From contig NZ_CP024081.1 of NCBI RefSeq assembly GCF_003033885.1, forward strand, positions 3,162,046 through 3,226,045: a stretch of 64,000 nt of DNA, read 5' to 3'. Below the pieces are notes generated by a model. The model had not been told where the DNA came from. It ran no database searches and saw only the letters and a list, made by a program, of their open reading frames with translations. A program made the position numbers and the translations under genes. Below, one piece after another: positions 1 through 64,000 of this stretch. The stretch is from Pseudomonas rhizophila (GTDB lineage Bacteria > Pseudomonadota > Gammaproteobacteria > Pseudomonadales > Pseudomonadaceae). The stretch's first letter is position 1. The number at the start of each line of letters is the position of its first letter.

Positions 1-701
1 TGACCTTCTACGAGCGCATGGGCTTCATGCCTGAGGCGATGCTCAACTACCTGGGGCGCATGGGCTGGTCGATGCCGGACGAGCGCGAGAAGTTCTCGCT
101 GCAGGAAATGGTCGAGCACTTCGACCTGTCGCGGGTGTCGCTGGGTGGTCCGATCTTCGATGTCGAGAAACTCTCCTGGCTCAACGGTCAGTGGTTGCGT
201 GACCTGCCGGTGGAGGAGTTTGCTGCGCGTGTACAGAAGTGGGCATTCAACCCTGAGTACATGATGAAAATCGCTCCCCATGTGCAGGGCAGGGTGGAGA
301 CGTTCAGCCAGATCGCACCCCTGGCCGGCTTCTTCTTTGCCGGCGGCGTGACCCCGGATGCGAAGCTGTTCGAGTCCAAGAAGCTTTCCGGTGATCAGGT
401 GCGCCAATTGATGCAACTGATCCTGTGGAAGCTCGAAAGTCTGCGTCAGTGGGAAAAGGACAGCATCACCGCGACCATCCAGGCCGTGGTCGAATCGCTG
501 GAGCTGAAACTGCGTGATGCCATGCCGCTGATGTTCGCCGCCATTACTGGCCAGGCCAGCTCGGTGTCGGTGCTCGATGCCATGGAGATCCTTGGCCCGG
601 ACCTGACCCGTTTCCGTCTGCGCCAGGCCATCGATCTGCTCGGTGGTGTGTCGAAGAAGGAGAACAAGGAGTGGGAAAAACTGCTGGGCGCGATTGCCTG
701 A
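1..701 (+). CDS. gltX: Glutamyl-tRNA synthetase, C-terminal part (partial)
   Basis: Charges tRNA-Glu with glutamate in the cytoplasm. The gene enters from the left edge; the open frame starts at base 3 and ends with TGA at 699-701, giving about 232 visible residues. They correspond to the end of the catalytic half and the alpha-helical anticodon-binding domain of class I bacterial GluRS, with family stretches such as [19 protein letters not shown] and [12 protein letters not shown]. The HIGH and KMSKS motifs lie outside or at the edge of the window and cannot be judged. A terminator hairpin follows at 722-742. Two tRNA-Glu genes, its own substrate, follow directly. Confidence 0.95.
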
Positions 702-721
702 GTGCTCGATGAGGCAGGACA

Positions 722-742
722 TACCCCGGTTTTCCGGGGTTT
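722..742 (+). terminator. Rho-independent terminator after gltX
   Basis: CCCCGG, TTTT loop, CCGGGG, then a T-rich tail, 20 bases after the gltX stop codon. Confidence 0.75.
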
Positions 743-797
743 GTCGGTAAGTGATTGTTATCCCGGCAAAAAACTTTCAAATTTGTTGAAAATAAAT

Positions 798-826
798 TTG
801 ACAGCCCTCGGATACGCCCTTAAGAT
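798..826 (+). promoter_or_regulatory. Sigma70-type promoter of the Ala/Glu tRNA array
   Basis: TTGACA (798-803), 17-base spacer, TAAGAT (821-826), then a GC-rich discriminator (CGCCCCG) typical of stable-RNA promoters under stringent control. It sits 22 bases before the first tRNA. Confidence 0.75.
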
Positions 827-847
827 TCGCCCCGTCCTCAGCGATGA

Positions 848-923
<76 letters not shown>

Positions 924-1002
924 ATTTACACTTCAAGGCCTGGCCACACCGGTCTTGAAGCGATCAACACTCAGCGTTGATCAGTTGTATAGAAGGGTTT
1001 GC

Positions 1003-1078
1003 GTCCCCTTCGTCTAGTGGCCTAGGACACCGCCCTTTCACGGCGGTAACAGGGGTTCGAGTCCCCTAGGGGACGCCA
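1003..1078 (+). tRNA. tRNA-Glu (TTC), copy 1
   Basis: 76 bases including CCA. Acceptor GTCCCCT pairs with AGGGGAC; anticodon stem CCGCC/GGCGG with loop CTTTCAC gives anticodon TTC. Confidence 0.97.
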
Positions 1079-1131
1079 GTTTTACAGAAGCGATGTTGCA
1101 AGATGTCGCTCCGCCGCGAGGCGAAAAATCC

Positions 1132-1207
<76 letters not shown>

Positions 1208-1282
1208 ATTACAGGTTCAAGGTTTGGCCACACCGGCCTTGAATCGATCAGTTCTCAGCGCTGATCAAGTTAGAAGGTTTGT

Positions 1283-1358
1283 GTCCCCTTCGTCTAGTGG
1301 CCTAGGACACCGCCCTTTCACGGCGGTAACAGGGGTTCGAGTCCCCTAGGGGACGCCA
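1283..1358 (+). tRNA. tRNA-Glu (TTC), copy 2
   Basis: Identical to the tRNA-Glu at 1003-1078, 280 bases downstream, CCA encoded. Last member of the array. Confidence 0.97.
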
Positions 1359-1384
1359 CGATTACCCGCTCTGCGGGATTTTAT

Positions 1385-1415
1385 AAGGGTCATTCAATTC
1401 TTGAATGGCCCTTTT
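1385..1415 (+). terminator. Terminator of the tRNA array
   Basis: Eleven-pair stem (GGGTCATTCAA with TTGAATGGCCC, one wobble pair), three-base loop, then TTTT. A smaller hairpin CCCGC-TCT-GCGGG lies just before it at about 1365-1377. Confidence 0.8.
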
Positions 1416-1506
1416 GTTTGTCTGGCGTTCGGCCAATCTTCAATTCCTTTAACGATGCTTCTGACCAGCGGTCAAAATTTCCGCTTGCGGAAAATTATTA
1501 CATGGA

Positions 1507-1527
1507 TAATATTTCAGTCGTAATATT
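1507..1527. promoter_or_regulatory. Possible TetR operator
   Basis: AATATT occurs twice (1508-1513 and 1522-1527), separated by 8 bases, immediately before the ribosome binding site of the TetR-family gene. TetR proteins often bind their own promoter. No binding data; the assignment rests only on position and symmetry. Confidence 0.3.
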
Positions 1528-1538
1528 CGGAGGTAACG

Positions 1539-2078
1539 ATGAGCGATAAAAAAGCGCAAACCCGCGAACGCATACTCAAGGCCGCCAGTGCTGCGCTGAT
1601 TCAGCGGGGTCCGGCCGAGCCGAGTGTCGGCGAAGTGATGGGCGCCGCCGGGCTGACAGTGGGCGGCTTCTATGCCCACTTCGAAAGCAAGGATGCCTTG
1701 ATGCTCGAGGCATTCAAGCAACTGCTCAGCCAGCGTCGTGGCTTGATCGCTGACATGGATGCCGAGCTGAGCGGTGAGGAGCGGCGAACCCTGGCAGCCG
1801 CGTTCTACCTGTCGCGCAAGCACCGTGATACCACCGATCTGGCCTGCCCGATCCCGGCATCGGTCGGCGAGCTCGGGCGGCTGCCGGATGAGTTTCGTGA
1901 GGTGCTCAATGAGCATATTGAGCTGATGGTTGCGCAGTTGGCGGCCAGCCCGGAAGACGCCGATAAGGCCTTGGCTGACATTGCCCTGATGGTCGGCGGC
2001 CTGGCCTTGGCGCGAGCGTTGGGCCCGGGAGAGTTATCGGATCGGTTGCTGCGCGCTGCCAAGTCGGCGGTGCGATGA
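1539..2078 (+). CDS. TetR/AcrR family transcriptional regulator
   Basis: 179-residue one-component repressor. The N-terminal helix-turn-helix lies at about residues 27-48 (PSVGEVMGAAGLTVGGFYAH), ending in the family-typical FYxHFxSKDAL. The helical C-terminal half would bind an unknown ligand. ATG at 1539 is preceded by a good GGAGG at 1529-1533. It is followed 28 bases later by an alpha/beta hydrolase gene on the same strand, so the two are probably co-transcribed and the hydrolase is a likely target. The ligand cannot be read from the sequence. Confidence 0.9.
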   Translation: MSDKKAQTRERILKAASAALIQRGPAEPSVGEVMGAAGLTVGGFYAHFESKDALMLEAFKQLLSQRRGLIADMDAELSGEERRTLAAAFYLSRKHRDTTDLACPIPASVGELGRLPDEFREVLNEHIELMVAQLAASPEDADKALADIALMVGGLALARALGPGELSDRLLRAAKSAVR

Positions 2079-2106
2079 GCTAAGGCGCAAGCCCTGGAGA
2101 TGAGCG

Positions 2107-2940
2107 ATGAACAGGTTTAGCTGGATTCGTGGCGTCAATGGCACGCTGGGATGGGTGGCTCCGGGCCTGGTGGCGAAGAAGATGCGATCGCTGTTCATGC
2201 GTCCCCGGGACTTGCCGCCAAGGGATTGGGAGCTGCCATTGCTGGCGACCTCCGAGCGCATCACCTTACGCTTCGGTCTGTCCGCCTTGCGTTGGGGCAA
2301 AGGTCCGACCGTCTTGTTGATGCATGGCTGGGAAGGGCGACCCACGCAATTTGCCGCGCTGATCACGGCGCTGGTAGGTGCCGGCTACACGGTGGTGGCG
2401 TTGGACGGCCCGGCCCATGGCCGCTCACCTGGGCGCGAGGCCAATGTCCTGCTGTTCGCCAGGGCCATGCTCGAAGCCGCGGCGGAGTTACCACCGCTGC
2501 AAGCCGTGGTTGGGCATTCCATGGGTGGTGCCAGTGCCATGCTCGCGGTTCAGCTGGGGTTGCGGACCGAGACTCTGGTCAGCATTGCGGCGCCTGCGCG
2601 CATTCTTGGCGTGCTGCGTGGGTTCGCCCGGATGATGGGGCTGCCGCCCAAGGCGCGATCGGCCTTCATTCGCCAAGTGGAAAACGATGTGGGCATGCCG
2701 GCTTCGAGGATGGATGTCGCCCATTACCAACTGGACGTGCCCGGGCTGATTGTCCATGCCGAGGACGACACCTTCGTTTCGGTCAAGGAATCGCAACTGA
2801 TTCACGAAGCCTGGTTCGACAGCCGCTTGCTGCGCTTGCCGCAGGGCGGCCACCAGCGGGTGCTGGCCGATCCTCGCGTCATTGATGGCGTGTTATCCCT
2901 GCTGGCCGGGCGCAGTCTGCAAGCGCGGCAATCGGCTTGA
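2107..2940 (+). CDS. Alpha/beta hydrolase family protein
   Basis: 277-residue cytoplasmic hydrolase of unknown substrate. It shows the oxyanion-side HG motif (LLMHGWEG), a nucleophile elbow GHSMGG with the catalytic serine near residue 138, an acid in HAEDDTF near residue 220, and the catalytic histidine in QGGHQRVL near residue 248, so the triad looks complete. No signal peptide. It lies just downstream of the TetR gene and upstream of a thioesterase-like gene, which suggests ester or thioester turnover, but this is inference. Confidence 0.88.
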   Translation: MNRFSWIRGVNGTLGWVAPGLVAKKMRSLFMRPRDLPPRDWELPLLATSERITLRFGLSALRWGKGPTVLLMHGWEGRPTQFAALITALVGAGYTVVALDGPAHGRSPGREANVLLFARAMLEAAAELPPLQAVVGHSMGGASAMLAVQLGLRTETLVSIAAPARILGVLRGFARMMGLPPKARSAFIRQVENDVGMPASRMDVAHYQLDVPGLIVHAEDDTFVSVKESQLIHEAWFDSRLLRLPQGGHQRVLADPRVIDGVLSLLAGRSLQARQSA

Positions 2941-2942
2941 TC

Positions 2943-2969
2943 TGTGGGAGCGAGGCTTGGCCGCGATGG
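2943..2969. repeat. REP element (single)
   Basis: TGTGGGAGCGAGGCTTGGCC followed by GCGATGG: a variant of the Pseudomonas REP palindrome lying between the hydrolase and the thioesterase genes. Confidence 0.7.
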
Positions 2970-3025
2970 CGGTCAAGCTCGGATCCGTTACACTGGCCCC
3001 CACCAAATTCGACCGGGAGAGGGGC

Positions 3026-3475
3026 ATGGGCTGGGATAGGGCAACGCCGTTCATTATTGATCTTCAAGTAAATGCCGAAGACATCGACGGGCTGGGCCAC
3101 GCCAATAACGCGGTATACGTCACCTGGCTTGAGCGCTGTGCCTGGCGCCATTCCCAGCGCCTGGGGCTGGATCTGGTGGAGTATCGGCGGCTGGACCGGG
3201 CCATGGCGGTTGTGCGTCATGAGATCGATTACCTGGCGGCGGCCTACGAAGGTGACGAGTTGCAACTGGCTACCTGGATCGTCGACTGGGATCAGCGATT
3301 GAAGATGAATCGGCATTTCCAGCTGATTCGCCCCAGCGACAACACCACGTTATTGCGGGCCCAGACCACATTTGTCTGCATTGAACTGTCCACCGGCAGG
3401 CCCAAGCGCATGCCACCGGAGTTCATCGAGGGTTATGGTCCTGCGCTGATGACATCCGGCATTCTCATAGACTGA
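3026..3475 (+). CDS. Acyl-CoA thioesterase, 4HBT/hotdog family
   Basis: 149-residue single hotdog-fold protein related to 4-hydroxybenzoyl-CoA thioesterase and YbgC. The family pattern D-x-x-G-H-x-N-N-x-x-Y appears as DGLGHANNAVYVTWLE near residues 17-32, containing the usual catalytic acid/histidine region. The start at 3026 is chosen because GGGAGAGG lies just upstream; the frame stays open further upstream but that part covers a REP element. Probably cytoplasmic; substrate unknown. Confidence 0.85.
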   Translation: MGWDRATPFIIDLQVNAEDIDGLGHANNAVYVTWLERCAWRHSQRLGLDLVEYRRLDRAMAVVRHEIDYLAAAYEGDELQLATWIVDWDQRLKMNRHFQLIRPSDNTTLLRAQTTFVCIELSTGRPKRMPPEFIEGYGPALMTSGILID

Positions 3476-3478
3476 CCC

Positions 3479-3646
3479 AGCGCTATCGCGAGCAAGCTCG
3501 CTCCCACAGGGATCTGTGGTGGATGCAGAATCTGTGAACACGCGGGATCCAGTGTGGGAGCCGAGCTTGCTCGCGATGACGGCCGCACATTCGGTATCAA
3601 TGCAAGCTGACCCAGCGCTATCGCGAGCAAGCTCAACTCCCACAGG
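3479..3646. repeat. REP cluster (three elements)
   Basis: Three REP palindromes at about 3481-3509, 3553-3579 and 3615-3645 in alternating orientation between the thioesterase gene and dusC. The first and third share a longer copy (TGACCCAGCGCTATCGCGAG), so part of the cluster was duplicated locally. Confidence 0.85.
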
Positions 3647-3722
3647 GGATTGGTGGTGAATTCCGATGTTGTGGGCAAAATCCGGTAAACTGCCGCACGT
3701 TTTTCGTTGAGTGTGTTTTTCC

Positions 3723-4682
3723 ATGCAAATTGCCCTGGCGCCCATGGAGGGGTTGGTTGACAACATCCTGCGGGACGTTCTGACCCGTGTTGGCGGTATC
3801 GACTGGTGCGTGACCGAGTTCATTCGCATCAATGACCGTCTGCTCACACCGGCCTATTTCCACAAGCTTGCCCCTGAGCTGCTGACCGGTGCCCGGACCG
3901 CTGCCGGCGTACCGCTGCGGGTGCAATTGCTGGGTTCCGATCCGGTGTGCCTGGCGGAAAACGCCGCATTGGCCTGCGAGCTGGGTTCGCAGGTTATCGA
4001 CCTGAACTTCGGCTGTCCGGCCAAGACTGTGAATAAATCACGGGGTGGGGCGGTGTTGCTCAAAGAGCCGGAGCTGCTCAACGAAATTGTCGAGCACGTG
4101 CGCCGCGCGGTGCCCAGGCACATTCCCGTTACCGCCAAGATGCGCCTGGGTTTCGACAGCCCGGATGGGGCGTTGGTCTGTGCCACGGCATTGGCCGAAG
4201 GTGGCGCGGCGCACATTGTGGTGCATGCGCGGACCAAGACCGACGGCTATAAACCACCGGCCCACTGGGAGTGGATCCCACGGGTTCAGGAGGTGGTCAA
4301 GGTCCCGGTATTCGCCAACGGCGATATCTGGAGCGTTGAAGACTGGCGCCGGTGCCGCGAGATCAGTGGTGTGGAAGACATCATGCTCGGCCGCGGACTC
4401 GTTTCCCGTCCTGATCTGGCCCGGCAGATCGCTGCGGCCAGGGCCGGTGAAGAGGTGATCGAGCTGTCCTGGGCCGAATTGCAACCGATGCTCGAGGACT
4501 TCTGGGTGCAGGTGGTCGAGCAATTGACCCCACGCCAGGCGCCCGGCCGGTTGAAGCAGTGGCTGGCGATGCTGACTCGCAATTATCCCGAAGCGGTGGA
4601 GCTGTTTACCGCCCTGCGCCGGGAAACCGACCTGGACGCGGTAGGCCATTTGCTGGGCGTGCAGCGCACCGAAGCGGCCTGA
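3723..4682 (+). CDS. dusC: tRNA-dihydrouridine(16) synthase DusC
   Basis: FMN-dependent reductase that makes dihydrouridine in the tRNA D-loop. 319 residues, close to the usual length. The N-terminal TIM-barrel begins [14 protein letters not shown]; the catalytic cysteine lies in [10 protein letters not shown] (near residue 99), followed by the family-typical KSRGGAVLL; the flavin-phosphate region is near [12 protein letters not shown] assign the C subfamily from overall similarity of the N-terminus and the APMEG start. ATG at 3723 is preferred; an in-frame upstream start at 3711 would add four residues. Confidence 0.92.
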
Positions 4683-4702
4683 AAAAAATTTCAAAACAAC
4701 CT

Positions 4703-4730
4703 CTTGAAAAGTTTTTGGCGGTCCCTAGAT
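4703..4730 (+). promoter_or_regulatory. RpoH (sigma32)-type heat-shock promoter of ibpA
   Basis: CTTGAAA at 4703-4709, a 13-base spacer, then CCCTAGAT at 4723-4730. This fits the sigma32 pattern CTTGAAA - 11 to 15 bases - CCCCATNT with few mismatches. It gives a leader of about 65 bases before the ibpA start. Confidence 0.75.
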
Positions 4731-4802
4731 AGGGATTACGCGATGCCGAATTCGGGTCGCGGAGACAAAAAACCTTGCTGAACTTTTCAGGAGATTTGAA
4801 TC
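4731..4802 (+). promoter_or_regulatory. ROSE-type RNA thermometer in the ibpA leader
   Basis: The leader contains an upstream hairpin (about 4739-4761, CGCGA...TCGCG) and, next to the start codon, TTGCTGAA (4775-4782) that can pair with TTCAGGAG (4786-4793), covering the Shine-Dalgarno sequence AGGAG. The U-(U/C)-GCU motif opposite AGGA with one bulged G is the signature of ROSE elements, known to repress ibpA translation at low temperature in pseudomonads. Structure inferred by eye. Confidence 0.75.
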
Positions 4803-5255
4803 ATGAGTACTGCATTTTCCCTGGCCCCTCTGTTCCGTTCCTCGGTGGGCTTCGACCGTTTCAACGACCTGTTCGAAACCGCCTTGCGCAACGAACCGGG
4901 CAGTAGCTATCCACCCTACAACGTGGAAAAACATGGCGATGACGAGTATCGCATCGTGGTTGCCGCCGCCGGGTTCCAGGAAGACGACCTGGACCTGCAA
5001 GTGGAAAAAGGTGTGCTGACCATCAGCGGTGGTAAGCGCGAAGCGAGCAACGACAGCGTGACCTACCTGCACCAGGGTATCGCCCAGCGTGCGTTCAAGC
5101 TGTCCTTCCGGTTGGCCGATCATATCGAGATCAAATCCGCCGGCCTGAGCAACGGTCTGTTGAGCATCGACCTGTTGCGAGTGATCCCGGAAGAGGCGAA
5201 AGCCAAGCGCATCCCGATCAACGGGGCGCAGCAACAACCCGCGCTGCAAAACTGA
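4803..5255 (+). CDS. ibpA: Small heat-shock protein IbpA (Hsp20 family)
   Basis: 150-residue ATP-independent holdase that binds unfolding proteins and aggregates in the cytoplasm. The alpha-crystallin domain spans about residues 38-125 (YNVEKHGDDEYRIVVAAAGF near its start). The N-terminus SLAPLFRSSVGFDRFNDLFE is typical of IbpA. The C-terminal IxI-like anchor is represented by KRIPI. Transcription appears to depend on sigma32 and translation on an RNA thermometer (separate entries), giving two layers of heat control. Single-gene unit closed by a terminator. Confidence 0.95.
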   Translation: MSTAFSLAPLFRSSVGFDRFNDLFETALRNEPGSSYPPYNVEKHGDDEYRIVVAAAGFQEDDLDLQVEKGVLTISGGKREASNDSVTYLHQGIAQRAFKLSFRLADHIEIKSAGLSNGLLSIDLLRVIPEEAKAKRIPINGAQQQPALQN

Positions 5256-5274
5256 TGCATCGCAACTAATGAAG

Positions 5275-5298
5275 AAGGGCGCCATTGGCGCCCTTTTT
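5275..5298 (+). terminator. Terminator after ibpA
   Basis: AAGGGCGCC-ATT-GGCGCCCTT followed by TTT; a near-perfect hairpin 20 bases after the ibpA stop. It may also serve the convergent GGDEF-EAL gene. Confidence 0.85.
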
Positions 5299-5330
5299 CA
5301 TTTGTGGAGCCCTCATTGCGGGCTCCTTTG

Positions 5331-8300
5331 TCAGGGCAACAGTCGCTCAAACGCGTCTAGCGGCAACGGCCGACTGTGCAGGTAGCCCTGGTACAAATGG
5401 CAACCCAGCCCCTGCAGGAAACTCAGTTGTTCCGGGGTTTCGACACCTTCGGCGATCACCTCCAGCTCAAGGCTGCGGGCCATGGCGACGATGGCGCGGA
5501 TGATTTCGGTATCGTTGGGGTCGCTGGTGGCGTCGCGCACGAATGACTGATCGATTTTCAAGGTGTCCACCGGCAGACGTTTAAGGTAGGTCAGCGACGA
5601 ATAACCGGTCCCGAAATCGTCCATGGCGAAGCTCACTCCCAATTTTTTCAGGCGACGCATCTTGGCGATGGTGTCGTCCAGATTCTGGATCACGATGCCC
5701 TCAGTGATTTCCAGCTTGAGCATGGCGTAAGGCAGGCCATAGGTGGCGAGGCAGCTTTCGATGCGCTCGACGAAGTCGCTCTGGCGGAACTGCCGTGGGC
5801 TGATATTCACGCACAGGCTGAATTGCAGCGGATCGATCTTGCCCTTGGCGATCAGTTGTTTGAAGCCGTTGCAGGCTTCATCGAGAATCCAGGTGCCAAC
5901 TTCCAGAATCAGCCCGCTGTCCTCCAGCACTTTGATGAATTCATTCGGCGATTGGGCGCCCAATTCGGGGTGATGCCAGCGCACCAGCGTTTCGGCGCCG
6001 ATGATGCGGTTGTCCCGGGCGTCGACCTGAGGTTGGAAATGTACGCTGAACTCCCCGCGAGCCAAGGCCTGGCGCAGGTCGGTTTCCATGCGCAGCCGTT
6101 CGCTGGCGGCTTTTTGCATGGTGGTGTGGAACATCTGCGAGGTGTTGCGCCCCGAATCCTTGGCGCGGTACAGCGCAATGTCGGCGCGCTTGAGCAGGTC
6201 GGTGGGGGTGGAGCCATGGTCGGGAATCAGCGCCATGCCGATGCTCGGCGTGACCTGCAACCGTTGGCCATCGAGAAACATCGGCTCCGACAGTAATTCG
6301 CGCAGAGTGTCGGCCAGGTTCTGTACCTGTTGGCTGACTGCGCTGCGGGTGCCTTCCAAGCCGCTGAGCAGCACCACGAATTCGTCGCCGCCCAGCCTCG
6401 CCACGGTGTCTTCCAGGCGCACGCTGGCTTCCAGGCGTGCGGTGATGATTTTCAGCACCGTGTCGCCCACCGGGTGGCCCAGGGAGTCGTTGATGTGCTT
6501 GAAGTGGTCCAGGTCCAGAAACAGCAGAGCGCCCCGCAGGTTATGGCGCTTGAGCAAGGCGATCTGCTGGCTCAGCCGATCCATCAGTAAGGCGCGGTTG
6601 GGCAGGTTGGTCAGCGGATCGTGATAGGCCAGGTGGCGGATCTGTGCTTCGGCATTGCGCAACAGGCTCACGTCCCGGGCGGTCAGCAGCAGGCAGGCCG
6701 TCTCATTGAGCATGATCGGTTCGACCGAGACCTCCACCGTGAGGATCTCTCCGCGTTTATTGCGCCCGAGCATTTCCTGGTGATGCACCCGGCCCTTGAG
6801 CTCCAGTTCGGCCAGCAATGCCATGCGTTGTTTTTCTTCGGCCCAGATACCGACCTCGTAGACCGTATGCCCGATCACTTCGTCGGCGCGGTAGCCGGTC
6901 AGGCGGCAGAAGCCGTCATTGACTTCGAGGTAGCGGCCGCTGTCGCGTTCGGTGATGGTGATGGCGTCAGGGCTGGAATGGAAAGCCTTGGCGAATTTCT
7001 CCTCGCTGGCCTTGAGGGCCGCTTCAGAGCGCTGCTGCTGGGAGATATCCCGCAGGGTGGTGACAATGCAGGGCTGGTTGCCGACGTTGATCTGGCGACT
7101 GGAAATCACGCATGTCAGCGGCTGGCCGTTTTTATGGTGGACGACGACGGCCACGTTGTTCAGGGAGCGCTCGCGTATCACCCTTTCGATGCGTTGCAGG
7201 CTGCTCCCCGAGGCGTCCCACAGGCCGATTTCGTCGGCGCTCAGGCCGATCACGTCGGTGGCTGACCAGCCGAAGGTCTGGGTGAAGCTGGAATTGATTT
7301 CGAGGAACCGGCCACTATCCTGATGAGTTACGCAGATCGGGTCGGGGCTGACCTGGAACAGGGTGGCGAATTTTTCTTCCGACGCCGCCAGGCTCTGTTC
7401 GCGTTCTACCTGGTCAGTGATGTCCAGCAAGGTACCGGCCATGCGCAGCGGGCTGCCGTCGTCATTGCGATAGAGACGTGCGCGGCTTTCCAGGTATCGG
7501 GCGCTGCCGTCCGGCATTTGTACGCGGTAGGTCAGTTGATAATTCCCCGCCGGGCCTTCCCGCAGGCTGCGGTAGGCGTTGCGCATGTTGTTGCGCTCGT
7601 CATCGGGCACCCCTTCGAAAAACGCATCGAACGACTCGTGGAACGGCTTGGGCTCCAGGCCATGCAACTGCGCCGCCCGGGCCGAGCCGTAGAGCATGCC
7701 GCTGGGAATATGCCAGTCCCAGGTGCCCAGTTGCGCCGAATCGAGGGCCAGATCAAGGCGTTCCTGGCTGTCCTTGAGGGCCTGTTCGGCGAGTTTGCGT
7801 TCGGTGGTATCGAGGAAGGTGCTCAGCAGATAAGGTTGGCCTTCCAGCTCGACCTTCTGGGCGCTGAGCAGGCCGCTGTGGATCTGACCATTGCTGGCCT
7901 GCAGTTCCACCTCCATGCTCGCCATTTCGCCGTTGGCCTTGATGATCTCCACCAGTTTTGCCCGCTGTCCGGGGTCGACCCATAGGCCCAGTTCCAGCGT
8001 CGTGCGGCCGATGATGTCGTGCAGCGGCCAGCCAAACAGACTTTCGAAATACTGGTTGGCCTCGATGATCAGCCCGTCTTCCTGGCGGGTCAGCAACACC
8101 ATATTCGGACATAGGTGAAAGAGCGTGGCGAAGCGTTTTTCCGAGTTGCGCAGTGCCTGCTCCCGTTCGCGCTGGTGCGTGATCTCCCGGATTACTCCGA
8201 TCATCCGCGGGCGGCCGTGTTTGTCGGGTAATACGCTGCCGTTGATTTCCAGCCAGTGCAGGCTGCCGTCGGGCCAGACGATGCGATGGTGCATGGCCTG

Positions 8301-8609
8301 TTCCAGCGGCGCACCGGCCACAGCCGCATGAAAGGCGCGGATGGCCTTTGCTCGGTCTTGGGGGAGCAACAGGTCCAGATAGTCCACATCCGCCGGCAAT
8401 GGCTGGCGCGGATCGAAGCCGAACAGCGCCTGGGTGCCCCGTGACCAACTGATCCGCCCGGTATCAATGTCCCACGACCAGGCTCCCAGGCGCGCGCCGT
8501 TCAAGGCGGCCAGCAACTGGGGGGCGCTGTCCCAGCTTTGCTCGGACCGTTTCGGGTCTAGCGCCTGAATGCGCGGCAGGGGCGGGAATTGGTCAGCGGA
8601 TTTGGGCAT
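5331..8609 (-). CDS. Multi-PAS diguanylate cyclase/phosphodiesterase (GGDEF-EAL)
   Basis: 1092-residue cytoplasmic c-di-GMP enzyme with no clear membrane segment. Five PAS sensor domains in tandem fill roughly residues 30-650 (three of them begin with the recurring SE(E/K)xFAxxF pattern). The GGDEF domain has an intact LGGDEF near residue 736 and an inhibitory I-site RLED five residues before it. The EAL domain has ETLVRW near residue 871, plus DDFGTGYSSL, KIDQSF and AEGVET, so metal and catalytic residues look complete. Both activities are therefore possible. ATG at 8609; an in-frame TTG at 8630 also exists. It converges with ibpA. Confidence 0.93.
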   Translation of the reverse strand: MPKSADQFPPLPRIQALDPKRSEQSWDSAPQLLAALNGARLGAWSWDIDTGRISWSRGTQALFGFDPRQPLPADVDYLDLLLPQDRAKAIRAFHAAVAGAPLEQAMHHRIVWPDGSLHWLEINGSVLPDKHGRPRMIGVIREITHQREREQALRNSEKRFATLFHLCPNMVLLTRQEDGLIIEANQYFESLFGWPLHDIIGRTTLELGLWVDPGQRAKLVEIIKANGEMASMEVELQASNGQIHSGLLSAQKVELEGQPYLLSTFLDTTERKLAEQALKDSQERLDLALDSAQLGTWDWHIPSGMLYGSARAAQLHGLEPKPFHESFDAFFEGVPDDERNNMRNAYRSLREGPAGNYQLTYRVQMPDGSARYLESRARLYRNDDGSPLRMAGTLLDITDQVEREQSLAASEEKFATLFQVSPDPICVTHQDSGRFLEINSSFTQTFGWSATDVIGLSADEIGLWDASGSSLQRIERVIRERSLNNVAVVVHHKNGQPLTCVISSRQINVGNQPCIVTTLRDISQQQRSEAALKASEEKFAKAFHSSPDAITITERDSGRYLEVNDGFCRLTGYRADEVIGHTVYEVGIWAEEKQRMALLAELELKGRVHHQEMLGRNKRGEILTVEVSVEPIMLNETACLLLTARDVSLLRNAEAQIRHLAYHDPLTNLPNRALLMDRLSQQIALLKRHNLRGALLFLDLDHFKHINDSLGHPVGDTVLKIITARLEASVRLEDTVARLGGDEFVVLLSGLEGTRSAVSQQVQNLADTLRELLSEPMFLDGQRLQVTPSIGMALIPDHGSTPTDLLKRADIALYRAKDSGRNTSQMFHTTMQKAASERLRMETDLRQALARGEFSVHFQPQVDARDNRIIGAETLVRWHHPELGAQSPNEFIKVLEDSGLILEVGTWILDEACNGFKQLIAKGKIDPLQFSLCVNISPRQFRQSDFVERIESCLATYGLPYAMLKLEITEGIVIQNLDDTIAKMRRLKKLGVSFAMDDFGTGYSSLTYLKRLPVDTLKIDQSFVRDATSDPNDTEIIRAIVAMARSLELEVIAEGVETPEQLSFLQGLGCHLYQGYLHSRPLPLDAFERLLP

Positions 8610-8678
8610 TATCTCGCGAGCCTTGGGCAATTTGGGGCGTTGGGCGCAGGCGTTTCGGCTCTATAGGAGTAGCACAAC

Positions 8679-9569
8679 CTATGCCCTTTTCCCTGGCAGA
8701 TCGATTTGTGCGTCCAGTAAGGACATGAAAGCCCGTGCAGCATTCGACAGCGTCCGTTCGGTGTGCAAGATATAGCCTAGCTGGCGACTGAGCTGTATGC
8801 CCGGCAAAGGAATGCGTGCCACCTGTTCATCGAGCATGGTGCGCGGCAGGACGCTCCAGGCCAGGCCGATGGAGACCATCATTTTTATGGTTTCCAGATA
8901 ATTCGTGCTCATGGCGATGTTCGGCGTCAGGCCCTGGGCTTCGAACAGGCGTTGAACAATGTGGTGGGTAAAGGTATTGCCGCCGGGGAAAACCGCCGGA
9001 TGCAAGGCGATGTCTGCCAGGCTGACCGGGCCGTTGTCCAACAGCGCGTGTTCCGGCGCCACCACGAAATCCAGGGGGTCGTCCCACACCGGCGTGGCGC
9101 GTACCAGCGTGTGCGGTTCCGGGGCCAGGGTGATGACCGCCAGCTCCGCCCGGCCGTGGAGAATTTCTTCGTAGGCCACTTCCGAATCGAGGAACTGAAT
9201 ATCCAGCGCCACCTCAGGGTAGCGTCGGGTGAACTCCCTCAATAGAGGTGGCAGCCGATGCAGGCCGATATGGTGGCTGGTGGCGAGCGTCAGGCGTCCG
9301 GTCACTTCGCCGGTCAGGTTGGTCAGGGCGCGGCGGGTGTCATCCAGCACGTTCAGAATCTGATAGGCCCGTGGCAGAAGGGCTCGGCCAGCCTCGGTCA
9401 GGCCGACTTCTCGACCGAGCCGATCGAACAGACGCACTTTGAGCTGTTGCTCCAGCCCGGCGATACGCTTGCTGATGGCCGGCTGGGTCAGGTGCAGGCG
9501 TTCACCGGCGCCGGAGAAACTGCCGGTCTCGGCGATGGCGATAAAGGCGTTAAGGCTGGCGAGGTCCAT
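8679..9569 (-). CDS. LysR family transcriptional regulator
   Basis: 296-residue LysR regulator. The N-terminal winged helix-turn-helix covers residues 1-60 (FIAIAETGSFSGAGERLHLT, then QPAISKRIAGLE), and the periplasmic-binding-like effector domain runs from about 90 to 290. ATG at 9569 is preferred over an upstream in-frame start because the LysR family begins exactly at MDLASLNAF. It is transcribed divergently from leuC, the classic LysR arrangement, and is therefore a likely regulator of the leucine genes and of itself. The effector is unknown. Confidence 0.92.
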   Translation of the reverse strand: MDLASLNAFIAIAETGSFSGAGERLHLTQPAISKRIAGLEQQLKVRLFDRLGREVGLTEAGRALLPRAYQILNVLDDTRRALTNLTGEVTGRLTLATSHHIGLHRLPPLLREFTRRYPEVALDIQFLDSEVAYEEILHGRAELAVITLAPEPHTLVRATPVWDDPLDFVVAPEHALLDNGPVSLADIALHPAVFPGGNTFTHHIVQRLFEAQGLTPNIAMSTNYLETIKMMVSIGLAWSVLPRTMLDEQVARIPLPGIQLSRQLGYILHTERTLSNAARAFMSLLDAQIDLPGKRA

Positions 9570-9725
9570 GGTCGTCCTGGTCGAATTCCAAATGGTTATG
9601 CAAAGCATGAAAAATATGAATTTGAGTTATTTAATGTAGCCTCATAAGATCAGCCTCACAAGCCAAGGGGTTATTGATTCACTCAAGACCCGGGGCATAG
9701 AAACAAGCTGATGAGGAACCGTCTG
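9570..9725. promoter_or_regulatory. Divergent LysR-leuC intergenic region
   Basis: 156 bases between divergent start codons. The AT-rich part (about 9597-9652) is the natural place for back-to-back promoters and LysR operators. I could not fix a single T-N11-A site with confidence. The leuC Shine-Dalgarno (GAGGA, 9712-9716) is visible. Confidence 0.5.
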
Positions 9726-11144
9726 ATGGCCGGCAAAACGCTCTACGACAAGCTCTGGGATTCGCATTTGGTCAAGCAGCGCGACGATGGTTCGGCGCTG
9801 ATCTACATCGACCGTCACATCATCCATGAAGTGACTTCGCCGCAAGCCTTCGAAGGCCTGCGTCTGGCCGGGCGCAAGCCGTGGCGCATCGATGCCAATA
9901 TCGCGACCCCGGACCACAACGTACCGACCACGCCGGAGCGCAAGGGCGGCATCGAAGCCATTGCCGATCAGGTGTCGCGCTTGCAGGTTCAGACCCTTGA
10001 CGATAACTGTGACGAATACGGCATCGTTGAATTCAAGATGAATGACGTGCGCCAGGGTATCGTTCACGTCATTGGCCCGGAGCAGGGCGCGACTTTGCCC
10101 GGCATGACCGTGGTCTGCGGCGACTCCCATACTTCCACCCATGGTGCGTTTGGCGCCTTGGCCCACGGCATCGGCACCTCCGAGGTCGAGCACGTGCTCG
10201 CTACCCAGTGCCTGGTCGCCAAGAAAATGAAAAACATGCTGGTGCGCGTCGAGGGCAAGCTGCCGTTTGGCGTGACCGCCAAAGACATCGTCCTGGCCGT
10301 GATCGGCAAGATCGGCACTGCCGGTGGTAACGGCCATGCCATCGAGTTCGCCGGCAGCGCCATCCGCGATTTGTCCGTGGAAGGGCGCATGACCATCTGC
10401 AACATGTCCATCGAAGCCGGCGCTCGTGTCGGGCTGGTGGCCGCCGATGAAAAAACCGTGGAGTACGTCAAGGGCCGTCCGTTCGCCCCCAAGGGCGCCG
10501 AGTGGGACATGGCGGTGCAAGCCTGGAAAGACCTGGTTTCCGATGCCGACGCGCAGTTCGACACCGTGGTCGAACTCGACGCGACGCAAATCAAGCCGCA
10601 AGTCAGCTGGGGCACTTCCCCGGAAATGGTCCTGGCCGTGGACCAGAACGTTCCCGATCCTGCCCAGGAGATGGATCTGGTCAAGCGAGACTCCATCGTC
10701 CGCGCCCTGAAATACATGGGTTTGAGCGCCAACCAGGCGATCACCGACATTCAGTTGGACCGTGTGTTCATTGGCTCCTGCACCAACTCGCGGATCGAAG
10801 ACCTGCGCGCAGCGGCGGTGATCGCCAAGGGCCGCAAAATCGCCTCGACCATCAAGCAGGCCATCGTGGTGCCAGGCTCGGGCCTGGTGAAGGCCCAGGC
10901 GGAAGCCGAAGGTCTGGACAAGATTTTCCTCGAGGCCGGTTTCGAATGGCGTGAGCCTGGGTGCTCGATGTGCCTGGCGATGAACCCGGACCGTTTGGAG
11001 TCGGGCGAGCATTGCGCCTCCACCTCCAACCGTAACTTCGAAGGCCGTCAGGGCGCCGGTGGCCGTACGCATCTGGTCAGCCCGGCCATGGCCGCCGCCG
11101 CCGCCGTCAACGGCCGTTTCGTCGACGTCCGTGAATTGATCTGA
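9726..11144 (+). CDS. leuC: 3-isopropylmalate dehydratase large subunit LeuC
   Basis: 472 residues; with LeuD it isomerises 2-isopropylmalate to 3-isopropylmalate in leucine synthesis. Aconitase-family signatures are present: [10 protein letters not shown] near residue 134, and 4Fe-4S ligand cysteines in [11 protein letters not shown] and in [12 protein letters not shown] at 9726 follows GAGGA by 9 bases and yields the standard start [12 protein letters not shown]; the frame also has an ATG at 9711. It is followed 11 bases later by leuD, so the two subunits are co-translated from one message. Confidence 0.97.
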
Positions 11145-11155
11145 AGGAGCGCAGC

Positions 11156-11800
11156 ATGAAAGCTTTTACCCAGCACACTGGTCTTGTCGCGCCTTTGGAT
11201 CGTGCCAACGTCGACACCGACCAGATCATCCCCAAGCAGTTTTTGAAGTCGATCAAGCGCACCGGCTTCGGCCCGAACCTGTTTGACGAGTGGCGCTACC
11301 TGGATGTGGGCCAGCCGTACCAGGACAACTCCAAGCGCCCTTTGAACAAGGATTTCGTCCTCAACGCCGAACGTTACCAAGGCGCCAGCGTGTTGCTGGC
11401 CCGCGAAAACTTCGGCTGCGGCTCCAGTCGCGAACACGCGCCATGGGCCCTTGAAGAGTACGGCTTTCGCAGCATCATTGCGCCGAGCTACGCCGACATC
11501 TTCTTCAACAACAGCTTCAAGAACGGCTTGTTGCCGATCATCCTGAGCGACGCTGAAGTCGATGAGTTGTTCCAGCAGGTCGAGGCCAACCCCGGCTATC
11601 AACTGCAGATCGACCTGGCGGCCCAGACCGTGACCCGTCCTGACGGCAAGGTGTTGCGTTTCGAGATCGATGCATTCCGTAAGCACTGCCTGCTCAACGG
11701 TCTGGACGACATCGGCCTGACCTTGCAGGACGGCGAGGCGATTGCCACGTTCGAGGCCAAGCACCGGGCGAGCCAGCCTTGGTTGTTTCGGGATGCTTGA
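11156..11800 (+). CDS. leuD: 3-isopropylmalate dehydratase small subunit LeuD
   Basis: 214 residues, the usual length for the swivel-domain partner of LeuC. It starts [20 protein letters not shown] and carries the substrate-binding loop [15 protein letters not shown] near residues 83-97. GAAGGAGC in front of the ATG is a strong ribosome binding site. A REP pair separates it from the following methyltransferase gene. Confidence 0.97.
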
Positions 11801-11822
11801 TCTTGTGTAAGGCGTGAAGATG

Positions 11823-11902
11823 CCATCGCGAGCAGGCTCGCTCCCACATTGGATTTGCGGCGCTGACAAAATCCCTTGTGGGAGCGAGCCTGCTCGCGAT
11901 GA
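11823..11902. repeat. REP inverted pair (REPIN-like) after leuD
   Basis: Two REP palindromes in opposite orientation (11823-11850 and 11876-11902) separated by about 25 bases, able to fold into one long hairpin. Confidence 0.85.
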
Positions 11903-11935
11903 CGCCAGAACAGACCCAGCCAAAAGGAAGTCCCC

Positions 11936-12700
11936 ATGACCAGCACCGCCCACAGTCAGGTCGTACAAAAGCAATTCGGTGAACAGGCTTCGGCCTATCT
12001 GAGCAGTGCTGTGCACGCCCAGGGCACTGAGTTCGCCCTGCTGCAGGCTGAGCTTGCCGGGCGCGGCGAGGCCCGTGTGCTGGACCTGGGCTGCGGCGCT
12101 GGGCACGTGAGTTTCCATGTGGCGCCGCTGGCCGGTGAAGTGGTGGCCTACGACCTGTCCCAGCCAATGCTTGACGTTGTAGCTACGGCGGCAGCGGATC
12201 GTGGCCTGAGTAACATCACCACGGTGTGCGGCGCCGCCGAACGCCTGCCGTTCGCTGACGCTGAGTTCGACTTCGTGTTCAGCCGCTATTCGGCGCATCA
12301 TTGGAGCGACCTGGGCTTGTCGCTGCGGGAAGTGCGCCGGGTGCTCAAGCCGGGTGGAGTGGCGGCGTTCATTGATGTCCTGTCACCCGGCATGCCGTTG
12401 TTGGACACGTACCTGCAAAGCGTTGAGGTGCTGCGTGACACCAGCCATGTTCGCGATTATTCGGCCGGCGAGTGGTTGCGCCAGGTCAGCGAGGCGGGGT
12501 TGCATACCCGCAGCACCACGCGCCAGCGTCTGCGCCTGGAGTACCAGTCGTGGGTCGAGCGCATGCGCACCCCCGAAGTGATGCGTGGGGCGATCCGTGA
12601 GCTGCAGCGATCGATGGGTGTTGAGGTGCGTGAATATTTTGAGATTGAGGCCGATGGTTCGTTCAGTACAGACGTACTGGTGCTGTGGGCCGAGCGATAG
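11936..12700 (+). CDS. Class I SAM-dependent methyltransferase
   Basis: 254 residues, Methyltransf_11/UbiE-like fold. SAM-binding motif I is VLDLGCGAGHVSFHV (about residues 47-61), an acidic motif II residue lies in VVAYDLSQPM, and motif LKPGGVAAFIDVLSP is typical of the family. The substrate is not evident. It sits between leuD and leuB, a position I recall as conserved in Pseudomonas, although nothing in leucine synthesis needs a methyltransferase. GAAGGAAG-like ribosome binding site at about 11925-11930. Confidence 0.88.
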   Translation: MTSTAHSQVVQKQFGEQASAYLSSAVHAQGTEFALLQAELAGRGEARVLDLGCGAGHVSFHVAPLAGEVVAYDLSQPMLDVVATAAADRGLSNITTVCGAAERLPFADAEFDFVFSRYSAHHWSDLGLSLREVRRVLKPGGVAAFIDVLSPGMPLLDTYLQSVEVLRDTSHVRDYSAGEWLRQVSEAGLHTRSTTRQRLRLEYQSWVERMRTPEVMRGAIRELQRSMGVEVREYFEIEADGSFSTDVLVLWAER

Positions 12701-12751
12701 CACTTTTTCCGGCCAGTCCAAGCGCGGGCCGACAGAGCAAACGAGGAAAAC

Positions 12752-13834
12752 ATGAGCAAGCAGATTCTGATTCTCCCAGGCGACGGTATTGGCCCGGAAA
12801 TCATGGCCGAAGCGGTCAAGGTCCTAGAGCTGGCGAACGACAAGTACGGCCTGGGCTTTGAACTCAGCCACGATGTGATCGGCGGCGCTGCGATCGACAA
12901 GCATGGCGTCCCCCTGGCCGATGAAACCCTGGATCGCGCGCGTGCCGCCGATGCCGTACTGCTGGGCGCCGTGGGCGGCCCGAAATGGGACAAGATCGAA
13001 CGCGACATCCGTCCTGAGCGCGGCCTGCTGAAGATCCGTGCGCAACTGGGCCTGTTCGGCAATCTGCGTCCGGCAATCCTCTACCCGCAACTGGCCGACG
13101 CTTCGAGCCTGAAGCCGGAAATCGTTTCGGGCCTGGACATCCTCATCGTCCGTGAACTGACCGGCGGTATCTACTTCGGCGCCCCGCGCGGCACCCGTGA
13201 GCTGGATAATGGCGAGCGCCAGGCCTACGACACCTTGCCGTACAGCGAGAGCGAAATCCGCCGTATCGCCCGGGTCGGTTTTGATATGGCGCGGGTGCGC
13301 GGCAAAAAACTGTGCTCGGTGGACAAGGCCAACGTCCTGGCTTCCAGCCAACTGTGGCGCGAAGTGGTCGAGCAGGTGGCCAAGGATTACCCGGACATCG
13401 AACTGAGCCACATGTACGTCGATAACGCTGCCATGCAACTGGTGCGCGCGCCCAAGCAGTTCGACGTGATCGTCACCGACAATATGTTCGGTGACATCCT
13501 GTCCGATGAAGCCTCGATGCTCACCGGCTCCATCGGCATGCTGCCGTCGGCCTCCCTGGATGCCAACAACAAAGGCATGTACGAGCCATGCCACGGTTCG
13601 GCGCCGGACATTGCCGGGCAGGGCATTGCCAACCCGTTGGCAACCATCCTGTCGGTGTCGATGATGCTGCGCTACAGCTTCAGTCTCAATGACGCGGCTG
13701 ATGCCATCGAGAAGGCGGTCAGTGTGGTATTGGATCAAGGTTTGCGCACGGGCGACATCTGGTCGACCGGTTGTACCAAAGTCGGTACGCAGCAAATGGG
13801 CGATGCAGTAGTCGCCGCGTTGCGTAATCTGTAA
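12752..13834 (+). CDS. leuB: 3-isopropylmalate dehydrogenase LeuB
   Basis: 360 residues; NAD-dependent oxidative decarboxylation of 3-isopropylmalate in leucine synthesis. Visible signatures: GDGIGPEI near residue 9, the substrate-binding region with [20 protein letters not shown], the motif YFGAPRG, and the metal-binding acid region [20 protein letters not shown]. Length and start agree with the family; the ATG follows GAGGAAAAC. It precedes asd by 54 bases. Confidence 0.97.
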
Positions 13835-13888
13835 TCTTTGCGGCCCACCGCTTCGACGGTGGCCCACTTTTGTATAGGTGTAGTTGCG

Positions 13889-15001
13889 ATGAAACGTGTA
13901 GGTCTGATCGGTTGGCGCGGCATGGTCGGTTCCGTGCTCATGCAGCGAATGCTGGAAGAGCAGGATTTCGATCTCATTGAACCGGTGTTTTTCACCACCT
14001 CCAATGTCGGTGGCCAGGGCCCGTCCGTGGGCAAGGACACCGGTGCGCTCAAGGATGCCTACAGCATTGACGAGCTCAAGACCCTCGACGTGATCCTGAC
14101 CTGTCAGGGTGGCGACTACACCAGCGAAGTCTTCCCAAAACTGCGTGAAGCCGGCTGGCAGGGTTACTGGATCGACGCCGCCTCCAGCCTGCGCATGCAG
14201 GACGACGCCGTGATCATTCTCGACCCGGTGAACCGCAAGGTCATCGACCAGCAACTGGACGCGGGCACCAAGAACTACATTGGCGGCAACTGCACCGTCA
14301 GCCTTATGCTGATGGGCCTGGGCGGCCTGTTCGAGGCCGGTCTGGTGGAGTGGATGAGTGCCATGACCTATCAGGCGGCCTCCGGGGCCGGCGCGCAGAA
14401 CATGCGTGAACTGATCAAGCAAATGGGTGCGACCCACGCCGCTGTCGCCGATGACCTGGCCAACCCGGCCAGTGCCATCCTGGACATCGATCGCAAGGTC
14501 GCCGAGGCGATGCGCAGCGATGCGTACCCGACCGAGAACTTTGGCGTGCCGTTGGCCGGCAGCCTGATCCCGTGGATCGACAAGGAACTGCCGAACGGCC
14601 AGAGCCGTGAAGAGTGGAAGGCCCAGGCCGAAACCAACAAGATCCTCGGTCGCTTCAAGAGCCCGATCCCGGTGGACGGCATCTGCGTGCGTATCGGTGC
14701 CATGCGCTGCCACAGCCAGGCGCTGACCATCAAGTTGAACAAAGACGTGCCGATCGCCGACATCGAAGGGCTGATCAGCCAGCACAACCCTTGGGTCAAG
14801 CTGGTGCCGAACAACCGCGAAATCAGCATGCAGGAGCTGAGCCCGACCAAGGTCACCGGCACCTTGAACGTACCAGTGGGTCGTCTGCGCAAGTTGAACA
14901 TGGGCTCGCAATTCGTCGGTGCCTTCACCGTCGGCGACCAGTTGCTGTGGGGCGCGGCCGAACCGCTGCGTCGCATGCTGCGGATTCTGCTCGAGCGTTG
15001 A
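13889..15001 (+). CDS. asd: Aspartate-semialdehyde dehydrogenase Asd
   Basis: 370 residues, the gamma-proteobacterial type (longer than the roughly 330-340 residue form). Reduces aspartyl phosphate to aspartate semialdehyde for lysine, threonine, methionine and diaminopimelate synthesis. The NADP-binding start is [15 protein letters not shown] and the catalytic cysteine near residue 135 is in [10 protein letters not shown]; the active-site [10 protein letters not shown] is also present. ATG at 13889 is chosen because the NADP-binding motif begins right there; the in-frame upstream TTG at 13838 would give an unusual extension. Confidence 0.96.
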
Positions 15002-15020
15002 TCGGTCTCTGCTGTGAAAG

Positions 15021-15053
15021 AACCCGTGCCTTGTGAGAGGTGCGGGTTTTTTT
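15021..15053 (+). terminator. Terminator after asd
   Basis: AACCCG-TG-CCT paired with AGG-TG-CGGGTT followed by a run of Ts, 20 bases after the asd stop. Confidence 0.75.
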
Positions 15054-15078
15054 ATGGGAACGGTGTCGTCCGTGACAT

Positions 15079-15158
15079 CGCCATCGCGAGCAAGCTCGCT
15101 CCCACAGTGGATCTTCAGTGGCCACAACACCTGTGGGAGCGAGCTTGCTCGCGATGGG
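15079..15158. repeat. REP inverted pair between asd and usg
   Basis: REP elements at 15080-15109 and 15132-15157 in opposite orientation. Confidence 0.85.
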
Positions 15159-15251
15159 GCCAGTACAACCACTGCAAACTCCCCTGCCAATTGCCTGCAT
15201 ACCCCCCACCCGGTAAAGTGCCGCTCCCCACGTTTTACCTGAGGTAGACCC

Positions 15252-16262
15252 ATGAGCCAGTCCTTTGATATTGCCGTGATCGGCGCCACCGGTACTGTCG
15301 GCGAAACCCTTGTCCAGATTCTCGAAGAGCGTGACTTCCCGATCGGCAACCTGCACCTGCTGGCCAGCAGCGAGTCGGCGGGAAGCTCGGTGATGTTTCG
15401 CGGCAAAAATGTGCGGGTGCGCGAAGTCGACGAATTTGATTTCGGCAAAGTCCAACTGGTGTTTTTTGCCGCCGGCCCGGCGGTGACCCTGAGCTTCGCC
15501 CCGCGTGCCACGGCGGCCGGTTGCGCGTTGATTGACCTGTCCGGCGCCCTGCCGCCTGAGCAGGCGCCGCAGATCGTGCCGGAAGCCAACGCCGGGCTGC
15601 TGGCGAGTCTGAGCAAGCCGTTTCAAGTCAGCAGTCCCAGTGCGTCGGCGACCGCGCTGGCCGTGGTGCTGGCGCCGCTGCGCCAATGCCTGGCGTTGCA
15701 GCGCATCAGCCTGACCGCCAGTCTCGCTGTGTCCGCTCAGGGCCGCGTCGCCGTCAGTGAACTGGCCCGTCAGACTGCCGAGTTGCTCAATGCACGTCCC
15801 CTTGAACCGAAATTTTTCGATCGGCAGATGGCGTTCAACCTGCTGGCTCAGGTGGGTACCCCGGACGAGCAGGGTCACACGCTGCTGGAAAAGCGTCTGG
15901 TGCGTGAATTGCGTCAGGTGCTGGAACAGCCTTCGTTAAAGATTTCCGTCACTTGCATTCAAGCCCCGGTGTTTTTTGGCGATAGCTTTAGCGTGACTGT
16001 GCAGGCAGCCGGCGCCGTCGACCTGGCGAAAGTCAACGCAGCCTTGGAGGCGGCACCCGGCATCGAGCTGGTGGAGGCGGGCGATTACCCGACCCCGGTG
16101 GGCGATGCGGTAGGGCAGGATGTAGTCTACGTTGGACGTGTGCGCGGGGGGATCGATGACCCGGCGGAACTAAATATGTGGCTGACGTCAGATAACGTAC
16201 GCAAGGGCGCGGCGCTCAATGCTGTGCAAGTGGCTGAGTTGTTGATAAAAGACCTGCTGTAA
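15252..16262 (+). CDS. usg: USG-1-like aspartate-semialdehyde dehydrogenase paralogue
   Basis: 336 residues with the full fold of Asd (N-terminal GATGTVGETLVQILEE, dimerisation/C-terminal domain). Where active enzymes have N-C-S/T around the catalytic cysteine, this protein reads QVSSPSASATAL: the cysteine is replaced by serine. It is therefore probably not an active dehydrogenase. The gene follows asd in the same orientation, separated by a terminator and REP pair, and precedes fimV. The role of USG-1 proteins is unknown. Confidence 0.85.
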   Translation: MSQSFDIAVIGATGTVGETLVQILEERDFPIGNLHLLASSESAGSSVMFRGKNVRVREVDEFDFGKVQLVFFAAGPAVTLSFAPRATAAGCALIDLSGALPPEQAPQIVPEANAGLLASLSKPFQVSSPSASATALAVVLAPLRQCLALQRISLTASLAVSAQGRVAVSELARQTAELLNARPLEPKFFDRQMAFNLLAQVGTPDEQGHTLLEKRLVRELRQVLEQPSLKISVTCIQAPVFFGDSFSVTVQAAGAVDLAKVNAALEAAPGIELVEAGDYPTPVGDAVGQDVVYVGRVRGGIDDPAELNMWLTSDNVRKGAALNAVQVAELLIKDLL

Positions 16263-16470
16263 AAGATACTTGGCAACAATTTGTCGAATGATTCTAGCTG
16301 GGCGCTATGCTTGGCCAGAGTGCTGAAGGCGAACCTCCCTCTCGGGGCTTTCCCCGAGCATGAGTGAAACGATCGCGCGCGCCGTTGCTTCGGGGGGCGC
16401 GCAATGCCTTACGGCAGCGGCATCAACACCTTCTCGCTGGCCGAGGAATGTTCAAACAAAGGAAGAGGCT

Positions 16471-19035
16471 ATGGTTCAAGTTCGCAAACTGGTGTTAGCA
16501 ATAGCGGCCGCCTCGGCGCTGTCCTCCGGTATGGCGCAAGCACTCGGGCTCGGGGAATTGACCCTGAAGTCGCCGCCGAACCAGCCTCTGGTCGCCGAGA
16601 TCGAGCTGCTCGACGTCCAGCAATTGACCGCCGCCGAAGTCGTGCCGAGCCTGGCCTCGCCCGAGGAGTTTGCCAAGGCCGGAATCGACCGCCAGGCGTT
16701 TCTCAATGACCTGACCTTCACCCCGGTAATCAATGCCAATGGCAAGAGCGTCTTGCGGGTGACTTCCAGCCAGCCGCTGTCGGAGCCGATGGTCAAGTTT
16801 CTGGTGCAGGTGATGTGGCCCAATGGCCGTCTGCTGCGCGACTACAGCGTGTTGATCGACCCTTCCAAATTCTCCCCCCAGGCGGCTGATGCCGCCCGGA
16901 CGAAGCCTTCCCAGGTCGTCTCCACGCCGGTGACGGGCGCCACCAAGCCTTCCCAATACACCACCACGCCGCGCGATACACTTTGGGAAATTGCCGCCAA
17001 GGTGCGCAACGGCGGGTCGATCCAGCAAACCATGCTGGCGATCCAGGCGTTGAACCCGGACGCATTCATCAACGGCAACATCAATCTGCTCAAGACCGGC
17101 AAGGTATTGCGTCTGCCGGACCCGGTGCAAAGCACCGCGTTGCCGCAACCCCAGGCTATCGCTGAAGTGGCTGCGCAGAATGCCGCCTGGCGCCAGGGGC
17201 GGCGGGGCGTTGCGCGTTCCGGCCAGCAGCAGTTGGACGGTACCAAGCGTGGTGGCAGTCAAGCTGCACCGGCCCAGGCGGCCGGTCGCGATAATCTGAG
17301 TCTGGTCTCCGCCGAGGCCGCGAAGGCCGGCGCCAAAGGCGCTGCCGGCGATGCCCAAGCCCTGAGCAACCAGCTCGCGGTCACCCAGGAAAGCCTCGAT
17401 TCGGCTCGCCGCGACAATGAAGAGCTCAAAAGCCGCATGGCGGATCTGCAGAGCCAACTGGACAAGCTGCAGCGCCTGATCGAGCTGAAGAACAATCAGC
17501 TGGCCAAAATGCAGGCTGATGGTGTCGCCGTACCGCCGCTCGATGAGTCGGCCCCGGCGATGTCGGCAGAATTGACGCCGGACCCAACGGCACAAGCTCC
17601 TGCGCCCGCGCCTGAAGCGACGCCGCCCGCGACTCCCGTGGAGCCAGCTCCGGCAGCGTCCAGCGAACAAAAGTACAACGATCTGCTGACCAATCCGATC
17701 CTGTTGGGTCTGGTTGGCGGTGGCGCGTTGATCCTGCTGTTGTTGCTGCTGTTGCTGGCCCGTCGCCGCAAGGCGCAACAGGAAGCCGAGAAGCACTTGC
17801 GCATGGCCCGAGCCCTAGAGGAGGAGGCTGATTTCTCCCCGGAGCTCGATCTGCCCCCGAGCAGCTTCGAGGGCATTGAAGTTCCACCGCCAAGCGTAAA
17901 GCTCGAACCAAAACCCGCTCCTGCGCCAGCGCCCAAGCCAGCCCCGGTGATTGCGCCCGTGATCGTCACGCCGCCGATCGCCGCGCCATTGGTGGCTCCG
18001 GCTGCCGAGCGTTCCGACGATGTGCTAGGTCAGGCCCAGTCCCACATTGATCGTGGTCGTTTGAATCAGGCGGCCGATCTGCTTGAGCAAGGCATTAAGG
18101 CCGAGCCTCAGCGCAGCGACCTGCGCCTGAAACTGATGGAAGTCTACGGTCAGCAGGGCGACCGCGATGCTTTTGTTGCCCAAGAGCGCCAATTGGTGGC
18201 CAACGGCGAAAACTATGCCCAGGTCGAACAGCTCAAAAGCCGTTTCCCGGCCATGGTGGTCGCCACCACTGCCGGTCTGGCCGCCGCGGCAGTCGCTGCC
18301 GAGCTGGACGCCCAGTACGTCAAGGATTTGCTGGAAGATACGCCGCCCACCGATGAGGAGCTCGACAGCGCCTTCGACCTGAGCCTTGAGGATCTGGAAG
18401 CCGCACCGGCAACGCCTGAGCCAGAGCCTGTCGTCGAGCTGGATGCATTCCCGTCCGATGATGACCTGGACTTCGAATCGTTGCTCAAGCAGCAGACCGA
18501 GGCCAATGAAAGCCTGGATGACCTGTCGGAGTTCGACCTTGACCTGGGTGCCGACGCCCCGGCGCCGACGCCGGCCCTGGCCGACGAAGACTTCCTGCTG
18601 GACCTGGATGACGACCTCAAGGGCCTGGATGAGCCTGCCGTCCAAACCCCTGCGGTGGCCGACACCCCGTCTGACGACCTTGAGCTGCCGGAAGATTTCG
18701 ACCTATCCCTGGCCGATGAAATGGACGAGCAAGACAAACCCAAGGACGCCTTCGAGTCCGAACTGGACGATGTCAATGCCGAGCTTGAGCGCCTGTCCGA
18801 CAGCCTCGCTCAGCCGACTTTTACTGCTGAAGACGCGTTGGCCAGTGCCGACGATGAGCCGGATTTCGACTTCCTCAGCGGTACCGATGAAGTGGCGACC
18901 AAGCTCGATCTGGCCCAGGCCTACATCGACATGGGTGACAACGATGGTGCCCGGGATATCCTCGGCGAAGTCCTCAGCGAAGGCGATGCCACGCAAAAGA
19001 GCGAGGCGCAGGAAATGTTGTCGCGCCTGGCCTGA
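16471..19035 (+). CDS. fimV: FimV-family polar/peptidoglycan-binding protein
   Basis: 854 residues. Inner-membrane hub linked in P. aeruginosa to type IV pilus assembly, twitching and polar localisation. Signal peptide with cleavage after AQA (residue 24); FimV N-terminal domain; LysM peptidoglycan-binding domain about 165-215; coiled coil about 300-345; proline-rich stretch; one membrane segment about 407-428 (leucine-rich, followed by ARRRK); very acidic cytoplasmic region; C-terminal TPR-like FimV domain about 808-854. ATG at 16471 follows GGAAGAGG; the frame is open further upstream but lacks a signal peptide there. The annotation of domain limits is approximate. Confidence 0.93.
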   Translation: MVQVRKLVLAIAAASALSSGMAQALGLGELTLKSPPNQPLVAEIELLDVQQLTAAEVVPSLASPEEFAKAGIDRQAFLNDLTFTPVINANGKSVLRVTSSQPLSEPMVKFLVQVMWPNGRLLRDYSVLIDPSKFSPQAADAARTKPSQVVSTPVTGATKPSQYTTTPRDTLWEIAAKVRNGGSIQQTMLAIQALNPDAFINGNINLLKTGKVLRLPDPVQSTALPQPQAIAEVAAQNAAWRQGRRGVARSGQQQLDGTKRGGSQAAPAQAAGRDNLSLVSAEAAKAGAKGAAGDAQALSNQLAVTQESLDSARRDNEELKSRMADLQSQLDKLQRLIELKNNQLAKMQADGVAVPPLDESAPAMSAELTPDPTAQAPAPAPEATPPATPVEPAPAASSEQKYNDLLTNPILLGLVGGGALILLLLLLLLARRRKAQQEAEKHLRMARALEEEADFSPELDLPPSSFEGIEVPPPSVKLEPKPAPAPAPKPAPVIAPVIVTPPIAAPLVAPAAERSDDVLGQAQSHIDRGRLNQAADLLEQGIKAEPQRSDLRLKLMEVYGQQGDRDAFVAQERQLVANGENYAQVEQLKSRFPAMVVATTAGLAAAAVAAELDAQYVKDLLEDTPPTDEELDSAFDLSLEDLEAAPATPEPEPVVELDAFPSDDDLDFESLLKQQTEANESLDDLSEFDLDLGADAPAPTPALADEDFLLDLDDDLKGLDEPAVQTPAVADTPSDDLELPEDFDLSLADEMDEQDKPKDAFESELDDVNAELERLSDSLAQPTFTAEDALASADDEPDFDFLSGTDEVATKLDLAQAYIDMGDNDGARDILGEVLSEGDATQKSEAQEMLSRLA

Positions 19036-19054
19036 GGTGATCGGGTAAACAAAA

Positions 19055-19081
19055 GCGGCAGCCGGTGAGGCTGCCGTTTTT
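19055..19081 (+). terminator. Terminator after fimV
   Basis: CGGCAGCC-GGTGA-GGCTGCCG followed by TTTTTG, 20 bases after the stop. Confidence 0.8.
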
Positions 19082-19114
19082 GTTTGGGATGGAGTTTAGG
19101 GTGGCTGGCGGGCC

Positions 19115-19212
19115 TCATCGCGAGCAGGCTCGCTACCACAGAGGTTCTCGGGTATTCATAAATCCTGCGCCCAGCACAAATCCCTTGTGGGAGCGAGCCT
19201 GCTCGCGATGGC
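19115..19212. repeat. REP inverted pair between fimV and truA
   Basis: Elements at about 19115-19140 and 19186-19212 in opposite orientation; the left copy has a base change (CTACCACA instead of CTCCCACA). Confidence 0.8.
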
Positions 19213-19339
19213 GCCAGTACATTCAACACATGACCACCGGTTGGACTGGCATCCCATCCCGCCGGCCTTATAATGCCCGCCTTTGCGTACTTCAGCAGGC
19301 TGTAATTCCTTGGCAAACATAGACAACCCGGCCGCCGAA

Positions 19340-20164
19340 ATGGCGGCCGACGGCTTTTTCCGGATCGCCCTGGGCGTTGAATATAAAGGCTCGCGCTATC
19401 GCGGCTGGCAGCGCCAGGCCTCCGGTGTGGCGACGGTGCAGGAAACCCTCGAAAACGCACTGTCCAAAGTCGCTGATTCGCCCGTGTCGCTGCATTGTGC
19501 CGGCCGTACCGATGCCGGCGTGCACGCCTGCGGCCAGGTGGTGCATTTCGACACCCAGGTCGAGCGTTCGATGAAGGCCTGGGTCATGGGGGCCAACATC
19601 AACTTGCCTCACGACGTCAGTGTCAGCTGGGCCAAGGCAATGCCGGCGCATTTCCATGCACGCTTCAAGGCCATCGCCCGGCGTTATCGCTACGTGATCT
19701 ACAACGACCAGATCCGCCCCGCGCATCTGAACGAAGAAATCACCTGGAACCACCGTCCGCTGGACGTCGAGCGCATGGCTGAAGCCGCGCAGTACCTGGT
19801 CGGTGTTCATGATTTCAGCGCCTTTCGCGCCGGCCAGTGCCAGGCCAAGTCACCGATCAAAGAGCTGCATCACCTGCGGGTGACCCGCCACGGCAAAATG
19901 ATCGTGCTCGATATCCGCGCCAGCGCCTTCCTGCATCACATGGTGCGCAACATCGCGGGCGTGCTGATGACCATCGGTGCCGGTGAGCGGCCGGTGGAGT
20001 GGATCAAGGAAGTGCTCGAAAGCCGCATCCGGCGTTCCGGCGGCGTGACGGCGCACCCGTTTGGCCTGTACCTGGTGCAGGTCGAATACCACGATGAATT
20101 CGAGCTGCCGCAGCGTTACATCGGGCCACATTTCCTCACGGGCTTCTCGGAACTCGACGGCTGA
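19340..20164 (+). CDS. truA: tRNA pseudouridine(38-40) synthase TruA
   Basis: 274 residues from this ATG. Converts U38-U40 of tRNA anticodon arms to pseudouridine. The catalytic aspartate lies in CAGRTDAGVHACGQVVHF (near residue 60) and the family-typical RRYRYVIYN follows. The start is uncertain: ATG 19340 has no clear ribosome binding site, and in-frame TTG codons at 19310 and 19283 would add 10 or 19 residues. Followed by trpF after 62 bases. Confidence 0.93.
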   Translation: MAADGFFRIALGVEYKGSRYRGWQRQASGVATVQETLENALSKVADSPVSLHCAGRTDAGVHACGQVVHFDTQVERSMKAWVMGANINLPHDVSVSWAKAMPAHFHARFKAIARRYRYVIYNDQIRPAHLNEEITWNHRPLDVERMAEAAQYLVGVHDFSAFRAGQCQAKSPIKELHHLRVTRHGKMIVLDIRASAFLHHMVRNIAGVLMTIGAGERPVEWIKEVLESRIRRSGGVTAHPFGLYLVQVEYHDEFELPQRYIGPHFLTGFSELDG

Positions 20165-20226
20165 CGCCCTGCGCAGCATTTGCTACCATCCGGGACTTTC
20201 ACGGATTTGCCTGAGGTTTTGACGAC

Positions 20227-20850
20227 ATGCCGGCCGTTCGCAGCAAGATTTGCGGGATCACCCGCGTCGAGGACGCGCTGGCGGCGGTGGAGGCTGGTGC
20301 CGATGCCATCGGGCTGGTGTTTTATGCCAAGAGCCCGCGCGCGGTGACGGTGCAGCAGGCGAGGGCGATCATCCAGGCCTTGCCTCCGTTCGTGACCCCC
20401 GTCGGCCTGTTCGTCAACGCCAGTCGTTGTGAGCTGGGCGAGATACTCGACGCGGTGCCGTTGGCCCTGTTGCAGTTTCACGGGGACGAGACGCCCGCCG
20501 ATTGCGAGGGCTGGCATCGGCCGTACATCAAGGCGTTGCGGGTCAAGGCCGGTGATGACATCGCGGCCAGTTGCGATGCCTTTGCCGGTGCCAGTGGCAT
20601 ACTGCTGGACACCTATGTGGAAGGCGTTCCCGGTGGGACCGGTGAAGCATTCGACTGGTCGCTGGTGCCCCAGGGCCTGAGCAAACCGATTATCCTCGCC
20701 GGTGGGTTGACGGCGCAAAACGTGGCCGAAGCCATCCGTCAGGTTCGCCCTTACGCGGTCGATGTCAGCGGTGGGGTAGAGCAAAGCAAGGGCATCAAGG
20801 ATCCGGCCAGGATTCGTGCGTTCATGGCCGCTGTACGCAGCAGCCAGTAG
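20227..20850 (+). CDS. trpF: Phosphoribosylanthranilate isomerase TrpF
   Basis: 207-residue TIM-barrel enzyme of tryptophan synthesis, converting N-(5-phosphoribosyl)anthranilate to Cd[13 protein letters not shown] holds the catalytic cysteine (near residue 9), LQFHGDE and the catalytic aspartate in LLDTYVEG follow, and the phosphate-binding ends ILAGGL and DVSGGVE are intact. It is separated from the other trp genes, as is usual in Pseudomonas, and lies in a truA-trpF-accD-folC run. Confidence 0.96.
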
Positions 20851-21115
20851 TCAATGTGACGGCTGGCAGACTGCCGCCGTCCATACCAGCACTGTACAAA
20901 GCAGGCAGGCGCCGCCTCCGGGTGGGCCGATAGCGTAGTGGTAGCCGCGGTGCCGCGGTTGCCGGGATGGCTGAGGAGGTTGGGCTGCACGCAGGTCATG
21001 CTTCGCGCTGATCGTGGTGGTCCCTCGACCCTCGCCGCACAATGAATTTAGCTCAAGGGCATACGCGGGACCGCGAACCAGAGCGTTCGGGTCACCGGTA
21101 CTGGAGAAAGAAAGC

Positions 21116-22036
21116 ATGAGCAACTGGTTGGTAGACAAACTGATCCCTTCGATCATGCGTTCCGAGGTGAAAAAAAGCTCGGTGCCTGAAGGTCTGTGGC
21201 ACAAATGTCCATCCTGCGAAGCGGTGCTGTACCGCCCCGAGCTGGAAAAGACCCTGGACGTTTGCCCCAAGTGCAACCATCACATGCGCATCGGTGCGCG
21301 TGCCCGTATCGACATCTTCCTGGATGCCGAAGGCCGTGTTGAGCTGGGTGCCGACCTGGAGCCGGTGGACCGCCTGAAATTCCGCGACGGCAAGAAGTAC
21401 AAGGATCGCCTGACCGCGGCCCAGAAGCAGACCGGCGAAAAAGACGCCCTGGTGTCCATGAGCGGCACCCTGCTGGGCATGCCGGTGGTGGTTTCGGCCT
21501 TCGAGTTCTCCTTCATGGGCGGCTCCATGGGGGCCATCGTCGGTGAGCGCTTCGTGCGTGCCGCCAACCATGCCCTGGAAAACCGTTGCCCGATGATCTG
21601 CTTTGCCGCTTCCGGTGGTGCGCGTATGCAGGAAGCGCTGATCTCCCTGATGCAAATGGCCAAGACCTCCGCGGTGCTGGCGCGTCTGCGTGAAGAAGGC
21701 ATTCCGTTCATCTCGGTGTTGACCGACCCGGTCTACGGCGGCGTTTCCGCCAGCCTGGCGATGCTGGGCGATGTGATCGTTGGCGAGCCGAAGGCGCTGA
21801 TCGGTTTTGCCGGCCCGCGCGTTATCGAGCAGACCGTGCGCGAAAAATTGCCGGAAGGCTTCCAGCGCAGTGAGTTCCTGCTGGAGCACGGCGCCATCGA
21901 CATGATCATCCACCGCCAGGAGTTGCGTCCGCGTCTGGGCAATCTGCTGGCGCAACTGATGGGCCTGCCGACCCCGAAATTCGTCGCCGCCCCCATCGAG
22001 CCGATCGTGGTTCCGCCGGTGCCAGCGAACATATGA
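21116..22036 (+). CDS. accD: Acetyl-CoA carboxylase carboxyltransferase subunit beta AccD
   Basis: 306 residues. With AccA it transfers carboxyl from biotin to acetyl-CoA, the first step of fatty acid synthesis. N-terminal zinc ribbon with CPSC (about residues 28-31) and CPKC (about 47-50); crotonase-like carboxyltransferase core with [19 protein letters not shown] and the [12 protein letters not shown] loop. ATG at 21116 follows GGAGAAAG. The 265 bases before it are non-coding and contain a small hairpin near 20858-20880. The stop overlaps the folC start (ATGA). Confidence 0.97.
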
Positions 22037-23340
22037 CCCAACGTACCCTGGGCGATTGGCTTGCCTACCTTGAGCAGTTGCATCCGTCAGCCATCGACAT
22101 GGGGCTGGAGCGCTCGCAAGCGGTAATGTCCCGCATGGGACTGGCCAAGCCGGCGCCCCGGGTCATCACCGTTACCGGCACCAATGGCAAGGGTTCGACC
22201 TGCGCCTTCGTGGCCTCGCTGTTGCGGGCCCAGGGGTTGAGCGTAGGTGTCTACAGTTCGCCGCACCTGTTGCGCTACAACGAGCGGGTGCAGATCAACG
22301 GCGTCGAAGCCTCTGACGCCGAGTTGTGCGAAGCCTTTGCTGCGGTGGAAGCCGGGCGGGGCGAGATTTCCCTTACCTATTTCGAGATGGGCACCCTGGC
22401 GGCGTTCTGGCTGTTCGCGGGTGCCGGTCTTGATGCCGTGGTGCTTGAAGTCGGCCTGGGTGGCCGGCTTGATGCTGTCAATCTGGTGGATGCGGACGTT
22501 GCGCTGGTCACCAGCATCGGTGTGGACCATACCGATTACCTGGGTGACACCCGTGAGTCCGTCGCCTTCGAGAAAGCCGGCATCTTCCGCCCGGGCGCGC
22601 CTGCGCTCTGTGGTGACCTCAATCCCCCTCAACCGTTGCTGGACAAGGTCCGCGAGTTGGGCTGTCCGTTCTTTCTGCGCGGGCGGGATTTCGACCTGGC
22701 AATGACTGAGCAGCATTGGCAATGGCGGGGCAGTGACGCCCGGGGCAATCCGGTGGAGTTGCGCGATTTGCCGCTGCTGGAGCTGCCGATGGAGAACGCC
22801 GCGCTGGCGCTCCAGGCCTACCTGTTGCTGGACCTGCCATGGCATGCCGGGCAAATTATCGAAGCGTTGCAAGCGACTCGCGTCGTCGGTCGTCTCGATC
22901 GCCGCCAGTTCGATTGGCACGGCAAGCGCCTGAATCTGTTGCTTGATGTCGGCCACAACCCTCATGCGGCGCAGTATCTGGCCGAGCGCTTGGCGCGGCG
23001 GCCGGTAGCCGGGCGCCGCCTGGCGGTATTTGGGCTGCTTGGCGACAAGGATCTGGATGGCGTTGTCGATGCGTTGGGTGCTAGTGTCCAGCATTGGGCG
23101 GTAGCACCGCTGGATTCACCGCGCTCGCGCCCGGCTGCCGAGCTACGGGAAGCCTTGCAGCGTCGCGGCGCTTGCGTAGAGACTTATGACAGCGTGGCCG
23201 CGGCGCTGGAAGGGCAGTGCGCCCTGGCGACGGTCGACGATGAGATCCTGCTGTTCGGATCATTTTTTTGTGTTGCCGAGGCCCTTCAATGGCTGGCCCG
23301 GCGCTCCACGGAGGAAGCTGCAGATGGCATTGCTGGATAA
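22033..23340 (+). CDS. folC: Bifunctional folylpolyglutamate/dihydrofolate synthase FolC
   Basis: 435 residues. Adds glutamate to dihydropteroate and to folates. Mur-ligase-like ATP-binding loop [12 protein letters not shown] near residues 51-62, then [16 protein letters not shown], and the C-terminal domain with [16 protein letters not shown]. It starts inside the accD stop (ATGA overlap) and its 3' end overlaps the SPOR gene by 17 bases, so the three are translated from a common message. Confidence 0.96.
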
Positions 23341-23992
23341 AGCGTACAAGCAGCGCATGGTCGGGGCCCTGGTATTGGTGGCCTTGGCGGTGATTTTCCT
23401 GCCGATGCTGTTTTCTCGTCAGGATGAGCAGCGCCAGGTTACGGTCGACGCTCCGGCTGCCCCCCAGGCGCCGTCTGTCGCGCCCGTGCAGGTCGAGCCG
23501 GTGCTGGTGCCTGAACCTGAAGCGCTACCCCAGGAACCCGTTCCGAGCGACGAGGAGCTGGCCGAGCAACCTGCGCCTTCCCTGCCGATCGAGCCTGCGC
23601 CGGCGGCACCCGCCACGGCAGCGCCGGCTCCGAGCAAGCCGGCAGTCGCTCCAGCCCCGGCAGCACCGGTGGCCAAGCCGGCCCCGACCCAACCGATTAC
23701 CCCAGCCCCGGCCAAGCCGGATACCACGCAAAGCCGCGTGGACGCCAACGGTCTGTCGGTCAGTTGGTCCGTTCAGTTGGCCAGCCTGAGCAATCGTGAG
23801 AGTGCCGAAAAACTTCAGAAAACCCTGCGCAGCCAGGGCTACAACGCCTATATCCGCACCGCCGATGGCAAGAATCGCGTATTTGTGGGGCCGCTGATCG
23901 AGCGTGCCGAGGCTGATCGGCTGAGGGACCTGCTCAGCCGCCAGCAGAACCTCAAGGGTTTTGTGGTGCGTTTTCAGCCTGAGCGCGGTTGA
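23324..23992 (+). CDS. dedD: SPOR domain protein DedD-like
   Basis: 222 residues. One N-terminal membrane segment (about 12-30, MVGALVLVALAVIFLPMLF), a long proline/alanine linker (about 45-145), and a C-terminal SPOR domain (about 146-222, WSVQLASLSNRESAEKLQKT at its start) that binds denuded septal peptidoglycan. In E. coli DedD supports cell division. ATG at 23324 has GGAGG 10 bases upstream and lies within the end of folC. folC-dedD-cvpA-purF is a well-known gene order. Confidence 0.9.
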   Translation: MALLDKAYKQRMVGALVLVALAVIFLPMLFSRQDEQRQVTVDAPAAPQAPSVAPVQVEPVLVPEPEALPQEPVPSDEELAEQPAPSLPIEPAPAAPATAAPAPSKPAVAPAPAAPVAKPAPTQPITPAPAKPDTTQSRVDANGLSVSWSVQLASLSNRESAEKLQKTLRSQGYNAYIRTADGKNRVFVGPLIERAEADRLRDLLSRQQNLKGFVVRFQPERG

Positions 23993-24091
23993 CGGCGGTT
24001 TGCCTGATTTGAATCACACTGACAATCGCAGCTTACCGACAGCTCTGGCCTCTGCTAAAATGCGCCGCCTTATCCGTCTGTAGGCTGCACC

Positions 24092-24652
24092 GTGCCATTT
24101 ACCTGGGTTGACTGGGCGATCGTTGCAATCGTCGCCATCTCCGCATTGATCAGTCTGAGCCGCGGCTTCGTCAAGGAAGCCCTCTCGCTGCTGACCTGGA
24201 TCATCGCGGGGGTCGTAGCCTGGATGTTTGGTGGTTCGTTGTCCCAGTACCTCGCCGGATACATTGAAACTCCGTCGGCCCGCGTGATCGCGGGCTGTGC
24301 CATCTTGTTTATCGCCACCTTGCTGGTCGGCGCAATGATCAACTACCTGATCGGCGAACTGATTCGCGTCACCGGGCTTTCCGGGACGGACCGGTTCCTG
24401 GGCATGGCCTTCGGCGCGGCGCGTGGCGCGTTGCTGGTGGTCGTGGCTGTCGGGCTATTGAGCCTGGGGCCGGTACAGCAGGATACGTGGTGGCAGGAGT
24501 CCCGGCTCGTGCCACAATTTCTATTGGTCGCAGACTGGTCCAAGAACCTGATCCTGGGTTGGAGCAGTCAGTGGCTTGCCAGCGGTATCAGCGTACCCGC
24601 TGAAATACCGTTCAAGGAACAACTCTTGCCGATGGCCAAAACGCCGCAGTGA
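24092..24652 (+). CDS. cvpA: CvpA family inner-membrane protein
   Basis: 186 residues with GTG start. Four hydrophobic segments (about 5-22, 28-48, 62-88, 104-125) and the CvpA-typical ISLSRGFVKEALSLLTWI near residues 20-37. In E. coli it is needed for colicin V production and for envelope tolerance to bile and similar stress; the biochemical function is not known. It precedes purF by 41 bases, as in many gamma-proteobacteria. Confidence 0.9.
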   Translation: MPFTWVDWAIVAIVAISALISLSRGFVKEALSLLTWIIAGVVAWMFGGSLSQYLAGYIETPSARVIAGCAILFIATLLVGAMINYLIGELIRVTGLSGTDRFLGMAFGAARGALLVVVAVGLLSLGPVQQDTWWQESRLVPQFLLVADWSKNLILGWSSQWLASGISVPAEIPFKEQLLPMAKTPQ

Positions 24653-24693
24653 GTGTTGTTCAGTTCAGATCCATTAAGTAGGGGTTGTGTCGC

Positions 24694-26199
24694 ATGTGTG
24701 GCATCGTCGGTATCGTCGGTAAGTCGAACGTCAATCAGGCGCTGTATGACGCGCTAACCGTGCTCCAGCACCGCGGCCAGGACGCTGCCGGTATCGTGAC
24801 CAGCCATGACGGCCGGTTATTCCTGCGCAAGGACAACGGGCTGGTGCGTGACGTGTTCCATCAGCGTCACATGCAGCGCCTGGTTGGTCACATGGGCATT
24901 GGCCATGTGCGCTACCCAACAGCGGGCAGCTCGACTTCGGCCGAAGCCCAGCCGTTCTACGTCAACTCGCCGTACGGCATCACGTTGGCGCACAACGGCA
25001 ACCTGACCAACGTCGAGCAGTTGGCCAAGGAGATCTACGAATCGGACCTGCGCCACGTCAATACCAACTCCGACTCGGAAGTGATGCTCAACGTCTTCGC
25101 CCATGAACTGGCCCAGCGCGGCAAGCTGCAGCCTACCGAAGAAGACGTGTTCGCCGCTGTGACCGACGTGCATAACCGCTGCGTCGGCGGCTACTCGGTC
25201 GTGGCGATGATCACCGGTTACGGCATCGTCGGTTTCCGCGACCCCCATGGCATCCGCCCGATCGTGTTCGGCCAGCGTCACACCGACGAAGGCGTCGAGT
25301 ACATGATTGCCTCGGAAAGCGTGTCCCTGGACGTGCTGGGCTTCACCCTGATTCGCGACCTGGCCCCGGGCGAAGCGGTCTACATCACCGAAGACGGCAA
25401 GTTGTTCACCCGCCAGTGCGCGACCAACCCGAGCCTGACTCCGTGCATCTTCGAGCACGTCTACCTGGCGCGCCCGGACTCGATCATCGACGGCATCTCG
25501 GTCTATAAGGCCCGCCTGCGCATGGGCGAGAAACTGGCCGACAAGATCTTGCGCGAGCGGCCGGACCACGACATCGACGTGGTCATCCCGATCCCGGACA
25601 CCAGCCGCACCGCGGCCCTGGAACTGGCGAACCACCTGGGCGTCAAGTTCCGCGAAGGCTTCGTGAAGAACCGTTACATCGGCCGTACCTTCATCATGCC
25701 CGGCCAGGCCGCGCGGAAAAAATCGGTACGCCAGAAGCTCAACGCCATCGAACTGGAATTTCGCGGCAAGAACGTGATGCTGGTGGATGACTCCATCGTG
25801 CGCGGAACCACGTGCAAGCAGATCATCCAGATGGCCCGTGAAGCCGGTGCCAAGAACGTATACTTCTGCTCGGCGGCGCCGGCCGTGCGTTATCCGAACG
25901 TCTACGGCATCGACATGCCGAGCGCCCACGAGCTGATCGCCCACAATCGCACTACCCAGGAAGTGGCCGACCTGATCGGCGCCGACTGGCTGATCTATCA
26001 GGACCTGCCGGACCTGATAGAAGCGGTGGGTGGTGGCAAGATCAAGATCGAGCAGTTCGACTGCGCAGTGTTTGACGGCAAGTACGTCACCGGTGACGTC
26101 GATGAGGCCTACCTGAACAAGATCGAGAACGCTCGTAACGATGCGTCCAAGGCCAAGACCCAGGCGGTCAGCGCGATCATCGATCTGTACAACAACTGA
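24694..26199 (+). CDS. purF: Amidophosphoribosyltransferase PurF
   Basis: 501 residues. First committed step of purine synthesis: PRPP plus glutamine to phosphoribosylamine. ATG at 24694 places the nucleophile cysteine at residue 2 (MCGIVGIVG), which becomes the N-terminus after Met removal; this decides the start over TTG at 24685. Class II glutaminase region up to about 230, then the phosphoribosyltransferase domain with the PRPP loop [14 protein letters not shown] terminator-like hairpin follows before metZ. Confidence 0.97.
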
Positions 26200-26204
26200 G
26201 TGAC

Positions 26205-26228
26205 AAGCCGGCCCTGAGGGGCCGGTTT
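26205..26228 (+). terminator. Hairpin after purF
   Basis: CCGGCCC-TGA-GGGGCCGG followed by TTTGCGTTT; weak T tail, so termination may be partial and metZ may still be read from upstream. Confidence 0.55.
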
Positions 26229-26255
26229 GCGTTTAATGACTACAGGAGCGACAGC

Positions 26256-27467
26256 ATGAGTCAGGATTGGGATGCCGGTCGGCTGGACAGCGACCTTGAG
26301 GGTGTAGCGTTCGATACCCTGGCGGTCCGCGCCGGTCAGCACCGCACGCCGGAAGCCGAGCATGGCGATCCGATGTTCTTCACGTCCAGCTACGTGTTCC
26401 GTACCGCTGCCGATGCGGCGGCCCGGTTTGCCGGCGAGGTGCCGGGCAACGTCTACTCGCGCTACACCAACCCCACCGTGCGGGCTTTCGAAGAGCGCCT
26501 CGCTGCTCTGGAAGGTGCCGAGCAGGCTGTGGCCACCGCCACCGGCATGGCGGCGATCATGGCCGTGGTCATGAGCTTTTGCAGCGCTGGCGACCACGTG
26601 CTGGTGTCGCGCAGTGTCTTCGGCTCGACCATCAGCCTGTTCGAAAAGTACTTCAAGCGTTTCGGCGTGGAAGTCGATTACGTGCCCCTGGCGGACTTGT
26701 CCGGTTGGGATGCGGCAATCAAGCCCAATACCAAGATGCTGTTTGTCGAATCGCCGTCCAACCCCCTGGCCGAGCTGGTGGACATCGCCGCGTTGGCGGA
26801 AATCGCCCACGCCAAGGGCGCCATGCTGGTGGTCGATAACTGCTTCTGCACGCCGGCGTTGCAACAGCCACTGAAGCTGGGTGCCGACGTGGTGGTGCAT
26901 TCGGCGACCAAGTTCATCGACGGCCAGGGTCGTTGCATGGGCGGCGTGGTGGCCGGTCGTGGCGAGCAGATGAAAGAAGTGGTGGGCTTCCTGCGCACCG
27001 CCGGGCCGACCTTGAGTCCGTTCAACGCCTGGATCTTCCTCAAAGGCCTGGAAACCCTGGGCCTGCGTATGAAAGCCCATTGCGCCAACGCCCAACTGCT
27101 GGCTGAGTGGCTGGAGCAGCAGGATGGCATCGAGAAAGTGCACTACGCCGGCCTCAAGAGCCATCCGCAACATGACCTGGCCGCGCGTCAGCAGCGCGGT
27201 TTCGGTGCGGTGGTGAGCTTCGAGGTCAAAGGGGGCAAGGAGGGCGCCTGGCGCTTCATCGACGCCACCCGGTTGATTTCCATCACCGCCAACCTGGGTG
27301 ACAGCAAAACCACCATCACTCACCCAAGCACCACCTCCCACGGTCGCCTGACGCCCCAGGAGCGTGAAGCAGCGGGCATCCGCGACAGCCTGATCCGCGT
27401 CGCGGTGGGTCTGGAGGACGTGGCTGACCTGCAAGCCGATCTGGCCCGTGGGTTGGCCGCCTTGTGA
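26256..27467 (+). CDS. metZ: O-succinylhomoserine sulfhydrylase MetZ
   Basis: 403-residue PLP enzyme of the Cys/Met metabolism family; in Pseudomonas it makes homocysteine from O-succinylhomoserine and sulfide. Signatures: [20 protein letters not shown], the PLP-aspartate region LVVDNCF, and the Schiff-base lysine in [12 protein letters not shown] (near residue 211). ATG follows CAGGAGCGACAGC. The stop overlaps the start of the next gene (GTGA). Confidence 0.94.
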
Positions 27468-28237
27468 TCGAGCTGGCAACGCCGCACGGCGGCACTCATG
27501 GCCGGGTAGCACTGGTGACAGGCGCCGCGCGGGGTATCGGCCTGGGGATTGCCACCTGGCTGATCTGTGAAGGCTGGCAGGTGGTGCTGACTGACCTGGA
27601 TCGTGAGCGCGGCTCCAAGGTCGCCAAGACGCTGGGGGAGAACGCCTGGTTCATCACCATGGACGTGGCGGACGAGACGCAAGTCGCCACGGGAATCGCC
27701 GAGGTGTTGGGCCAGTTTGGGCGGCTTGACGCGCTGGTGTGCAACGCGGCCATCGCCGATCCCCACAACATCACCCTGGAAAGCCTGGATCTGGCCTACT
27801 GGAATCGGGTCCTGGCGGTGAACCTGGGTGGTCCCATGCTGCTGGCCAAGCATTGTGCTCCTTACCTGCGTGCCCACAATGGCGCCATCGTCAACCTGGC
27901 CTCGACCCGTGCCGCACAATCAGAACCCGACACCGAAGCCTATGCGGCAAGCAAGGGCGGCTTGCTGGCCTTGACCCATGCCTTGGCGATCAGCCTTGGG
28001 CCGGAGATCCGGGTCAATGCTGTCAGCCCCGGCTGGATCGACGCACGGGACCCGTCCCAGCGTCGCGCGCAGCCGCTCAGCGATGCCGATCATGCTCAGC
28101 ATCCGGCAGGCAGGGTAGGCACGGTGGAGGATGTAGCGGCGATGGTGGCGTGGCTGTTGTCGCGCAATGCCGGTTTTGTCACGGGCCAGGAGTTCGTGGT
28201 GGACGGCGGCATGACCAAGAAAATGATTTATGAGTGA
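27464..28237 (+). CDS. Short-chain dehydrogenase/reductase (SDR) family oxidoreductase
   Basis: 257 residues, classical SDR. NAD(P)-binding [13 protein letters not shown] (about residues 14-26), NNAG-type motif present as CNAAIADP, catalytic serine region NLASTRAA and active-site YAASKGG. GTG start overlapping the metZ stop by four bases, so it is translationally coupled to metZ. Whether it acts in sulfur amino acid metabolism is not known; the substrate cannot be read from sequence. Confidence 0.88.
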
Positions 28238-28289
28238 GAGCGGTTGTGCGTGCCGCTTGAACTGTTTTGAAAAAACTTCAACCCTGCTA

Positions 28290-28318
28290 TTGACTTAGCT
28301 TCGGTACCTGCGTAAATT
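28290..28318 (+). promoter_or_regulatory. Sigma70-type promoter of the Val-Asp-Asp tRNA array
   Basis: TTGACT (28290-28295), 17-base spacer, TAAATT (28313-28318), then a GC-rich discriminator (TCGCGGCC). Confidence 0.7.
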
Positions 28319-28339
28319 TCGCGGCCTCAACGAAGCAAA

Positions 28340-28415
28340 GGGTGATTAGCTCAGCTGGGAGAGCGTCTGCCTTACAAGCAGAATGTCGGCGGTTCGATCC
28401 CGTCATCACCCACCA
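28340..28415 (+). tRNA. tRNA-Val (TAC)
   Basis: 76 bases with CCA. Acceptor GGGTGAT pairs with ATCACCC; anticodon stem TCTGC/GCAGA, loop CTTACAA, anticodon TAC. Confidence 0.97.
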
Positions 28416-28473
28416 TGTTTTACGAGAGTTTTGCGAAAGCAAGACGGAAGCTGTTAAAAGCCTCCACCGACGC

Positions 28474-28550
28474 GCAGCGGTAGTTCAGTCGGTTAGAATA
28501 CCGGCCTGTCACGCCGGGGGTCGCGGGTTCGAGTCCCGTCCGCTGCGCCA
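28474..28550 (+). tRNA. tRNA-Asp (GTC), copy 1
   Basis: 77 bases with CCA. Acceptor GCAGCGG pairs with CCGCTGC; anticodon stem CCGGC/GCCGG, loop CTGTCAC, anticodon GTC. Confidence 0.97.
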
Positions 28551-28639
28551 TATTTTCCGAAGCAGGTTCGCCTGGTTCGAGATCCAAACCCAAGAGGTTG
28601 GATCAGACGAGTTAACTGGACGCAAGTCCATAGCGATAC

Positions 28640-28716
28640 GCAGCGGTAGTTCAGTCGGTTAGAATACCGGCCTGTCACGCCGGGGGTCGCGGGTTCGAGT
28701 CCCGTCCGCTGCGCCA
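28640..28716 (+). tRNA. tRNA-Asp (GTC), copy 2
   Basis: Sequence identical to the copy at 28474-28550, 166 bases downstream. Confidence 0.97.
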
Positions 28717-28790
28717 TATCTGCTTCGAGGCCCACTGAACGCCTTGAAGCTAAGAAGAAAGCTGAAAAGCTACTTCTAGTCGATAGCAAA

Positions 28791-28818
28791 GACCCTGGTC
28801 GAAAGACCGGGGTTTTTT
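28791..28818 (+). terminator. Terminator of the Val-Asp-Asp tRNA array
   Basis: CCCTGGTC-GAAA-GACCGGGG hairpin with a GNRA loop followed by TTTTTT. Confidence 0.85.
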
Positions 28819-28858
28819 GTTTTCGGGATAATGACACTGAAAGGTTGGAACGCGCCCG

Positions 28859-28899
28859 TGGCGAGGGAGCTTGCTCCCGCTGGGCTGCGCAGCAGCCCT
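28859..28899. repeat. REP element of a second subtype
   Basis: TGGCGAGGGAGCTTGCTCCC followed by GCTGGGCTGCGCAGCAGCCC: two adjacent palindromes. This is a different REP subtype from the GTGGGAGCGAGC family that fills the rest of the window. Confidence 0.7.
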
Positions 28900-28924
28900 T
28901 TTCTATGAAGTCGTCCGACGAGTC

Positions 28925-30208
28925 TCAGAACCCAAGCCTATCCCGCAGCCCGTAATACCAAGCCCCCATCGCCGCAAACGGCGTACGCAACAACTGACCG
29001 CCGGGGAAGGGGTAGTGGGGCAGGTCCGCAAACGCATCGAAACGCTCAGCCTGGCCACGCAGCGCCTCGGCCAGGACCTTGCCCGCCAGGTGCGTATACG
29101 TCACGCCATGGCCGCTGCAGCCCTGGGAATAATAAATGTTGTCCCCCAGGCGCCCGACCTGCGGAAGGCGCGATAGCGTCAGCAGGAAGTTTCCGGTCCA
29201 GGCGTAGTCGATCTTCACGTCCTTGAGCTGCGGGAATGCCTTGAGCATCTTCGGACGAATGATCGCTTCAATATTCGCCGGATCCCTCGCGCCATACACC
29301 ACGCCGCCGCCGAAAATCAGACGCTTGTCGCCCGTGAGTCGGTAGTAATCGAGCAAGTAATTGCAGTCTTCAACACAATAATCCTGGGGCAACAGGCTGC
29401 GAGCCAGCTCATCGCCCAACGCTTCGGTAGCAATCACCTGTGTACCGCAAGGCATGGACTTGGCTGCCAGCTCCGGCACCAAATTGCCCAAGTAAGCATT
29501 GCCCGCCACGATGATGAACTTGGCCCTGACCTTGCCCTGCGGTGTATGCACAACCGGGCTGGCGCCACGCTCGATGCGCACCGCCGGCGACTGCTCATAA
29601 ATCACCCCGCCAAGAGACTCCACCGCCGCCGCCTCACCGAGGGCCAGGTTCAGCGGATGAATATGCCCACCGCTCATGTCCAGCATCCCGCCCACATACT
29701 CCTCGCAGGCCACCACCTCGCGAATACGCCGCTGATCGAGCAACTCAAGCTGGGTATGCCCGAAACGCTCCCACAAACGCTTCTGCGACTCCAGATGGCC
29801 CATTTGCTTGGCGGTAAGGGCAGCGAATACTCCGCCATCCTTCAAATCACACTGAATCTGATACTTCGCCACCCGCTCGCGAATGATCCGACCGCCCTCG
29901 AACGCCATATTGCCCAGCAACTGCGCCTGCTGAGGCCCGACACTGCGCTCGATCACGTCGATGTCGCGGCTGTAACTGTTAACGATCTGCCCGCCATTAC
30001 GACCTGAAGCGCCAAAGCCAACCTTTGCCGCCTCAAGGACCGTGACCTTGAAACCGTTCTCCAGCAGAAACAGCGCAGAGGACAGGCCGGTGTAACCAGC
30101 GCCGATCACGCAAACATCCGTTTCGACATCATCCTGCAGGGCAGGGCGAGCTGGAACCGGATTGGCCGACGCGGCGTAATAAGATTCTGGATACGGTGTG
30201 TTCGCCAT
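28925..30208 (-). CDS. FAD-dependent oxidoreductase, PuuB-like
   Basis: 427 residues of the DAO/GlpO family. N-terminal Rossmann motif VCVIGAGYTGLSSALFLLEN (about residues 32-51) and the second FAD motif GFGASGRNGGQIV are typical of gamma-glutamylputrescine oxidase PuuB, which oxidises the amine end of gamma-glutamylputrescine in putrescine degradation. The C-terminal FAD loop GCSGHGVTYTHLAGK is present. No other putrescine gene lies nearby, so substrate assignment rests on similarity alone. Convergent with the tRNA-Asp array. Confidence 0.82.
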   Translation of the reverse strand: MANTPYPESYYAASANPVPARPALQDDVETDVCVIGAGYTGLSSALFLLENGFKVTVLEAAKVGFGASGRNGGQIVNSYSRDIDVIERSVGPQQAQLLGNMAFEGGRIIRERVAKYQIQCDLKDGGVFAALTAKQMGHLESQKRLWERFGHTQLELLDQRRIREVVACEEYVGGMLDMSGGHIHPLNLALGEAAAVESLGGVIYEQSPAVRIERGASPVVHTPQGKVRAKFIIVAGNAYLGNLVPELAAKSMPCGTQVIATEALGDELARSLLPQDYCVEDCNYLLDYYRLTGDKRLIFGGGVVYGARDPANIEAIIRPKMLKAFPQLKDVKIDYAWTGNFLLTLSRLPQVGRLGDNIYYSQGCSGHGVTYTHLAGKVLAEALRGQAERFDAFADLPHYPFPGGQLLRTPFAAMGAWYYGLRDRLGF

Positions 30209-30350
30209 TCTGCAACCTCTGTTTTATATTTTTTACGAATGCGCCGATCCTACCCGAGATAAAAATCAGCCGCCAGCCACCGCCAAATCTTCGGCGCTTT
30301 GGCGAAATTAAATATTTTGCATATTCATAGGGTTAGGTGAAAAAAAGGTA

Positions 30351-30378
30351 TTGACACCCCTTCGGAATTCCGTAGAAT
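30351..30378 (+). promoter_or_regulatory. Sigma70-type promoter of tRNA-Val (GAC)
   Basis: TTGACA (30351-30356), 16-base spacer, TAGAAT (30373-30378), GC-rich discriminator GCCGCC. Confidence 0.75.
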
Positions 30379-30391
30379 GCCGCCTCACAGC

Positions 30392-30468
30392 AGGCACGTA
30401 GCTCAGTTGGTTAGAGCACCACCTTGACATGGTGGGGGTCGTTGGTTCGAGTCCAATCGCGCCTACCA
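30392..30468 (+). tRNA. tRNA-Val (GAC)
   Basis: 77 bases with CCA. Anticodon loop TTGACAT within stem CCACC/GGTGG gives GAC. The acceptor 5' strand AGGCACG against 3' strand CGCGCCT leaves one A-C mismatch at the fifth pair; the other six pairs are canonical. Single tRNA with its own promoter and terminator, at the border of an accessory region. Confidence 0.93.
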
Positions 30469-30499
30469 AACAAAATCCGCTCTGCTGGGCGGTCTAGAG

Positions 30500-30527
30500 G
30501 GGTCAACCGAGAGGTTGGCCCTTTTTT
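30500..30527 (+). terminator. Terminator of tRNA-Val (GAC)
   Basis: GGGTCAACC-GAGA-GGTTGGCCC followed by six Ts. Confidence 0.9.
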
Positions 30528-30600
30528 GCGTCTGGGGTTTGGGGAAACCTATACAGTGAAAGTCACTGATAGCCCGCTGATGCGCGAGCTTTTTCGCTAC

Positions 30601-30888
30601 TCAACGGCCATTGGCGATATCTGCTTCGGCCTCGCCAATCAGATCGTCGAGAGATACTCGAACAGGTGTTTCGTTGGCGTCGAGACGTGCATTGACCAGG
30701 TGTACGAGTTCCAGTTCGTCCAGGCGCTCGACCATCGCCTCATAGACATTCGCCGGGACCATGTAGCCCACAACGCGGTTGTGGTTCAGCACGGCCACAG
30801 GTAAGCCATTGGTGCTGCTCAAGACGGAAGATGGGTTCTTCTTGAGTTCAGATACGCTGACGGCCACATCGGCAAGAATATTTTGCAT
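30601..30888 (-). CDS. Phd/YefM-type antitoxin, apparently without toxin
   Basis: 95 residues. The N-terminus (VSVSELKKNPSSVLS, then GLPVAVLNHNRVVGYMVPA) is the DNA-binding Phd/YefM/RelB-like antitoxin fold; the acidic C-terminal part (VSLDDLIGEAEADIANG) would normally wrap the toxin. ATG at 30888 has AGGAG upstream, deciding it over longer in-frame starts. The cognate RelE/ParE-like toxin gene would be expected right after the stop, but only about 75 bases remain before the tRNA-Val terminator and they hold no toxin frame. It may be an orphan. Confidence 0.8.
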   Translation of the reverse strand: MQNILADVAVSVSELKKNPSSVLSSTNGLPVAVLNHNRVVGYMVPANVYEAMVERLDELELVHLVNARLDANETPVRVSLDDLIGEAEADIANGR

Positions 30889-30913
30889 GGATATGACTCC
30901 TGAATAGGTCTTT

Positions 30914-30953
30914 ATTCTGGTCTTTTTATTCTGGAGTGACCACTGCCCAGAAT
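30914..30953. promoter_or_regulatory. Possible antitoxin operator repeats
   Basis: ATTCTGG occurs at 30914-30920 and 30928-30934, and its complement CCAGAAT at 30947-30953, 25 to 65 bases before the antitoxin start. Antitoxins of this family autoregulate through such repeats; assignment is by position. Confidence 0.4.
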
Positions 30954-31046
30954 CTCCATGCCAGGCCCAAGTCCAGTCAAACCACGGGACATCGCTCAGT
31001 CCGTCGTGCGTATGCCGCTGGCGTATTTGCTCCGCTACCTTCTTCA

Positions 31047-31193
31047 CCAGTGAGCATCCCGACGCTTAGTTTTCGTCCTTGCTGATTTATGTCAAAAGCG
31101 GGCGACTTATGAGTCGCCCGCTTTTTGTAGGTCTCAGTTTCTAAAAGCAAGGACTCGGTCCGATTGTCTACCGCTTGCGCTGACATCAATCCG
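31047..31193. repeat. 147-bp direct repeat, left copy
   Basis: Matches 34799-34945 over its full length with 4 mismatches and no gaps. It contains the last codons (SEHPDA, stop) and the terminator of the acidic-protein gene at 34624-34821, but not the rest of that gene, so this copy is a detached 3' end. The strong hairpin at 31095-31126 lies inside it. Confidence 0.9.
31095..31126 (+). terminator. Terminator inside the left direct repeat
   Basis: AAAGCGGGCGACT-TAT-GAGTCGCCCGCTTT followed by TT. Confidence 0.75.
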
Positions 31194-31199
31194 CAGTAG

Positions 31200-31304
31200 A
31201 AAAGGGGACAGATTTATTTTTACTTCGCTGCGCTGAGAGTTTTCATCGAATGTATTCGCTTGGATCAACTGGCAGCCGGCTAGAAAATAAATCTATCCCC
31301 TTTT
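31200..31304. repeat. MITE-like element with 21-bp inverted ends
   Basis: AAAAGGGGACAGATTTATTT(T) at 31200-31220 and its complement at 31284-31304 with one mismatch, enclosing about 60 bases with no gene. AAAGGGGACAGATTTATTT is a recurrent proteobacterial repeat often found next to IS200-like/REP-type transposases. A related half copy is at about 32643-32665. No transposase is present in this window. Confidence 0.6.
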
Positions 31305-31419
31305 AGCCCGTCCCCTTTCAGCCCTTCGCACGGCCCGGTCCAGCGCCGAGCTTCTTGTTTCTGGTGAGTACCTACTCTGCTATCGTGGTGCCCCTAGATC
31401 GAAATGGAAGCATCAAAGA

Positions 31420-31743
31420 ATGGATTCATGGATGACTGTGGCCGTCGCCATCATGGTGTCGATCAGCGCTCAAGCGGTAGCGGAAGATAAGGGCTCGTAT
31501 CAAAACTCGATGATGATGATAACGCTGGCACCTACCTTCCTTCTTGCAGGAACGACTGGGCTCTCTCTGCAGGCTACAAAGAACTTCAAGCCTGCCAAGG
31601 CTGATGCGCTCGCGTTTATGGGTTCAGATGGCGAGATCCGCGGTGCACAGTTCGAACAGGCTTGCCGATATTACCGCGCGACCTACACGTCACCTCTGAT
31701 GTCTGATATGCAACTTGCTCAGGCAATCGCGACGTCCTATTGA
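31420..31743 (+). CDS. Small exported protein, DUF2388 family
   Basis: 107 residues with a signal peptide (about 1-21, cleavage after AVA). The body matches the Pseudomonas DUF2388 family: a Ser/Thr-rich N-terminal strand, then DALAFMGSDGEIRGAQFEQA and a C-terminal MQLAQAIA. Members are small periplasmic proteins of unknown function with many paralogues per genome. ATG at 31420; only a weak purine stretch upstream. Lies within the repeat-bounded island, 72 bases before a lipoprotein gene. Confidence 0.75.
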   Translation: MDSWMTVAVAIMVSISAQAVAEDKGSYQNSMMMITLAPTFLLAGTTGLSLQATKNFKPAKADALAFMGSDGEIRGAQFEQACRYYRATYTSPLMSDMQLAQAIATSY

Positions 31744-31814
31744 AGAAAGATTGGGAAGAGCTGCACAGTTGTTTACTAAAGCGGACCTGGTTTCACTAAC
31801 GATATGGAAATCTC

Positions 31815-32096
31815 ATGAATAAAGTCATCACAATTTTCGCTATCTTCGCTCTTACCGGCTGTGCCTATCAGAAATCCCAGTACGTGCTGGACATAGAAAA
31901 CGCGCCAGTGCCGACGACTCCTGAAGCAACGACCAGCGAGTGTGCTCGCATCTACGATGAAATCGATAAGAATAACCAAGCTATGGCTCGCAGCTACCAA
32001 GACGGTAGCTTCACCATGAAGGCTCAGAACGAAAAGGATGCGCGTAACGAAGCGTTATCCATTCGGACATTCAAGATAGGCTGTCCTCGACGGTAA
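31815..32096 (+). CDS. Small hypothetical lipoprotein
   Basis: 93 residues. Signal peptide with lipobox LTGC at residues 13-16, so it is predicted to be lipidated and membrane-anchored. The mature part is charged and has two further cysteines (SECARIY and IGCPRR) that could form a disulfide. No recognised domain. A hairpin terminator follows at 32171-32194. GC content is lower than in the core genes around it. Confidence 0.7.
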   Translation: MNKVITIFAIFALTGCAYQKSQYVLDIENAPVPTTPEATTSECARIYDEIDKNNQAMARSYQDGSFTMKAQNEKDARNEALSIRTFKIGCPRR

Positions 32097-32170
32097 CGGC
32101 TTTCTCCTGAACCCCAGCTTTGAAGTGGAGGAAACGGGACATACCACGATTATGAATCGGGCCGATTACA

Positions 32171-32194
32171 AGAGGCCCCAAAATCGGGGCCTTT
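32171..32194 (+). terminator. Terminator after the lipoprotein gene
   Basis: AGGCCCC-AAAAT-CGGGGCCT followed by TTT. The surrounding 85 bases (about 32130-32215) resemble a stretch at 33833-33920. Confidence 0.7.
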
Positions 32195-32394
32195 TCCCAG
32201 TTTTACCCCTGACCCTATGGCAAAGGGCAAGCCCTGTTATGCGGCTCGTAGTGGCGAAGTAATGGTGCTAAATTCTATGCATTCAGCATGTATGAATCGC
32301 CTGACGAGGCGGGGAGATATAGGCACCACGATCTACTCGCGTCGGTCAGCCAAATCGGCACAACCCAGGAACTCGCAATCACAGGAAGTGGACC

Positions 32395-32526
32395 ATGAAA
32401 ATCATCACCCTAGTACTGGCAGCAATTATTGCAGTCACCTCTGTATCCGCAATTGCTCATGGTGGCCGTACGGACAAGCAGGGCTGTCATAACGACAAGA
32501 AAGCTGGAACACGCCACTGCCATTGA
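32395..32526 (+). CDS. 43-residue exported His/Cys mini-protein (YHYH-type motif)
   Basis: Signal peptide about 1-21 (cleavage near SAIA), leaving roughly 22 residues: HGGRTDKQGCHNDKKAGTRH, then CH and stop. The pattern HxGRTDxxGCHxxxxxGxxHCH recurs in small exported proteins and at the ends of some secreted nucleases; its two Cys and three His could bind a metal. GGAAG precedes the ATG at 32395. Function unknown. It is easily missed because of its size. Confidence 0.7.
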   Translation: MKIITLVLAAIIAVTSVSAIAHGGRTDKQGCHNDKKAGTRHCH

Positions 32527-32928
32527 CCCGAACAGCACCGGGATCTGAAGAGGCTGCGGTCTTCTCAAGTGGATGGGCGTCGATCTGATCCCGTCTGTCG
32601 CGCGAATGTCGGAAGCCGGGCAGGAAAGACGAGGCCAATTGGAAAAGGGGGGACAGATATATTTCGCCGCGCTGAAAGCCCTTTGTTTTGGCTGGTTCGG
32701 GAAAAAACTGGCTGCCGTTAAGTTTTCGGAAACCAGGCGGAAGACGGGACCCGCGAGTTGACCGCGACCGCTGTCAGTTTTCAAGAATTGTGCATGCATC
32801 CTGCCTCCGGCATAGGAATCCTCGAGATTGTGGAAAAATGTGCATTGATCAACTACAAGTAAATAGTTGGACAGTTACGTTTAACGTATGGATTGATCGA
32901 TTGGCTTTCCAATGAAAGGGAGTTCATA
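32527..32928. other. Gene-free stretch with repeat remnant
   Basis: No convincing coding frame. Contains a half copy of the AAAAGGGGACAGAT repeat (about 32643-32665, followed by CGCCGCGCTG as in the 31200 element). From about 32780 the composition turns AT-rich, which continues through the next gene. Confidence 0.5.
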
Positions 32929-33415
32929 TGGCATATGAAGGTGTCACTCGAGAAAAGTTTTTTCTATTTTTCCTAAGCTTGAGATACAAAAGGTGAGTCA
33001 TAGTTGCTGGGCTGCGAGCTTTTCAGTGCTTATGCGATTAAATGATGTTCAGGTCTCGGAGCAGGCTGTAATTGGCTTCTATCCTGAATGGGTTCACGAC
33101 GGGATAACTTTTCATCAGTTAGAAGAGCTGGCCAAATATTACAATACCTATCACTTTTCAAAGGAAACTGGACTTGTGCATGGGGCAAGAGAGCTTAAAG
33201 CTTATGCAAAGCTGGAGCCTATTTTGCAGTATGCAAGCCAATATTCAGGGTTCTTGGTGTTTGTTGAATCTCACTACGTGGTCGTATTGGAATATGATGA
33301 TTCTGCTAATACAATCGATTATTATGACCCTTGGTTGGGCGTTATTGAGACGTGTGCCCTAGGATATTTTTTGGCATGGGGTACTCAGCAAACATTAGTT
33401 GTTGCAAAAGATTGA
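32929..33415 (+). pseudogene. Papain-like/C39-like cysteine peptidase homologue, frameshifted N-terminus
   Basis: From GTG 32993 a 140-residue frame shows the catalytic layout of papain-like peptidases: cysteine 5 in HSCWAASFSVLM, histidine 94 in SHYVVVLEYD, and aspartate 112 in DYYDPWLG. That start is too close to the cysteine. The ATG at 32929 (AAAGGGAG upstream) opens a 22-codon frame that stops at 32994-32996; adding one T to the TTTTTT tract near 32957-32964 would join it to the main frame through FSIFPKLEIQKVSHSCW, a normal N-terminus. It could thus be a disrupted gene, a coupled GTGA pair or a slippage site. Clearly AT-rich, suggesting transfer. Confidence 0.65.
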
Positions 33416-33622
33416 TTCTTTCGTAATCAAAGCGAATAACGGGGCAGGTCACGATTTGAGACAGGTGGGTGATCAGAGACTAAGAATTGTGGTCTGGCCC
33501 TCCAGTTCTCTCTCCTTCGCCAAGAGGCAGGAGCGGCAGTTCTCCATTTTGAAGCAGGTGTTCCGGTTGGCGAAGTATTCGCACTGAAGCTGATGCAACA
33601 CGCCCTGAGGAAGGGTTAACCA
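33416..33622. other. Gene-free spacer
   Basis: About 200 bases without a supported gene; composition returns to the higher GC of the chromosome. Confidence 0.4.
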
Positions 33623-33823
33623 ATGCCAAAGAAACATCAGGAAAGCAAAGCAGCGACGGCTGCTGACATTGAACGCTCTATCCAGGCACTGAACAAAATG
33701 GCTGAACGCCTCTGGGGTGATGGTCGGGAAGCTGAGGCCAAAGCTCTGCTCGATGCCTTGGATGCTTTAAACCGGGCGCTCGATAGGATCAGGATTGGGG
33801 AGAGCCGCAGGGTTCTTCATTGA
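33623..33823 (+). CDS. Small hypothetical protein
   Basis: 66 residues, predicted all-helical and charged: KAATAADIERSIQALNKMAE and an alanine/leucine-rich helix ALLDALDALNRALDRI. Start supported by GAGGAAGG 11 bases upstream. No recognised domain or signal peptide. Lies just upstream of the P-loop kinase-like gene, and could be co-transcribed. Confidence 0.55.
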   Translation: MPKKHQESKAATAADIERSIQALNKMAERLWGDGREAEAKALLDALDALNRALDRIRIGESRRVLH

Positions 33824-33935
33824 GGCGTGAAGGAAAATGGGATACCTCCCACAATATGAAACGGGACGATTCCAAGGGGCCAAATCGTGGTCGGTCCCCG
33901 GTTTTCTACCTGACGCATTAATCGAAGGATATGGA

Positions 33936-34442
33936 ATGCTCATCGTCTTCAGCGGCCTTCCCGGCACCGGAAAAACGACTATCGCCAATGATCTCGCCGC
34001 GACAACAGGCGCCATGTACCTGCGGATCGATACTATTGAGCAGGCGATTCGAAACTCGGGCGCTCTTGCGCAAGATGTAGGGCGCAGTGGTTACATGGTC
34101 GCCAATGAGCTTGCGCGGAGTAATCTTCGTTTGGGCCGCACGGTCATTGTTGATTGTGTCAATCCCGTCCTCGAAAGCCGGATCGCGTGGAGCGAAATCG
34201 CCTCACAGGCCAGTGTCCGATTAGCAAATATCCAAGTGGTCTGTTCCGATAAAGATGAACATCGACGCCGGGTCGAAACAAGGATGGTTGATGTTCCAGG
34301 GCTGACTCCACCAACCTGGCAATCGGTACTGGATCATGAATATGAGCCATGGGATGAAGCTTCGTTTTGCATAGACACAGCCTTGGTCTCTCCGGTGCAA
34401 GCGGTCTCGATGATCATCGACCGATTCCTGTCCCGTGAGTAA
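33936..34442 (+). CDS. P-loop kinase/AAA family ATP-binding protein
   Basis: 168 residues. Walker A GLPGTGKT at residues 7-14 right after the first beta strand (MLIVFS), acidic RID near residue 31, Walker B-like IVDCVNP near residue 71, and a basic lid region EHRRRVETR near residue 108. This is the layout of zeta-toxin/gluconate-kinase/chloramphenicol-phosphotransferase-like small kinases; the substrate is unknown. ATG 33936 follows GAAGGAT and starts exactly at the strand before the P-loop; the longer frame from 33837 covers repeat-like DNA and is not favoured. Confidence 0.75.
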   Translation: MLIVFSGLPGTGKTTIANDLAATTGAMYLRIDTIEQAIRNSGALAQDVGRSGYMVANELARSNLRLGRTVIVDCVNPVLESRIAWSEIASQASVRLANIQVVCSDKDEHRRRVETRMVDVPGLTPPTWQSVLDHEYEPWDEASFCIDTALVSPVQAVSMIIDRFLSRE

Positions 34443-34623
34443 CGTCGGCGCGCGGCGCAGTCCACTCAGAACTCCGTGTCCAGCGCCAACGCTCCCTGAA
34501 TCCACCGATCCAAACTCCGTTTTTTCTGTACCTGCCGTTCATCCATTGCCCGGCACTTGCAGTTGCCCAGACATCTCTGATGTTTAAGCGTGGAAATCCC
34601 TCGCGTCAGAACGGAGAGCCAAC

Positions 34624-34821
34624 ATGGAAATCGACGAGAATGCCCCTGGGAACAAATCCCAGCAGGACGTAACCCGTGGCACGGATAATGAAACAGGCCA
34701 CGATCCCAAGAAGGACGGCCCCGAGGTTCCATTGCCGGCGGATGATGAGGCTCCTGTCGAGGAGGATATGTCTGATGTGGAGGCCGCCGATTCGGTGGCC
34801 AGTGAGCATCCCGACGCTTAG
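34624..34821 (+). CDS. Small acidic hypothetical protein
   Basis: 65 residues, strongly acidic and probably disordered (for example PVEEDMSDVEAADSV). CGGAGAG stands 7 bases before the ATG. No known domain. Its last six codons and terminator form the beginning of the right 147-bp direct repeat, so this is the intact source gene of which the left repeat carries only the tail. Confidence 0.55.
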   Translation: MEIDENAPGNKSQQDVTRGTDNETGHDPKKDGPEVPLPADDEAPVEEDMSDVEAADSVASEHPDA

Positions 34822-34945
34822 CTTTTGTCCTTGCTGATTTATGTAAAAAGCGGACGACTTATGAGTCGCCCGCTTTTTGTAGGTCTCAGTTTCTAAAAGC
34901 AAGGACTCGGTCCGATTGTCTACCGCTTGCGCTGACATCAATCCG
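34799..34945. repeat. 147-bp direct repeat, right copy
   Basis: Partner of 31047-31193 (4 mismatches). It starts inside the acidic-protein gene and ends 82 bases before the next gene. Includes the hairpin AAAGCGGACGACTTATGAGT...CGCTTTTT at 34846-34878. Confidence 0.9.
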
Positions 34946-35026
34946 GGGATCTGCTTGATCTTGCGCGAAAAAATGATGCTGGTATGGTGGCGCCTCGTTT
35001 AAATCAGCGTTCAAGAGGGATCTTCT

Positions 35027-35395
35027 ATGCACTCATTTTTCGCCAAGACCTTTGGGGGTCTTACTACCAGCTATTACATCCGTCAGTTCCTTTTTGGGCT
35101 GGTGTTCGCTGTGATGATCATCTCTTTGGCGGCCAATGGCCCTGGAGGAATCGGTGCCAAGCCTGGGCTGATTGTGTTGGCGGTCATCAACTCATTGCTC
35201 TATCCGTATTCTCGGTTCGTCTACGAAAGCGTTGTTGGCTACATCATGGGTAACAACGTTTTTTTCGTGAATGCGCTGTTCATGCTGATGGTGAAGGTTT
35301 TCACCATGGCGATGTGCTGGTCGTTGGCGATTTTCATAGCGCCGGTGGGGCTGGCGTACCTGTTCTGGCGTAACAGCCGGTCGGCGGTTGAGTAA
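35027..35395 (+). CDS. Small hypothetical inner-membrane protein
   Basis: 122 residues with about three hydrophobic segments (about 20-37, 46-62, 78-113). No recognised family. ATG at 35027 follows AGAGGGAT. It sits outside the right repeat and upstream of azlC. Confidence 0.6.
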   Translation: MHSFFAKTFGGLTTSYYIRQFLFGLVFAVMIISLAANGPGGIGAKPGLIVLAVINSLLYPYSRFVYESVVGYIMGNNVFFVNALFMLMVKVFTMAMCWSLAIFIAPVGLAYLFWRNSRSAVE

Positions 35396-35556
35396 GTCAG
35401 CAGTTCAGTGCGCTCGCAGTGATAACTGACGAGAATGGCTAAAGGAAGCCCTACATTGAATCGTAGGGCTCCCAATGACTTCTTTGCTGACACGGTTCCT
35501 GTCTTGCGGCCCTGGGTTGTTCAAGTGACGCAGCAAATATTTTAAGAGGCCATCTC

Positions 35557-36267
35557 TTGTCGAACGTAGAATCTCGTCTGCATGAACTAAAGCTCCATCA
35601 CATCTACGACGGCTTCAAACAGCTGCTCCCCATTTCTCTGTTCGTCGTTGTATTCGGCGTCGCCTTTGGCCTGGCCGCAGCGCAGTCGGGGTTGAGTGAT
35701 GTTTCAGCCGTGCTCATGAGCACGCTGGTATTCGCCGGCGCTTCTCAATTTGCTGCGCTGGATCTGTGGGGCCAACAGGTCCCGGTCGTTCCGTTGATGA
35801 TCACCGTCTTTGCCATCAACGCCCGGCACCTGTTGATGGGCGCCACGCTCTACCCATGGCTACGGGAGCTGCCGGTTGCCAAGCGTTATGGGGTGATGCT
35901 GGTGGTCTCGGACGCCAACTGGGCCATGGCGATGCAAGCGTTCAGCCGTGGAAAACCTGGGCTGGGGCTTTTATTTGGCGGTGGCATCGCGCTCTGGGTT
36001 GCCTGGATCCTGGGCAGTTGGCTGGGGCTGCACTTTGGCAGCGCCATTGAAGACCCGGTCAGTTTCGGGCTCGACATGGTGATGGGGTGTTTCCTGTTGG
36101 CGATGGTCGTGGGCGGGAAGAAGAACCTGCGCATGCTCATCATCTGGACGGTGGCGGCCTGTTCATCGCTGTTGGCCTACTGGTATCTGCCGGCTAACAG
36201 TCATGTCGTGGTGGGGGCTTTGGCGGGAGGTATTCTGGGCGCGTTGTGGATGGAGAAAAAACAATGA
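35557..36267 (+). CDS. azlC: AzlC family branched-chain amino acid exporter, large subunit
   Basis: 236 residues with TTG start after AAGAGG. Large subunit of the two-component AzlCD exporter (LIV-E family) for branched-chain amino acids. Family features: FKQLLPISLFVVVFGVAFGL near the start, FAGASQFAALDLWG and INARHLLMGATLYPWL. About five to six membrane segments. The stop overlaps the azlD start by four bases (ATGA), giving coupled translation. Confidence 0.9.
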   Translation: MSNVESRLHELKLHHIYDGFKQLLPISLFVVVFGVAFGLAAAQSGLSDVSAVLMSTLVFAGASQFAALDLWGQQVPVVPLMITVFAINARHLLMGATLYPWLRELPVAKRYGVMLVVSDANWAMAMQAFSRGKPGLGLLFGGGIALWVAWILGSWLGLHFGSAIEDPVSFGLDMVMGCFLLAMVVGGKKNLRMLIIWTVAACSSLLAYWYLPANSHVVVGALAGGILGALWMEKKQ

Positions 36268-36572
36268 ATATCGACGCTGCGGGCCATGGCACCCTGATCA
36301 TCATCCTGATCATGGCCATCGTGACGTTGGCGACCCGCTGGGGCGGTGTTTTCGTGATGTCGTTCGTGCCGATCAACTATCGGGTGCAGCAATTCATCAC
36401 GGCAATGTCCGGCTCGGTATTGGTGGCCGTGCTTGCCCCGTTGGCGATCGAGGGTGACAACGGCGCGCGCCTGGCTTTGCTGAGCACCGCAATCATCATG
36501 GTGATCGTGAAGAAACCTCTGCCGGCGATTGCGGCCGGGATACTTGCAGCCGCTTTGGTCAGGCAGTTCTGA
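36264..36572 (+). CDS. azlD: AzlD family branched-chain amino acid exporter, small subunit
   Basis: 102 residues, four hydrophobic segments, with the family motif VTLATRWGGVFVM near residues 18-30. Partner of AzlC. A strong but T-less hairpin (CATGTCGCCCGCT...AAGCGGGCGATG, 36577-36603) follows. Confidence 0.9.
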   Translation: MNIDAAGHGTLIIILIMAIVTLATRWGGVFVMSFVPINYRVQQFITAMSGSVLVAVLAPLAIEGDNGARLALLSTAIIMVIVKKPLPAIAAGILAAALVRQF

Positions 36573-36621
36573 AACCATGTCGCCCGCTCACAAGCGGGCG
36601 ATGAATTCCAAGTAACACAGG

Positions 36622-36828
36622 TCAGAAGTTCAGGGCCAATGCCTCCCCAAACGAGTGGTCCTGAACGCCGGCCATGAAGTGCAGTGGCATCTTCTGTTTC
36701 GCCTCGACCGGCGCAATGTCAAAACTACCGACTATTTGACTGTGAAGTGCACGTAGCCGTATCGACTCTTCTTCCTTTGCCTTTGCCATTCTCGCGTGGT
36801 TCGCTGCGATTTCATTGAGAGTTGACAC
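36622..36828 (-). CDS. Small hypothetical protein
   Basis: 68 residues from GTG 36828, preceded by CGGAGAT. Helical N-terminal half (TLNEIAANHARMAKAKEEES) and no signal peptide. It resembles small Pseudomonas-specific hypothetical proteins but I do not recognise a named family. The longer in-frame version (to 36954) is less likely. Confidence 0.5.
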   Translation of the reverse strand: MSTLNEIAANHARMAKAKEEESIRLRALHSQIVGSFDIAPVEAKQKMPLHFMAGVQDHSFGEALALNF

Positions 36829-37032
36829 GGTACATCTCCGGTGACTGACCAGCAGTGATAAGACGGCCGCCGCGTCAGGGTTACGTCGCCCTGGGGCTGC
36901 CATGACAAGTCGGTGCAAACCCTGAGCCAGACGTGGCGGCGAAATGCGCGTCACCTTCCATTAGCGACGAATGGTGGGCACCGGGAAACTCTAACCGCCC
37001 ACAGATGAATATTTAAAGACGCGGGGGACTTC

Positions 37033-38247
37033 TCAAGCGTCTGTGTCGGCGCCATAGCCGGCCGGCATGCCTGCCGTCTTGCTGAAGAACGCGACCACGG
37101 TGATGCCGATCAGGCTGGTGGCAAGCGCCAGCAGCAGGATCACCTGCTGCGTTCCGACGGGCGCTGCCAGCAGCGCGACCAACAGCCCCGCCAAGGGCTG
37201 TGACAGGTTGTTGAGCAGGGTAATGACGCCGACAGTCTTGCCAAAATCCCTGGCTGGAATGACCTGCTGGCGAATGCTGCGTATGTAGACGTTGAACATC
37301 TTGTCGAAGCCGACGATCAGCAGAAATCCGACGATGTAACCCCATACTGTCGGGCTGAGTGCTGTGATGAAGGCGCCGGCGGCGATCAGCGTGTAAGACA
37401 CGCTGCCCAAGACTCTCAAGGGCAAGGTCACCCGCGCCAGGAAGAACAGAATGATGATGGTGGTCACGGCCCCGGCTGCCTGTAACCAGGCGTAGTAGTC
37501 CTTGCCGGCGCTGTACTCGCCGATCACCATGGCCGCCGAGGTGGCGAGGGTGACGCCGATGATCAGGTTGACCCCTACGGCCAGGCCGATGATTTTTTTC
37601 AGCTCGGCCAGGTTGCGGATGTGACCGAAGGCAATGCGCAGCGGGTTCAGCCAGACGTCGTGATGTTGTTCGAAGGTTTCCAGCGTCACCGCGCTGGTCC
37701 GCTGCCAGAACAGCATCGCCAGGTCCGCCAGCAGGAACAGTACGGCAATCGCCAGCACCACCCAGTGCCAGGCCCATACCTCCAGCATCAGCGCGGCGAT
37801 CAGCGGGCCCAGCACCAGCCCGGTCTGGTCGGCGATCTGCGAGTACGACAAGGTCTTGGTGTAGGTGTAATGCTTGAAGATGTAGGGCATCACCACTTCG
37901 CGAGCCATGATGCCCTGGGTGGTCAATACACCGCAGACCGCCGAGAGGGCGACGATCCAATAAATGCCGCCAAAAATCATGAAGAGCACCACGGCGGCGA
38001 TGCACATCACGGCGCGATAAACCTGGCTGATGTGCAGGATTCGAATGGGCGAGAACTTGTCGCACAGCGCCCCGCAGATCGGGAACGATAGAAAGCGTGG
38101 CAGGGATTCGACGAAGAAAGCCAGGCCCGCCCAGGAGACGCTTTGGGTGGTTTGGAAAACAATCAGCGGGACGATGAACAGCAGTATCTGGTCGGCCAGC
38201 CGTGAGAGGAACATTGAAACGAAAAAGGCCAGGTAATCCTTGCGCAT
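37033..38247 (-). CDS. Major facilitator superfamily transporter
   Basis: 404 residues with twelve predicted membrane segments; the loop between helices 2 and 3 reads CGALCDKFSPIRILH, a version of the MFS GxxxDRxGRR motif. The group resembles drug or siderophore exporters of the MFS_3/Enterobactin-exporter type, but substrate is unknown. ATG at 38247. No neighbouring biosynthetic genes give a hint. Confidence 0.85.
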   Translation of the reverse strand: MRKDYLAFFVSMFLSRLADQILLFIVPLIVFQTTQSVSWAGLAFFVESLPRFLSFPICGALCDKFSPIRILHISQVYRAVMCIAAVVLFMIFGGIYWIVALSAVCGVLTTQGIMAREVVMPYIFKHYTYTKTLSYSQIADQTGLVLGPLIAALMLEVWAWHWVVLAIAVLFLLADLAMLFWQRTSAVTLETFEQHHDVWLNPLRIAFGHIRNLAELKKIIGLAVGVNLIIGVTLATSAAMVIGEYSAGKDYYAWLQAAGAVTTIIILFFLARVTLPLRVLGSVSYTLIAAGAFITALSPTVWGYIVGFLLIVGFDKMFNVYIRSIRQQVIPARDFGKTVGVITLLNNLSQPLAGLLVALLAAPVGTQQVILLLALATSLIGITVVAFFSKTAGMPAGYGADTDA

Positions 38248-38372
38248 GGAGCTCCTTGAAAACGTCGTTGTACGGTATCGGGCCTTGCTGTCAGCGCGCA
38301 GTATGATATGGAACTAATATCACTGTTAGCCTCTATATTCACAGGGATGTTCCCTTTTCAGTGAGAACCACC

Positions 38373-38891
38373 ATGTTCAAATCGCGCTCGTTGATTGTTG
38401 CGGTTACCTGCTTCGCCCTCGTGGCGGGTTCTACCGCTGTAGTGGCGAACCCGGGTAACGACAAAGGGAACGCCAAATTCGATCAAGGCCAGGGTCAAGG
38501 ACAAGGAAACAAAGGCGGGCAGGGCAACAAGGGCGGTCAAGGCAACCCAGGTAGCAATCAGGGCGGCAAAGGTAACCAGGGCGGCAAGGGCAACCCATCG
38601 GGTGGTGATTGGCACAACGGCCCCAGCATCGACCGCGGCGGCATTCTCGGCCTGGTGAGCGGTCACCGTGATTATTGGAGCCCCGGTCCGCCACTGCCGC
38701 CGGGTATCCAGAAAAACCTCGCCCGAGGCAAGCCGTTGCCACCGGGCATTGCCAAGAAGCTGGATGGGCGCTTGCTGGGACGCCTGCCGCACTATGACGG
38801 GTACGAATGGCAGCAGGTGGGCACGGACCTGATTCTGGTGGCGATTGCCACCGGCATCATCTATGAAGTGCTTAACGGTGCGTTCGACTAA
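38373..38891 (+). CDS. CigR-like anti-virulence family protein with glycine-rich region
   Basis: 172 residues. Signal peptide about 1-25 (cleavage near VVA). Residues about 27-70 are a low-complexity Gly/Gln/Asn/Lys stretch of repeated GGQGN/GGKGN units. The C-terminal part has two LPPGI repeats (LPPGIQKNLARGKPLPPGIA) and ends YEWQQVGTDLILVAIATGII, which I recognise from Salmonella CigR and related RcnB-like proteins. Probably periplasmic or membrane-associated. ATG 38373 preferred over GTG 38361. Confidence 0.7.
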   Translation: MFKSRSLIVAVTCFALVAGSTAVVANPGNDKGNAKFDQGQGQGQGNKGGQGNKGGQGNPGSNQGGKGNQGGKGNPSGGDWHNGPSIDRGGILGLVSGHRDYWSPGPPLPPGIQKNLARGKPLPPGIAKKLDGRLLGRLPHYDGYEWQQVGTDLILVAIATGIIYEVLNGAFD

Positions 38892-38952
38892 AGCGCCAAT
38901 GGAATAAATAGCAGCCTCATTCGGAGTGATGCCAGTCAGTTAAGCGAAACGC

Positions 38953-38982
38953 CTGTGGGAGCGAGCAAGCCCGTTCCCACAG
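38953..38982. repeat. REP-like palindrome
   Basis: CTGTGGGAGCGAGCAAGCCC then GTTCCCACAG; variant centre, between the CigR-like gene and the sigma54 activator. Confidence 0.65.
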
Positions 38983-38990
38983 GTTTTGCA

Positions 38991-40835
38991 TCAGCTTTCA
39001 AGTTGTCGCAGGCGCTTGTACAAGGTGTTGCGGCTGACCCCCAGCCGCCGCGCCAGGTGCGAAATGTTCCCGCCCACCGCCTGCAACTGACGGTTCAGGT
39101 CCTCGACATCGTTCAGGTCGACTGTCAGCGGCTCCGGTGTTTCCACCGGCTCCATTTCAAGATCAATGAAGAAGTCGTCTGGCAGATGTTCCGGTCGGAT
39201 CGGCTGCTCTTCGGCCATCGCCAGGGCCACTTGCAGCACGCTGCTGACCTGGCGCAGGTTGCCTGGCCATGGATGGCGTTCGAACAGATCCAGCACTTCG
39301 CGGCTCAGGCCGGCCCATTGTGTGGGTTCGCGGTGGTGTTCCCAAAGACGTTTGAACAGGGCCTGTTTGTCATTGCGTTCGCGCAGGGGTGGCAGTTCCA
39401 GGGTCAGGCCGCCGATGCGGTAGTACAGGTCTTCGCGGAACCGGCCCAGTTGCACCTGTTCGCGCAACGAGCGGTTGGTGGCGGAGATGATACGAATGTC
39501 CACCGCAAACAGCTCGGCGCTGCCCACCGGTTGCACGCAACGCTCTTGCAATACTCGCAGCAATCGGGCCTGAGTCGGGAGGGGCATGTCACCGATCTCA
39601 TCGAGGAACAGGGTGCCGCGGTCGGCCTTGCGGATCAGGCCGATACTGCCTTTTTGATTGGCGCCGGTGAAGGCGCCTTTTTCATAACCGAACAGTTCCG
39701 ATTCCACCAGCTCGGCGGGGATCGCCGCGCAGTTGACCGCAATGAACGGCTGCTTGCTGCGGGAGCTGGCCTGGTGAAGGGCTTTGACGAACACTTCCTT
39801 GCCGACCCCGGTTTCGCCGTGGATCAGCAGTGGAATGTCCTTCTCCAGCAAGCGCTCGGCCTGGCGTACGGCTTTTTCCACGCGGCTGTCGCCGAAGTGC
39901 AGGGTATTGAGGCTGATCACGTTCGCGGCGGGGGCGGACGAGGGCGCTGGCTCGCTGAAGACCCGGGCCTTGACCGTCACCTGTTGCGGGCGTCTGAGCA
40001 AACACTGGAAGCGATTGCTCCCCGACGCTTGCAGGGCGAACGGCAGGCCGTCGGGCTGGTTCAGCAGCTCCAGCAGCGAAACCTTGAACAGGCTTTCGAT
40101 GCTCACCCGTGACAGGCGCAGGCCCAGCAGATTGTCGGCGCGGCGGTTGGCGGAGAGCACCTGGCCGGTTTCATCGAAAATCAGCAGCCCGGCCCATTGG
40201 CTGTCGAGGTTGTTCAAGCCGGTGTTGAAGGTCAGTTGGAAATGCTCACCGCGAAACAGGTTGAGGATCAGCCGGTTTTCCACGGTCTGGCTCATCATCT
40301 TGACCATGCCCAGGGTGTGGGAGGGCGGCAGGTAGCTGTCGCTGGAAACGTCCAGCACTGCGATGACCTTGCGCTCGGCGTCGAAGATCGGCGCGGCGGA
40401 GCCGGTCATGAAGCGGTTGGCCTTGAGGAAGTGTTCATCGTGTTCGATGTGCACCGCCTGTTCACAGGCCAGGGCGGTGCCGATGGCATTGGTGCCGCTG
40501 CAGCGCTCCATCCAGCTCGCCCCGGCGCTGAAACCATGGGCCAGTTTCGGTTCGATAAAGCGCTGGGTCCCCCACGAGGTCAGCACCTGGCCCTGGTTGT
40601 CGGCCAGCATGATCAGGCAATTGGAGTTGCTCAGGATATTCTCGTAATACGGCAGGACTTCCTGGTGGGTGGTCTGCACCAGCGAATGCTGGCTTTCCAG
40701 CAACTGGGCAATGCCTTCTGCGGGCAATTGATCGAAGGCAGGCACACTCTGGTGATTCAGGCCAAAGGCGCGGCAGCGGGACCAGGAGGCCTGGATGATG
40801 GCTTCGTGGGACAAGGCTGGAGCAGGTGCGGCCAT
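38991..40835 (-). CDS. AcoR-type sigma54-dependent transcriptional activator
   Basis: 614-residue enhancer-binding protein. GAF sensor about 60-190, PAS-like about 210-270, AAA+ domain about 310-540 with Walker A GETGVGKE, the sigma54-contacting GAFTGA loop, and Walker B LFLDEIGD; Fis-type helix-turn-helix at the end (LGVSRNTLYKRL). This architecture is that of AcoR, activator of acetoin/glycerol metabolism. It is divergent from a glycerol-type ABC operon that has a sigma54-like promoter, so that operon is the likely target and its substrate or a product the likely ligand. Confidence 0.93.
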   Translation of the reverse strand: MAAPAPALSHEAIIQASWSRCRAFGLNHQSVPAFDQLPAEGIAQLLESQHSLVQTTHQEVLPYYENILSNSNCLIMLADNQGQVLTSWGTQRFIEPKLAHGFSAGASWMERCSGTNAIGTALACEQAVHIEHDEHFLKANRFMTGSAAPIFDAERKVIAVLDVSSDSYLPPSHTLGMVKMMSQTVENRLILNLFRGEHFQLTFNTGLNNLDSQWAGLLIFDETGQVLSANRRADNLLGLRLSRVSIESLFKVSLLELLNQPDGLPFALQASGSNRFQCLLRRPQQVTVKARVFSEPAPSSAPAANVISLNTLHFGDSRVEKAVRQAERLLEKDIPLLIHGETGVGKEVFVKALHQASSRSKQPFIAVNCAAIPAELVESELFGYEKGAFTGANQKGSIGLIRKADRGTLFLDEIGDMPLPTQARLLRVLQERCVQPVGSAELFAVDIRIISATNRSLREQVQLGRFREDLYYRIGGLTLELPPLRERNDKQALFKRLWEHHREPTQWAGLSREVLDLFERHPWPGNLRQVSSVLQVALAMAEEQPIRPEHLPDDFFIDLEMEPVETPEPLTVDLNDVEDLNRQLQAVGGNISHLARRLGVSRNTLYKRLRQLES

Positions 40836-40931
40836 GGGGCACTCTCGCAGATGTTGTTTTTATTGTTGTGATAAGTCTCGCACATCCTCCTTGTGCTGGG
40901 GCATGCCTGAATGTCACTTGATACACGAAAC

Positions 40932-41022
40932 CTGTGGGAGCGAGCCTGCTCGCGATAGCGTTTGATCAGTAGCATTGATGGGCCTGACACAAAGCTATCG
41001 CGAGCAGGCTCGCTCCCACAGG
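40932..41022. repeat. REP inverted pair in the activator/transporter intergenic region
   Basis: Two near-perfect inverse REP copies (40932-40960 and 40994-41022) 33 bases apart, located upstream of the presumed activator binding sites. Confidence 0.85.
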
Positions 41023-41058
41023 ATCGAAGTCAGGCCGGCCGAAAACCTTTATTCAGTG

Positions 41059-41138
41059 TTGTTCAAAATTGTTCATTGTCAACCAGCAATCTGTTCAGTT
41101 GTTCAGTCAGGTTGTTCATTTTCGTTCATCAACGAACG
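41059..41138. promoter_or_regulatory. Candidate upstream activating sequence (repeated TTGTTCA and palindrome)
   Basis: TTGTTCA at 41059-41065, 41069-41075, 41099-41105 and 41112-41118, CTGTTCA at 41091-41097, and the palindrome CGTTC-ATCAAC-GAACG at 41123-41138. They lie 55-135 bases before the sigma54-like promoter, the usual range for enhancer-binding proteins. Binding by the divergent AcoR-type regulator is inferred. Confidence 0.5.
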
Positions 41139-41192
41139 TTCTTTTCTGAAGGAAAAGAGAAAAAATCAACAGGATCATGGGCTTGTGATTTC

Positions 41193-41208
41193 TGGCACGG
41201 CTTTCGCT
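41193..41208 (+). promoter_or_regulatory. Sigma54 (-24/-12) promoter of the glycerol-type ABC operon
   Basis: TGGCAC, 5 bases, TCGCT: matches TGGCAC-N5-TTGCW with one mismatch in the -12 element. It lies 46 bases before the first gene. Confidence 0.65.
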
Positions 41209-41253
41209 TTTAGACTCGGGTCGCTTGACTCCAAATAATAAAAAGGCCGAGCC

Positions 41254-42348
41254 ATGTCATTAACGCTTGAGCACATTTGTCGCACCGTCGAAGGCCAGAC
41301 CTGGATCGACGATGCCAACCTGAGTTTCGAACCCGGATCGTTCAACGTTCTGCTGGGCCGCACGCTGTCCGGCAAGACCAGCCTCATGCGCCTGATGGCC
41401 GGTCTGGACAAGCCCGACAGCGGTCGCATCCTGATGAACGGCGTCGATGTCACCCAGCGCCCGGTGCGCCTGCGTAACGTGTCGATGGTCTATCAACAGT
41501 TCATCAACTACCCGACCATGACGGTGTTCGAAAACATCGCCTCGCCGCTGCGCCAGGCCGGTGTGTCCAACGAGGTGATCCAGAGCAAGGTGCTGGAAAC
41601 CGCGAAGATGCTGCGCATTGAGAAGTTCCTGCAGCGTCACCCGCTGGAGCTGTCCGGTGGACAACAGCAGCGCACCGCTATGGCCCGGGCGCTGGTCAAG
41701 GACGCCGAACTGATCCTGTTCGACGAGCCTCTGGTGAACCTGGACTACAAGCTGCGTGAGGAACTTCGCCAGGAAATGCGCGAACTGTTCCAGGCCCGCC
41801 ACACCATTGCCGTCTACGCCACCACCGAACCCAACGAAGCCCTGGCTTTGGGCGGCACCACGACGATTCTGCATGAGGGCCGGGTGATCCAGAGCGGCAA
41901 GTCGGCCTCGGTGTATCACCAGCCGCAAACCGTACTGGCCGCCGAGCTGTTCTCCGAGCCACCGATCAATCTCATGCCGGGCCGCATCGCCGGCAATGAA
42001 GTGAGCTTTGCCAATTTCGTGCACTTTCCGCTGAACGTCGATCTGCGGCCGGTGGGCGAGGGTGAGTTCCGCTTCGGTGTGCGGCCCAGTCATATTTCCC
42101 TGGTGCCGAGCAACGACGACGACCTGGAACTGGCGGTGACTGTCGAGGTGGCCGAGATCAGCGGTTCGGAGACATTCCTGCACGTGCGCAACGAGCATTT
42201 CCTGCTGGTGCTGCACTTGTCCGGCGTCCATGAATACGACGTGGATGAGCCGATCCGCATCTACATTCCGACCCACAAACTGTTTGTCTTCGATGCCCAG
42301 GGCAAGCTGGTCCAAGCCCCAGGCCAGCGTATTGCGAGGGTTGCCTGA
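41254..42348 (+). CDS. glpS: ABC transporter ATPase, GlpS-like (glycerol uptake)
   Basis: 364 residues, first gene of the operon. Walker A GRTLSGKTS (35-43), signature LSGGQQQR (133-140), Walker B LILFDEP (153-159), then a C-terminal regulatory TOBE-type region. The H-loop, normally THD, reads TTEPNEA: the switch histidine near 191 is replaced by threonine. Family similarity is to GlpS of the rhizobial glycerol transporter. The stop overlaps the next start (TGATG), so the two ATPases are made together, presumably as a heterodimer. Confidence 0.88.
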   Translation: MSLTLEHICRTVEGQTWIDDANLSFEPGSFNVLLGRTLSGKTSLMRLMAGLDKPDSGRILMNGVDVTQRPVRLRNVSMVYQQFINYPTMTVFENIASPLRQAGVSNEVIQSKVLETAKMLRIEKFLQRHPLELSGGQQQRTAMARALVKDAELILFDEPLVNLDYKLREELRQEMRELFQARHTIAVYATTEPNEALALGGTTTILHEGRVIQSGKSASVYHQPQTVLAAELFSEPPINLMPGRIAGNEVSFANFVHFPLNVDLRPVGEGEFRFGVRPSHISLVPSNDDDLELAVTVEVAEISGSETFLHVRNEHFLLVLHLSGVHEYDVDEPIRIYIPTHKLFVFDAQGKLVQAPGQRIARVA

Positions 42349-43453
42349 TGGCTGAAATTCGTTTGCAGAACCTCGCCCACAGCTACACCAGCACCCCGTC
42401 GGGCCCAGAGGATTACGCGATCCGCGAGATGAACCACATCTGGGAGCAGGGCGGCGCCTATGCGTTGCTCGGGCCATCGGGCTGCGGCAAATCCACCTTG
42501 CTCAATATCATTTCCGGACTGCTGAGTCCCTCCGAAGGCCAGGTGATGTTCGACAGCAAAGTCGTCAACGACCTGACCCCGGAGCGTCGCAACATTGCCC
42601 AGGTGTTCCAGTTCCCGGTGGTGTACGACACCATGACGGTGTTCGACAACCTGGCCTTCCCGCTGCGTAACCAGGGCATGGCCGAGGCAAAAATCCACAC
42701 CAAGGTGCAGGAAATCGCCGAGGTCCTGGACCTGCAGAACCTGCTGGACAAAAAGGCCCGCAACCTCACCGCCGACGAAAAACAGAAAGTCTCCATGGGG
42801 CGCGGGCTGGTGCGCGACGATGTGTCGGCGATCCTCTTCGACGAACCGCTGACGGTGATCGACCCGCACCTGAAATGGAAGCTGCGGCGCAAGCTCAAGC
42901 AGATCCACGAGCAGTTCAATATCACCATGGTCTACGTCACTCACGACCAGTTGGAAGCTTCTACCTTCGCCGACAAGATCGCGGTGATGTATGGCGGTCA
43001 GATCGTGCAGTTCGGTACGCCTCGGGAGTTGTTCGAGCGTCCGAGCCACACCTTTGTCGGCTATTTCATCGGCAGCCCGGGGATGAACCTGATCGAGGTC
43101 ACGGCACAACCCGGCGGCGTCGGTTTCGCTTCCACCCACTTTCCGCTGTCCGAAACGTTGCAACGCGGTATTGCCCAGGCCGAAGGCAAAAGCCTGAAGG
43201 TCGGTATTCGTCCTGAATTTGTCCATGTCTGGGACGGGCCTTACGACGATGCGATGCGGGCCGATGTGGTCCACGTCGAGGACCTGGGCACCTACAAGAT
43301 CCTCACCCTCAACCTCGATGGCGCGCCGATCAAGGTGCGCCTGGCCGAAGACAAACCGGTGCCCGAAGGCACTGCGTACATCAGTTTTCCGGGCCAATGG
43401 CTGATGGTGTATGCCGATGAATACTTGCTGGAACCGTTGAGCGAGGTGCAGCC

Positions 43454-43457
<4 letters not shown>
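42348..43457 (+). CDS. glpT: ABC transporter ATPase, GlpT-like (glycerol uptake)
   Basis: 369 residues. Walker A GPSGCGKST (42-50), Walker B AILFDEP (161-167) and H-loop THDQLEA (histidine 199) are canonical, but the signature, usually LSGGQ, reads LTADE (140-144). It thus complements GlpS, which keeps the signature and loses the H-loop. C-terminal TOBE-like domain. Overlaps both neighbours (TGATG and ATGA). The symbol follows the rhizobial operon and should not be confused with the glycerol-3-phosphate antiporter of the same name. Confidence 0.88.
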
Positions 43458-44320
<863 letters not shown>

Positions 44321-44330
44321 GGCCCGCGCC

Positions 44331-45131
<801 letters not shown>

Positions 45132-45141
45132 GGAGACGATG

Positions 45142-45414
45142 ATGGAATGGATGAACTGGACCGGCCCGACGGCGGCCTTCTTTGGTGTCATCGCCTTGCT
45201 GCTGGCAGGCATGACTACGTGGGAACTGCGTTCGCCGAGTATCCCTCGGCGCGGTTTCCTGCCGATTGCCACCACCCGTGGCGATCGGTTGTTTATCGGT
45301 CTTCTCGGTAGCGCCTACCTGCATCTGCTGGTGATCGGCGCCACCGACTGGAGCATCTGGATAGCGTTCGCGTTGTCTTTGGTGTGGCTGTTGGCAGTGA
45401 TGCGGTGGGGCTAG
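45142..45414 (+). CDS. glpU: DUF2160 small membrane protein, GlpU-like
   Basis: 90 residues with three hydrophobic segments (about 8-25, 48-64, 68-86). Belongs to DUF2160, found as a small extra gene within glycerol-type ABC operons between permease and binding protein (GlpU in rhizobia). Function unknown; an accessory membrane subunit is plausible. ATG 45142 gives the better spacing to GAGGAG (45130-45135) than ATG 45139. Confidence 0.8.
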   Translation: MEWMNWTGPTAAFFGVIALLLAGMTTWELRSPSIPRRGFLPIATTRGDRLFIGLLGSAYLHLLVIGATDWSIWIAFALSLVWLLAVMRWG

Positions 45415-45460
45415 TCGAAGGTTCGACGATCAGGCTCTTAAACCCAAACAGGAGGTCTCT

Positions 45461-47203
<1,743 letters not shown>

Positions 47204-47222
47204 GCTGGACCTGCAATGAATG

Positions 47223-47249
47223 AACGGCACCGTAAGGTGCCGTTTTTTT
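47223..47249 (+). terminator. Terminator of the glycerol-type ABC operon
   Basis: AACGGCACC-GTAA-GGTGCCGTT followed by five more Ts. Confidence 0.9.
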
Positions 47250-47276
47250 GTGCCCGGCCCCTCGACGCGCAAAACG

Positions 47277-47367
47277 GTGGGAGCAAGGCTTGCCGCGATG
47301 GCGGTGGCACATCCCGCATTAATGCCAACTGACCCACCGCCATCGCGAGCAGGCTCGCTCCCACAGG
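47277..47367. repeat. REP pair after the ABC operon
   Basis: GGTGGGAGCAAGGCTTGCCG-type copy at 47277-47300 and an inverse GCGAGCAGGCTCGC copy at 47340-47366. Confidence 0.8.
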
Positions 47368-47389
47368 GGGATTGGGCGGCGGATTTGAA

Positions 47390-48331
47390 TCAGCCCGCCT
47401 TGGCCGGGCTGGTAGGAGGGTGTCCGGCCACGGGCGATGGCCCGGCTTTCATCAGGGCCTCCAATGCTTGGCGGTAGGTGCTGCCCGCCAGGTTCATGCT
47501 GTTGTTGTGGGTTGCGCCTGGCACCAGCAACAGACGCTTTGGCTCCAGGGCGGCGTTGAATAATTGTTCGCTCAAGCGTGGCGGGACGTAGCGGTCGGCG
47601 GCGCCGTGCACCACCAGCAAGGGCATGTTGATCTCGCGGATCTTGTCGATGGAGTCGAACTTCTGCGACAGCAGCCAGCGCACCGGCAGGGAGGTGTTCG
47701 CCATGGCGGTGGCGACATCGCCCAGGGAGGTGAACGTGGATTCGATGACCAGACCTCGGGCGGGCACGAGGCTGCCGTCTTTCGCCGCCTTCTGGCCAAG
47801 CTCCGCGGCGAGGTCTACCGCGACGGCGCCACCCAGTGAATGGCCGTAGATCAGCCGCAGGGCCGGGTCCGGTTGCAGCACTTCAAGACGCTGCCAGGCA
47901 ATGCGCGCATCTTCATAGACGCTGGCTTCCGACGGCAGATCGCCCTGGCTTTTGCCGAAACCACGGTAATCGATGGCCAGCACCGAAAAGCCCAGGGCCC
48001 TTAACTGCCGAATACGAAACAACTGACCGGTCAGGTTCCAGCGCACCCCGTGCAGGTACAGAATCGCCGGCGCGTTCTTGCGTTCGGCCGGCCACCACCA
48101 GCCGTGGATATTTTCCCCGGCCTTGAAGCTCTTGGGCTTGAGGTCGAACTCCTGCACGTCGCCCGGCAAGCCGCTGAACCAGGTTGCCGTACCTGGCTCG
48201 ATCCGAAACACCAGTTCACGTTCCTTGTGCTGCAACACGCCACAGCCCACCGGCAGCCCGACCACCATCGCGCTCATGCACAGCAAAGCCAGCCAGCGTC
48301 GCCCAAGACGGGAGATAAGAGACGAAGACAT
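47390..48331 (-). CDS. Alpha/beta hydrolase, envelope-anchored
   Basis: 313 residues. N-terminal hydrophobic signal (about 12-30) ending in LPVGC, a poor lipobox (Pro at -3), so it may be a lipoprotein or simply exported. Serine hydrolase features: LHGVRW, nucleophile GHSLGG, acid in HGAADRYV and histidine in PGATHNNSM. Related to the YqiA/BEM46-like (DUF1749-type) hydrolases. Substrate unknown. It is read in the same direction as the exopolysaccharide genes but separated from them by about 95 bases. Confidence 0.83.
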   Translation of the reverse strand: MSSSLISRLGRRWLALLCMSAMVVGLPVGCGVLQHKERELVFRIEPGTATWFSGLPGDVQEFDLKPKSFKAGENIHGWWWPAERKNAPAILYLHGVRWNLTGQLFRIRQLRALGFSVLAIDYRGFGKSQGDLPSEASVYEDARIAWQRLEVLQPDPALRLIYGHSLGGAVAVDLAAELGQKAAKDGSLVPARGLVIESTFTSLGDVATAMANTSLPVRWLLSQKFDSIDKIREINMPLLVVHGAADRYVPPRLSEQLFNAALEPKRLLLVPGATHNNSMNLAGSTYRQALEALMKAGPSPVAGHPPTSPAKAG

Positions 48332-48427
48332 CGATGCGATTCGCTACTCAAGGCATGAAGGTGCTTTTTATCAGATTCGCTGGAAGGGTGGAGGGATTTC
48401 GGATGGCTTGTTGTCGCGTATCCTAAA

Positions 48428-49222
48428 TCACTGCACATCCCCATATTGGGTCAATATCAAAGCCTTCACCGCCGCGCCGTACGCCACCCTAGGTACGCCC
48501 GACAGGCGTTTATGCAACACTTGGGTCAGTGATTCCCCTGGCATCAGGCTCGCGTCGCCAAAGTCTTCATCCAGGTGCAGTGGATGAACGATTACCTCAA
48601 GCGAGCCGTGACCTGGCGGCGCGGCGTGGTGCAGGTCGGCGGGTGTGCAGACGTAGTCGGCTGTCGCGCCGCACAGGCTGCGCAGGCGACGGTTGAGCAT
48701 GGTCTTGAACAGGCGCTTGGGCAGGTTGAGATTCGCCCCCAGGTTACGCGCCAACCGAATCGGCACGCCGTGTCGGGCGGCAAAGCGGGCCACCAGCTCT
48801 CCAATGGGCCAGATGTTATGTACGTGTTGATGAGAATCGAGGTGGCTAGGCCGCAGGTCGTGGTCCAGGCAGCGTTGCCATTGGGCATCAAGCTCTTCCT
48901 GTACCGCGCGGAGGTCCTTTGAACCAAGGCGCAGGCAGTAGCGCGAGAGGTTCAGGTCGAACTCGCCGTTCGTGTCGCAAAACGCCGGTCGCGAAGCAAT
49001 GGTCTGGCTCAGCGGGCGGCCGAAGCTGAGATTGAAATGCAGGCCGATTCGGCCGTCGAGTAGCGGTTTGCGGGCCATTTCACAAGCTTGCTCGAAAGCC
49101 GGCATGTTGGCCATGGCCGTGGCCGAACTGATCACGCCAGCCTCGAAGGCCCGCAGAATCAGGGAGTTTTCGTTGAGATCGAGTCCGAAGTCGTCAGCGT
49201 TGACGATCACTTGGCGTGGCAT
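48428..49222 (-). CDS. ChbG/HpnK (YdjC) family deacetylase
   Basis: 264 residues. Family start VIVNADDFGL with metal-binding aspartates, and the zinc histidines in SHLDSHQHVH near residues 125-134. Members remove acetyl groups from oligosaccharides such as chitobiose or from glycolipids. It overlaps the preceding acyltransferase gene by 29 bases and is the last gene of the exopolysaccharide locus on this strand, which suggests it trims N-acetyl sugars of that polymer. Cytoplasmic, no signal peptide. Confidence 0.85.
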   Translation of the reverse strand: MPRQVIVNADDFGLDLNENSLILRAFEAGVISSATAMANMPAFEQACEMARKPLLDGRIGLHFNLSFGRPLSQTIASRPAFCDTNGEFDLNLSRYCLRLGSKDLRAVQEELDAQWQRCLDHDLRPSHLDSHQHVHNIWPIGELVARFAARHGVPIRLARNLGANLNLPKRLFKTMLNRRLRSLCGATADYVCTPADLHHAAPPGHGSLEVIVHPLHLDEDFGDASLMPGESLTQVLHKRLSGVPRVAYGAAVKALILTQYGDVQ

Positions 49223-50378
49223 TCACATTCTCCTGGCGCTTGGGGGTAGATGACGAAGTCGCTGTCGCGCTTTGCCCGGTCGGGCGCTTGCGCAGTAACG
49301 GTTTCAGGCTTTTCCATAACCGCAAGGCGAGCCCCAGTACCAGGCCATCGGGCTGCCATGAATAAAAACTCCAACGCCAGTGCTCCAGTTGTCCGGTCAT
49401 GCGTTCATGCAGTTGATGGCTCGAGTTCTCCAGGCTGACCCGCGAGGCATCGATCCAGCGCCAGTTGTCATCCAGCCCCCAGCGAATCCACTCCTCGAGC
49501 AGAACCCGACCACTGCCCAGGTCGGCATGCTGTGGCAGGAACGCCAGGTTGTAGTCGTACAGTCGTCCCTGATCCAGCAGGCCGAGGCGATAACTGATGC
49601 AGCGACCGTCCAGTTCCAGTATCACCACCCGCACCATGCCCTCGGCGGCGAGCGCAGTGAAGGCGTGATTCATCCATTGCCGACGGCTGGGGTCGGCGAA
49701 AATGCCGACACCTTCTTCTCCTTTCCAACTGGCTGCCTCGACTTCGGCAAGGTCGTGCAGCAGCAGCCCCATGCTGATGGCATCGGGTGTCACCCGGCGG
49801 ATTTGGGCACCGCATGCGGCGATCCGCTTGCGCGCCCGGCGTAACTTGTAGCGCGGATCACCGGATATCTCCTGGCGGTCGCTGTCGCTGATCAAATGCA
49901 CCGGCACCCGGCAACTGAGTCGCCGTTCCCCGGTCGAGCTCAGGGCCATCCAGGCACTGAGGACGCTTCCTTCACCCACCGGTTCGGTCACTTCATTCAA
50001 CTGTAGTAACGCATGGGGCAGATGTTGGCGGATCTGCATCAGCGCCTCTGCCATACCCTCGGCTTCCAGACGTATCAGCGGCGCGATGCGGTCAGCCAAT
50101 GGATAGCCCAAGTGACGCAATACCCGGAAACGCAGCCCACAGATACGTTCGCGCCCCGAAATGAGCGGCAGACACAGGCACAGTGTCTGATCCTGCCAGC
50201 CAAGCAGTATGTTGAGCTGCTGATCTGGCAGCAGCGCAAATTCCGCCGCTTGCAGCCAGGCCAATGTGTTGAACGGTGTAGTGTCGGGCACCAGGGTTCG
50301 CAGCTGTTCATAAGCTGTTGCAGGGAACTGCGCCGCGCCCAAGGAACGGCACCATTGGAACCTGATCGCCATGGACAT
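49194..50378 (-). CDS. GNAT_6/CelD-BcsL-type acetyltransferase
   Basis: 394 residues. The central half matches the GNAT_6 domain of cellulose-synthesis CelD/BcsL proteins (PRYKLRRARKRI, then CISYRLGLLDQGRLYDYNLA), related to FemAB peptidyltransferases. Likely acylates sugars or lipid-linked intermediates of the exopolysaccharide; substrate unproven. ATG at 50378 overlaps the stop of the gene before it by one base (TGATG). A broken copy of its first codons lies at about 51244-51282. Confidence 0.78.
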   Translation of the reverse strand: MSMAIRFQWCRSLGAAQFPATAYEQLRTLVPDTTPFNTLAWLQAAEFALLPDQQLNILLGWQDQTLCLCLPLISGRERICGLRFRVLRHLGYPLADRIAPLIRLEAEGMAEALMQIRQHLPHALLQLNEVTEPVGEGSVLSAWMALSSTGERRLSCRVPVHLISDSDRQEISGDPRYKLRRARKRIAACGAQIRRVTPDAISMGLLLHDLAEVEAASWKGEEGVGIFADPSRRQWMNHAFTALAAEGMVRVVILELDGRCISYRLGLLDQGRLYDYNLAFLPQHADLGSGRVLLEEWIRWGLDDNWRWIDASRVSLENSSHQLHERMTGQLEHWRWSFYSWQPDGLVLGLALRLWKSLKPLLRKRPTGQSATATSSSTPKRQENVNATPSDRQR

Positions 50379-51067
50379 CAGGCCGCCGCAGTGGTGGCGG
50401 ACGGCTGGGCCGGTTTGCGAAACGGGTCCAGTAGTGAGCCGCTATAGAACGTGTCGCGGAAAAAACGCCAGCGGCCAAACAGGCAATACACGTGGGTGAT
50501 TTGTCCGCGCTCCTGATAGTCCATGCGCAGGTGCAGTTTTACGGCTGGAATGTTCTCCAGATCGCAGACGTCGACTACTTTGTCGCTGCCTTTGTCGGCC
50601 ATGGTCTTCCAGAGATCCAATTGCACATCCACCGATAGCTGACTGCCCCAATAGGCGCGGATCATTTCACCGCCGAACTCGAAGAACTCGCCCGGCTTGA
50701 CCGGGAACCAGCAACCATAGAAATGGCGGTCGAAATAGTCGCGTTGACTGCCCCAGATGAAAGCGACGGTGTTGCCCTTGTCGTCCAGATACATCAAGCC
50801 GGTGTGGCCTTCGGCTGCCAGCTCACGCATGGTCTCGACACGGTCGCCGAAGTGAGTGGCGAAAGCGTCGGCGTTGCTGGTAGTGATGACTTCCCTGCGC
50901 AAAAGTGGATAAGGCTTAAGTTTGCAAGGCCGCACAGGACTGACCAGATCCCGCTCCATCCATATCAGTTGGGAGTGAAAAAACACGTAGCGTCTGCACA
51001 GCTTTTTGAGCACGGTGCGCAGGCCTTTCTTCTGAATGCGATCACGCAATTTTTGCAGAACGTTCAT
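50378..51067 (-). CDS. GNAT-like protein of the exopolysaccharide locus, paralogue B
   Basis: 229 residues. Basic N-terminus (LQKLRDRIQKKGLRTVLKKL), then an acyltransferase-like fold: YFDRHFYGCWFPVKPGEF and a C-terminal GNAT-type block with N-I-P-A-V-K-L-H-L-R-M and HVYCLFGRWRFFRDTF. About 72% identical by eye to the adjacent paralogue at 51282-51971, including the length. Probably a decorating acyltransferase. TGATG junction with the next gene. Exact function not recognised. Confidence 0.7.
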   Translation of the reverse strand: MNVLQKLRDRIQKKGLRTVLKKLCRRYVFFHSQLIWMERDLVSPVRPCKLKPYPLLRREVITTSNADAFATHFGDRVETMRELAAEGHTGLMYLDDKGNTVAFIWGSQRDYFDRHFYGCWFPVKPGEFFEFGGEMIRAYWGSQLSVDVQLDLWKTMADKGSDKVVDVCDLENIPAVKLHLRMDYQERGQITHVYCLFGRWRFFRDTFYSGSLLDPFRKPAQPSATTAAA

Positions 51068-51102
51068 AGTGCCTCCTGACGGGTGGCGGGTTGGGAAATG
51101 GC

Positions 51103-51130
51103 CCCCATCGCGAGCTGGCTCGCGATGGGG
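51103..51130. repeat. REP palindrome upstream of paralogue B
   Basis: CCCCATCGCGAGCTGGCTCG followed by CGATGGGG; complete palindrome but without the flanking GTGGGA arm. Confidence 0.7.
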
Positions 51131-51149
51131 TTTTGGCTGACGAGCGCAC

Positions 51150-51282
51150 TCATGCTGATGTCCCCATCAGCCTCCGGCGCATCGGCAGCCAGTCGCTGGG
51201 CAGGATGATCTGTGTCTGCCACGGCGCCACACCGCTGGGACGGCAAGGAGCGACACCATTTGAGCCGGATCGCCATGGACAT
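51150..51282 (-). pseudogene. Fused remnant: GNAT_6 start joined to flippase end (duplication scar)
   Basis: Read on the minus strand from 51282, it begins MSMAIRLKWCRSL, a copy of the GNAT_6 start (MSMAIRFQWCRSL). At about 51241-51248 it switches to a copy of the end of the flippase gene, which in its own frame reads WQTQIILPSDWLPMRRRLMG, and ends at the flippase-type stop at 51150-51152. This is the junction expected from a tandem duplication of the segment flippase-end / paralogue / GNAT-start. It encodes nothing functional by itself. Confidence 0.85.
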
Positions 51283-51971
51283 CAGGCCGCCGCAGTCGAT
51301 GCAACCGGCTGATCCGGTTTTTGAAAAGCGCCCAGTGCCGAGCCGCGGTAAAACGTGTCGCGGAAAAACCGCCAGTGACCGAACAGGCGATACACGTGGG
51401 TGATCTTGCCGCGCTCCTGGAAGCCCATGCGCAGGTGCATCTTGATCGCCGGGATGTTTTGCAAGTCGCAGACATCGACCATCGTGTCGCAACCTTTGTC
51501 AGCCATGATCTTCCAAATTTCCAACTGCATGTCCGCCGACATCCTGGAACCCCAGTAGGCACGGATCATCTCGCCACCGAACTGAAAGTACTCGCCAGGC
51601 TGGATCGGGAAGTTGCAGCGATAGAAATGGCGGTCGAAATAGTCTCGCGTACTGCCCCAGGCGAAACCCACGGTGTCGCCTTGAGCATCCAGGTACATCA
51701 AGCCTGTGTAGCCCTCCGCCGCCAGCTCGCGCATGGTTTTGACGCGGTCGCCGAAGTGCCGGGCAAACGCGTCGGCATTGCTGACCGTGATGAACTCCAG
51801 GCGCATTGGTGGGTAGGGTTTGAGGTTATGCGGGGGAAGCGGGGTCCGCACATCGTGCTCCAGCCACACCAGTCGGGAGTGGAAATACGCGTAGCGCCTG
51901 AACAGCTGTTTGAGCACAGCGCGCAGGCCTTTCTTCTGGATGCGATCACGCAATTTTTGCAGGGACTTCAT
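51282..51971 (-). CDS. GNAT-like protein of the exopolysaccharide locus, paralogue A
   Basis: 229 residues, same domain layout as paralogue B (YFDRHFYRCNFPIQPGEYF and a C-terminal block around HLRMGFQERGKITHVYRLFG). ATG at 51971 follows AGGAGGCACC, the same upstream sequence as in paralogue B; longer in-frame starts run through REP DNA and are rejected. Its stop overlaps the first codon of the GNAT_6 remnant exactly as paralogue B overlaps the intact GNAT_6 gene. Confidence 0.7.
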   Translation of the reverse strand: MKSLQKLRDRIQKKGLRAVLKQLFRRYAYFHSRLVWLEHDVRTPLPPHNLKPYPPMRLEFITVSNADAFARHFGDRVKTMRELAAEGYTGLMYLDAQGDTVGFAWGSTRDYFDRHFYRCNFPIQPGEYFQFGGEMIRAYWGSRMSADMQLEIWKIMADKGCDTMVDVCDLQNIPAIKMHLRMGFQERGKITHVYRLFGHWRFFRDTFYRGSALGAFQKPDQPVASTAAA

Positions 51972-52090
51972 GGTGCCTCCTGACGGGTGGCGTGGTGGGA
52001 GAAACGAGGTGTGTTCCAGTCCATGGCAAAACAGGGTGTCCCCGGGCAGGAGATACCCGATCTGAGGGGTTTGCATAAGCTCCGGGCCGA

Positions 52091-52189
52091 CCCCATCGCG
52101 AGCAGGCTCGCTCCCACATTGGAGGTGTAGCGGCCGCAGCTCTTGTGTTCGGCGGCGAGCCACTGTGGGAGCGAGCCTGCTCGCGATGA
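52091..52189. repeat. REP inverted pair before paralogue A
   Basis: Elements at about 52091-52118 and 52164-52189, in the spacer between the flippase gene and paralogue A. This spacer interrupts the otherwise overlapping gene chain. Confidence 0.85.
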
Positions 52190-52210
52190 CGATCTGCCTG
52201 ACGACGGCGT

Positions 52211-53515
52211 TCATGCGGATTTCCCCATCAGCATCTGCCGCATTGGCAGCAGGTCACTGGGCAGGATGATCAGCGTCTGCCATAGCGCCACGCCACTGAG
52301 GCGGCAGTACATCGTCAGTAGCGCGACGGTCACGGCCATATAGGCGATCGAAGACGCCGCGGCGGCCCCGACGATGCCGTAACGCGGAATCAGGATCAGG
52401 TTCAATGCCAGGTTCAATAACGCTCCCACACCCATCAGCAGTGAAACCGTGCCGGGCCGGTTCTTGCCCAGCAGATCCAGGCGCAGGATGCTCGCGTAGC
52501 ACAATCCGAACAGCCCCGGCAGCAGCGCCAGCAAGGCGGGATAGGCTGGTTGGTAGGCCGCGCCGAACAGCGTGACGATCAGCCATTCACCAATCAGTGC
52601 CATGCCCAGGCAGGCGCCGAGCATGACCGTGGCGGTCAGGCGCAGGGCCAGAGGCGTCAGGCGTTTCATGTCGGAGTCCTGCTGCAACAAACGCTTCATC
52701 AGCGGCGTGGTGACCGCCTCAGGCACAATCAGCAGCAGTTCGGCGGCGGCGCTGGCCATGGCGTAATGGCCCAGGGCAGTGCTGCCCAGCAGGGCGCCGA
52801 TGAACAGGTAGTCCGAGCGCAGTACCACTTGCTGGAACAGTAAATCGGGGTGGCTGCGGGCACCGTAGCGCAACAGCTCCTTCTGGTTGGAGCGATCCCA
52901 TTGCAGGGTGAACCTGTGGTCCCGCCGCAGCCAGACCCAACCGGCCAATACCACCAGGCTCAGACCCGCCAGCCAACTGATCAGTGCGGCCTCCAGGGCG
53001 GTGTCTTTCCACATCCAGAACAGCGCCAGAAACAGCAACAGCGGCGCCAGGGATTCCATCAGCCGCAGGGCATTGAAGGCGCCAACGCCGCCGGACGCAT
53101 TGTGCAGTGTCAGCAGGCCGCTCTTGAGCACGGTCAACGGCACGGCCAACAGCAGCAGCCACGCCAACAGTCCCAACTGTGTGGTGATGTCCAGTTCGCC
53201 GCCGAATTCGCGCACCAGTGCCACCACCAGCACCGTCAATAACCCGGCCAACAGGCAGCCGAAGACCAGCACCTGGCTGAGCAGCAGGCCCATCGAGCGT
53301 TGTTGAGCCGCTTGATAGCCCACGGCCGAATTCAAGCCGCCACTGGTGACGGCGCTGATCAGGTCCGGCAGGGTGCTTAGCAGGGCGAACAGCCCGCGTT
53401 CACTGGGCCCCAGGATCCGCGCCAGCAGCACATTGCGCAGCAGGCGCAGGCCGATCATCGCCAGGCGCGTGCCCATGCTCAGCGCCAAGTGCTTGAGGTA
53501 GTGGCCGCGGCTCAT
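52211..53515 (-). CDS. Wzx-like polysaccharide flippase
   Basis: 434 residues, twelve to fourteen hydrophobic segments, MATE/MOP superfamily (polysaccharide biosynthesis protein). N-terminus LRLLRNVLLARILGPSERGL is typical. It would flip the lipid-linked repeat unit to the periplasm. Its ATG overlaps the deacetylase stop (ATGA). Its last codons are duplicated in the scar at 51150-51243. Confidence 0.88.
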   Translation of the reverse strand: MSRGHYLKHLALSMGTRLAMIGLRLLRNVLLARILGPSERGLFALLSTLPDLISAVTSGGLNSAVGYQAAQQRSMGLLLSQVLVFGCLLAGLLTVLVVALVREFGGELDITTQLGLLAWLLLLAVPLTVLKSGLLTLHNASGGVGAFNALRLMESLAPLLLFLALFWMWKDTALEAALISWLAGLSLVVLAGWVWLRRDHRFTLQWDRSNQKELLRYGARSHPDLLFQQVVLRSDYLFIGALLGSTALGHYAMASAAAELLLIVPEAVTTPLMKRLLQQDSDMKRLTPLALRLTATVMLGACLGMALIGEWLIVTLFGAAYQPAYPALLALLPGLFGLCYASILRLDLLGKNRPGTVSLLMGVGALLNLALNLILIPRYGIVGAAAASSIAYMAVTVALLTMYCRLSGVALWQTLIILPSDLLPMRQMLMGKSA

Positions 53516-54516
53516 GGGCGTGTCCCCCGGCGAATGCGCCAGGCCAGCAATTCAGGGTGCTGGGCATTGCGTTGGCTGACGCCGAAGCGTGGCAGGTTCA
53601 ATGGATCGCCGTCGGTGCGATACAAGCCGGTTTCGGTGCCCAGGGCAAATGGGAAACCGTGGGCTGCCACCTGTTGACGCACGCGCTCATCGTGATCGCC
53701 GTTGGGGTAGCAATACACCGGCAGCGGCTGGGCGCAACCGTTCTCCAGGGCAGCCCGACTGCGGCTCAGCTCTTCGTGCAGACGCTGATCATCCAGCGCG
53801 GTGAGAATTGCGTGGCTGGCACCATGGGGGCCGAAGCGGATGAGCCCGGAATCTTCCAGCATTCGTACCTGGAACCAGTCCAGGGCCTGGGGCTGGGCGC
53901 CCGTGGGACAGGCGTCGGTGAGGTCGTTCAAGACCTGCGGGTCAAGGCTCTTGAGGCTCTGCAGATAGTGCATCAGCGACAGGCTGCGGCGCTGCTCATC
54001 CAAGTCATCGAGCATCACCGGCAATGGCCGGCCGGCGTGCTGCAAATGCTCGATCAACGAGTGTCGCGCCACTTGGCCATGGCTGCCCCACAGGGTTTCG
54101 CCGATGCTTTCCCACCAGAAGTGCTGGCGGCTGCCGATGAAGTCGGTGGACAGGAAAATACTCGCCGGCACCTGGTATTGGCGCAGCAAAGGAAAGGCAT
54201 TCATCGCGTTGTCGCGCCAGCCGTCGTCGAAGGTCAGCGCCACTCGCGGGCGATTCGGGACGCTTTCAGGATCGGCCAGCAGCAGGCTCATCAAGGGCAC
54301 GCATTCGAAATAGCGTTGCAGCCAGATCAGCAAGCGCTCGAAAGCCTCAGGTCCCACGCACAATTCGTTGCGATGGGGCAGTTCGGCGGCGCGGTCATTG
54401 TTAAGGACCCGGTGCAGCATCAGAATCACGCCGGCGCCACGCAACGGACCACGGCCCAGGGACGTGTTCAGGTACAGCCAGCCGCCGGTGCGCTTGCAGA
54501 CTTGTTTGATGGACAT
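53512..54516 (-). CDS. Polysaccharide deacetylase (NodB/CE4 family)
   Basis: 334 residues. NodB motif 1 VALTFDDGWRDN contains the catalytic and metal-binding aspartates; the metal histidines are in FGPHGASHAIL. CE4 enzymes remove acetyl groups from amino sugars, often adjusting polymer charge. No signal peptide is evident, so it may act on cytoplasmic lipid-linked intermediates. ATG 54516 has AAGGAGACGG upstream; an upstream in-frame start at 54552 is disfavoured. Confidence 0.86.
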   Translation of the reverse strand: MSIKQVCKRTGGWLYLNTSLGRGPLRGAGVILMLHRVLNNDRAAELPHRNELCVGPEAFERLLIWLQRYFECVPLMSLLLADPESVPNRPRVALTFDDGWRDNAMNAFPLLRQYQVPASIFLSTDFIGSRQHFWWESIGETLWGSHGQVARHSLIEHLQHAGRPLPVMLDDLDEQRRSLSLMHYLQSLKSLDPQVLNDLTDACPTGAQPQALDWFQVRMLEDSGLIRFGPHGASHAILTALDDQRLHEELSRSRAALENGCAQPLPVYCYPNGDHDERVRQQVAAHGFPFALGTETGLYRTDGDPLNLPRFGVSQRNAQHPELLAWRIRRGTRP

Positions 54517-54527
54517 GGGCCGTCTCC

Positions 54528-55664
54528 TTAGCGGTTCTGCTCGGGGTTCCATTGGCTATAACGATGACCTCGCAGAAACTGCCACAGCCCGATGCTCATG
54601 CCCGCCAGCGTCACCAGCACGAACGCCGCCAGGCGAAAGGGCCTGGGCAATCGGTGGCCTACGTCCAGTAAGCCGATCATTGCAATGGCGTAGCCGAGCA
54701 GTTGCGCCACCAGGCTCAGGCGATAGAACAGATGTTCATTCCACAGCCAGGCGTTGCTCAGCAGCAGCGGCAATAGCAACACCGGCGCCAGACGGCGGAT
54801 CAGTTTGTGACTGATCAGGCCGATGGCGTAGAGCCCGTGACGAAGAGGGTTGAGCAACTGCCGGCGCTGGGCCAGGCTTTGCAGGCCGCCAACGGTGACC
54901 CGCTGGCGACGGCGAAACTGTTTGTCGGCTTCGTCCACGCCTTGATCGGTGACCCGGGCCAGTGGCGCATACACGATGGACTTGCCCGCCGCCGGCGCAC
55001 AGGTGCTGAGGAAGAAGTCGTCGTTGACCTGCGCCGGTATGGGTTCAAACAGTTCGCGCCGCAGGGCCAGCAAGGCGCCGTCGGCCGAGACCATGCAACC
55101 TGTGCGGCTCTCTACCTGACGCAGCCAGCCTTCGTAGTGCCGATACAGGCTATCGCCCAGGCTCAGGCCCTTGCCCGGCACGGGGATTTCCATATGCCCG
55201 GCACAGGCGCCGACTTGCGGATCGCCCAGCGGGGCCAACAGGTGGCCAAGGGTATCGGCGGCCCATTGGTTGTCGGCGTCGGTGAACACCAGGATCTCTC
55301 CAGTGCTGTGGGCCACGCCGGTATTCAGGGCGGCGGCCTTGCCCTGGCGCGGCAGGTCGAGCACGGTGATGCGCGGGTCGATGACCCGCCGAGCGCAGGC
55401 CACTGTGTCGTCGGTGGAGCCGTCGCTGGCCAGGATGATTTGCAGCGAGCGCGCCGGGTAGTCCTGGGCCAGCAAGGTGCGCAGTTTCTCTTCGATGTGC
55501 CGTGCCTCGTTGTGGGCGGCAATGACAATGCTGACGTCCATCGGCAACGCCGGCCCGTAGCGCCGGAGTGGAAAAAGTGGCGCCAGCAGACTCAGCATCA
55601 ACGGATAACCGAGGTAGGCGTACACCGGCAGCAACAGGCACGACCAGTAAAGAAATTCAGCCAC
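54528..55664 (-). CDS. Membrane glycosyltransferase, family 2 (processive type)
   Basis: 378 residues with GTG start after CAGGAGACC. N-terminal membrane segment, GT-A fold with VSIVIAAHNEARHIEEKL, LASDGSTDD and DADN, acceptor motif region and QFRRRQRVTVGG (a QxxRW-like signature of processive synthases), then three to four C-terminal membrane segments. Adds sugars during repeat-unit assembly at the inner face of the membrane. Overlaps the preceding gene by 8 bases. Confidence 0.87.
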   Translation of the reverse strand: MAEFLYWSCLLLPVYAYLGYPLMLSLLAPLFPLRRYGPALPMDVSIVIAAHNEARHIEEKLRTLLAQDYPARSLQIILASDGSTDDTVACARRVIDPRITVLDLPRQGKAAALNTGVAHSTGEILVFTDADNQWAADTLGHLLAPLGDPQVGACAGHMEIPVPGKGLSLGDSLYRHYEGWLRQVESRTGCMVSADGALLALRRELFEPIPAQVNDDFFLSTCAPAAGKSIVYAPLARVTDQGVDEADKQFRRRQRVTVGGLQSLAQRRQLLNPLRHGLYAIGLISHKLIRRLAPVLLLPLLLSNAWLWNEHLFYRLSLVAQLLGYAIAMIGLLDVGHRLPRPFRLAAFVLVTLAGMSIGLWQFLRGHRYSQWNPEQNR

Positions 55665-56613
55665 GGGCAGGTCTCCTGACGTTCCAATGACATAGGTTGA
55701 GAAGCAATGCGGCGCCGGTCAGGTGCAAGCGCACCCCGTGCAAGGCCCACAGTTGCAGCGTCAGGCGCAGGTCACGCCCGCTTTGACGCAGACTGAGGAA
55801 CAACGCGGGCAGAGAGGTCAGCAACAGCAGCATCAGCGCGATGCGCGGCTGGCCCTGGAACAGAGCGACCAACGCCAGAAAGTCCAGGCCCCAGGCACCG
55901 ATGGACAGCGCCGGAAAACGCAGCAGGCGCAGACTCGGCCCATGGCTGCGCAGCAACTGCAAATGGCTGCCCTGGCGCCACAGTTCCTTGCTCATCCACT
56001 CCCGCCAACTGCCTTCGTAACCCCAATGCAGGGCCACGTTTTCATTGACCAGCAGCAACTGCGCCCCGGCGTTGCGCAGGCGCAGGGAAAAGTCCTTGTC
56101 TTCGCCCGTGCGCAGGGTTTCGTCGAACCCCCCGACCTGCTCAAACCACTGGCGACGCAACAACAGGTTGGCGCTGGGCAGCCACTGCACCCGGTGCAAG
56201 GGACGCGAGCCTGGGCGTTGGCTGCGGCGTTGCCAGGCTTGAGCGAACCAAGGCGCCTGAGCGGGGGTGTCCAGGTCCAGGCCCAGCACATCGCCCTGGC
56301 CTTGGAGTTCCAGCAGCAGCTTGAGCCAGTTGGCCGGCATCTCGATGTCGGCGTCGATGAACGCCAGCCATTCCCCATGGGCGATGGCCGCACCGCGGTT
56401 GCGCAGGGCGCCGATGTGCACGCCGGGCACGATCAGCACGCGCGCCCCCAGTTCGTTGGCAATGCGCGGCCCATGATCGTCCGAGCCGTTGTCCACCACG
56501 ATCAACTCACAGTCCAGTTGCGCCTGGCGAGCGGCTTCCTGCGCCGCCAGCAACGTACGGCCAATGTGTCGGGCCTCGTTGAACATCGGGATCACAATGC
56601 TGATGCGGCTCAT
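55657..56613 (-). CDS. Glycosyltransferase family 2
   Basis: 318 residues. GT-A fold: ISIVIPMFNEARHIGRTL, VVDNGSDDHG, metal site FIDADIEMP, acceptor-side GEDKDFSLRLRNAG, and a C-terminal hydrophobic helix pair (about 240-310). ATG 56613 is at the family start MSRISIVIPMFN; the frame is open further upstream within the polymerase gene. Its start overlaps the polymerase stop by four bases. Confidence 0.87.
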   Translation of the reverse strand: MSRISIVIPMFNEARHIGRTLLAAQEAARQAQLDCELIVVDNGSDDHGPRIANELGARVLIVPGVHIGALRNRGAAIAHGEWLAFIDADIEMPANWLKLLLELQGQGDVLGLDLDTPAQAPWFAQAWQRRSQRPGSRPLHRVQWLPSANLLLRRQWFEQVGGFDETLRTGEDKDFSLRLRNAGAQLLLVNENVALHWGYEGSWREWMSKELWRQGSHLQLLRSHGPSLRLLRFPALSIGAWGLDFLALVALFQGQPRIALMLLLLTSLPALFLSLRQSGRDLRLTLQLWALHGVRLHLTGAALLLNLCHWNVRRPARG

Positions 56614-57980
56614 GGACGGGCCTCCTGCGGTGTTGCCTGTTCGGCGTCGTAGCGCAACACGCTGGTGATGGCGAGCATGATCCACAGCAACTTATGGTTG
56701 GGGGCGCTGAGGAACATCAAAAACAGCGCCAGCGACAGGAAACTCATGCCCAGGTGCGTCAGCAGGTCCGCCTGCACCCAGTCCCGACGTTGCAACCAGA
56801 GCTGGCGGGCGCGCCACAGGTTGTAGAGGCCCAGGCCGATCATGCCGACGAACATCAGCCCGCCAGGGATGCCGATCTCGCTGAAGATTTCCAGGTAAGT
56901 GTTGTGGGCCCGGCGATACAGATCCCCCAGCTTGCGATTGGCCGAGAACGCCTTGGCGTAGCCCGTGGGGGCGTAGTGCAGCGGGAACGTGCCCGGGCCG
57001 CTGCCCAGCACCGGGTTCTCGCGGATCATTTTGCTGCCGACCACGATGTACGAGGCACGACGGCCCAGGGATTCGTCTTTGTGGGCACTGGCGCCGGCGC
57101 TGAGGATGCTCAGCGACTGGATGCGCGCCACGTAGCCGGCCGGCATCACCGCAATCACCAAGGGAATCATGATTGCCAGCCCGAGCATGGCGAAGCCCAG
57201 GTGTCGCGGGCGGATGCGCGGCATTTGGGCACGATAGTGATAGAGGCCAATCACCAGGCTAAGCAACAGCACCACCAGCCCCGAGCGCGATTCGGTCTTG
57301 GTCATGCCGCCCAGCAGCAGGATGAAACAGCCACCCCAGAACAATCGGTGTAGCAGGTTCGGGCTGCGCAACACCAGCAACAACGCCATCGGCACGGTAA
57401 AGGCGATCAACAGGGCAAAGGCGTTCGGGTCTTCCAGCAGGCCGGATGCGCGGCCCTGGTCCTGGTATTTGACCGAAAACATTGCCAGCACGCAGGTGGT
57501 GGTCACGCTCAGGGTCATCAGTCGGCAGAACAGGTCCAGGTTCAGCTCGCGCCCGATCAGCAGGGTAATCACGAACAGAATCAGCCCTACCATCAGTTCG
57601 CGCAGATGGGTCATGGACAGGCCCAGGTTCTGCGACAGCATCAGGCTCAGGCCATAGAGCATCATGAAGGCGATCAGCGGCCGCCAGATATTGCTGCGCA
57701 AGCGTGATGAGGGAATCTGGCGCAGGGCCAGTTGCAGCATCAGGATCAGAATCAGCGCCACGCCGAAGAATTTGCTGCCCGAAAAAGCATTCTCCTTGAA
57801 CAGACCTTCGAACGGCACCAGCGCCGCAATGCCCAGCAAGCCCCAGCCGGGTTTGCGGTACAGCACGGCGACGCCCACCAGGCCGAGCACCGCTCCCGGC
57901 GCCAGGAAGGGATAGGGGCTGGCCAGCAACGCCAGGCAAACCAGGCCCAGCAGACTGACGATCGAGAGCGGGACAATCAT
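56610..57980 (-). CDS. O-antigen ligase/Wzy-like polymerase
   Basis: 456 residues with about twelve membrane segments and a large periplasmic loop holding the Wzy_C-type motif (SGPGTFPLHYAP, then RRAHNTYLEIFSEIGIPGG). In a locus with a Wzx flippase and Wzz it most likely acts as the repeat-unit polymerase. Its ATG overlaps the glycosyltransferase stop by four bases. Confidence 0.85.
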   Translation of the reverse strand: MIVPLSIVSLLGLVCLALLASPYPFLAPGAVLGLVGVAVLYRKPGWGLLGIAALVPFEGLFKENAFSGSKFFGVALILILMLQLALRQIPSSRLRSNIWRPLIAFMMLYGLSLMLSQNLGLSMTHLRELMVGLILFVITLLIGRELNLDLFCRLMTLSVTTTCVLAMFSVKYQDQGRASGLLEDPNAFALLIAFTVPMALLLVLRSPNLLHRLFWGGCFILLLGGMTKTESRSGLVVLLLSLVIGLYHYRAQMPRIRPRHLGFAMLGLAIMIPLVIAVMPAGYVARIQSLSILSAGASAHKDESLGRRASYIVVGSKMIRENPVLGSGPGTFPLHYAPTGYAKAFSANRKLGDLYRRAHNTYLEIFSEIGIPGGLMFVGMIGLGLYNLWRARQLWLQRRDWVQADLLTHLGMSFLSLALFLMFLSAPNHKLLWIMLAITSVLRYDAEQATPQEARP

Positions 57981-59080
57981 GGACGAGCCTCCCGTGCCGT
58001 GCGGATATAGAGCTGCGACCAGCGTTCGGCCAGGGCGCGCAGGTCATAACGGTCCCGTTGGGTACGGCGCGCGTTATCGGCCAGAATCCGCGCCAGGGGC
58101 GGTTCGCCAAACAGTGTTTCGATTTGCCGGGCCAGTTCGGCGCTGTCGGCCGGCGTCGCGAGCAGACCGTTGTGGCGATCCTGCAGCACATCGGGAATGC
58201 CCCCCACTCCGAACGCCACCACCGGCACTCCGGCCTGCATCGCTTCGAGCAGAATCATCGGCGTGCCTTCTGTGCGCGAACTGATGACCAGCGCGTCGAG
58301 CTGACTCCACCAGGGGTTCATGTCGGTCTGATAGCCGGGCAGCTCGATGCGAGTAGGTAGGCCCGCGTCGGCAATGCGCTTGAGCAAGGCCTGACGTTCC
58401 GGGCCGTCGCCGAGCATCACCGCGTGCAGCGATGCATGCCGCTGGCACAGGGGGATCATGGCGTCGAGGAACAGGTCCGGGCCTTTCTCGTGGCTCAAGC
58501 GACCGACGTAGCCGACCCGCCAGCGCAGCCGGTCGTCACGATGAGGCAGCGGTGCTGTGATCGACGGCAGGCCGTTGGGGATCACGTCGAGTTTTTCCGC
58601 GCGCACGCTGGCCTGGCGGTGCAGCACGGCAATGCTTTCGGCCACGCAGACCACGCGCTTGACCGAGGCGGTGCGGCACAGTTGCAGGCTCAGCCACGTG
58701 TAGAATCGCTGCTTGGTGCTGCGAGGCGTAAAGCCGTGCTGAGTGATGACCAGGGGCAAGCGCAGCAGCGTGGCCGCAGCCCAGCCGAACAGCAGGCCCT
58801 TGAAGTTATGGGTGTTGATCAGCGGCTGCTCGTCCCGTCGCTGGCGCAGGTGCTGCAACAGCTCGCCCCAACTGGCGCAGTGGCGGCAATCGACCCCGGC
58901 CTGGCGAAAGCGCGTGATCAAGGTCGGCGGCGCCGCCAGGAACAGCACCTGGTGCTGCCCTGGCGTGGCCAGGCAATGATCGAGCAACATCCGCTCGGCC
59001 CCGTAGAAGCCGCCGCTGTCGAGCAAATGAATGATCGGCAGGGCGCTGCTGCGGCAGGTCGGGCCAATCGGCGCGTTCAA
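57977..59080 (-). CDS. Glycosyltransferase family 4/GT1
   Basis: GT-B fold, 367 residues from TTG 59080. The retaining GT4 signature is present: VGYVGRLSHEKGPDLFLDA, LGDGPERQALL, and the E-x7-E motif EGTPMILLEAMQAGVPVV. N-terminal region IIHLLDSGGFYGAERMLLD is typical of exopolysaccharide GT1 enzymes. No ATG is available; TTG 59080 gives a TTGA overlap with the Wzz stop, in keeping with the locus; TTG 59116 would add 12 residues. Start uncertain. Confidence 0.85.
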   Translation of the reverse strand: MNAPIGPTCRSSALPIIHLLDSGGFYGAERMLLDHCLATPGQHQVLFLAAPPTLITRFRQAGVDCRHCASWGELLQHLRQRRDEQPLINTHNFKGLLFGWAAATLLRLPLVITQHGFTPRSTKQRFYTWLSLQLCRTASVKRVVCVAESIAVLHRQASVRAEKLDVIPNGLPSITAPLPHRDDRLRWRVGYVGRLSHEKGPDLFLDAMIPLCQRHASLHAVMLGDGPERQALLKRIADAGLPTRIELPGYQTDMNPWWSQLDALVISSRTEGTPMILLEAMQAGVPVVAFGVGGIPDVLQDRHNGLLATPADSAELARQIETLFGEPPLARILADNARRTQRDRYDLRALAERWSQLYIRTAREARP

Positions 59081-60669
59081 TTGCGCACCCAATGGACAAG
59101 GCTGGGCAGGCTCCAATTGCGGTGCGGGTTGACCTGTTCGGGGTTCTGCTCGTTGATCACCAGCAACACCGGTACATCCAGTTGCTGGGTAATCTGGGCA
59201 GGGTGCTTGAAGCGATGGTCGAAGAACTCACGCACATAGACCAGGGCGATCGCCAGGAGCAAGCCGCTGAACAGACCGAACGCAATAATCAGCATCGGCT
59301 TGGGAAACGCCGGGGCGGTCGGTTCGAACGGCGGGCTGAGGACGCGAGCATTGGACAGGTCGTTGTCCAGCGCGCGGGCGGTGCTGCTCTCGGCGAACCG
59401 CTGGGCGTAGGTGGAAAATGCCGCATGCAGGGCATTGATCTCGGTGTCCATCTGCCGCAGCTTGCTCTGGGTTTGCTGCAACTGATGGATACGCTCCTTG
59501 AACTCGGCGATGCGCGCGGTTTTCTGGTCGATCACCGAGCTGACGACTGCCAGGTCGTTGGTGCGTTCCTGGATGCGGTTGCTCACCACTTTGAGAAACT
59601 GCTGGCGGGTGCGCGCGATCTGCTCCCGAGTCAACAGCATCGGCTCGCTGCCGGGCTGGAAGATCGCCAGATCATTCATGTAGCGGCTGACCTGAGTGGT
59701 CAGTTGCTCGCCCAGTTGTTTGATTTCCCGGTCTTCGAAGGCGATGTTGTCCATGGTGGTGGTGAAGGTGAACGGGAAGGTGTAGTCGTTGAACCGTGAG
59801 TTGTTCGCCGCTGCCAGGCTGGTCTTGAGGTAATCCAGCCAGCGTTGGCTTTGCAGCAGACGATCGCGGTACAGGTTCAAGGCCTGTTCTTCGGTGTTGA
59901 TGGCGTTCAGGCGGAAGGTGATCTCCTCTTTGGGATCGGAGGAGCTGACGTCTTCAAGCAGCGCCAGGCGGGTGCCCTCCAGTCCGTCGAGGCGAGTCTG
60001 GTACTGGGTTTTCTTCTGCTCATAGAAGGCTTGCGGCAGCTCGATCGATTGCAGGTCCTGGCGACCGGAGAGGTAGTTCTCCAGCAGTTGCGCCACGAAC
60101 CGGGTGCCCTGGGCCGGGTCGCCGAAGCTGTAGACGATGGAGATGACGTTGGAGCCTGGCAGGGTTTCGATTTTCAGGTTGGCGATGGCTTCGTCGGTCA
60201 GCATGTCGAGCGTGGTATCTCGCACCGGATCGACTTCCAGCCCCAGGCCGTCGCGCAGCGGGTTGACGACGTACTCGCGCAGCGGCGTGGTGACATAGTG
60301 CTTGAGCGGCTCGCTCACCCATTTGTTGAAGATGCCGGGGCTAGGGGTGTACTCGCCCTGGTCGCGCAGGGTGCTGATGGTCTGCCGGATCAGGGCCGGC
60401 GAGCGCAGGATATTGCTCTCGGTTTCCATGTCCGCCAGGGACGGTGGAATGAAGGTGGCGTCTTCCTGGTTCAGCGACGTGGTGGCGTCGCCCTGGGAGA
60501 GTTTTTTCGACTGGACGATGACCTGGGCGGTGATGTCGAAGCTCTGTTTGAGCATCAACGGCAGCGCCAGGGCGATCACGGCGAAGATCAGGAAGACGCG
60601 CTTCACCCACTGCTTGTTGGCGAAGAAAATCCTGAAGAACTCATGCAGATAGTTTTCCTTGGGATTCAT
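59077..60669 (-). CDS. Wzz/PCP-2-type chain-length and export protein
   Basis: 530 residues. Polysaccharide co-polymerase: short cytoplasmic N-terminus, membrane segment about 25-42, long periplasmic helical/coiled-coil region with repeated Gln/Arg-rich helices (about 200-440), second membrane segment about 468-488 (MLIIAFGLFSGLLLAIALVY) preceded by the Pro-rich PPFEPTAPAFPKP. The usual C-terminal kinase domain is absent; a separate CpsD-like gene lies two genes upstream. ATG 60669 preferred over TTG 60675. Confidence 0.88.
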   Translation of the reverse strand: MNPKENYLHEFFRIFFANKQWVKRVFLIFAVIALALPLMLKQSFDITAQVIVQSKKLSQGDATTSLNQEDATFIPPSLADMETESNILRSPALIRQTISTLRDQGEYTPSPGIFNKWVSEPLKHYVTTPLREYVVNPLRDGLGLEVDPVRDTTLDMLTDEAIANLKIETLPGSNVISIVYSFGDPAQGTRFVAQLLENYLSGRQDLQSIELPQAFYEQKKTQYQTRLDGLEGTRLALLEDVSSSDPKEEITFRLNAINTEEQALNLYRDRLLQSQRWLDYLKTSLAAANNSRFNDYTFPFTFTTTMDNIAFEDREIKQLGEQLTTQVSRYMNDLAIFQPGSEPMLLTREQIARTRQQFLKVVSNRIQERTNDLAVVSSVIDQKTARIAEFKERIHQLQQTQSKLRQMDTEINALHAAFSTYAQRFAESSTARALDNDLSNARVLSPPFEPTAPAFPKPMLIIAFGLFSGLLLAIALVYVREFFDHRFKHPAQITQQLDVPVLLVINEQNPEQVNPHRNWSLPSLVHWVRN

Positions 60670-60671
60670 GA

Positions 60672-61721
60672 TCAATTACCTGCTGCAGAAGTGTTGGACC
60701 TGCCGTTGTCGCCTTTGCTGTCAAGGCGGTAGCCGAAGCTGACTCCCATGCCCTGGAACAGCACCACGTCGGCCAGTTGCCGAGCCATTTCACCGGCTTT
60801 GGCCAGCCCGGTCTTGGGCACGAAAAGCATGTCTTCGGGCTGCAGGTAGGCGATCTGCGAGGCGTCACCGCTCAGGGCTTTTTCCACGTCATAGTGGCGG
60901 GCTTCGACCTGATTTCCGTTGCGGCGCATGATCACCACCGAGTCGAGTCGGGCCTTGACGTTGGTGCCACGGGCCAGGGTCAGGGCCTCGAGGACCGAGA
61001 TCGGCCGGCGGATCGGGTAGGAACCGGGCTGGGCCACTTCCCCGAGGACATAGATCTCGTTGCCAGCGGTGGATTTGAGCAGCACATCGACGGACATGCG
61101 CCCCGGCAATTGGGCGTAGCGCTCGTTAAGGTAGGTTTCCAGTTGATTGACGGTCATGCCTTGCAGCGGCACGGCACCGATTTCGGGGAAGCTTGCGTAA
61201 CCATCCCGGCCCACGGTGATCTCCCGACTCATGCCGGTGCCCGGGTGGGTCAGGGTGTTGCGCAGTTTTGTCTCGTTGCTCAACGGGCTGGTGACCTGCA
61301 CCGTCAATTGATTGCGGTTGGGCTGGAACAGCATTTTGCGGTCATAGGCACGCTGTACCTCCAGGCGTGCTTCGTCCGTGGTCAGCCCGGCGATTTTTAC
61401 CGAGGTGTTGGCCCCCGGCAGTTCGATACTGCCGTCGGGCATTACCTGTTGTGCGCCGTTGAGCTGGCTGGCGGCGGTGAAGTTCAAGGCCACCTGGTCA
61501 CCCGGCTGGACCCGGTAGGCATCCGGCCCGCTGGTGCTGATGTGAAAGATCACATCCAGCACATCCTGGGGACGCAGGGTCTGTTCGACCCGGGGCATGT
61601 CGGTGGCCTGGGCGTTGGCCGGTGCCGCCGTAAGGATCTGCACCGGCATGGAGCGGGTTTCGGTGTGGCTGGTGCAACCGGCAAGCGGCAACAGCAGCAG
61701 GACAAGCAATCTGGCGTTCAT
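60672..61721 (-). CDS. Wza-like outer-membrane polysaccharide export lipoprotein
   Basis: 349 residues. Signal peptide with lipobox LAGC (residues 13-16). Poly_export domain with YRVQPGDQVALNF near residue 70, followed by SLBB-type repeats (SREITVGRDGYASFP and NEIYVLGEVAQPGSYPI). Forms the export channel through the periplasm and outer membrane with Wzz. Starts 21 bases after the CpsD-like gene ends and overlaps the Wzz gene region at its stop. Confidence 0.88.
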   Translation of the reverse strand: MNARLLVLLLLPLAGCTSHTETRSMPVQILTAAPANAQATDMPRVEQTLRPQDVLDVIFHISTSGPDAYRVQPGDQVALNFTAASQLNGAQQVMPDGSIELPGANTSVKIAGLTTDEARLEVQRAYDRKMLFQPNRNQLTVQVTSPLSNETKLRNTLTHPGTGMSREITVGRDGYASFPEIGAVPLQGMTVNQLETYLNERYAQLPGRMSVDVLLKSTAGNEIYVLGEVAQPGSYPIRRPISVLEALTLARGTNVKARLDSVVIMRRNGNQVEARHYDVEKALSGDASQIAYLQPEDMLFVPKTGLAKAGEMARQLADVVLFQGMGVSFGYRLDSKGDNGRSNTSAAGN

Positions 61722-61742
61722 CTCGTCATCCTTTTTGCAGGC

Positions 61743-62387
61743 TTACAGGTTGTTGTAGAGCCACTTGGGCATGTAGTACTTGCGGCGGTTGAACACGCTG
61801 CCCACCACCTTGGCGCCGGCCTGGGTCAGACGCAGGCGAGCGGCCTGGGCCACCTCCCAGCGGGTGTCTTCACCGCGCACCACCAGCACCACACCGTCCA
61901 CCTGGGTGCTCATGACCAGGGTGTCGCAGGCCGAGTACACCGCGTCAGCGTCGATCACCACAAAGCGATACTGCCCGGCCAGTTGCTTGAACAGCGGGCG
62001 AAGCTGCTCGGGGTTCAGGCGCTCGGCATTGCGCCCCAGACGACCGTTGGGCAGCACGTCGAAGGGCAAGCTGGAGGTCTGCACCACGCAGTCCTGCAAC
62101 AAGGGCGGTGCGAGGCTGTTGAACAGCAGGTCGCTGAAGCCGCGCTCCTTGTGCAGCGACAATTGCTGGCTGAGGTTGCGCGGCGACTGGCTGGCGTCCA
62201 CCAGCAGTACGCGGCCGCTGCTCATCTGCGCCAGTTGAGCGGCCAGGGCCATGGCACTGGTACTGGTTCCGGTGCCGGTGTTGGCGGCCGTCAGAAGCAG
62301 AATCCGTATGGATGGGTCAAGCACGGTTGAGGTCAGGTTGGTCTCGCTCGGGCTTGCGATGCTCAGGATATTGGTTGAACCGTCCAT
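61743..62387 (-). CDS. CpsD/BY-kinase-like P-loop protein with degenerate Walker A
   Basis: 214 residues. Fold and gene position match the cytoplasmic tyrosine-kinase partner of Wzz, with Walker A' VLLVDASQSP and Walker B FVVIDADAV. The Walker A, usually GEGK(S/T), reads NTGTGTSTSA (36-45): the ATP-binding lysine is a threonine (residue 41). The C-terminus RRKYYMPKWLYNNL has three tyrosines but not the usual long tyrosine cluster. It may bind nucleotide poorly or act as a structural partner. Overlaps nothing; lies one base from the preceding stop. Confidence 0.8.
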   Translation of the reverse strand: MDGSTNILSIASPSETNLTSTVLDPSIRILLLTAANTGTGTSTSAMALAAQLAQMSSGRVLLVDASQSPRNLSQQLSLHKERGFSDLLFNSLAPPLLQDCVVQTSSLPFDVLPNGRLGRNAERLNPEQLRPLFKQLAGQYRFVVIDADAVYSACDTLVMSTQVDGVVLVVRGEDTRWEVAQAARLRLTQAGAKVVGSVFNRRKYYMPKWLYNNL

Positions 62388-63134
62388 TTAACTCGCTCCG
62401 TGGCCGCTGAAAACTTTGAAAGGGGTGATCATCAGGATCTTCAAGTCCAGCAACAGGCTTTGTTCGGCGATGTAGCTGAGGTCCAGTTCCACGCGCTGGT
62501 CGAAGTCGATGTTGCTGCGCCCGGAGATCTGCCACAGGCCGGTCAGGCCGGGGTAGATGCTCAGGCGGACAAGATGGTTGTCCTTGTAGCGGTAGGCGTT
62601 GAACGAGGTCGGCCGCGGGCCGACCAGGCGCATGTCGCCGGTCACCACATTGATCAGGTTGGGTAACTCGTCGAGGCTGCTGCGTCGCAGGAACCGGCCG
62701 ACGGGGGTGATGCGCGGGTCGTTGTCGATCTTGAAGTCGATGGCATCGGCGCCGTGCTTGTTGAGGTGGCGCAGTGATTCTTTGAGCGCCTCGGCATCAG
62801 CAACCATGGTGCGGAACTTGTACATGCCAAAGACCCGACCGCGGTATCCGGTGCGTTTCTGCACAAACAGCACTGGACCGGGGCTTGAGAACTTGATCAG
62901 CAGGGCCAGGCCCAGCAGCAGCGGGCTGAGCAGTACCAGGATCGACAGCGCGCCGAGACAGGCCACCACCCGATTGGTGCGCGAGACCGTCCAGGGTCGA
63001 CCGCCGTCGCGACCAGTCAGCCAGCCGCGGCCCTGACGATGGATGGCCGCGTCCAGGCGTCGGCGGTGTTCGGGATCGACACGCTTGTCGCCCCCGCGGG
63101 CGGTGATAGGGATGCATTGCTCATGTCGGGTCAT
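62388..63134 (-). CDS. Undecaprenyl-phosphate sugar phosphotransferase (priming enzyme)
   Basis: 248 residues of the bacterial sugar transferase family (WcaJ/PglC catalytic core). One membrane hairpin about 58-80 (VVACLGALSILVLLSPLLLG), then FVQKRTGYRGRVFGMYKFRT, RRSSLDELPNLINVVTGDM and VGPRP, PGLTGLWQISGRS. It transfers sugar-1-phosphate from a UDP-sugar to undecaprenyl phosphate to begin the repeat unit. It lacks the long N-terminal membrane domain of WcaJ, so it is the short type. ATG 63134 overlaps the epimerase stop (ATGA). Confidence 0.9.
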   Translation of the reverse strand: MTRHEQCIPITARGGDKRVDPEHRRRLDAAIHRQGRGWLTGRDGGRPWTVSRTNRVVACLGALSILVLLSPLLLGLALLIKFSSPGPVLFVQKRTGYRGRVFGMYKFRTMVADAEALKESLRHLNKHGADAIDFKIDNDPRITPVGRFLRRSSLDELPNLINVVTGDMRLVGPRPTSFNAYRYKDNHLVRLSIYPGLTGLWQISGRSNIDFDQRVELDLSYIAEQSLLLDLKILMITPFKVFSGHGAS

Positions 63135-64000
63135 AGACTCCTCCGCTGAAGGTTGGTCGCATGCGTTGGGCTGCAAGCGGTGTCGGCGATAGGCAGGGCG
63201 TAGTAATCGAGGAACCAGGCAATGAAGCGCCCCAGGCCCTCGTCCAGCTCGATGCGCGGCTGAAAACCGGTGGCCCGCGCCAGGCCGCTGGCATCGGCGC
63301 AGGTGTTCAACACGTCCCCTGGTTGCAGGGGCAGCAGTTCGATCCGGGCGGTTTGCCCCAAGTGCTTTTCCAGCAATGCCACATAGGTGCGCAGCGCTAC
63401 CGGGTGCTGCCCGCCGATGTTGTAGATCCGCCAGGGCGCTGCGCTGGTGGCCGGGTCCGGTTGATCGCGATCCCACTGTGGCGTGGCATGGGGCGGGCGT
63501 TCGATCAGCCGGGCGATGCTTTCGACGATGTCGTCGATGTAGGTGAAATCGCGCTGGTGCTCGCCATGGTTGAACAACTGCAACACGCGGCCTTCGGCGA
63601 TGGCGCGGGCGAACTGGATCGGCGACATGTCCGGCCGGCCCCAGGGGCCGTACACCGTGAAAAACCGCAGGCCGGTGCATGGGATGCCAAACAGATGGCT
63701 GTAACTGTGGGCCATCAACTCGTTGGCTTTCTTGCTGGCCGCATACAGCGACAGCGGATGGTCCACGCCGTCCTGTACTGAGTAAGGTGTGCGCTGGTTG
63801 GCGCCATACACGGAGCTTGAGGAGGCGTAGATCAGGTGCTTGACCGGATGGCGACGGCAGCTTTCCAGAATGTTCAGGAACCCGCTGAGGTTGCTGTCGA
63901 CGTAGGCCCGTGGATTCTCCAGGGAATAACGCACGCCGGCTTGGGCGGCGAGATGAATCACCACGTCGGGGCGGTGTGACTGGAACAACTCATCGATGGC
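63131..64000 (-). CDS. NAD-dependent epimerase, UDP-glucuronate 4-epimerase-like (partial)
   Basis: The gene enters from the right edge; 289 residues of the C-terminal part are visible and the N-terminal NAD-binding glycine motif is outside. Extended SDR: DVVIHLAAQAGVRYS, catalytic ASSSSVYG and YAASKKANE, LRFFTVYGPWGRPDM. The pattern RYSLENP...Y and TVYGPWGRPDM points to the CapI/UDP-glucuronate 4-epimerase group rather than GalE. It supplies a UDP-sugar (probably UDP-galacturonate) to the exopolysaccharide. ATGA overlap with the sugar transferase. Confidence 0.86.
   Translation of the reverse strand, partial: AIDELFQSHRPDVVIHLAAQAGVRYSLENPRAYVDSNLSGFLNILESCRRHPVKHLIYASSSSVYGANQRTPYSVQDGVDHPLSLYAASKKANELMAHSYSHLFGIPCTGLRFFTVYGPWGRPDMSPIQFARAIAEGRVLQLFNHGEHQRDFTYIDDIVESIARLIERPPHATPQWDRDQPDPATSAAPWRIYNIGGQHPVALRTYVALLEKHLGQTARIELLPLQPGDVLNTCADASGLARATGFQPRIELDEGLGRFIAWFLDYYALPIADTACSPTHATNLQRRSL

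Follow-up and report, generated by a model that had tools for sequence, protein, structure and literature searches.

The window (the whole 64,000-nt stretch of Pseudomonas rhizophila DNA that was analysed) carries a set of genes for a biofilm polysaccharide that, judged by gene order and gene size, represents a variant form of pap (Pseudomonas acidic polysaccharide). Its two papN genes, with a broken piece of DNA between them, are probably the product of an ancient and now eroded tandem duplication that was combined with the alternative loss of two papM genes. Tandem duplication and gene loss are ordinary kinds of genome remodelling, here unusually clear; the retention of one papM at either of two sites is a less expected pattern. 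One operon duplication can be seen in living relatives at different stages of erosion: with its junction intact, with the junction shortened, with a stub, and with one copy apparently popped out. In the open-licence literature searched, including the accessible parts of PMC7716237 and PMC10850567, we found no account of papN duplication or papM displacement.

A variant pap cluster

The pap cluster, papA-papP, was described in Pseudomonas ogarae (fluorescens) F113 (Blanco-Romero et al. 2020, PMC7716237), and we assigned gene names by order and size from that description. The minus-strand order in the window is papK - papL - papN(A) - broken piece - papN(B) - papO - papP (Table 1). The genes papK, papL, papN, papO and papP are neighbours in the same order in F113, the sizes (PapL 434 and PapN 229 aa) and domains match, and papF-papJ-like genes continue upstream in the window, by order and family, as they do in F113. 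The two clusters differ in that F113 is tabled with a single PapN and has PapM between PapL and PapN, whereas the window has two papN genes with a fossil junction and lacks papM at the usual papL-papN position. Because papM is missing there, we call the window cluster a variant of pap and not an unbroken pap cluster; because papM is present elsewhere in the genome (below), we do not treat an in-cluster papM as defining pap.

Table 1. Features of the papL-papP region (window positions)
Feature	Position	Strand	Basis
papL, flippase (Polysacc_synt_3)	52211..53515	-	Pfam
papL end plus 16 nt beyond it, source of the copied piece	52195-52306	-	alignment
REP-like inverted-repeat pair in the papL-papN(A) gap	52094..52188	.	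repeat search; 29-nt arms, 97% complementary
papM 3'-end remnant, ~35 codons, upstream of papN(A)	51971..52075	-	tblastn with relatives' papM, E 6e-8; tail alignment
papN copy A, 229 aa, faster-evolving	51282..51971	-
Fossil papO (GNAT_6) start	51244..51282	-	34/39 identical
Fossil papL 3' end, fused to papO start	51134..51245	-	90/112 identical
REP-like palindrome in spacer upstream of copy B	51103..51131	.	repeat search
27-nt tail of the second papM copy, immediately before papN(B)	51069..51095	-	identical to intact papM end in L006
72-codon ORF spanning the fossil, accidental	51064..51282	-
papN copy B, 229 aa, modelled GNAT fold, slower copy	50378..51067	-
papO, GNAT_6 (Acetyltransf_6), intact	49194..50378	-	Pfam
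papP, YdjC-like	48428..49222	-	Pfam

The inverted-repeat pair in the papL-papN(A) gap is one that we take, from its general likeness, to be of the REP type.

The fusion junction

An earlier note on this DNA had proposed that the broken piece starts as the beginning of papO and turns, at about 51241-51248, into the end of the flippase gene, and the pairwise alignment it suggested bears this out as follows: the papL end (52195-52306) aligns with 51134-51245 with 90 of 112 positions identical (score 114, where the best of 100 shuffles reached 21), and the papO start region (50340-50392) aligns with 51244-51296 with 48 of 53 identical (score 81, best of 100 shuffles 22). Within the second match, 51244-51282 is the papO start proper (34 of 39 identical) and the remainder belongs to the paralogue's end. 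These matches meet, with a 2-bp overlap at 51244-51245, inside the proposed interval, and the fossil papO start has a TGATG overlap with the copy A stop, in the way that the intact papO gene overlaps copy B. At the junction the unit's downstream edge is fused to its upstream edge, and both parents are present in order. The note was also right that the two paralogues are about 72% identical (the PapN A and B proteins are 72% identical, and the regions 50340-51096 and 51244-52000 are identical in 603 of 767 alignment columns), that both remain open (both 229-aa frames are intact) and that the upstream region was copied (51063-51096 and 51967-52000 have 31 of 34 bases in common). A search of three whole genomes with the 167 bases 51134-51300 found the unbroken piece in the window's own genome and in P. 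tehranensis (91%); in the Pseudomonas sp. Q11 genome no unbroken piece was found, and parts of the query match only at the two parent places.

A 72-codon ORF spans the fossil, and we considered whether it is a gene. Between the window and P. tehranensis it has 20 differences in 220 nt, which fall 10/5/5 on codon positions 1/2/3; they are not concentrated at third positions, and the ORF is not kept in five of the eight other tandem loci, so we rejected it as a coding gene. It could instead be that the ORF is not debris and is kept for translational coupling from A to B, since it overlaps both the A stop and the B start. The TGATG and ATGA overlaps on its two sides are present in the window and in P. 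tehranensis, the fossil spacer is equally long in both, and the spacer lengths indicate that the frame is kept in three of the eight other tandem loci (L037, L039 and L042); but the 10/5/5 spread of differences over codon positions, the absence of an intact frame or start codon from the other five loci, whose spacers are 77 to 96 nt long, and the fact that the ATGA overlap is inherited from papM make coupling very improbable, and we consider the ORF accidental.

Tandem and single-copy loci in relatives

We mapped 47 pap loci in 46 genomes (the window, L001-L006 and L037-L076; L075 repeats L006). Ten have the A-B tandem, 21 show one papN within the stretch read (in some, another papN lies elsewhere in the genome) and 15 have a second papN beyond papP. 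P. tehranensis retains the full junction, the same as in the window. The eight further tandem genomes comprise one with a shortened papO-start/papL-end junction (L038, from genome G210, read by eye) and seven with a short papO-start stub. A papO-start stub follows the copy A stop in all ten tandem loci read: each agrees with the intact papO start at 9 to 14 of 15 bases, 113 of 150 overall. In the two weakest, L003 and L040, 9 of 15 bases agree, and ~1% of the positions in those loci score as high. Since junction or stub is found in other genomes, the duplication most likely predates the window's species and is common to the group.

Single-copy relatives, which the earlier note had suggested looking for, do exist, but loss explains them better than an ancestral single-copy condition does. 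In Q11 (L002) the sequence upstream of its single papN is A-type and the body of the gene is B-type, so this copy looks like the pop-out product of recombination between the two copies, and the mosaic disfavours Q11 as the ancestral form; the species with a single A-type papN sit within the A clade (below). From these two observations we infer that the single-copy strains have lost a copy.

The second papN that lies downstream of papP in 15 of the loci L055-L076 is an independent duplication (the p2 clade, 14 rows, support 100/100); in L055 (G108) this p2 copy is broken into two frames.

papN phylogeny and recombination within the cluster

The papN tree was built from 70 protein rows; L075, which repeats the L006 genome, and the second papN of L055, which carries a frameshift, were excluded, and loci L083 and L084 were used neither here nor for the papL tree. 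One clade (100/99) unites the ten A rows with 12 of the 13 single papN genes of the group, and the B rows and Q11 sit just outside it. Left unconstrained, the protein tree shows the B rows as paraphyletic (96/80), which leaves room for two events, gene conversion or transfer; a topology in which the 11 B rows are monophyletic is not rejected (p-AU 0.50). The tandem A rows also are not one clade in the free tree, and constraining them to a single clade is not rejected (p-AU 0.20). On the papL tree tandem loci are intermixed with single loci, which points to repeated loss or exchange. Between the window and P. tehranensis (L001) dS is 0.17 for papK, 0.20 for papL, 0.14 for papN A, 0.40 for papN B, 0.33 for papO and 0.38 for papP (48428-54552), and such jumps among neighbouring genes suggest recombination inside the cluster. 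The Pap tree is also not congruent with the genome tree according to section 3.4 of PMC7716237.

That incongruence, the uneven dS values, the mixing of loci on the papL tree and the slight paraphyly of B to A would all suit a different origin, in which two alleles were fused when a foreign papL - papN(A) - papO fragment was inserted beside a resident papL - papN(B) - papO; A and B would then have diverged before they met, and the junction would mark an insertion and not an in-place duplication. We think such a fusion improbable: a junction or papO stub is common to all ten tandem loci read, monophyly of the B rows is compatible with the data by the test above, and a single in-place event needs fewer steps. 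We thus prefer tandem duplication in place.

Loss of the in-cluster papM

A papM ORF of 597-839 codons (its frame in some cases extended upstream) separates papL from papN in 41 of the 46 genomes read, and none was found at that place in the window, L001, L002, L050 and L058. The window nevertheless has traces of papM before both papN copies, the ~35-codon remnant before A and the 27-nt tail before B, and the eight tandem genomes other than the window and P. tehranensis still have papM before copy A. These observations together suggest that the duplicated unit probably included papM. The earlier note's tandem duplication is upheld by the fusion junction and by the other genomes with a junction or stub, but its unit (flippase end, paralogue and GNAT_6 start) needs enlarging: most likely it was papL-end / papM / papN / papO-start, ~2.9 kb long, with the second papM deleted later. 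Alternatively, papM may have been lost before the duplication and re-imported later by other species. Decay of the in-cluster gene can be seen in genome G087 (L083, ~4857-5522), where N- and C-terminal pieces of papM are left and an unlinked papM is intact.

The unlinked papM

The window's genome has one papM, which is intact and lies 2.3 Mb from the cluster (G000:C1:930248-932155, or L077:8249-10156), next to an acyltransferase-3 gene (L077:6638-7816). It is 60-68% identical to in-cluster papM genes. Among 398 genomes of the genus a papN match was found in 118, a papM match in 120 and both in 116; in the two papN-positive genomes without papM the papN matches are near threshold. Four genomes (G221, G225, G364 and G316, the last a 78% complete assembly) have a papM match without a papN match at E 1e-3.

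The unlinked type of papM is carried by six of the 398 genomes (G000, the window's own; G035, P. tehranensis; G331, G087, G201 and G245) and by Q11; these genes are 78-100% identical to that of the window, and all others are 68% identical or less, considering the best three candidates per genome (a further scoring used the best four). For 48 pap loci, including those of G087 and G201, an unlinked papM was found in 7/7 genomes without an intact in-cluster papM and in 0/41 with one, where 39 of the 41 come from the best-three scoring and two more were added; full scoring of 22 of the 39 gave the same result. The sole trace among the 41 is a 30-residue scrap of the unlinked type in G125. Fisher's test for 7/7 versus 0/39 gives 1.9e-8, or 9e-7 when the seven are counted as five lineages (the grouping is ours, and there are at most five). 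Scars left by deletion of the unlinked papM beside the acyltransferase-3 gene were found in five genomes with an in-cluster papM (5/6 loci that have both sides; L087-L092).

Genomes with pap thus have an in-cluster or an unlinked papM and almost never two or none, as judged from the best three candidates per genome; the only genome listed with two full papM matches among these is G377 (contigs C82 and C49; 57% and 53%). This near-constant single papM suggests that PapM is required by the pathway and that a version only 60-68% identical can stand in for it. The best reading of these sequence comparisons would be that a single papM persists, at one site or the other, through alternative papM loss in different lineages. 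The reciprocal or alternative loss of duplicated genes is a general concept, and papM resembles it in that two similar genes at two loci have lost one member per lineage, with scars at both; it is unlike classic duplicate loss in that the pair is only 60-68% identical and the second gene adjoins an acyltransferase-3 gene. If, on the other hand, the unlinked papM were the old in-cluster gene transposed, that is, moved rather than replaced, a single full papM match in almost every pap genome (best three candidates per genome) would follow naturally. However, in a papM tree of 48 rows the seven unlinked genes group together (SH-aLRT 100) and separately from the 41 in-cluster genes, and in G087 a decayed in-cluster papM coexists with an intact unlinked one, so we regard transposition as extremely unlikely.

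Proposed history

Combining tandem duplication in place with alternative papM loss, the history might be as follows: An ancestor common to the window lineage and the P. mediterranea / P. uvaldensis group would have carried the event, in which illegitimate recombination between an early-papO site and a site near the papL end would have given a tandem of papL-end / papM / papN / papO-start. The second papM would then have been deleted to its tail, leaving papN(B) with its ribosome-binding region. Copy A would have diverged faster than B, with purifying selection on both, and some lineages would have shed one copy through homologous recombination between the copies, for which Q11 is the expected mosaic. 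Separately, an ancestor would also have had a further papM next to an acyltransferase-3 gene; in the window lineage the in-cluster papM would have been deleted and the unlinked one retained, and other lineages would have done the reverse, so that one working papM was left.

The PapN and PapM proteins

Compared over eight outgroups, copy A has 30-35 unique residues and copy B has 8-13 (p 0.0001 to 0.01), which indicates that A has evolved faster than B. Values of dN/dS are 0.17 (A) and 0.06 (B) for the window versus P. tehranensis, and 0.19 between copies A and B, the comparison of paralogues that had been suggested earlier; these values point to purifying selection on both copies, and positive selection on either has no support in them (Nei-Gojobori, whole genes). 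All 33 family-invariant residues are kept in both copies. The idea that the extra copy gained a new substrate finds no support in these residues or in dN/dS values so far below 1.

The modelled structure of PapN has a GNAT fold (nearest solved structures MshD 1ozp, VipF 6wqc and AAC(6')-Iy 1s3z, at no more than 15% identity). By sequence PapN had only sub-threshold GNAT matches and fell below every Pfam and NCBIfam cut-off, so it was given no family assignment there. The acyl-CoA pyrophosphate loop of GNAT enzymes is usually glycine-rich; the corresponding region of PapN (residues ~137-147) reads YWGxxLS, without that form. PapN A and B are presumably acyltransferases that act on the polysaccharide or its precursors. 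It is conceivable, though rather unlikely, that the pap polymer exists in exchangeable chemotypes, such that the satellite acyltransferase-3 gene with its own PapM would alter both decoration and trimming of the polymer and the papN duplication with its fast copy A would be a second such change. If so, Pseudomonas would re-tailor one matrix polymer by exchanging single genes into and out of the cluster, almost never having two PapMs.

The papM pattern opens the role of this gene to testing. PapM has the (beta/alpha)8 barrel of the GH-A clan. It had no Pfam match, and the sequence search for a solved relative gave none that is credible (one match, E 0.61). Compared with its closest known counterpart, the GH79 beta-glucuronidase of Acidobacterium capsulatum (8b0d, 7psk), PapM is 13% identical and has an extra 230-residue N-terminal part. 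Its conserved acidic residues include E350 (nearly invariant) and E429 (invariant), which are candidate catalytic glutamates.
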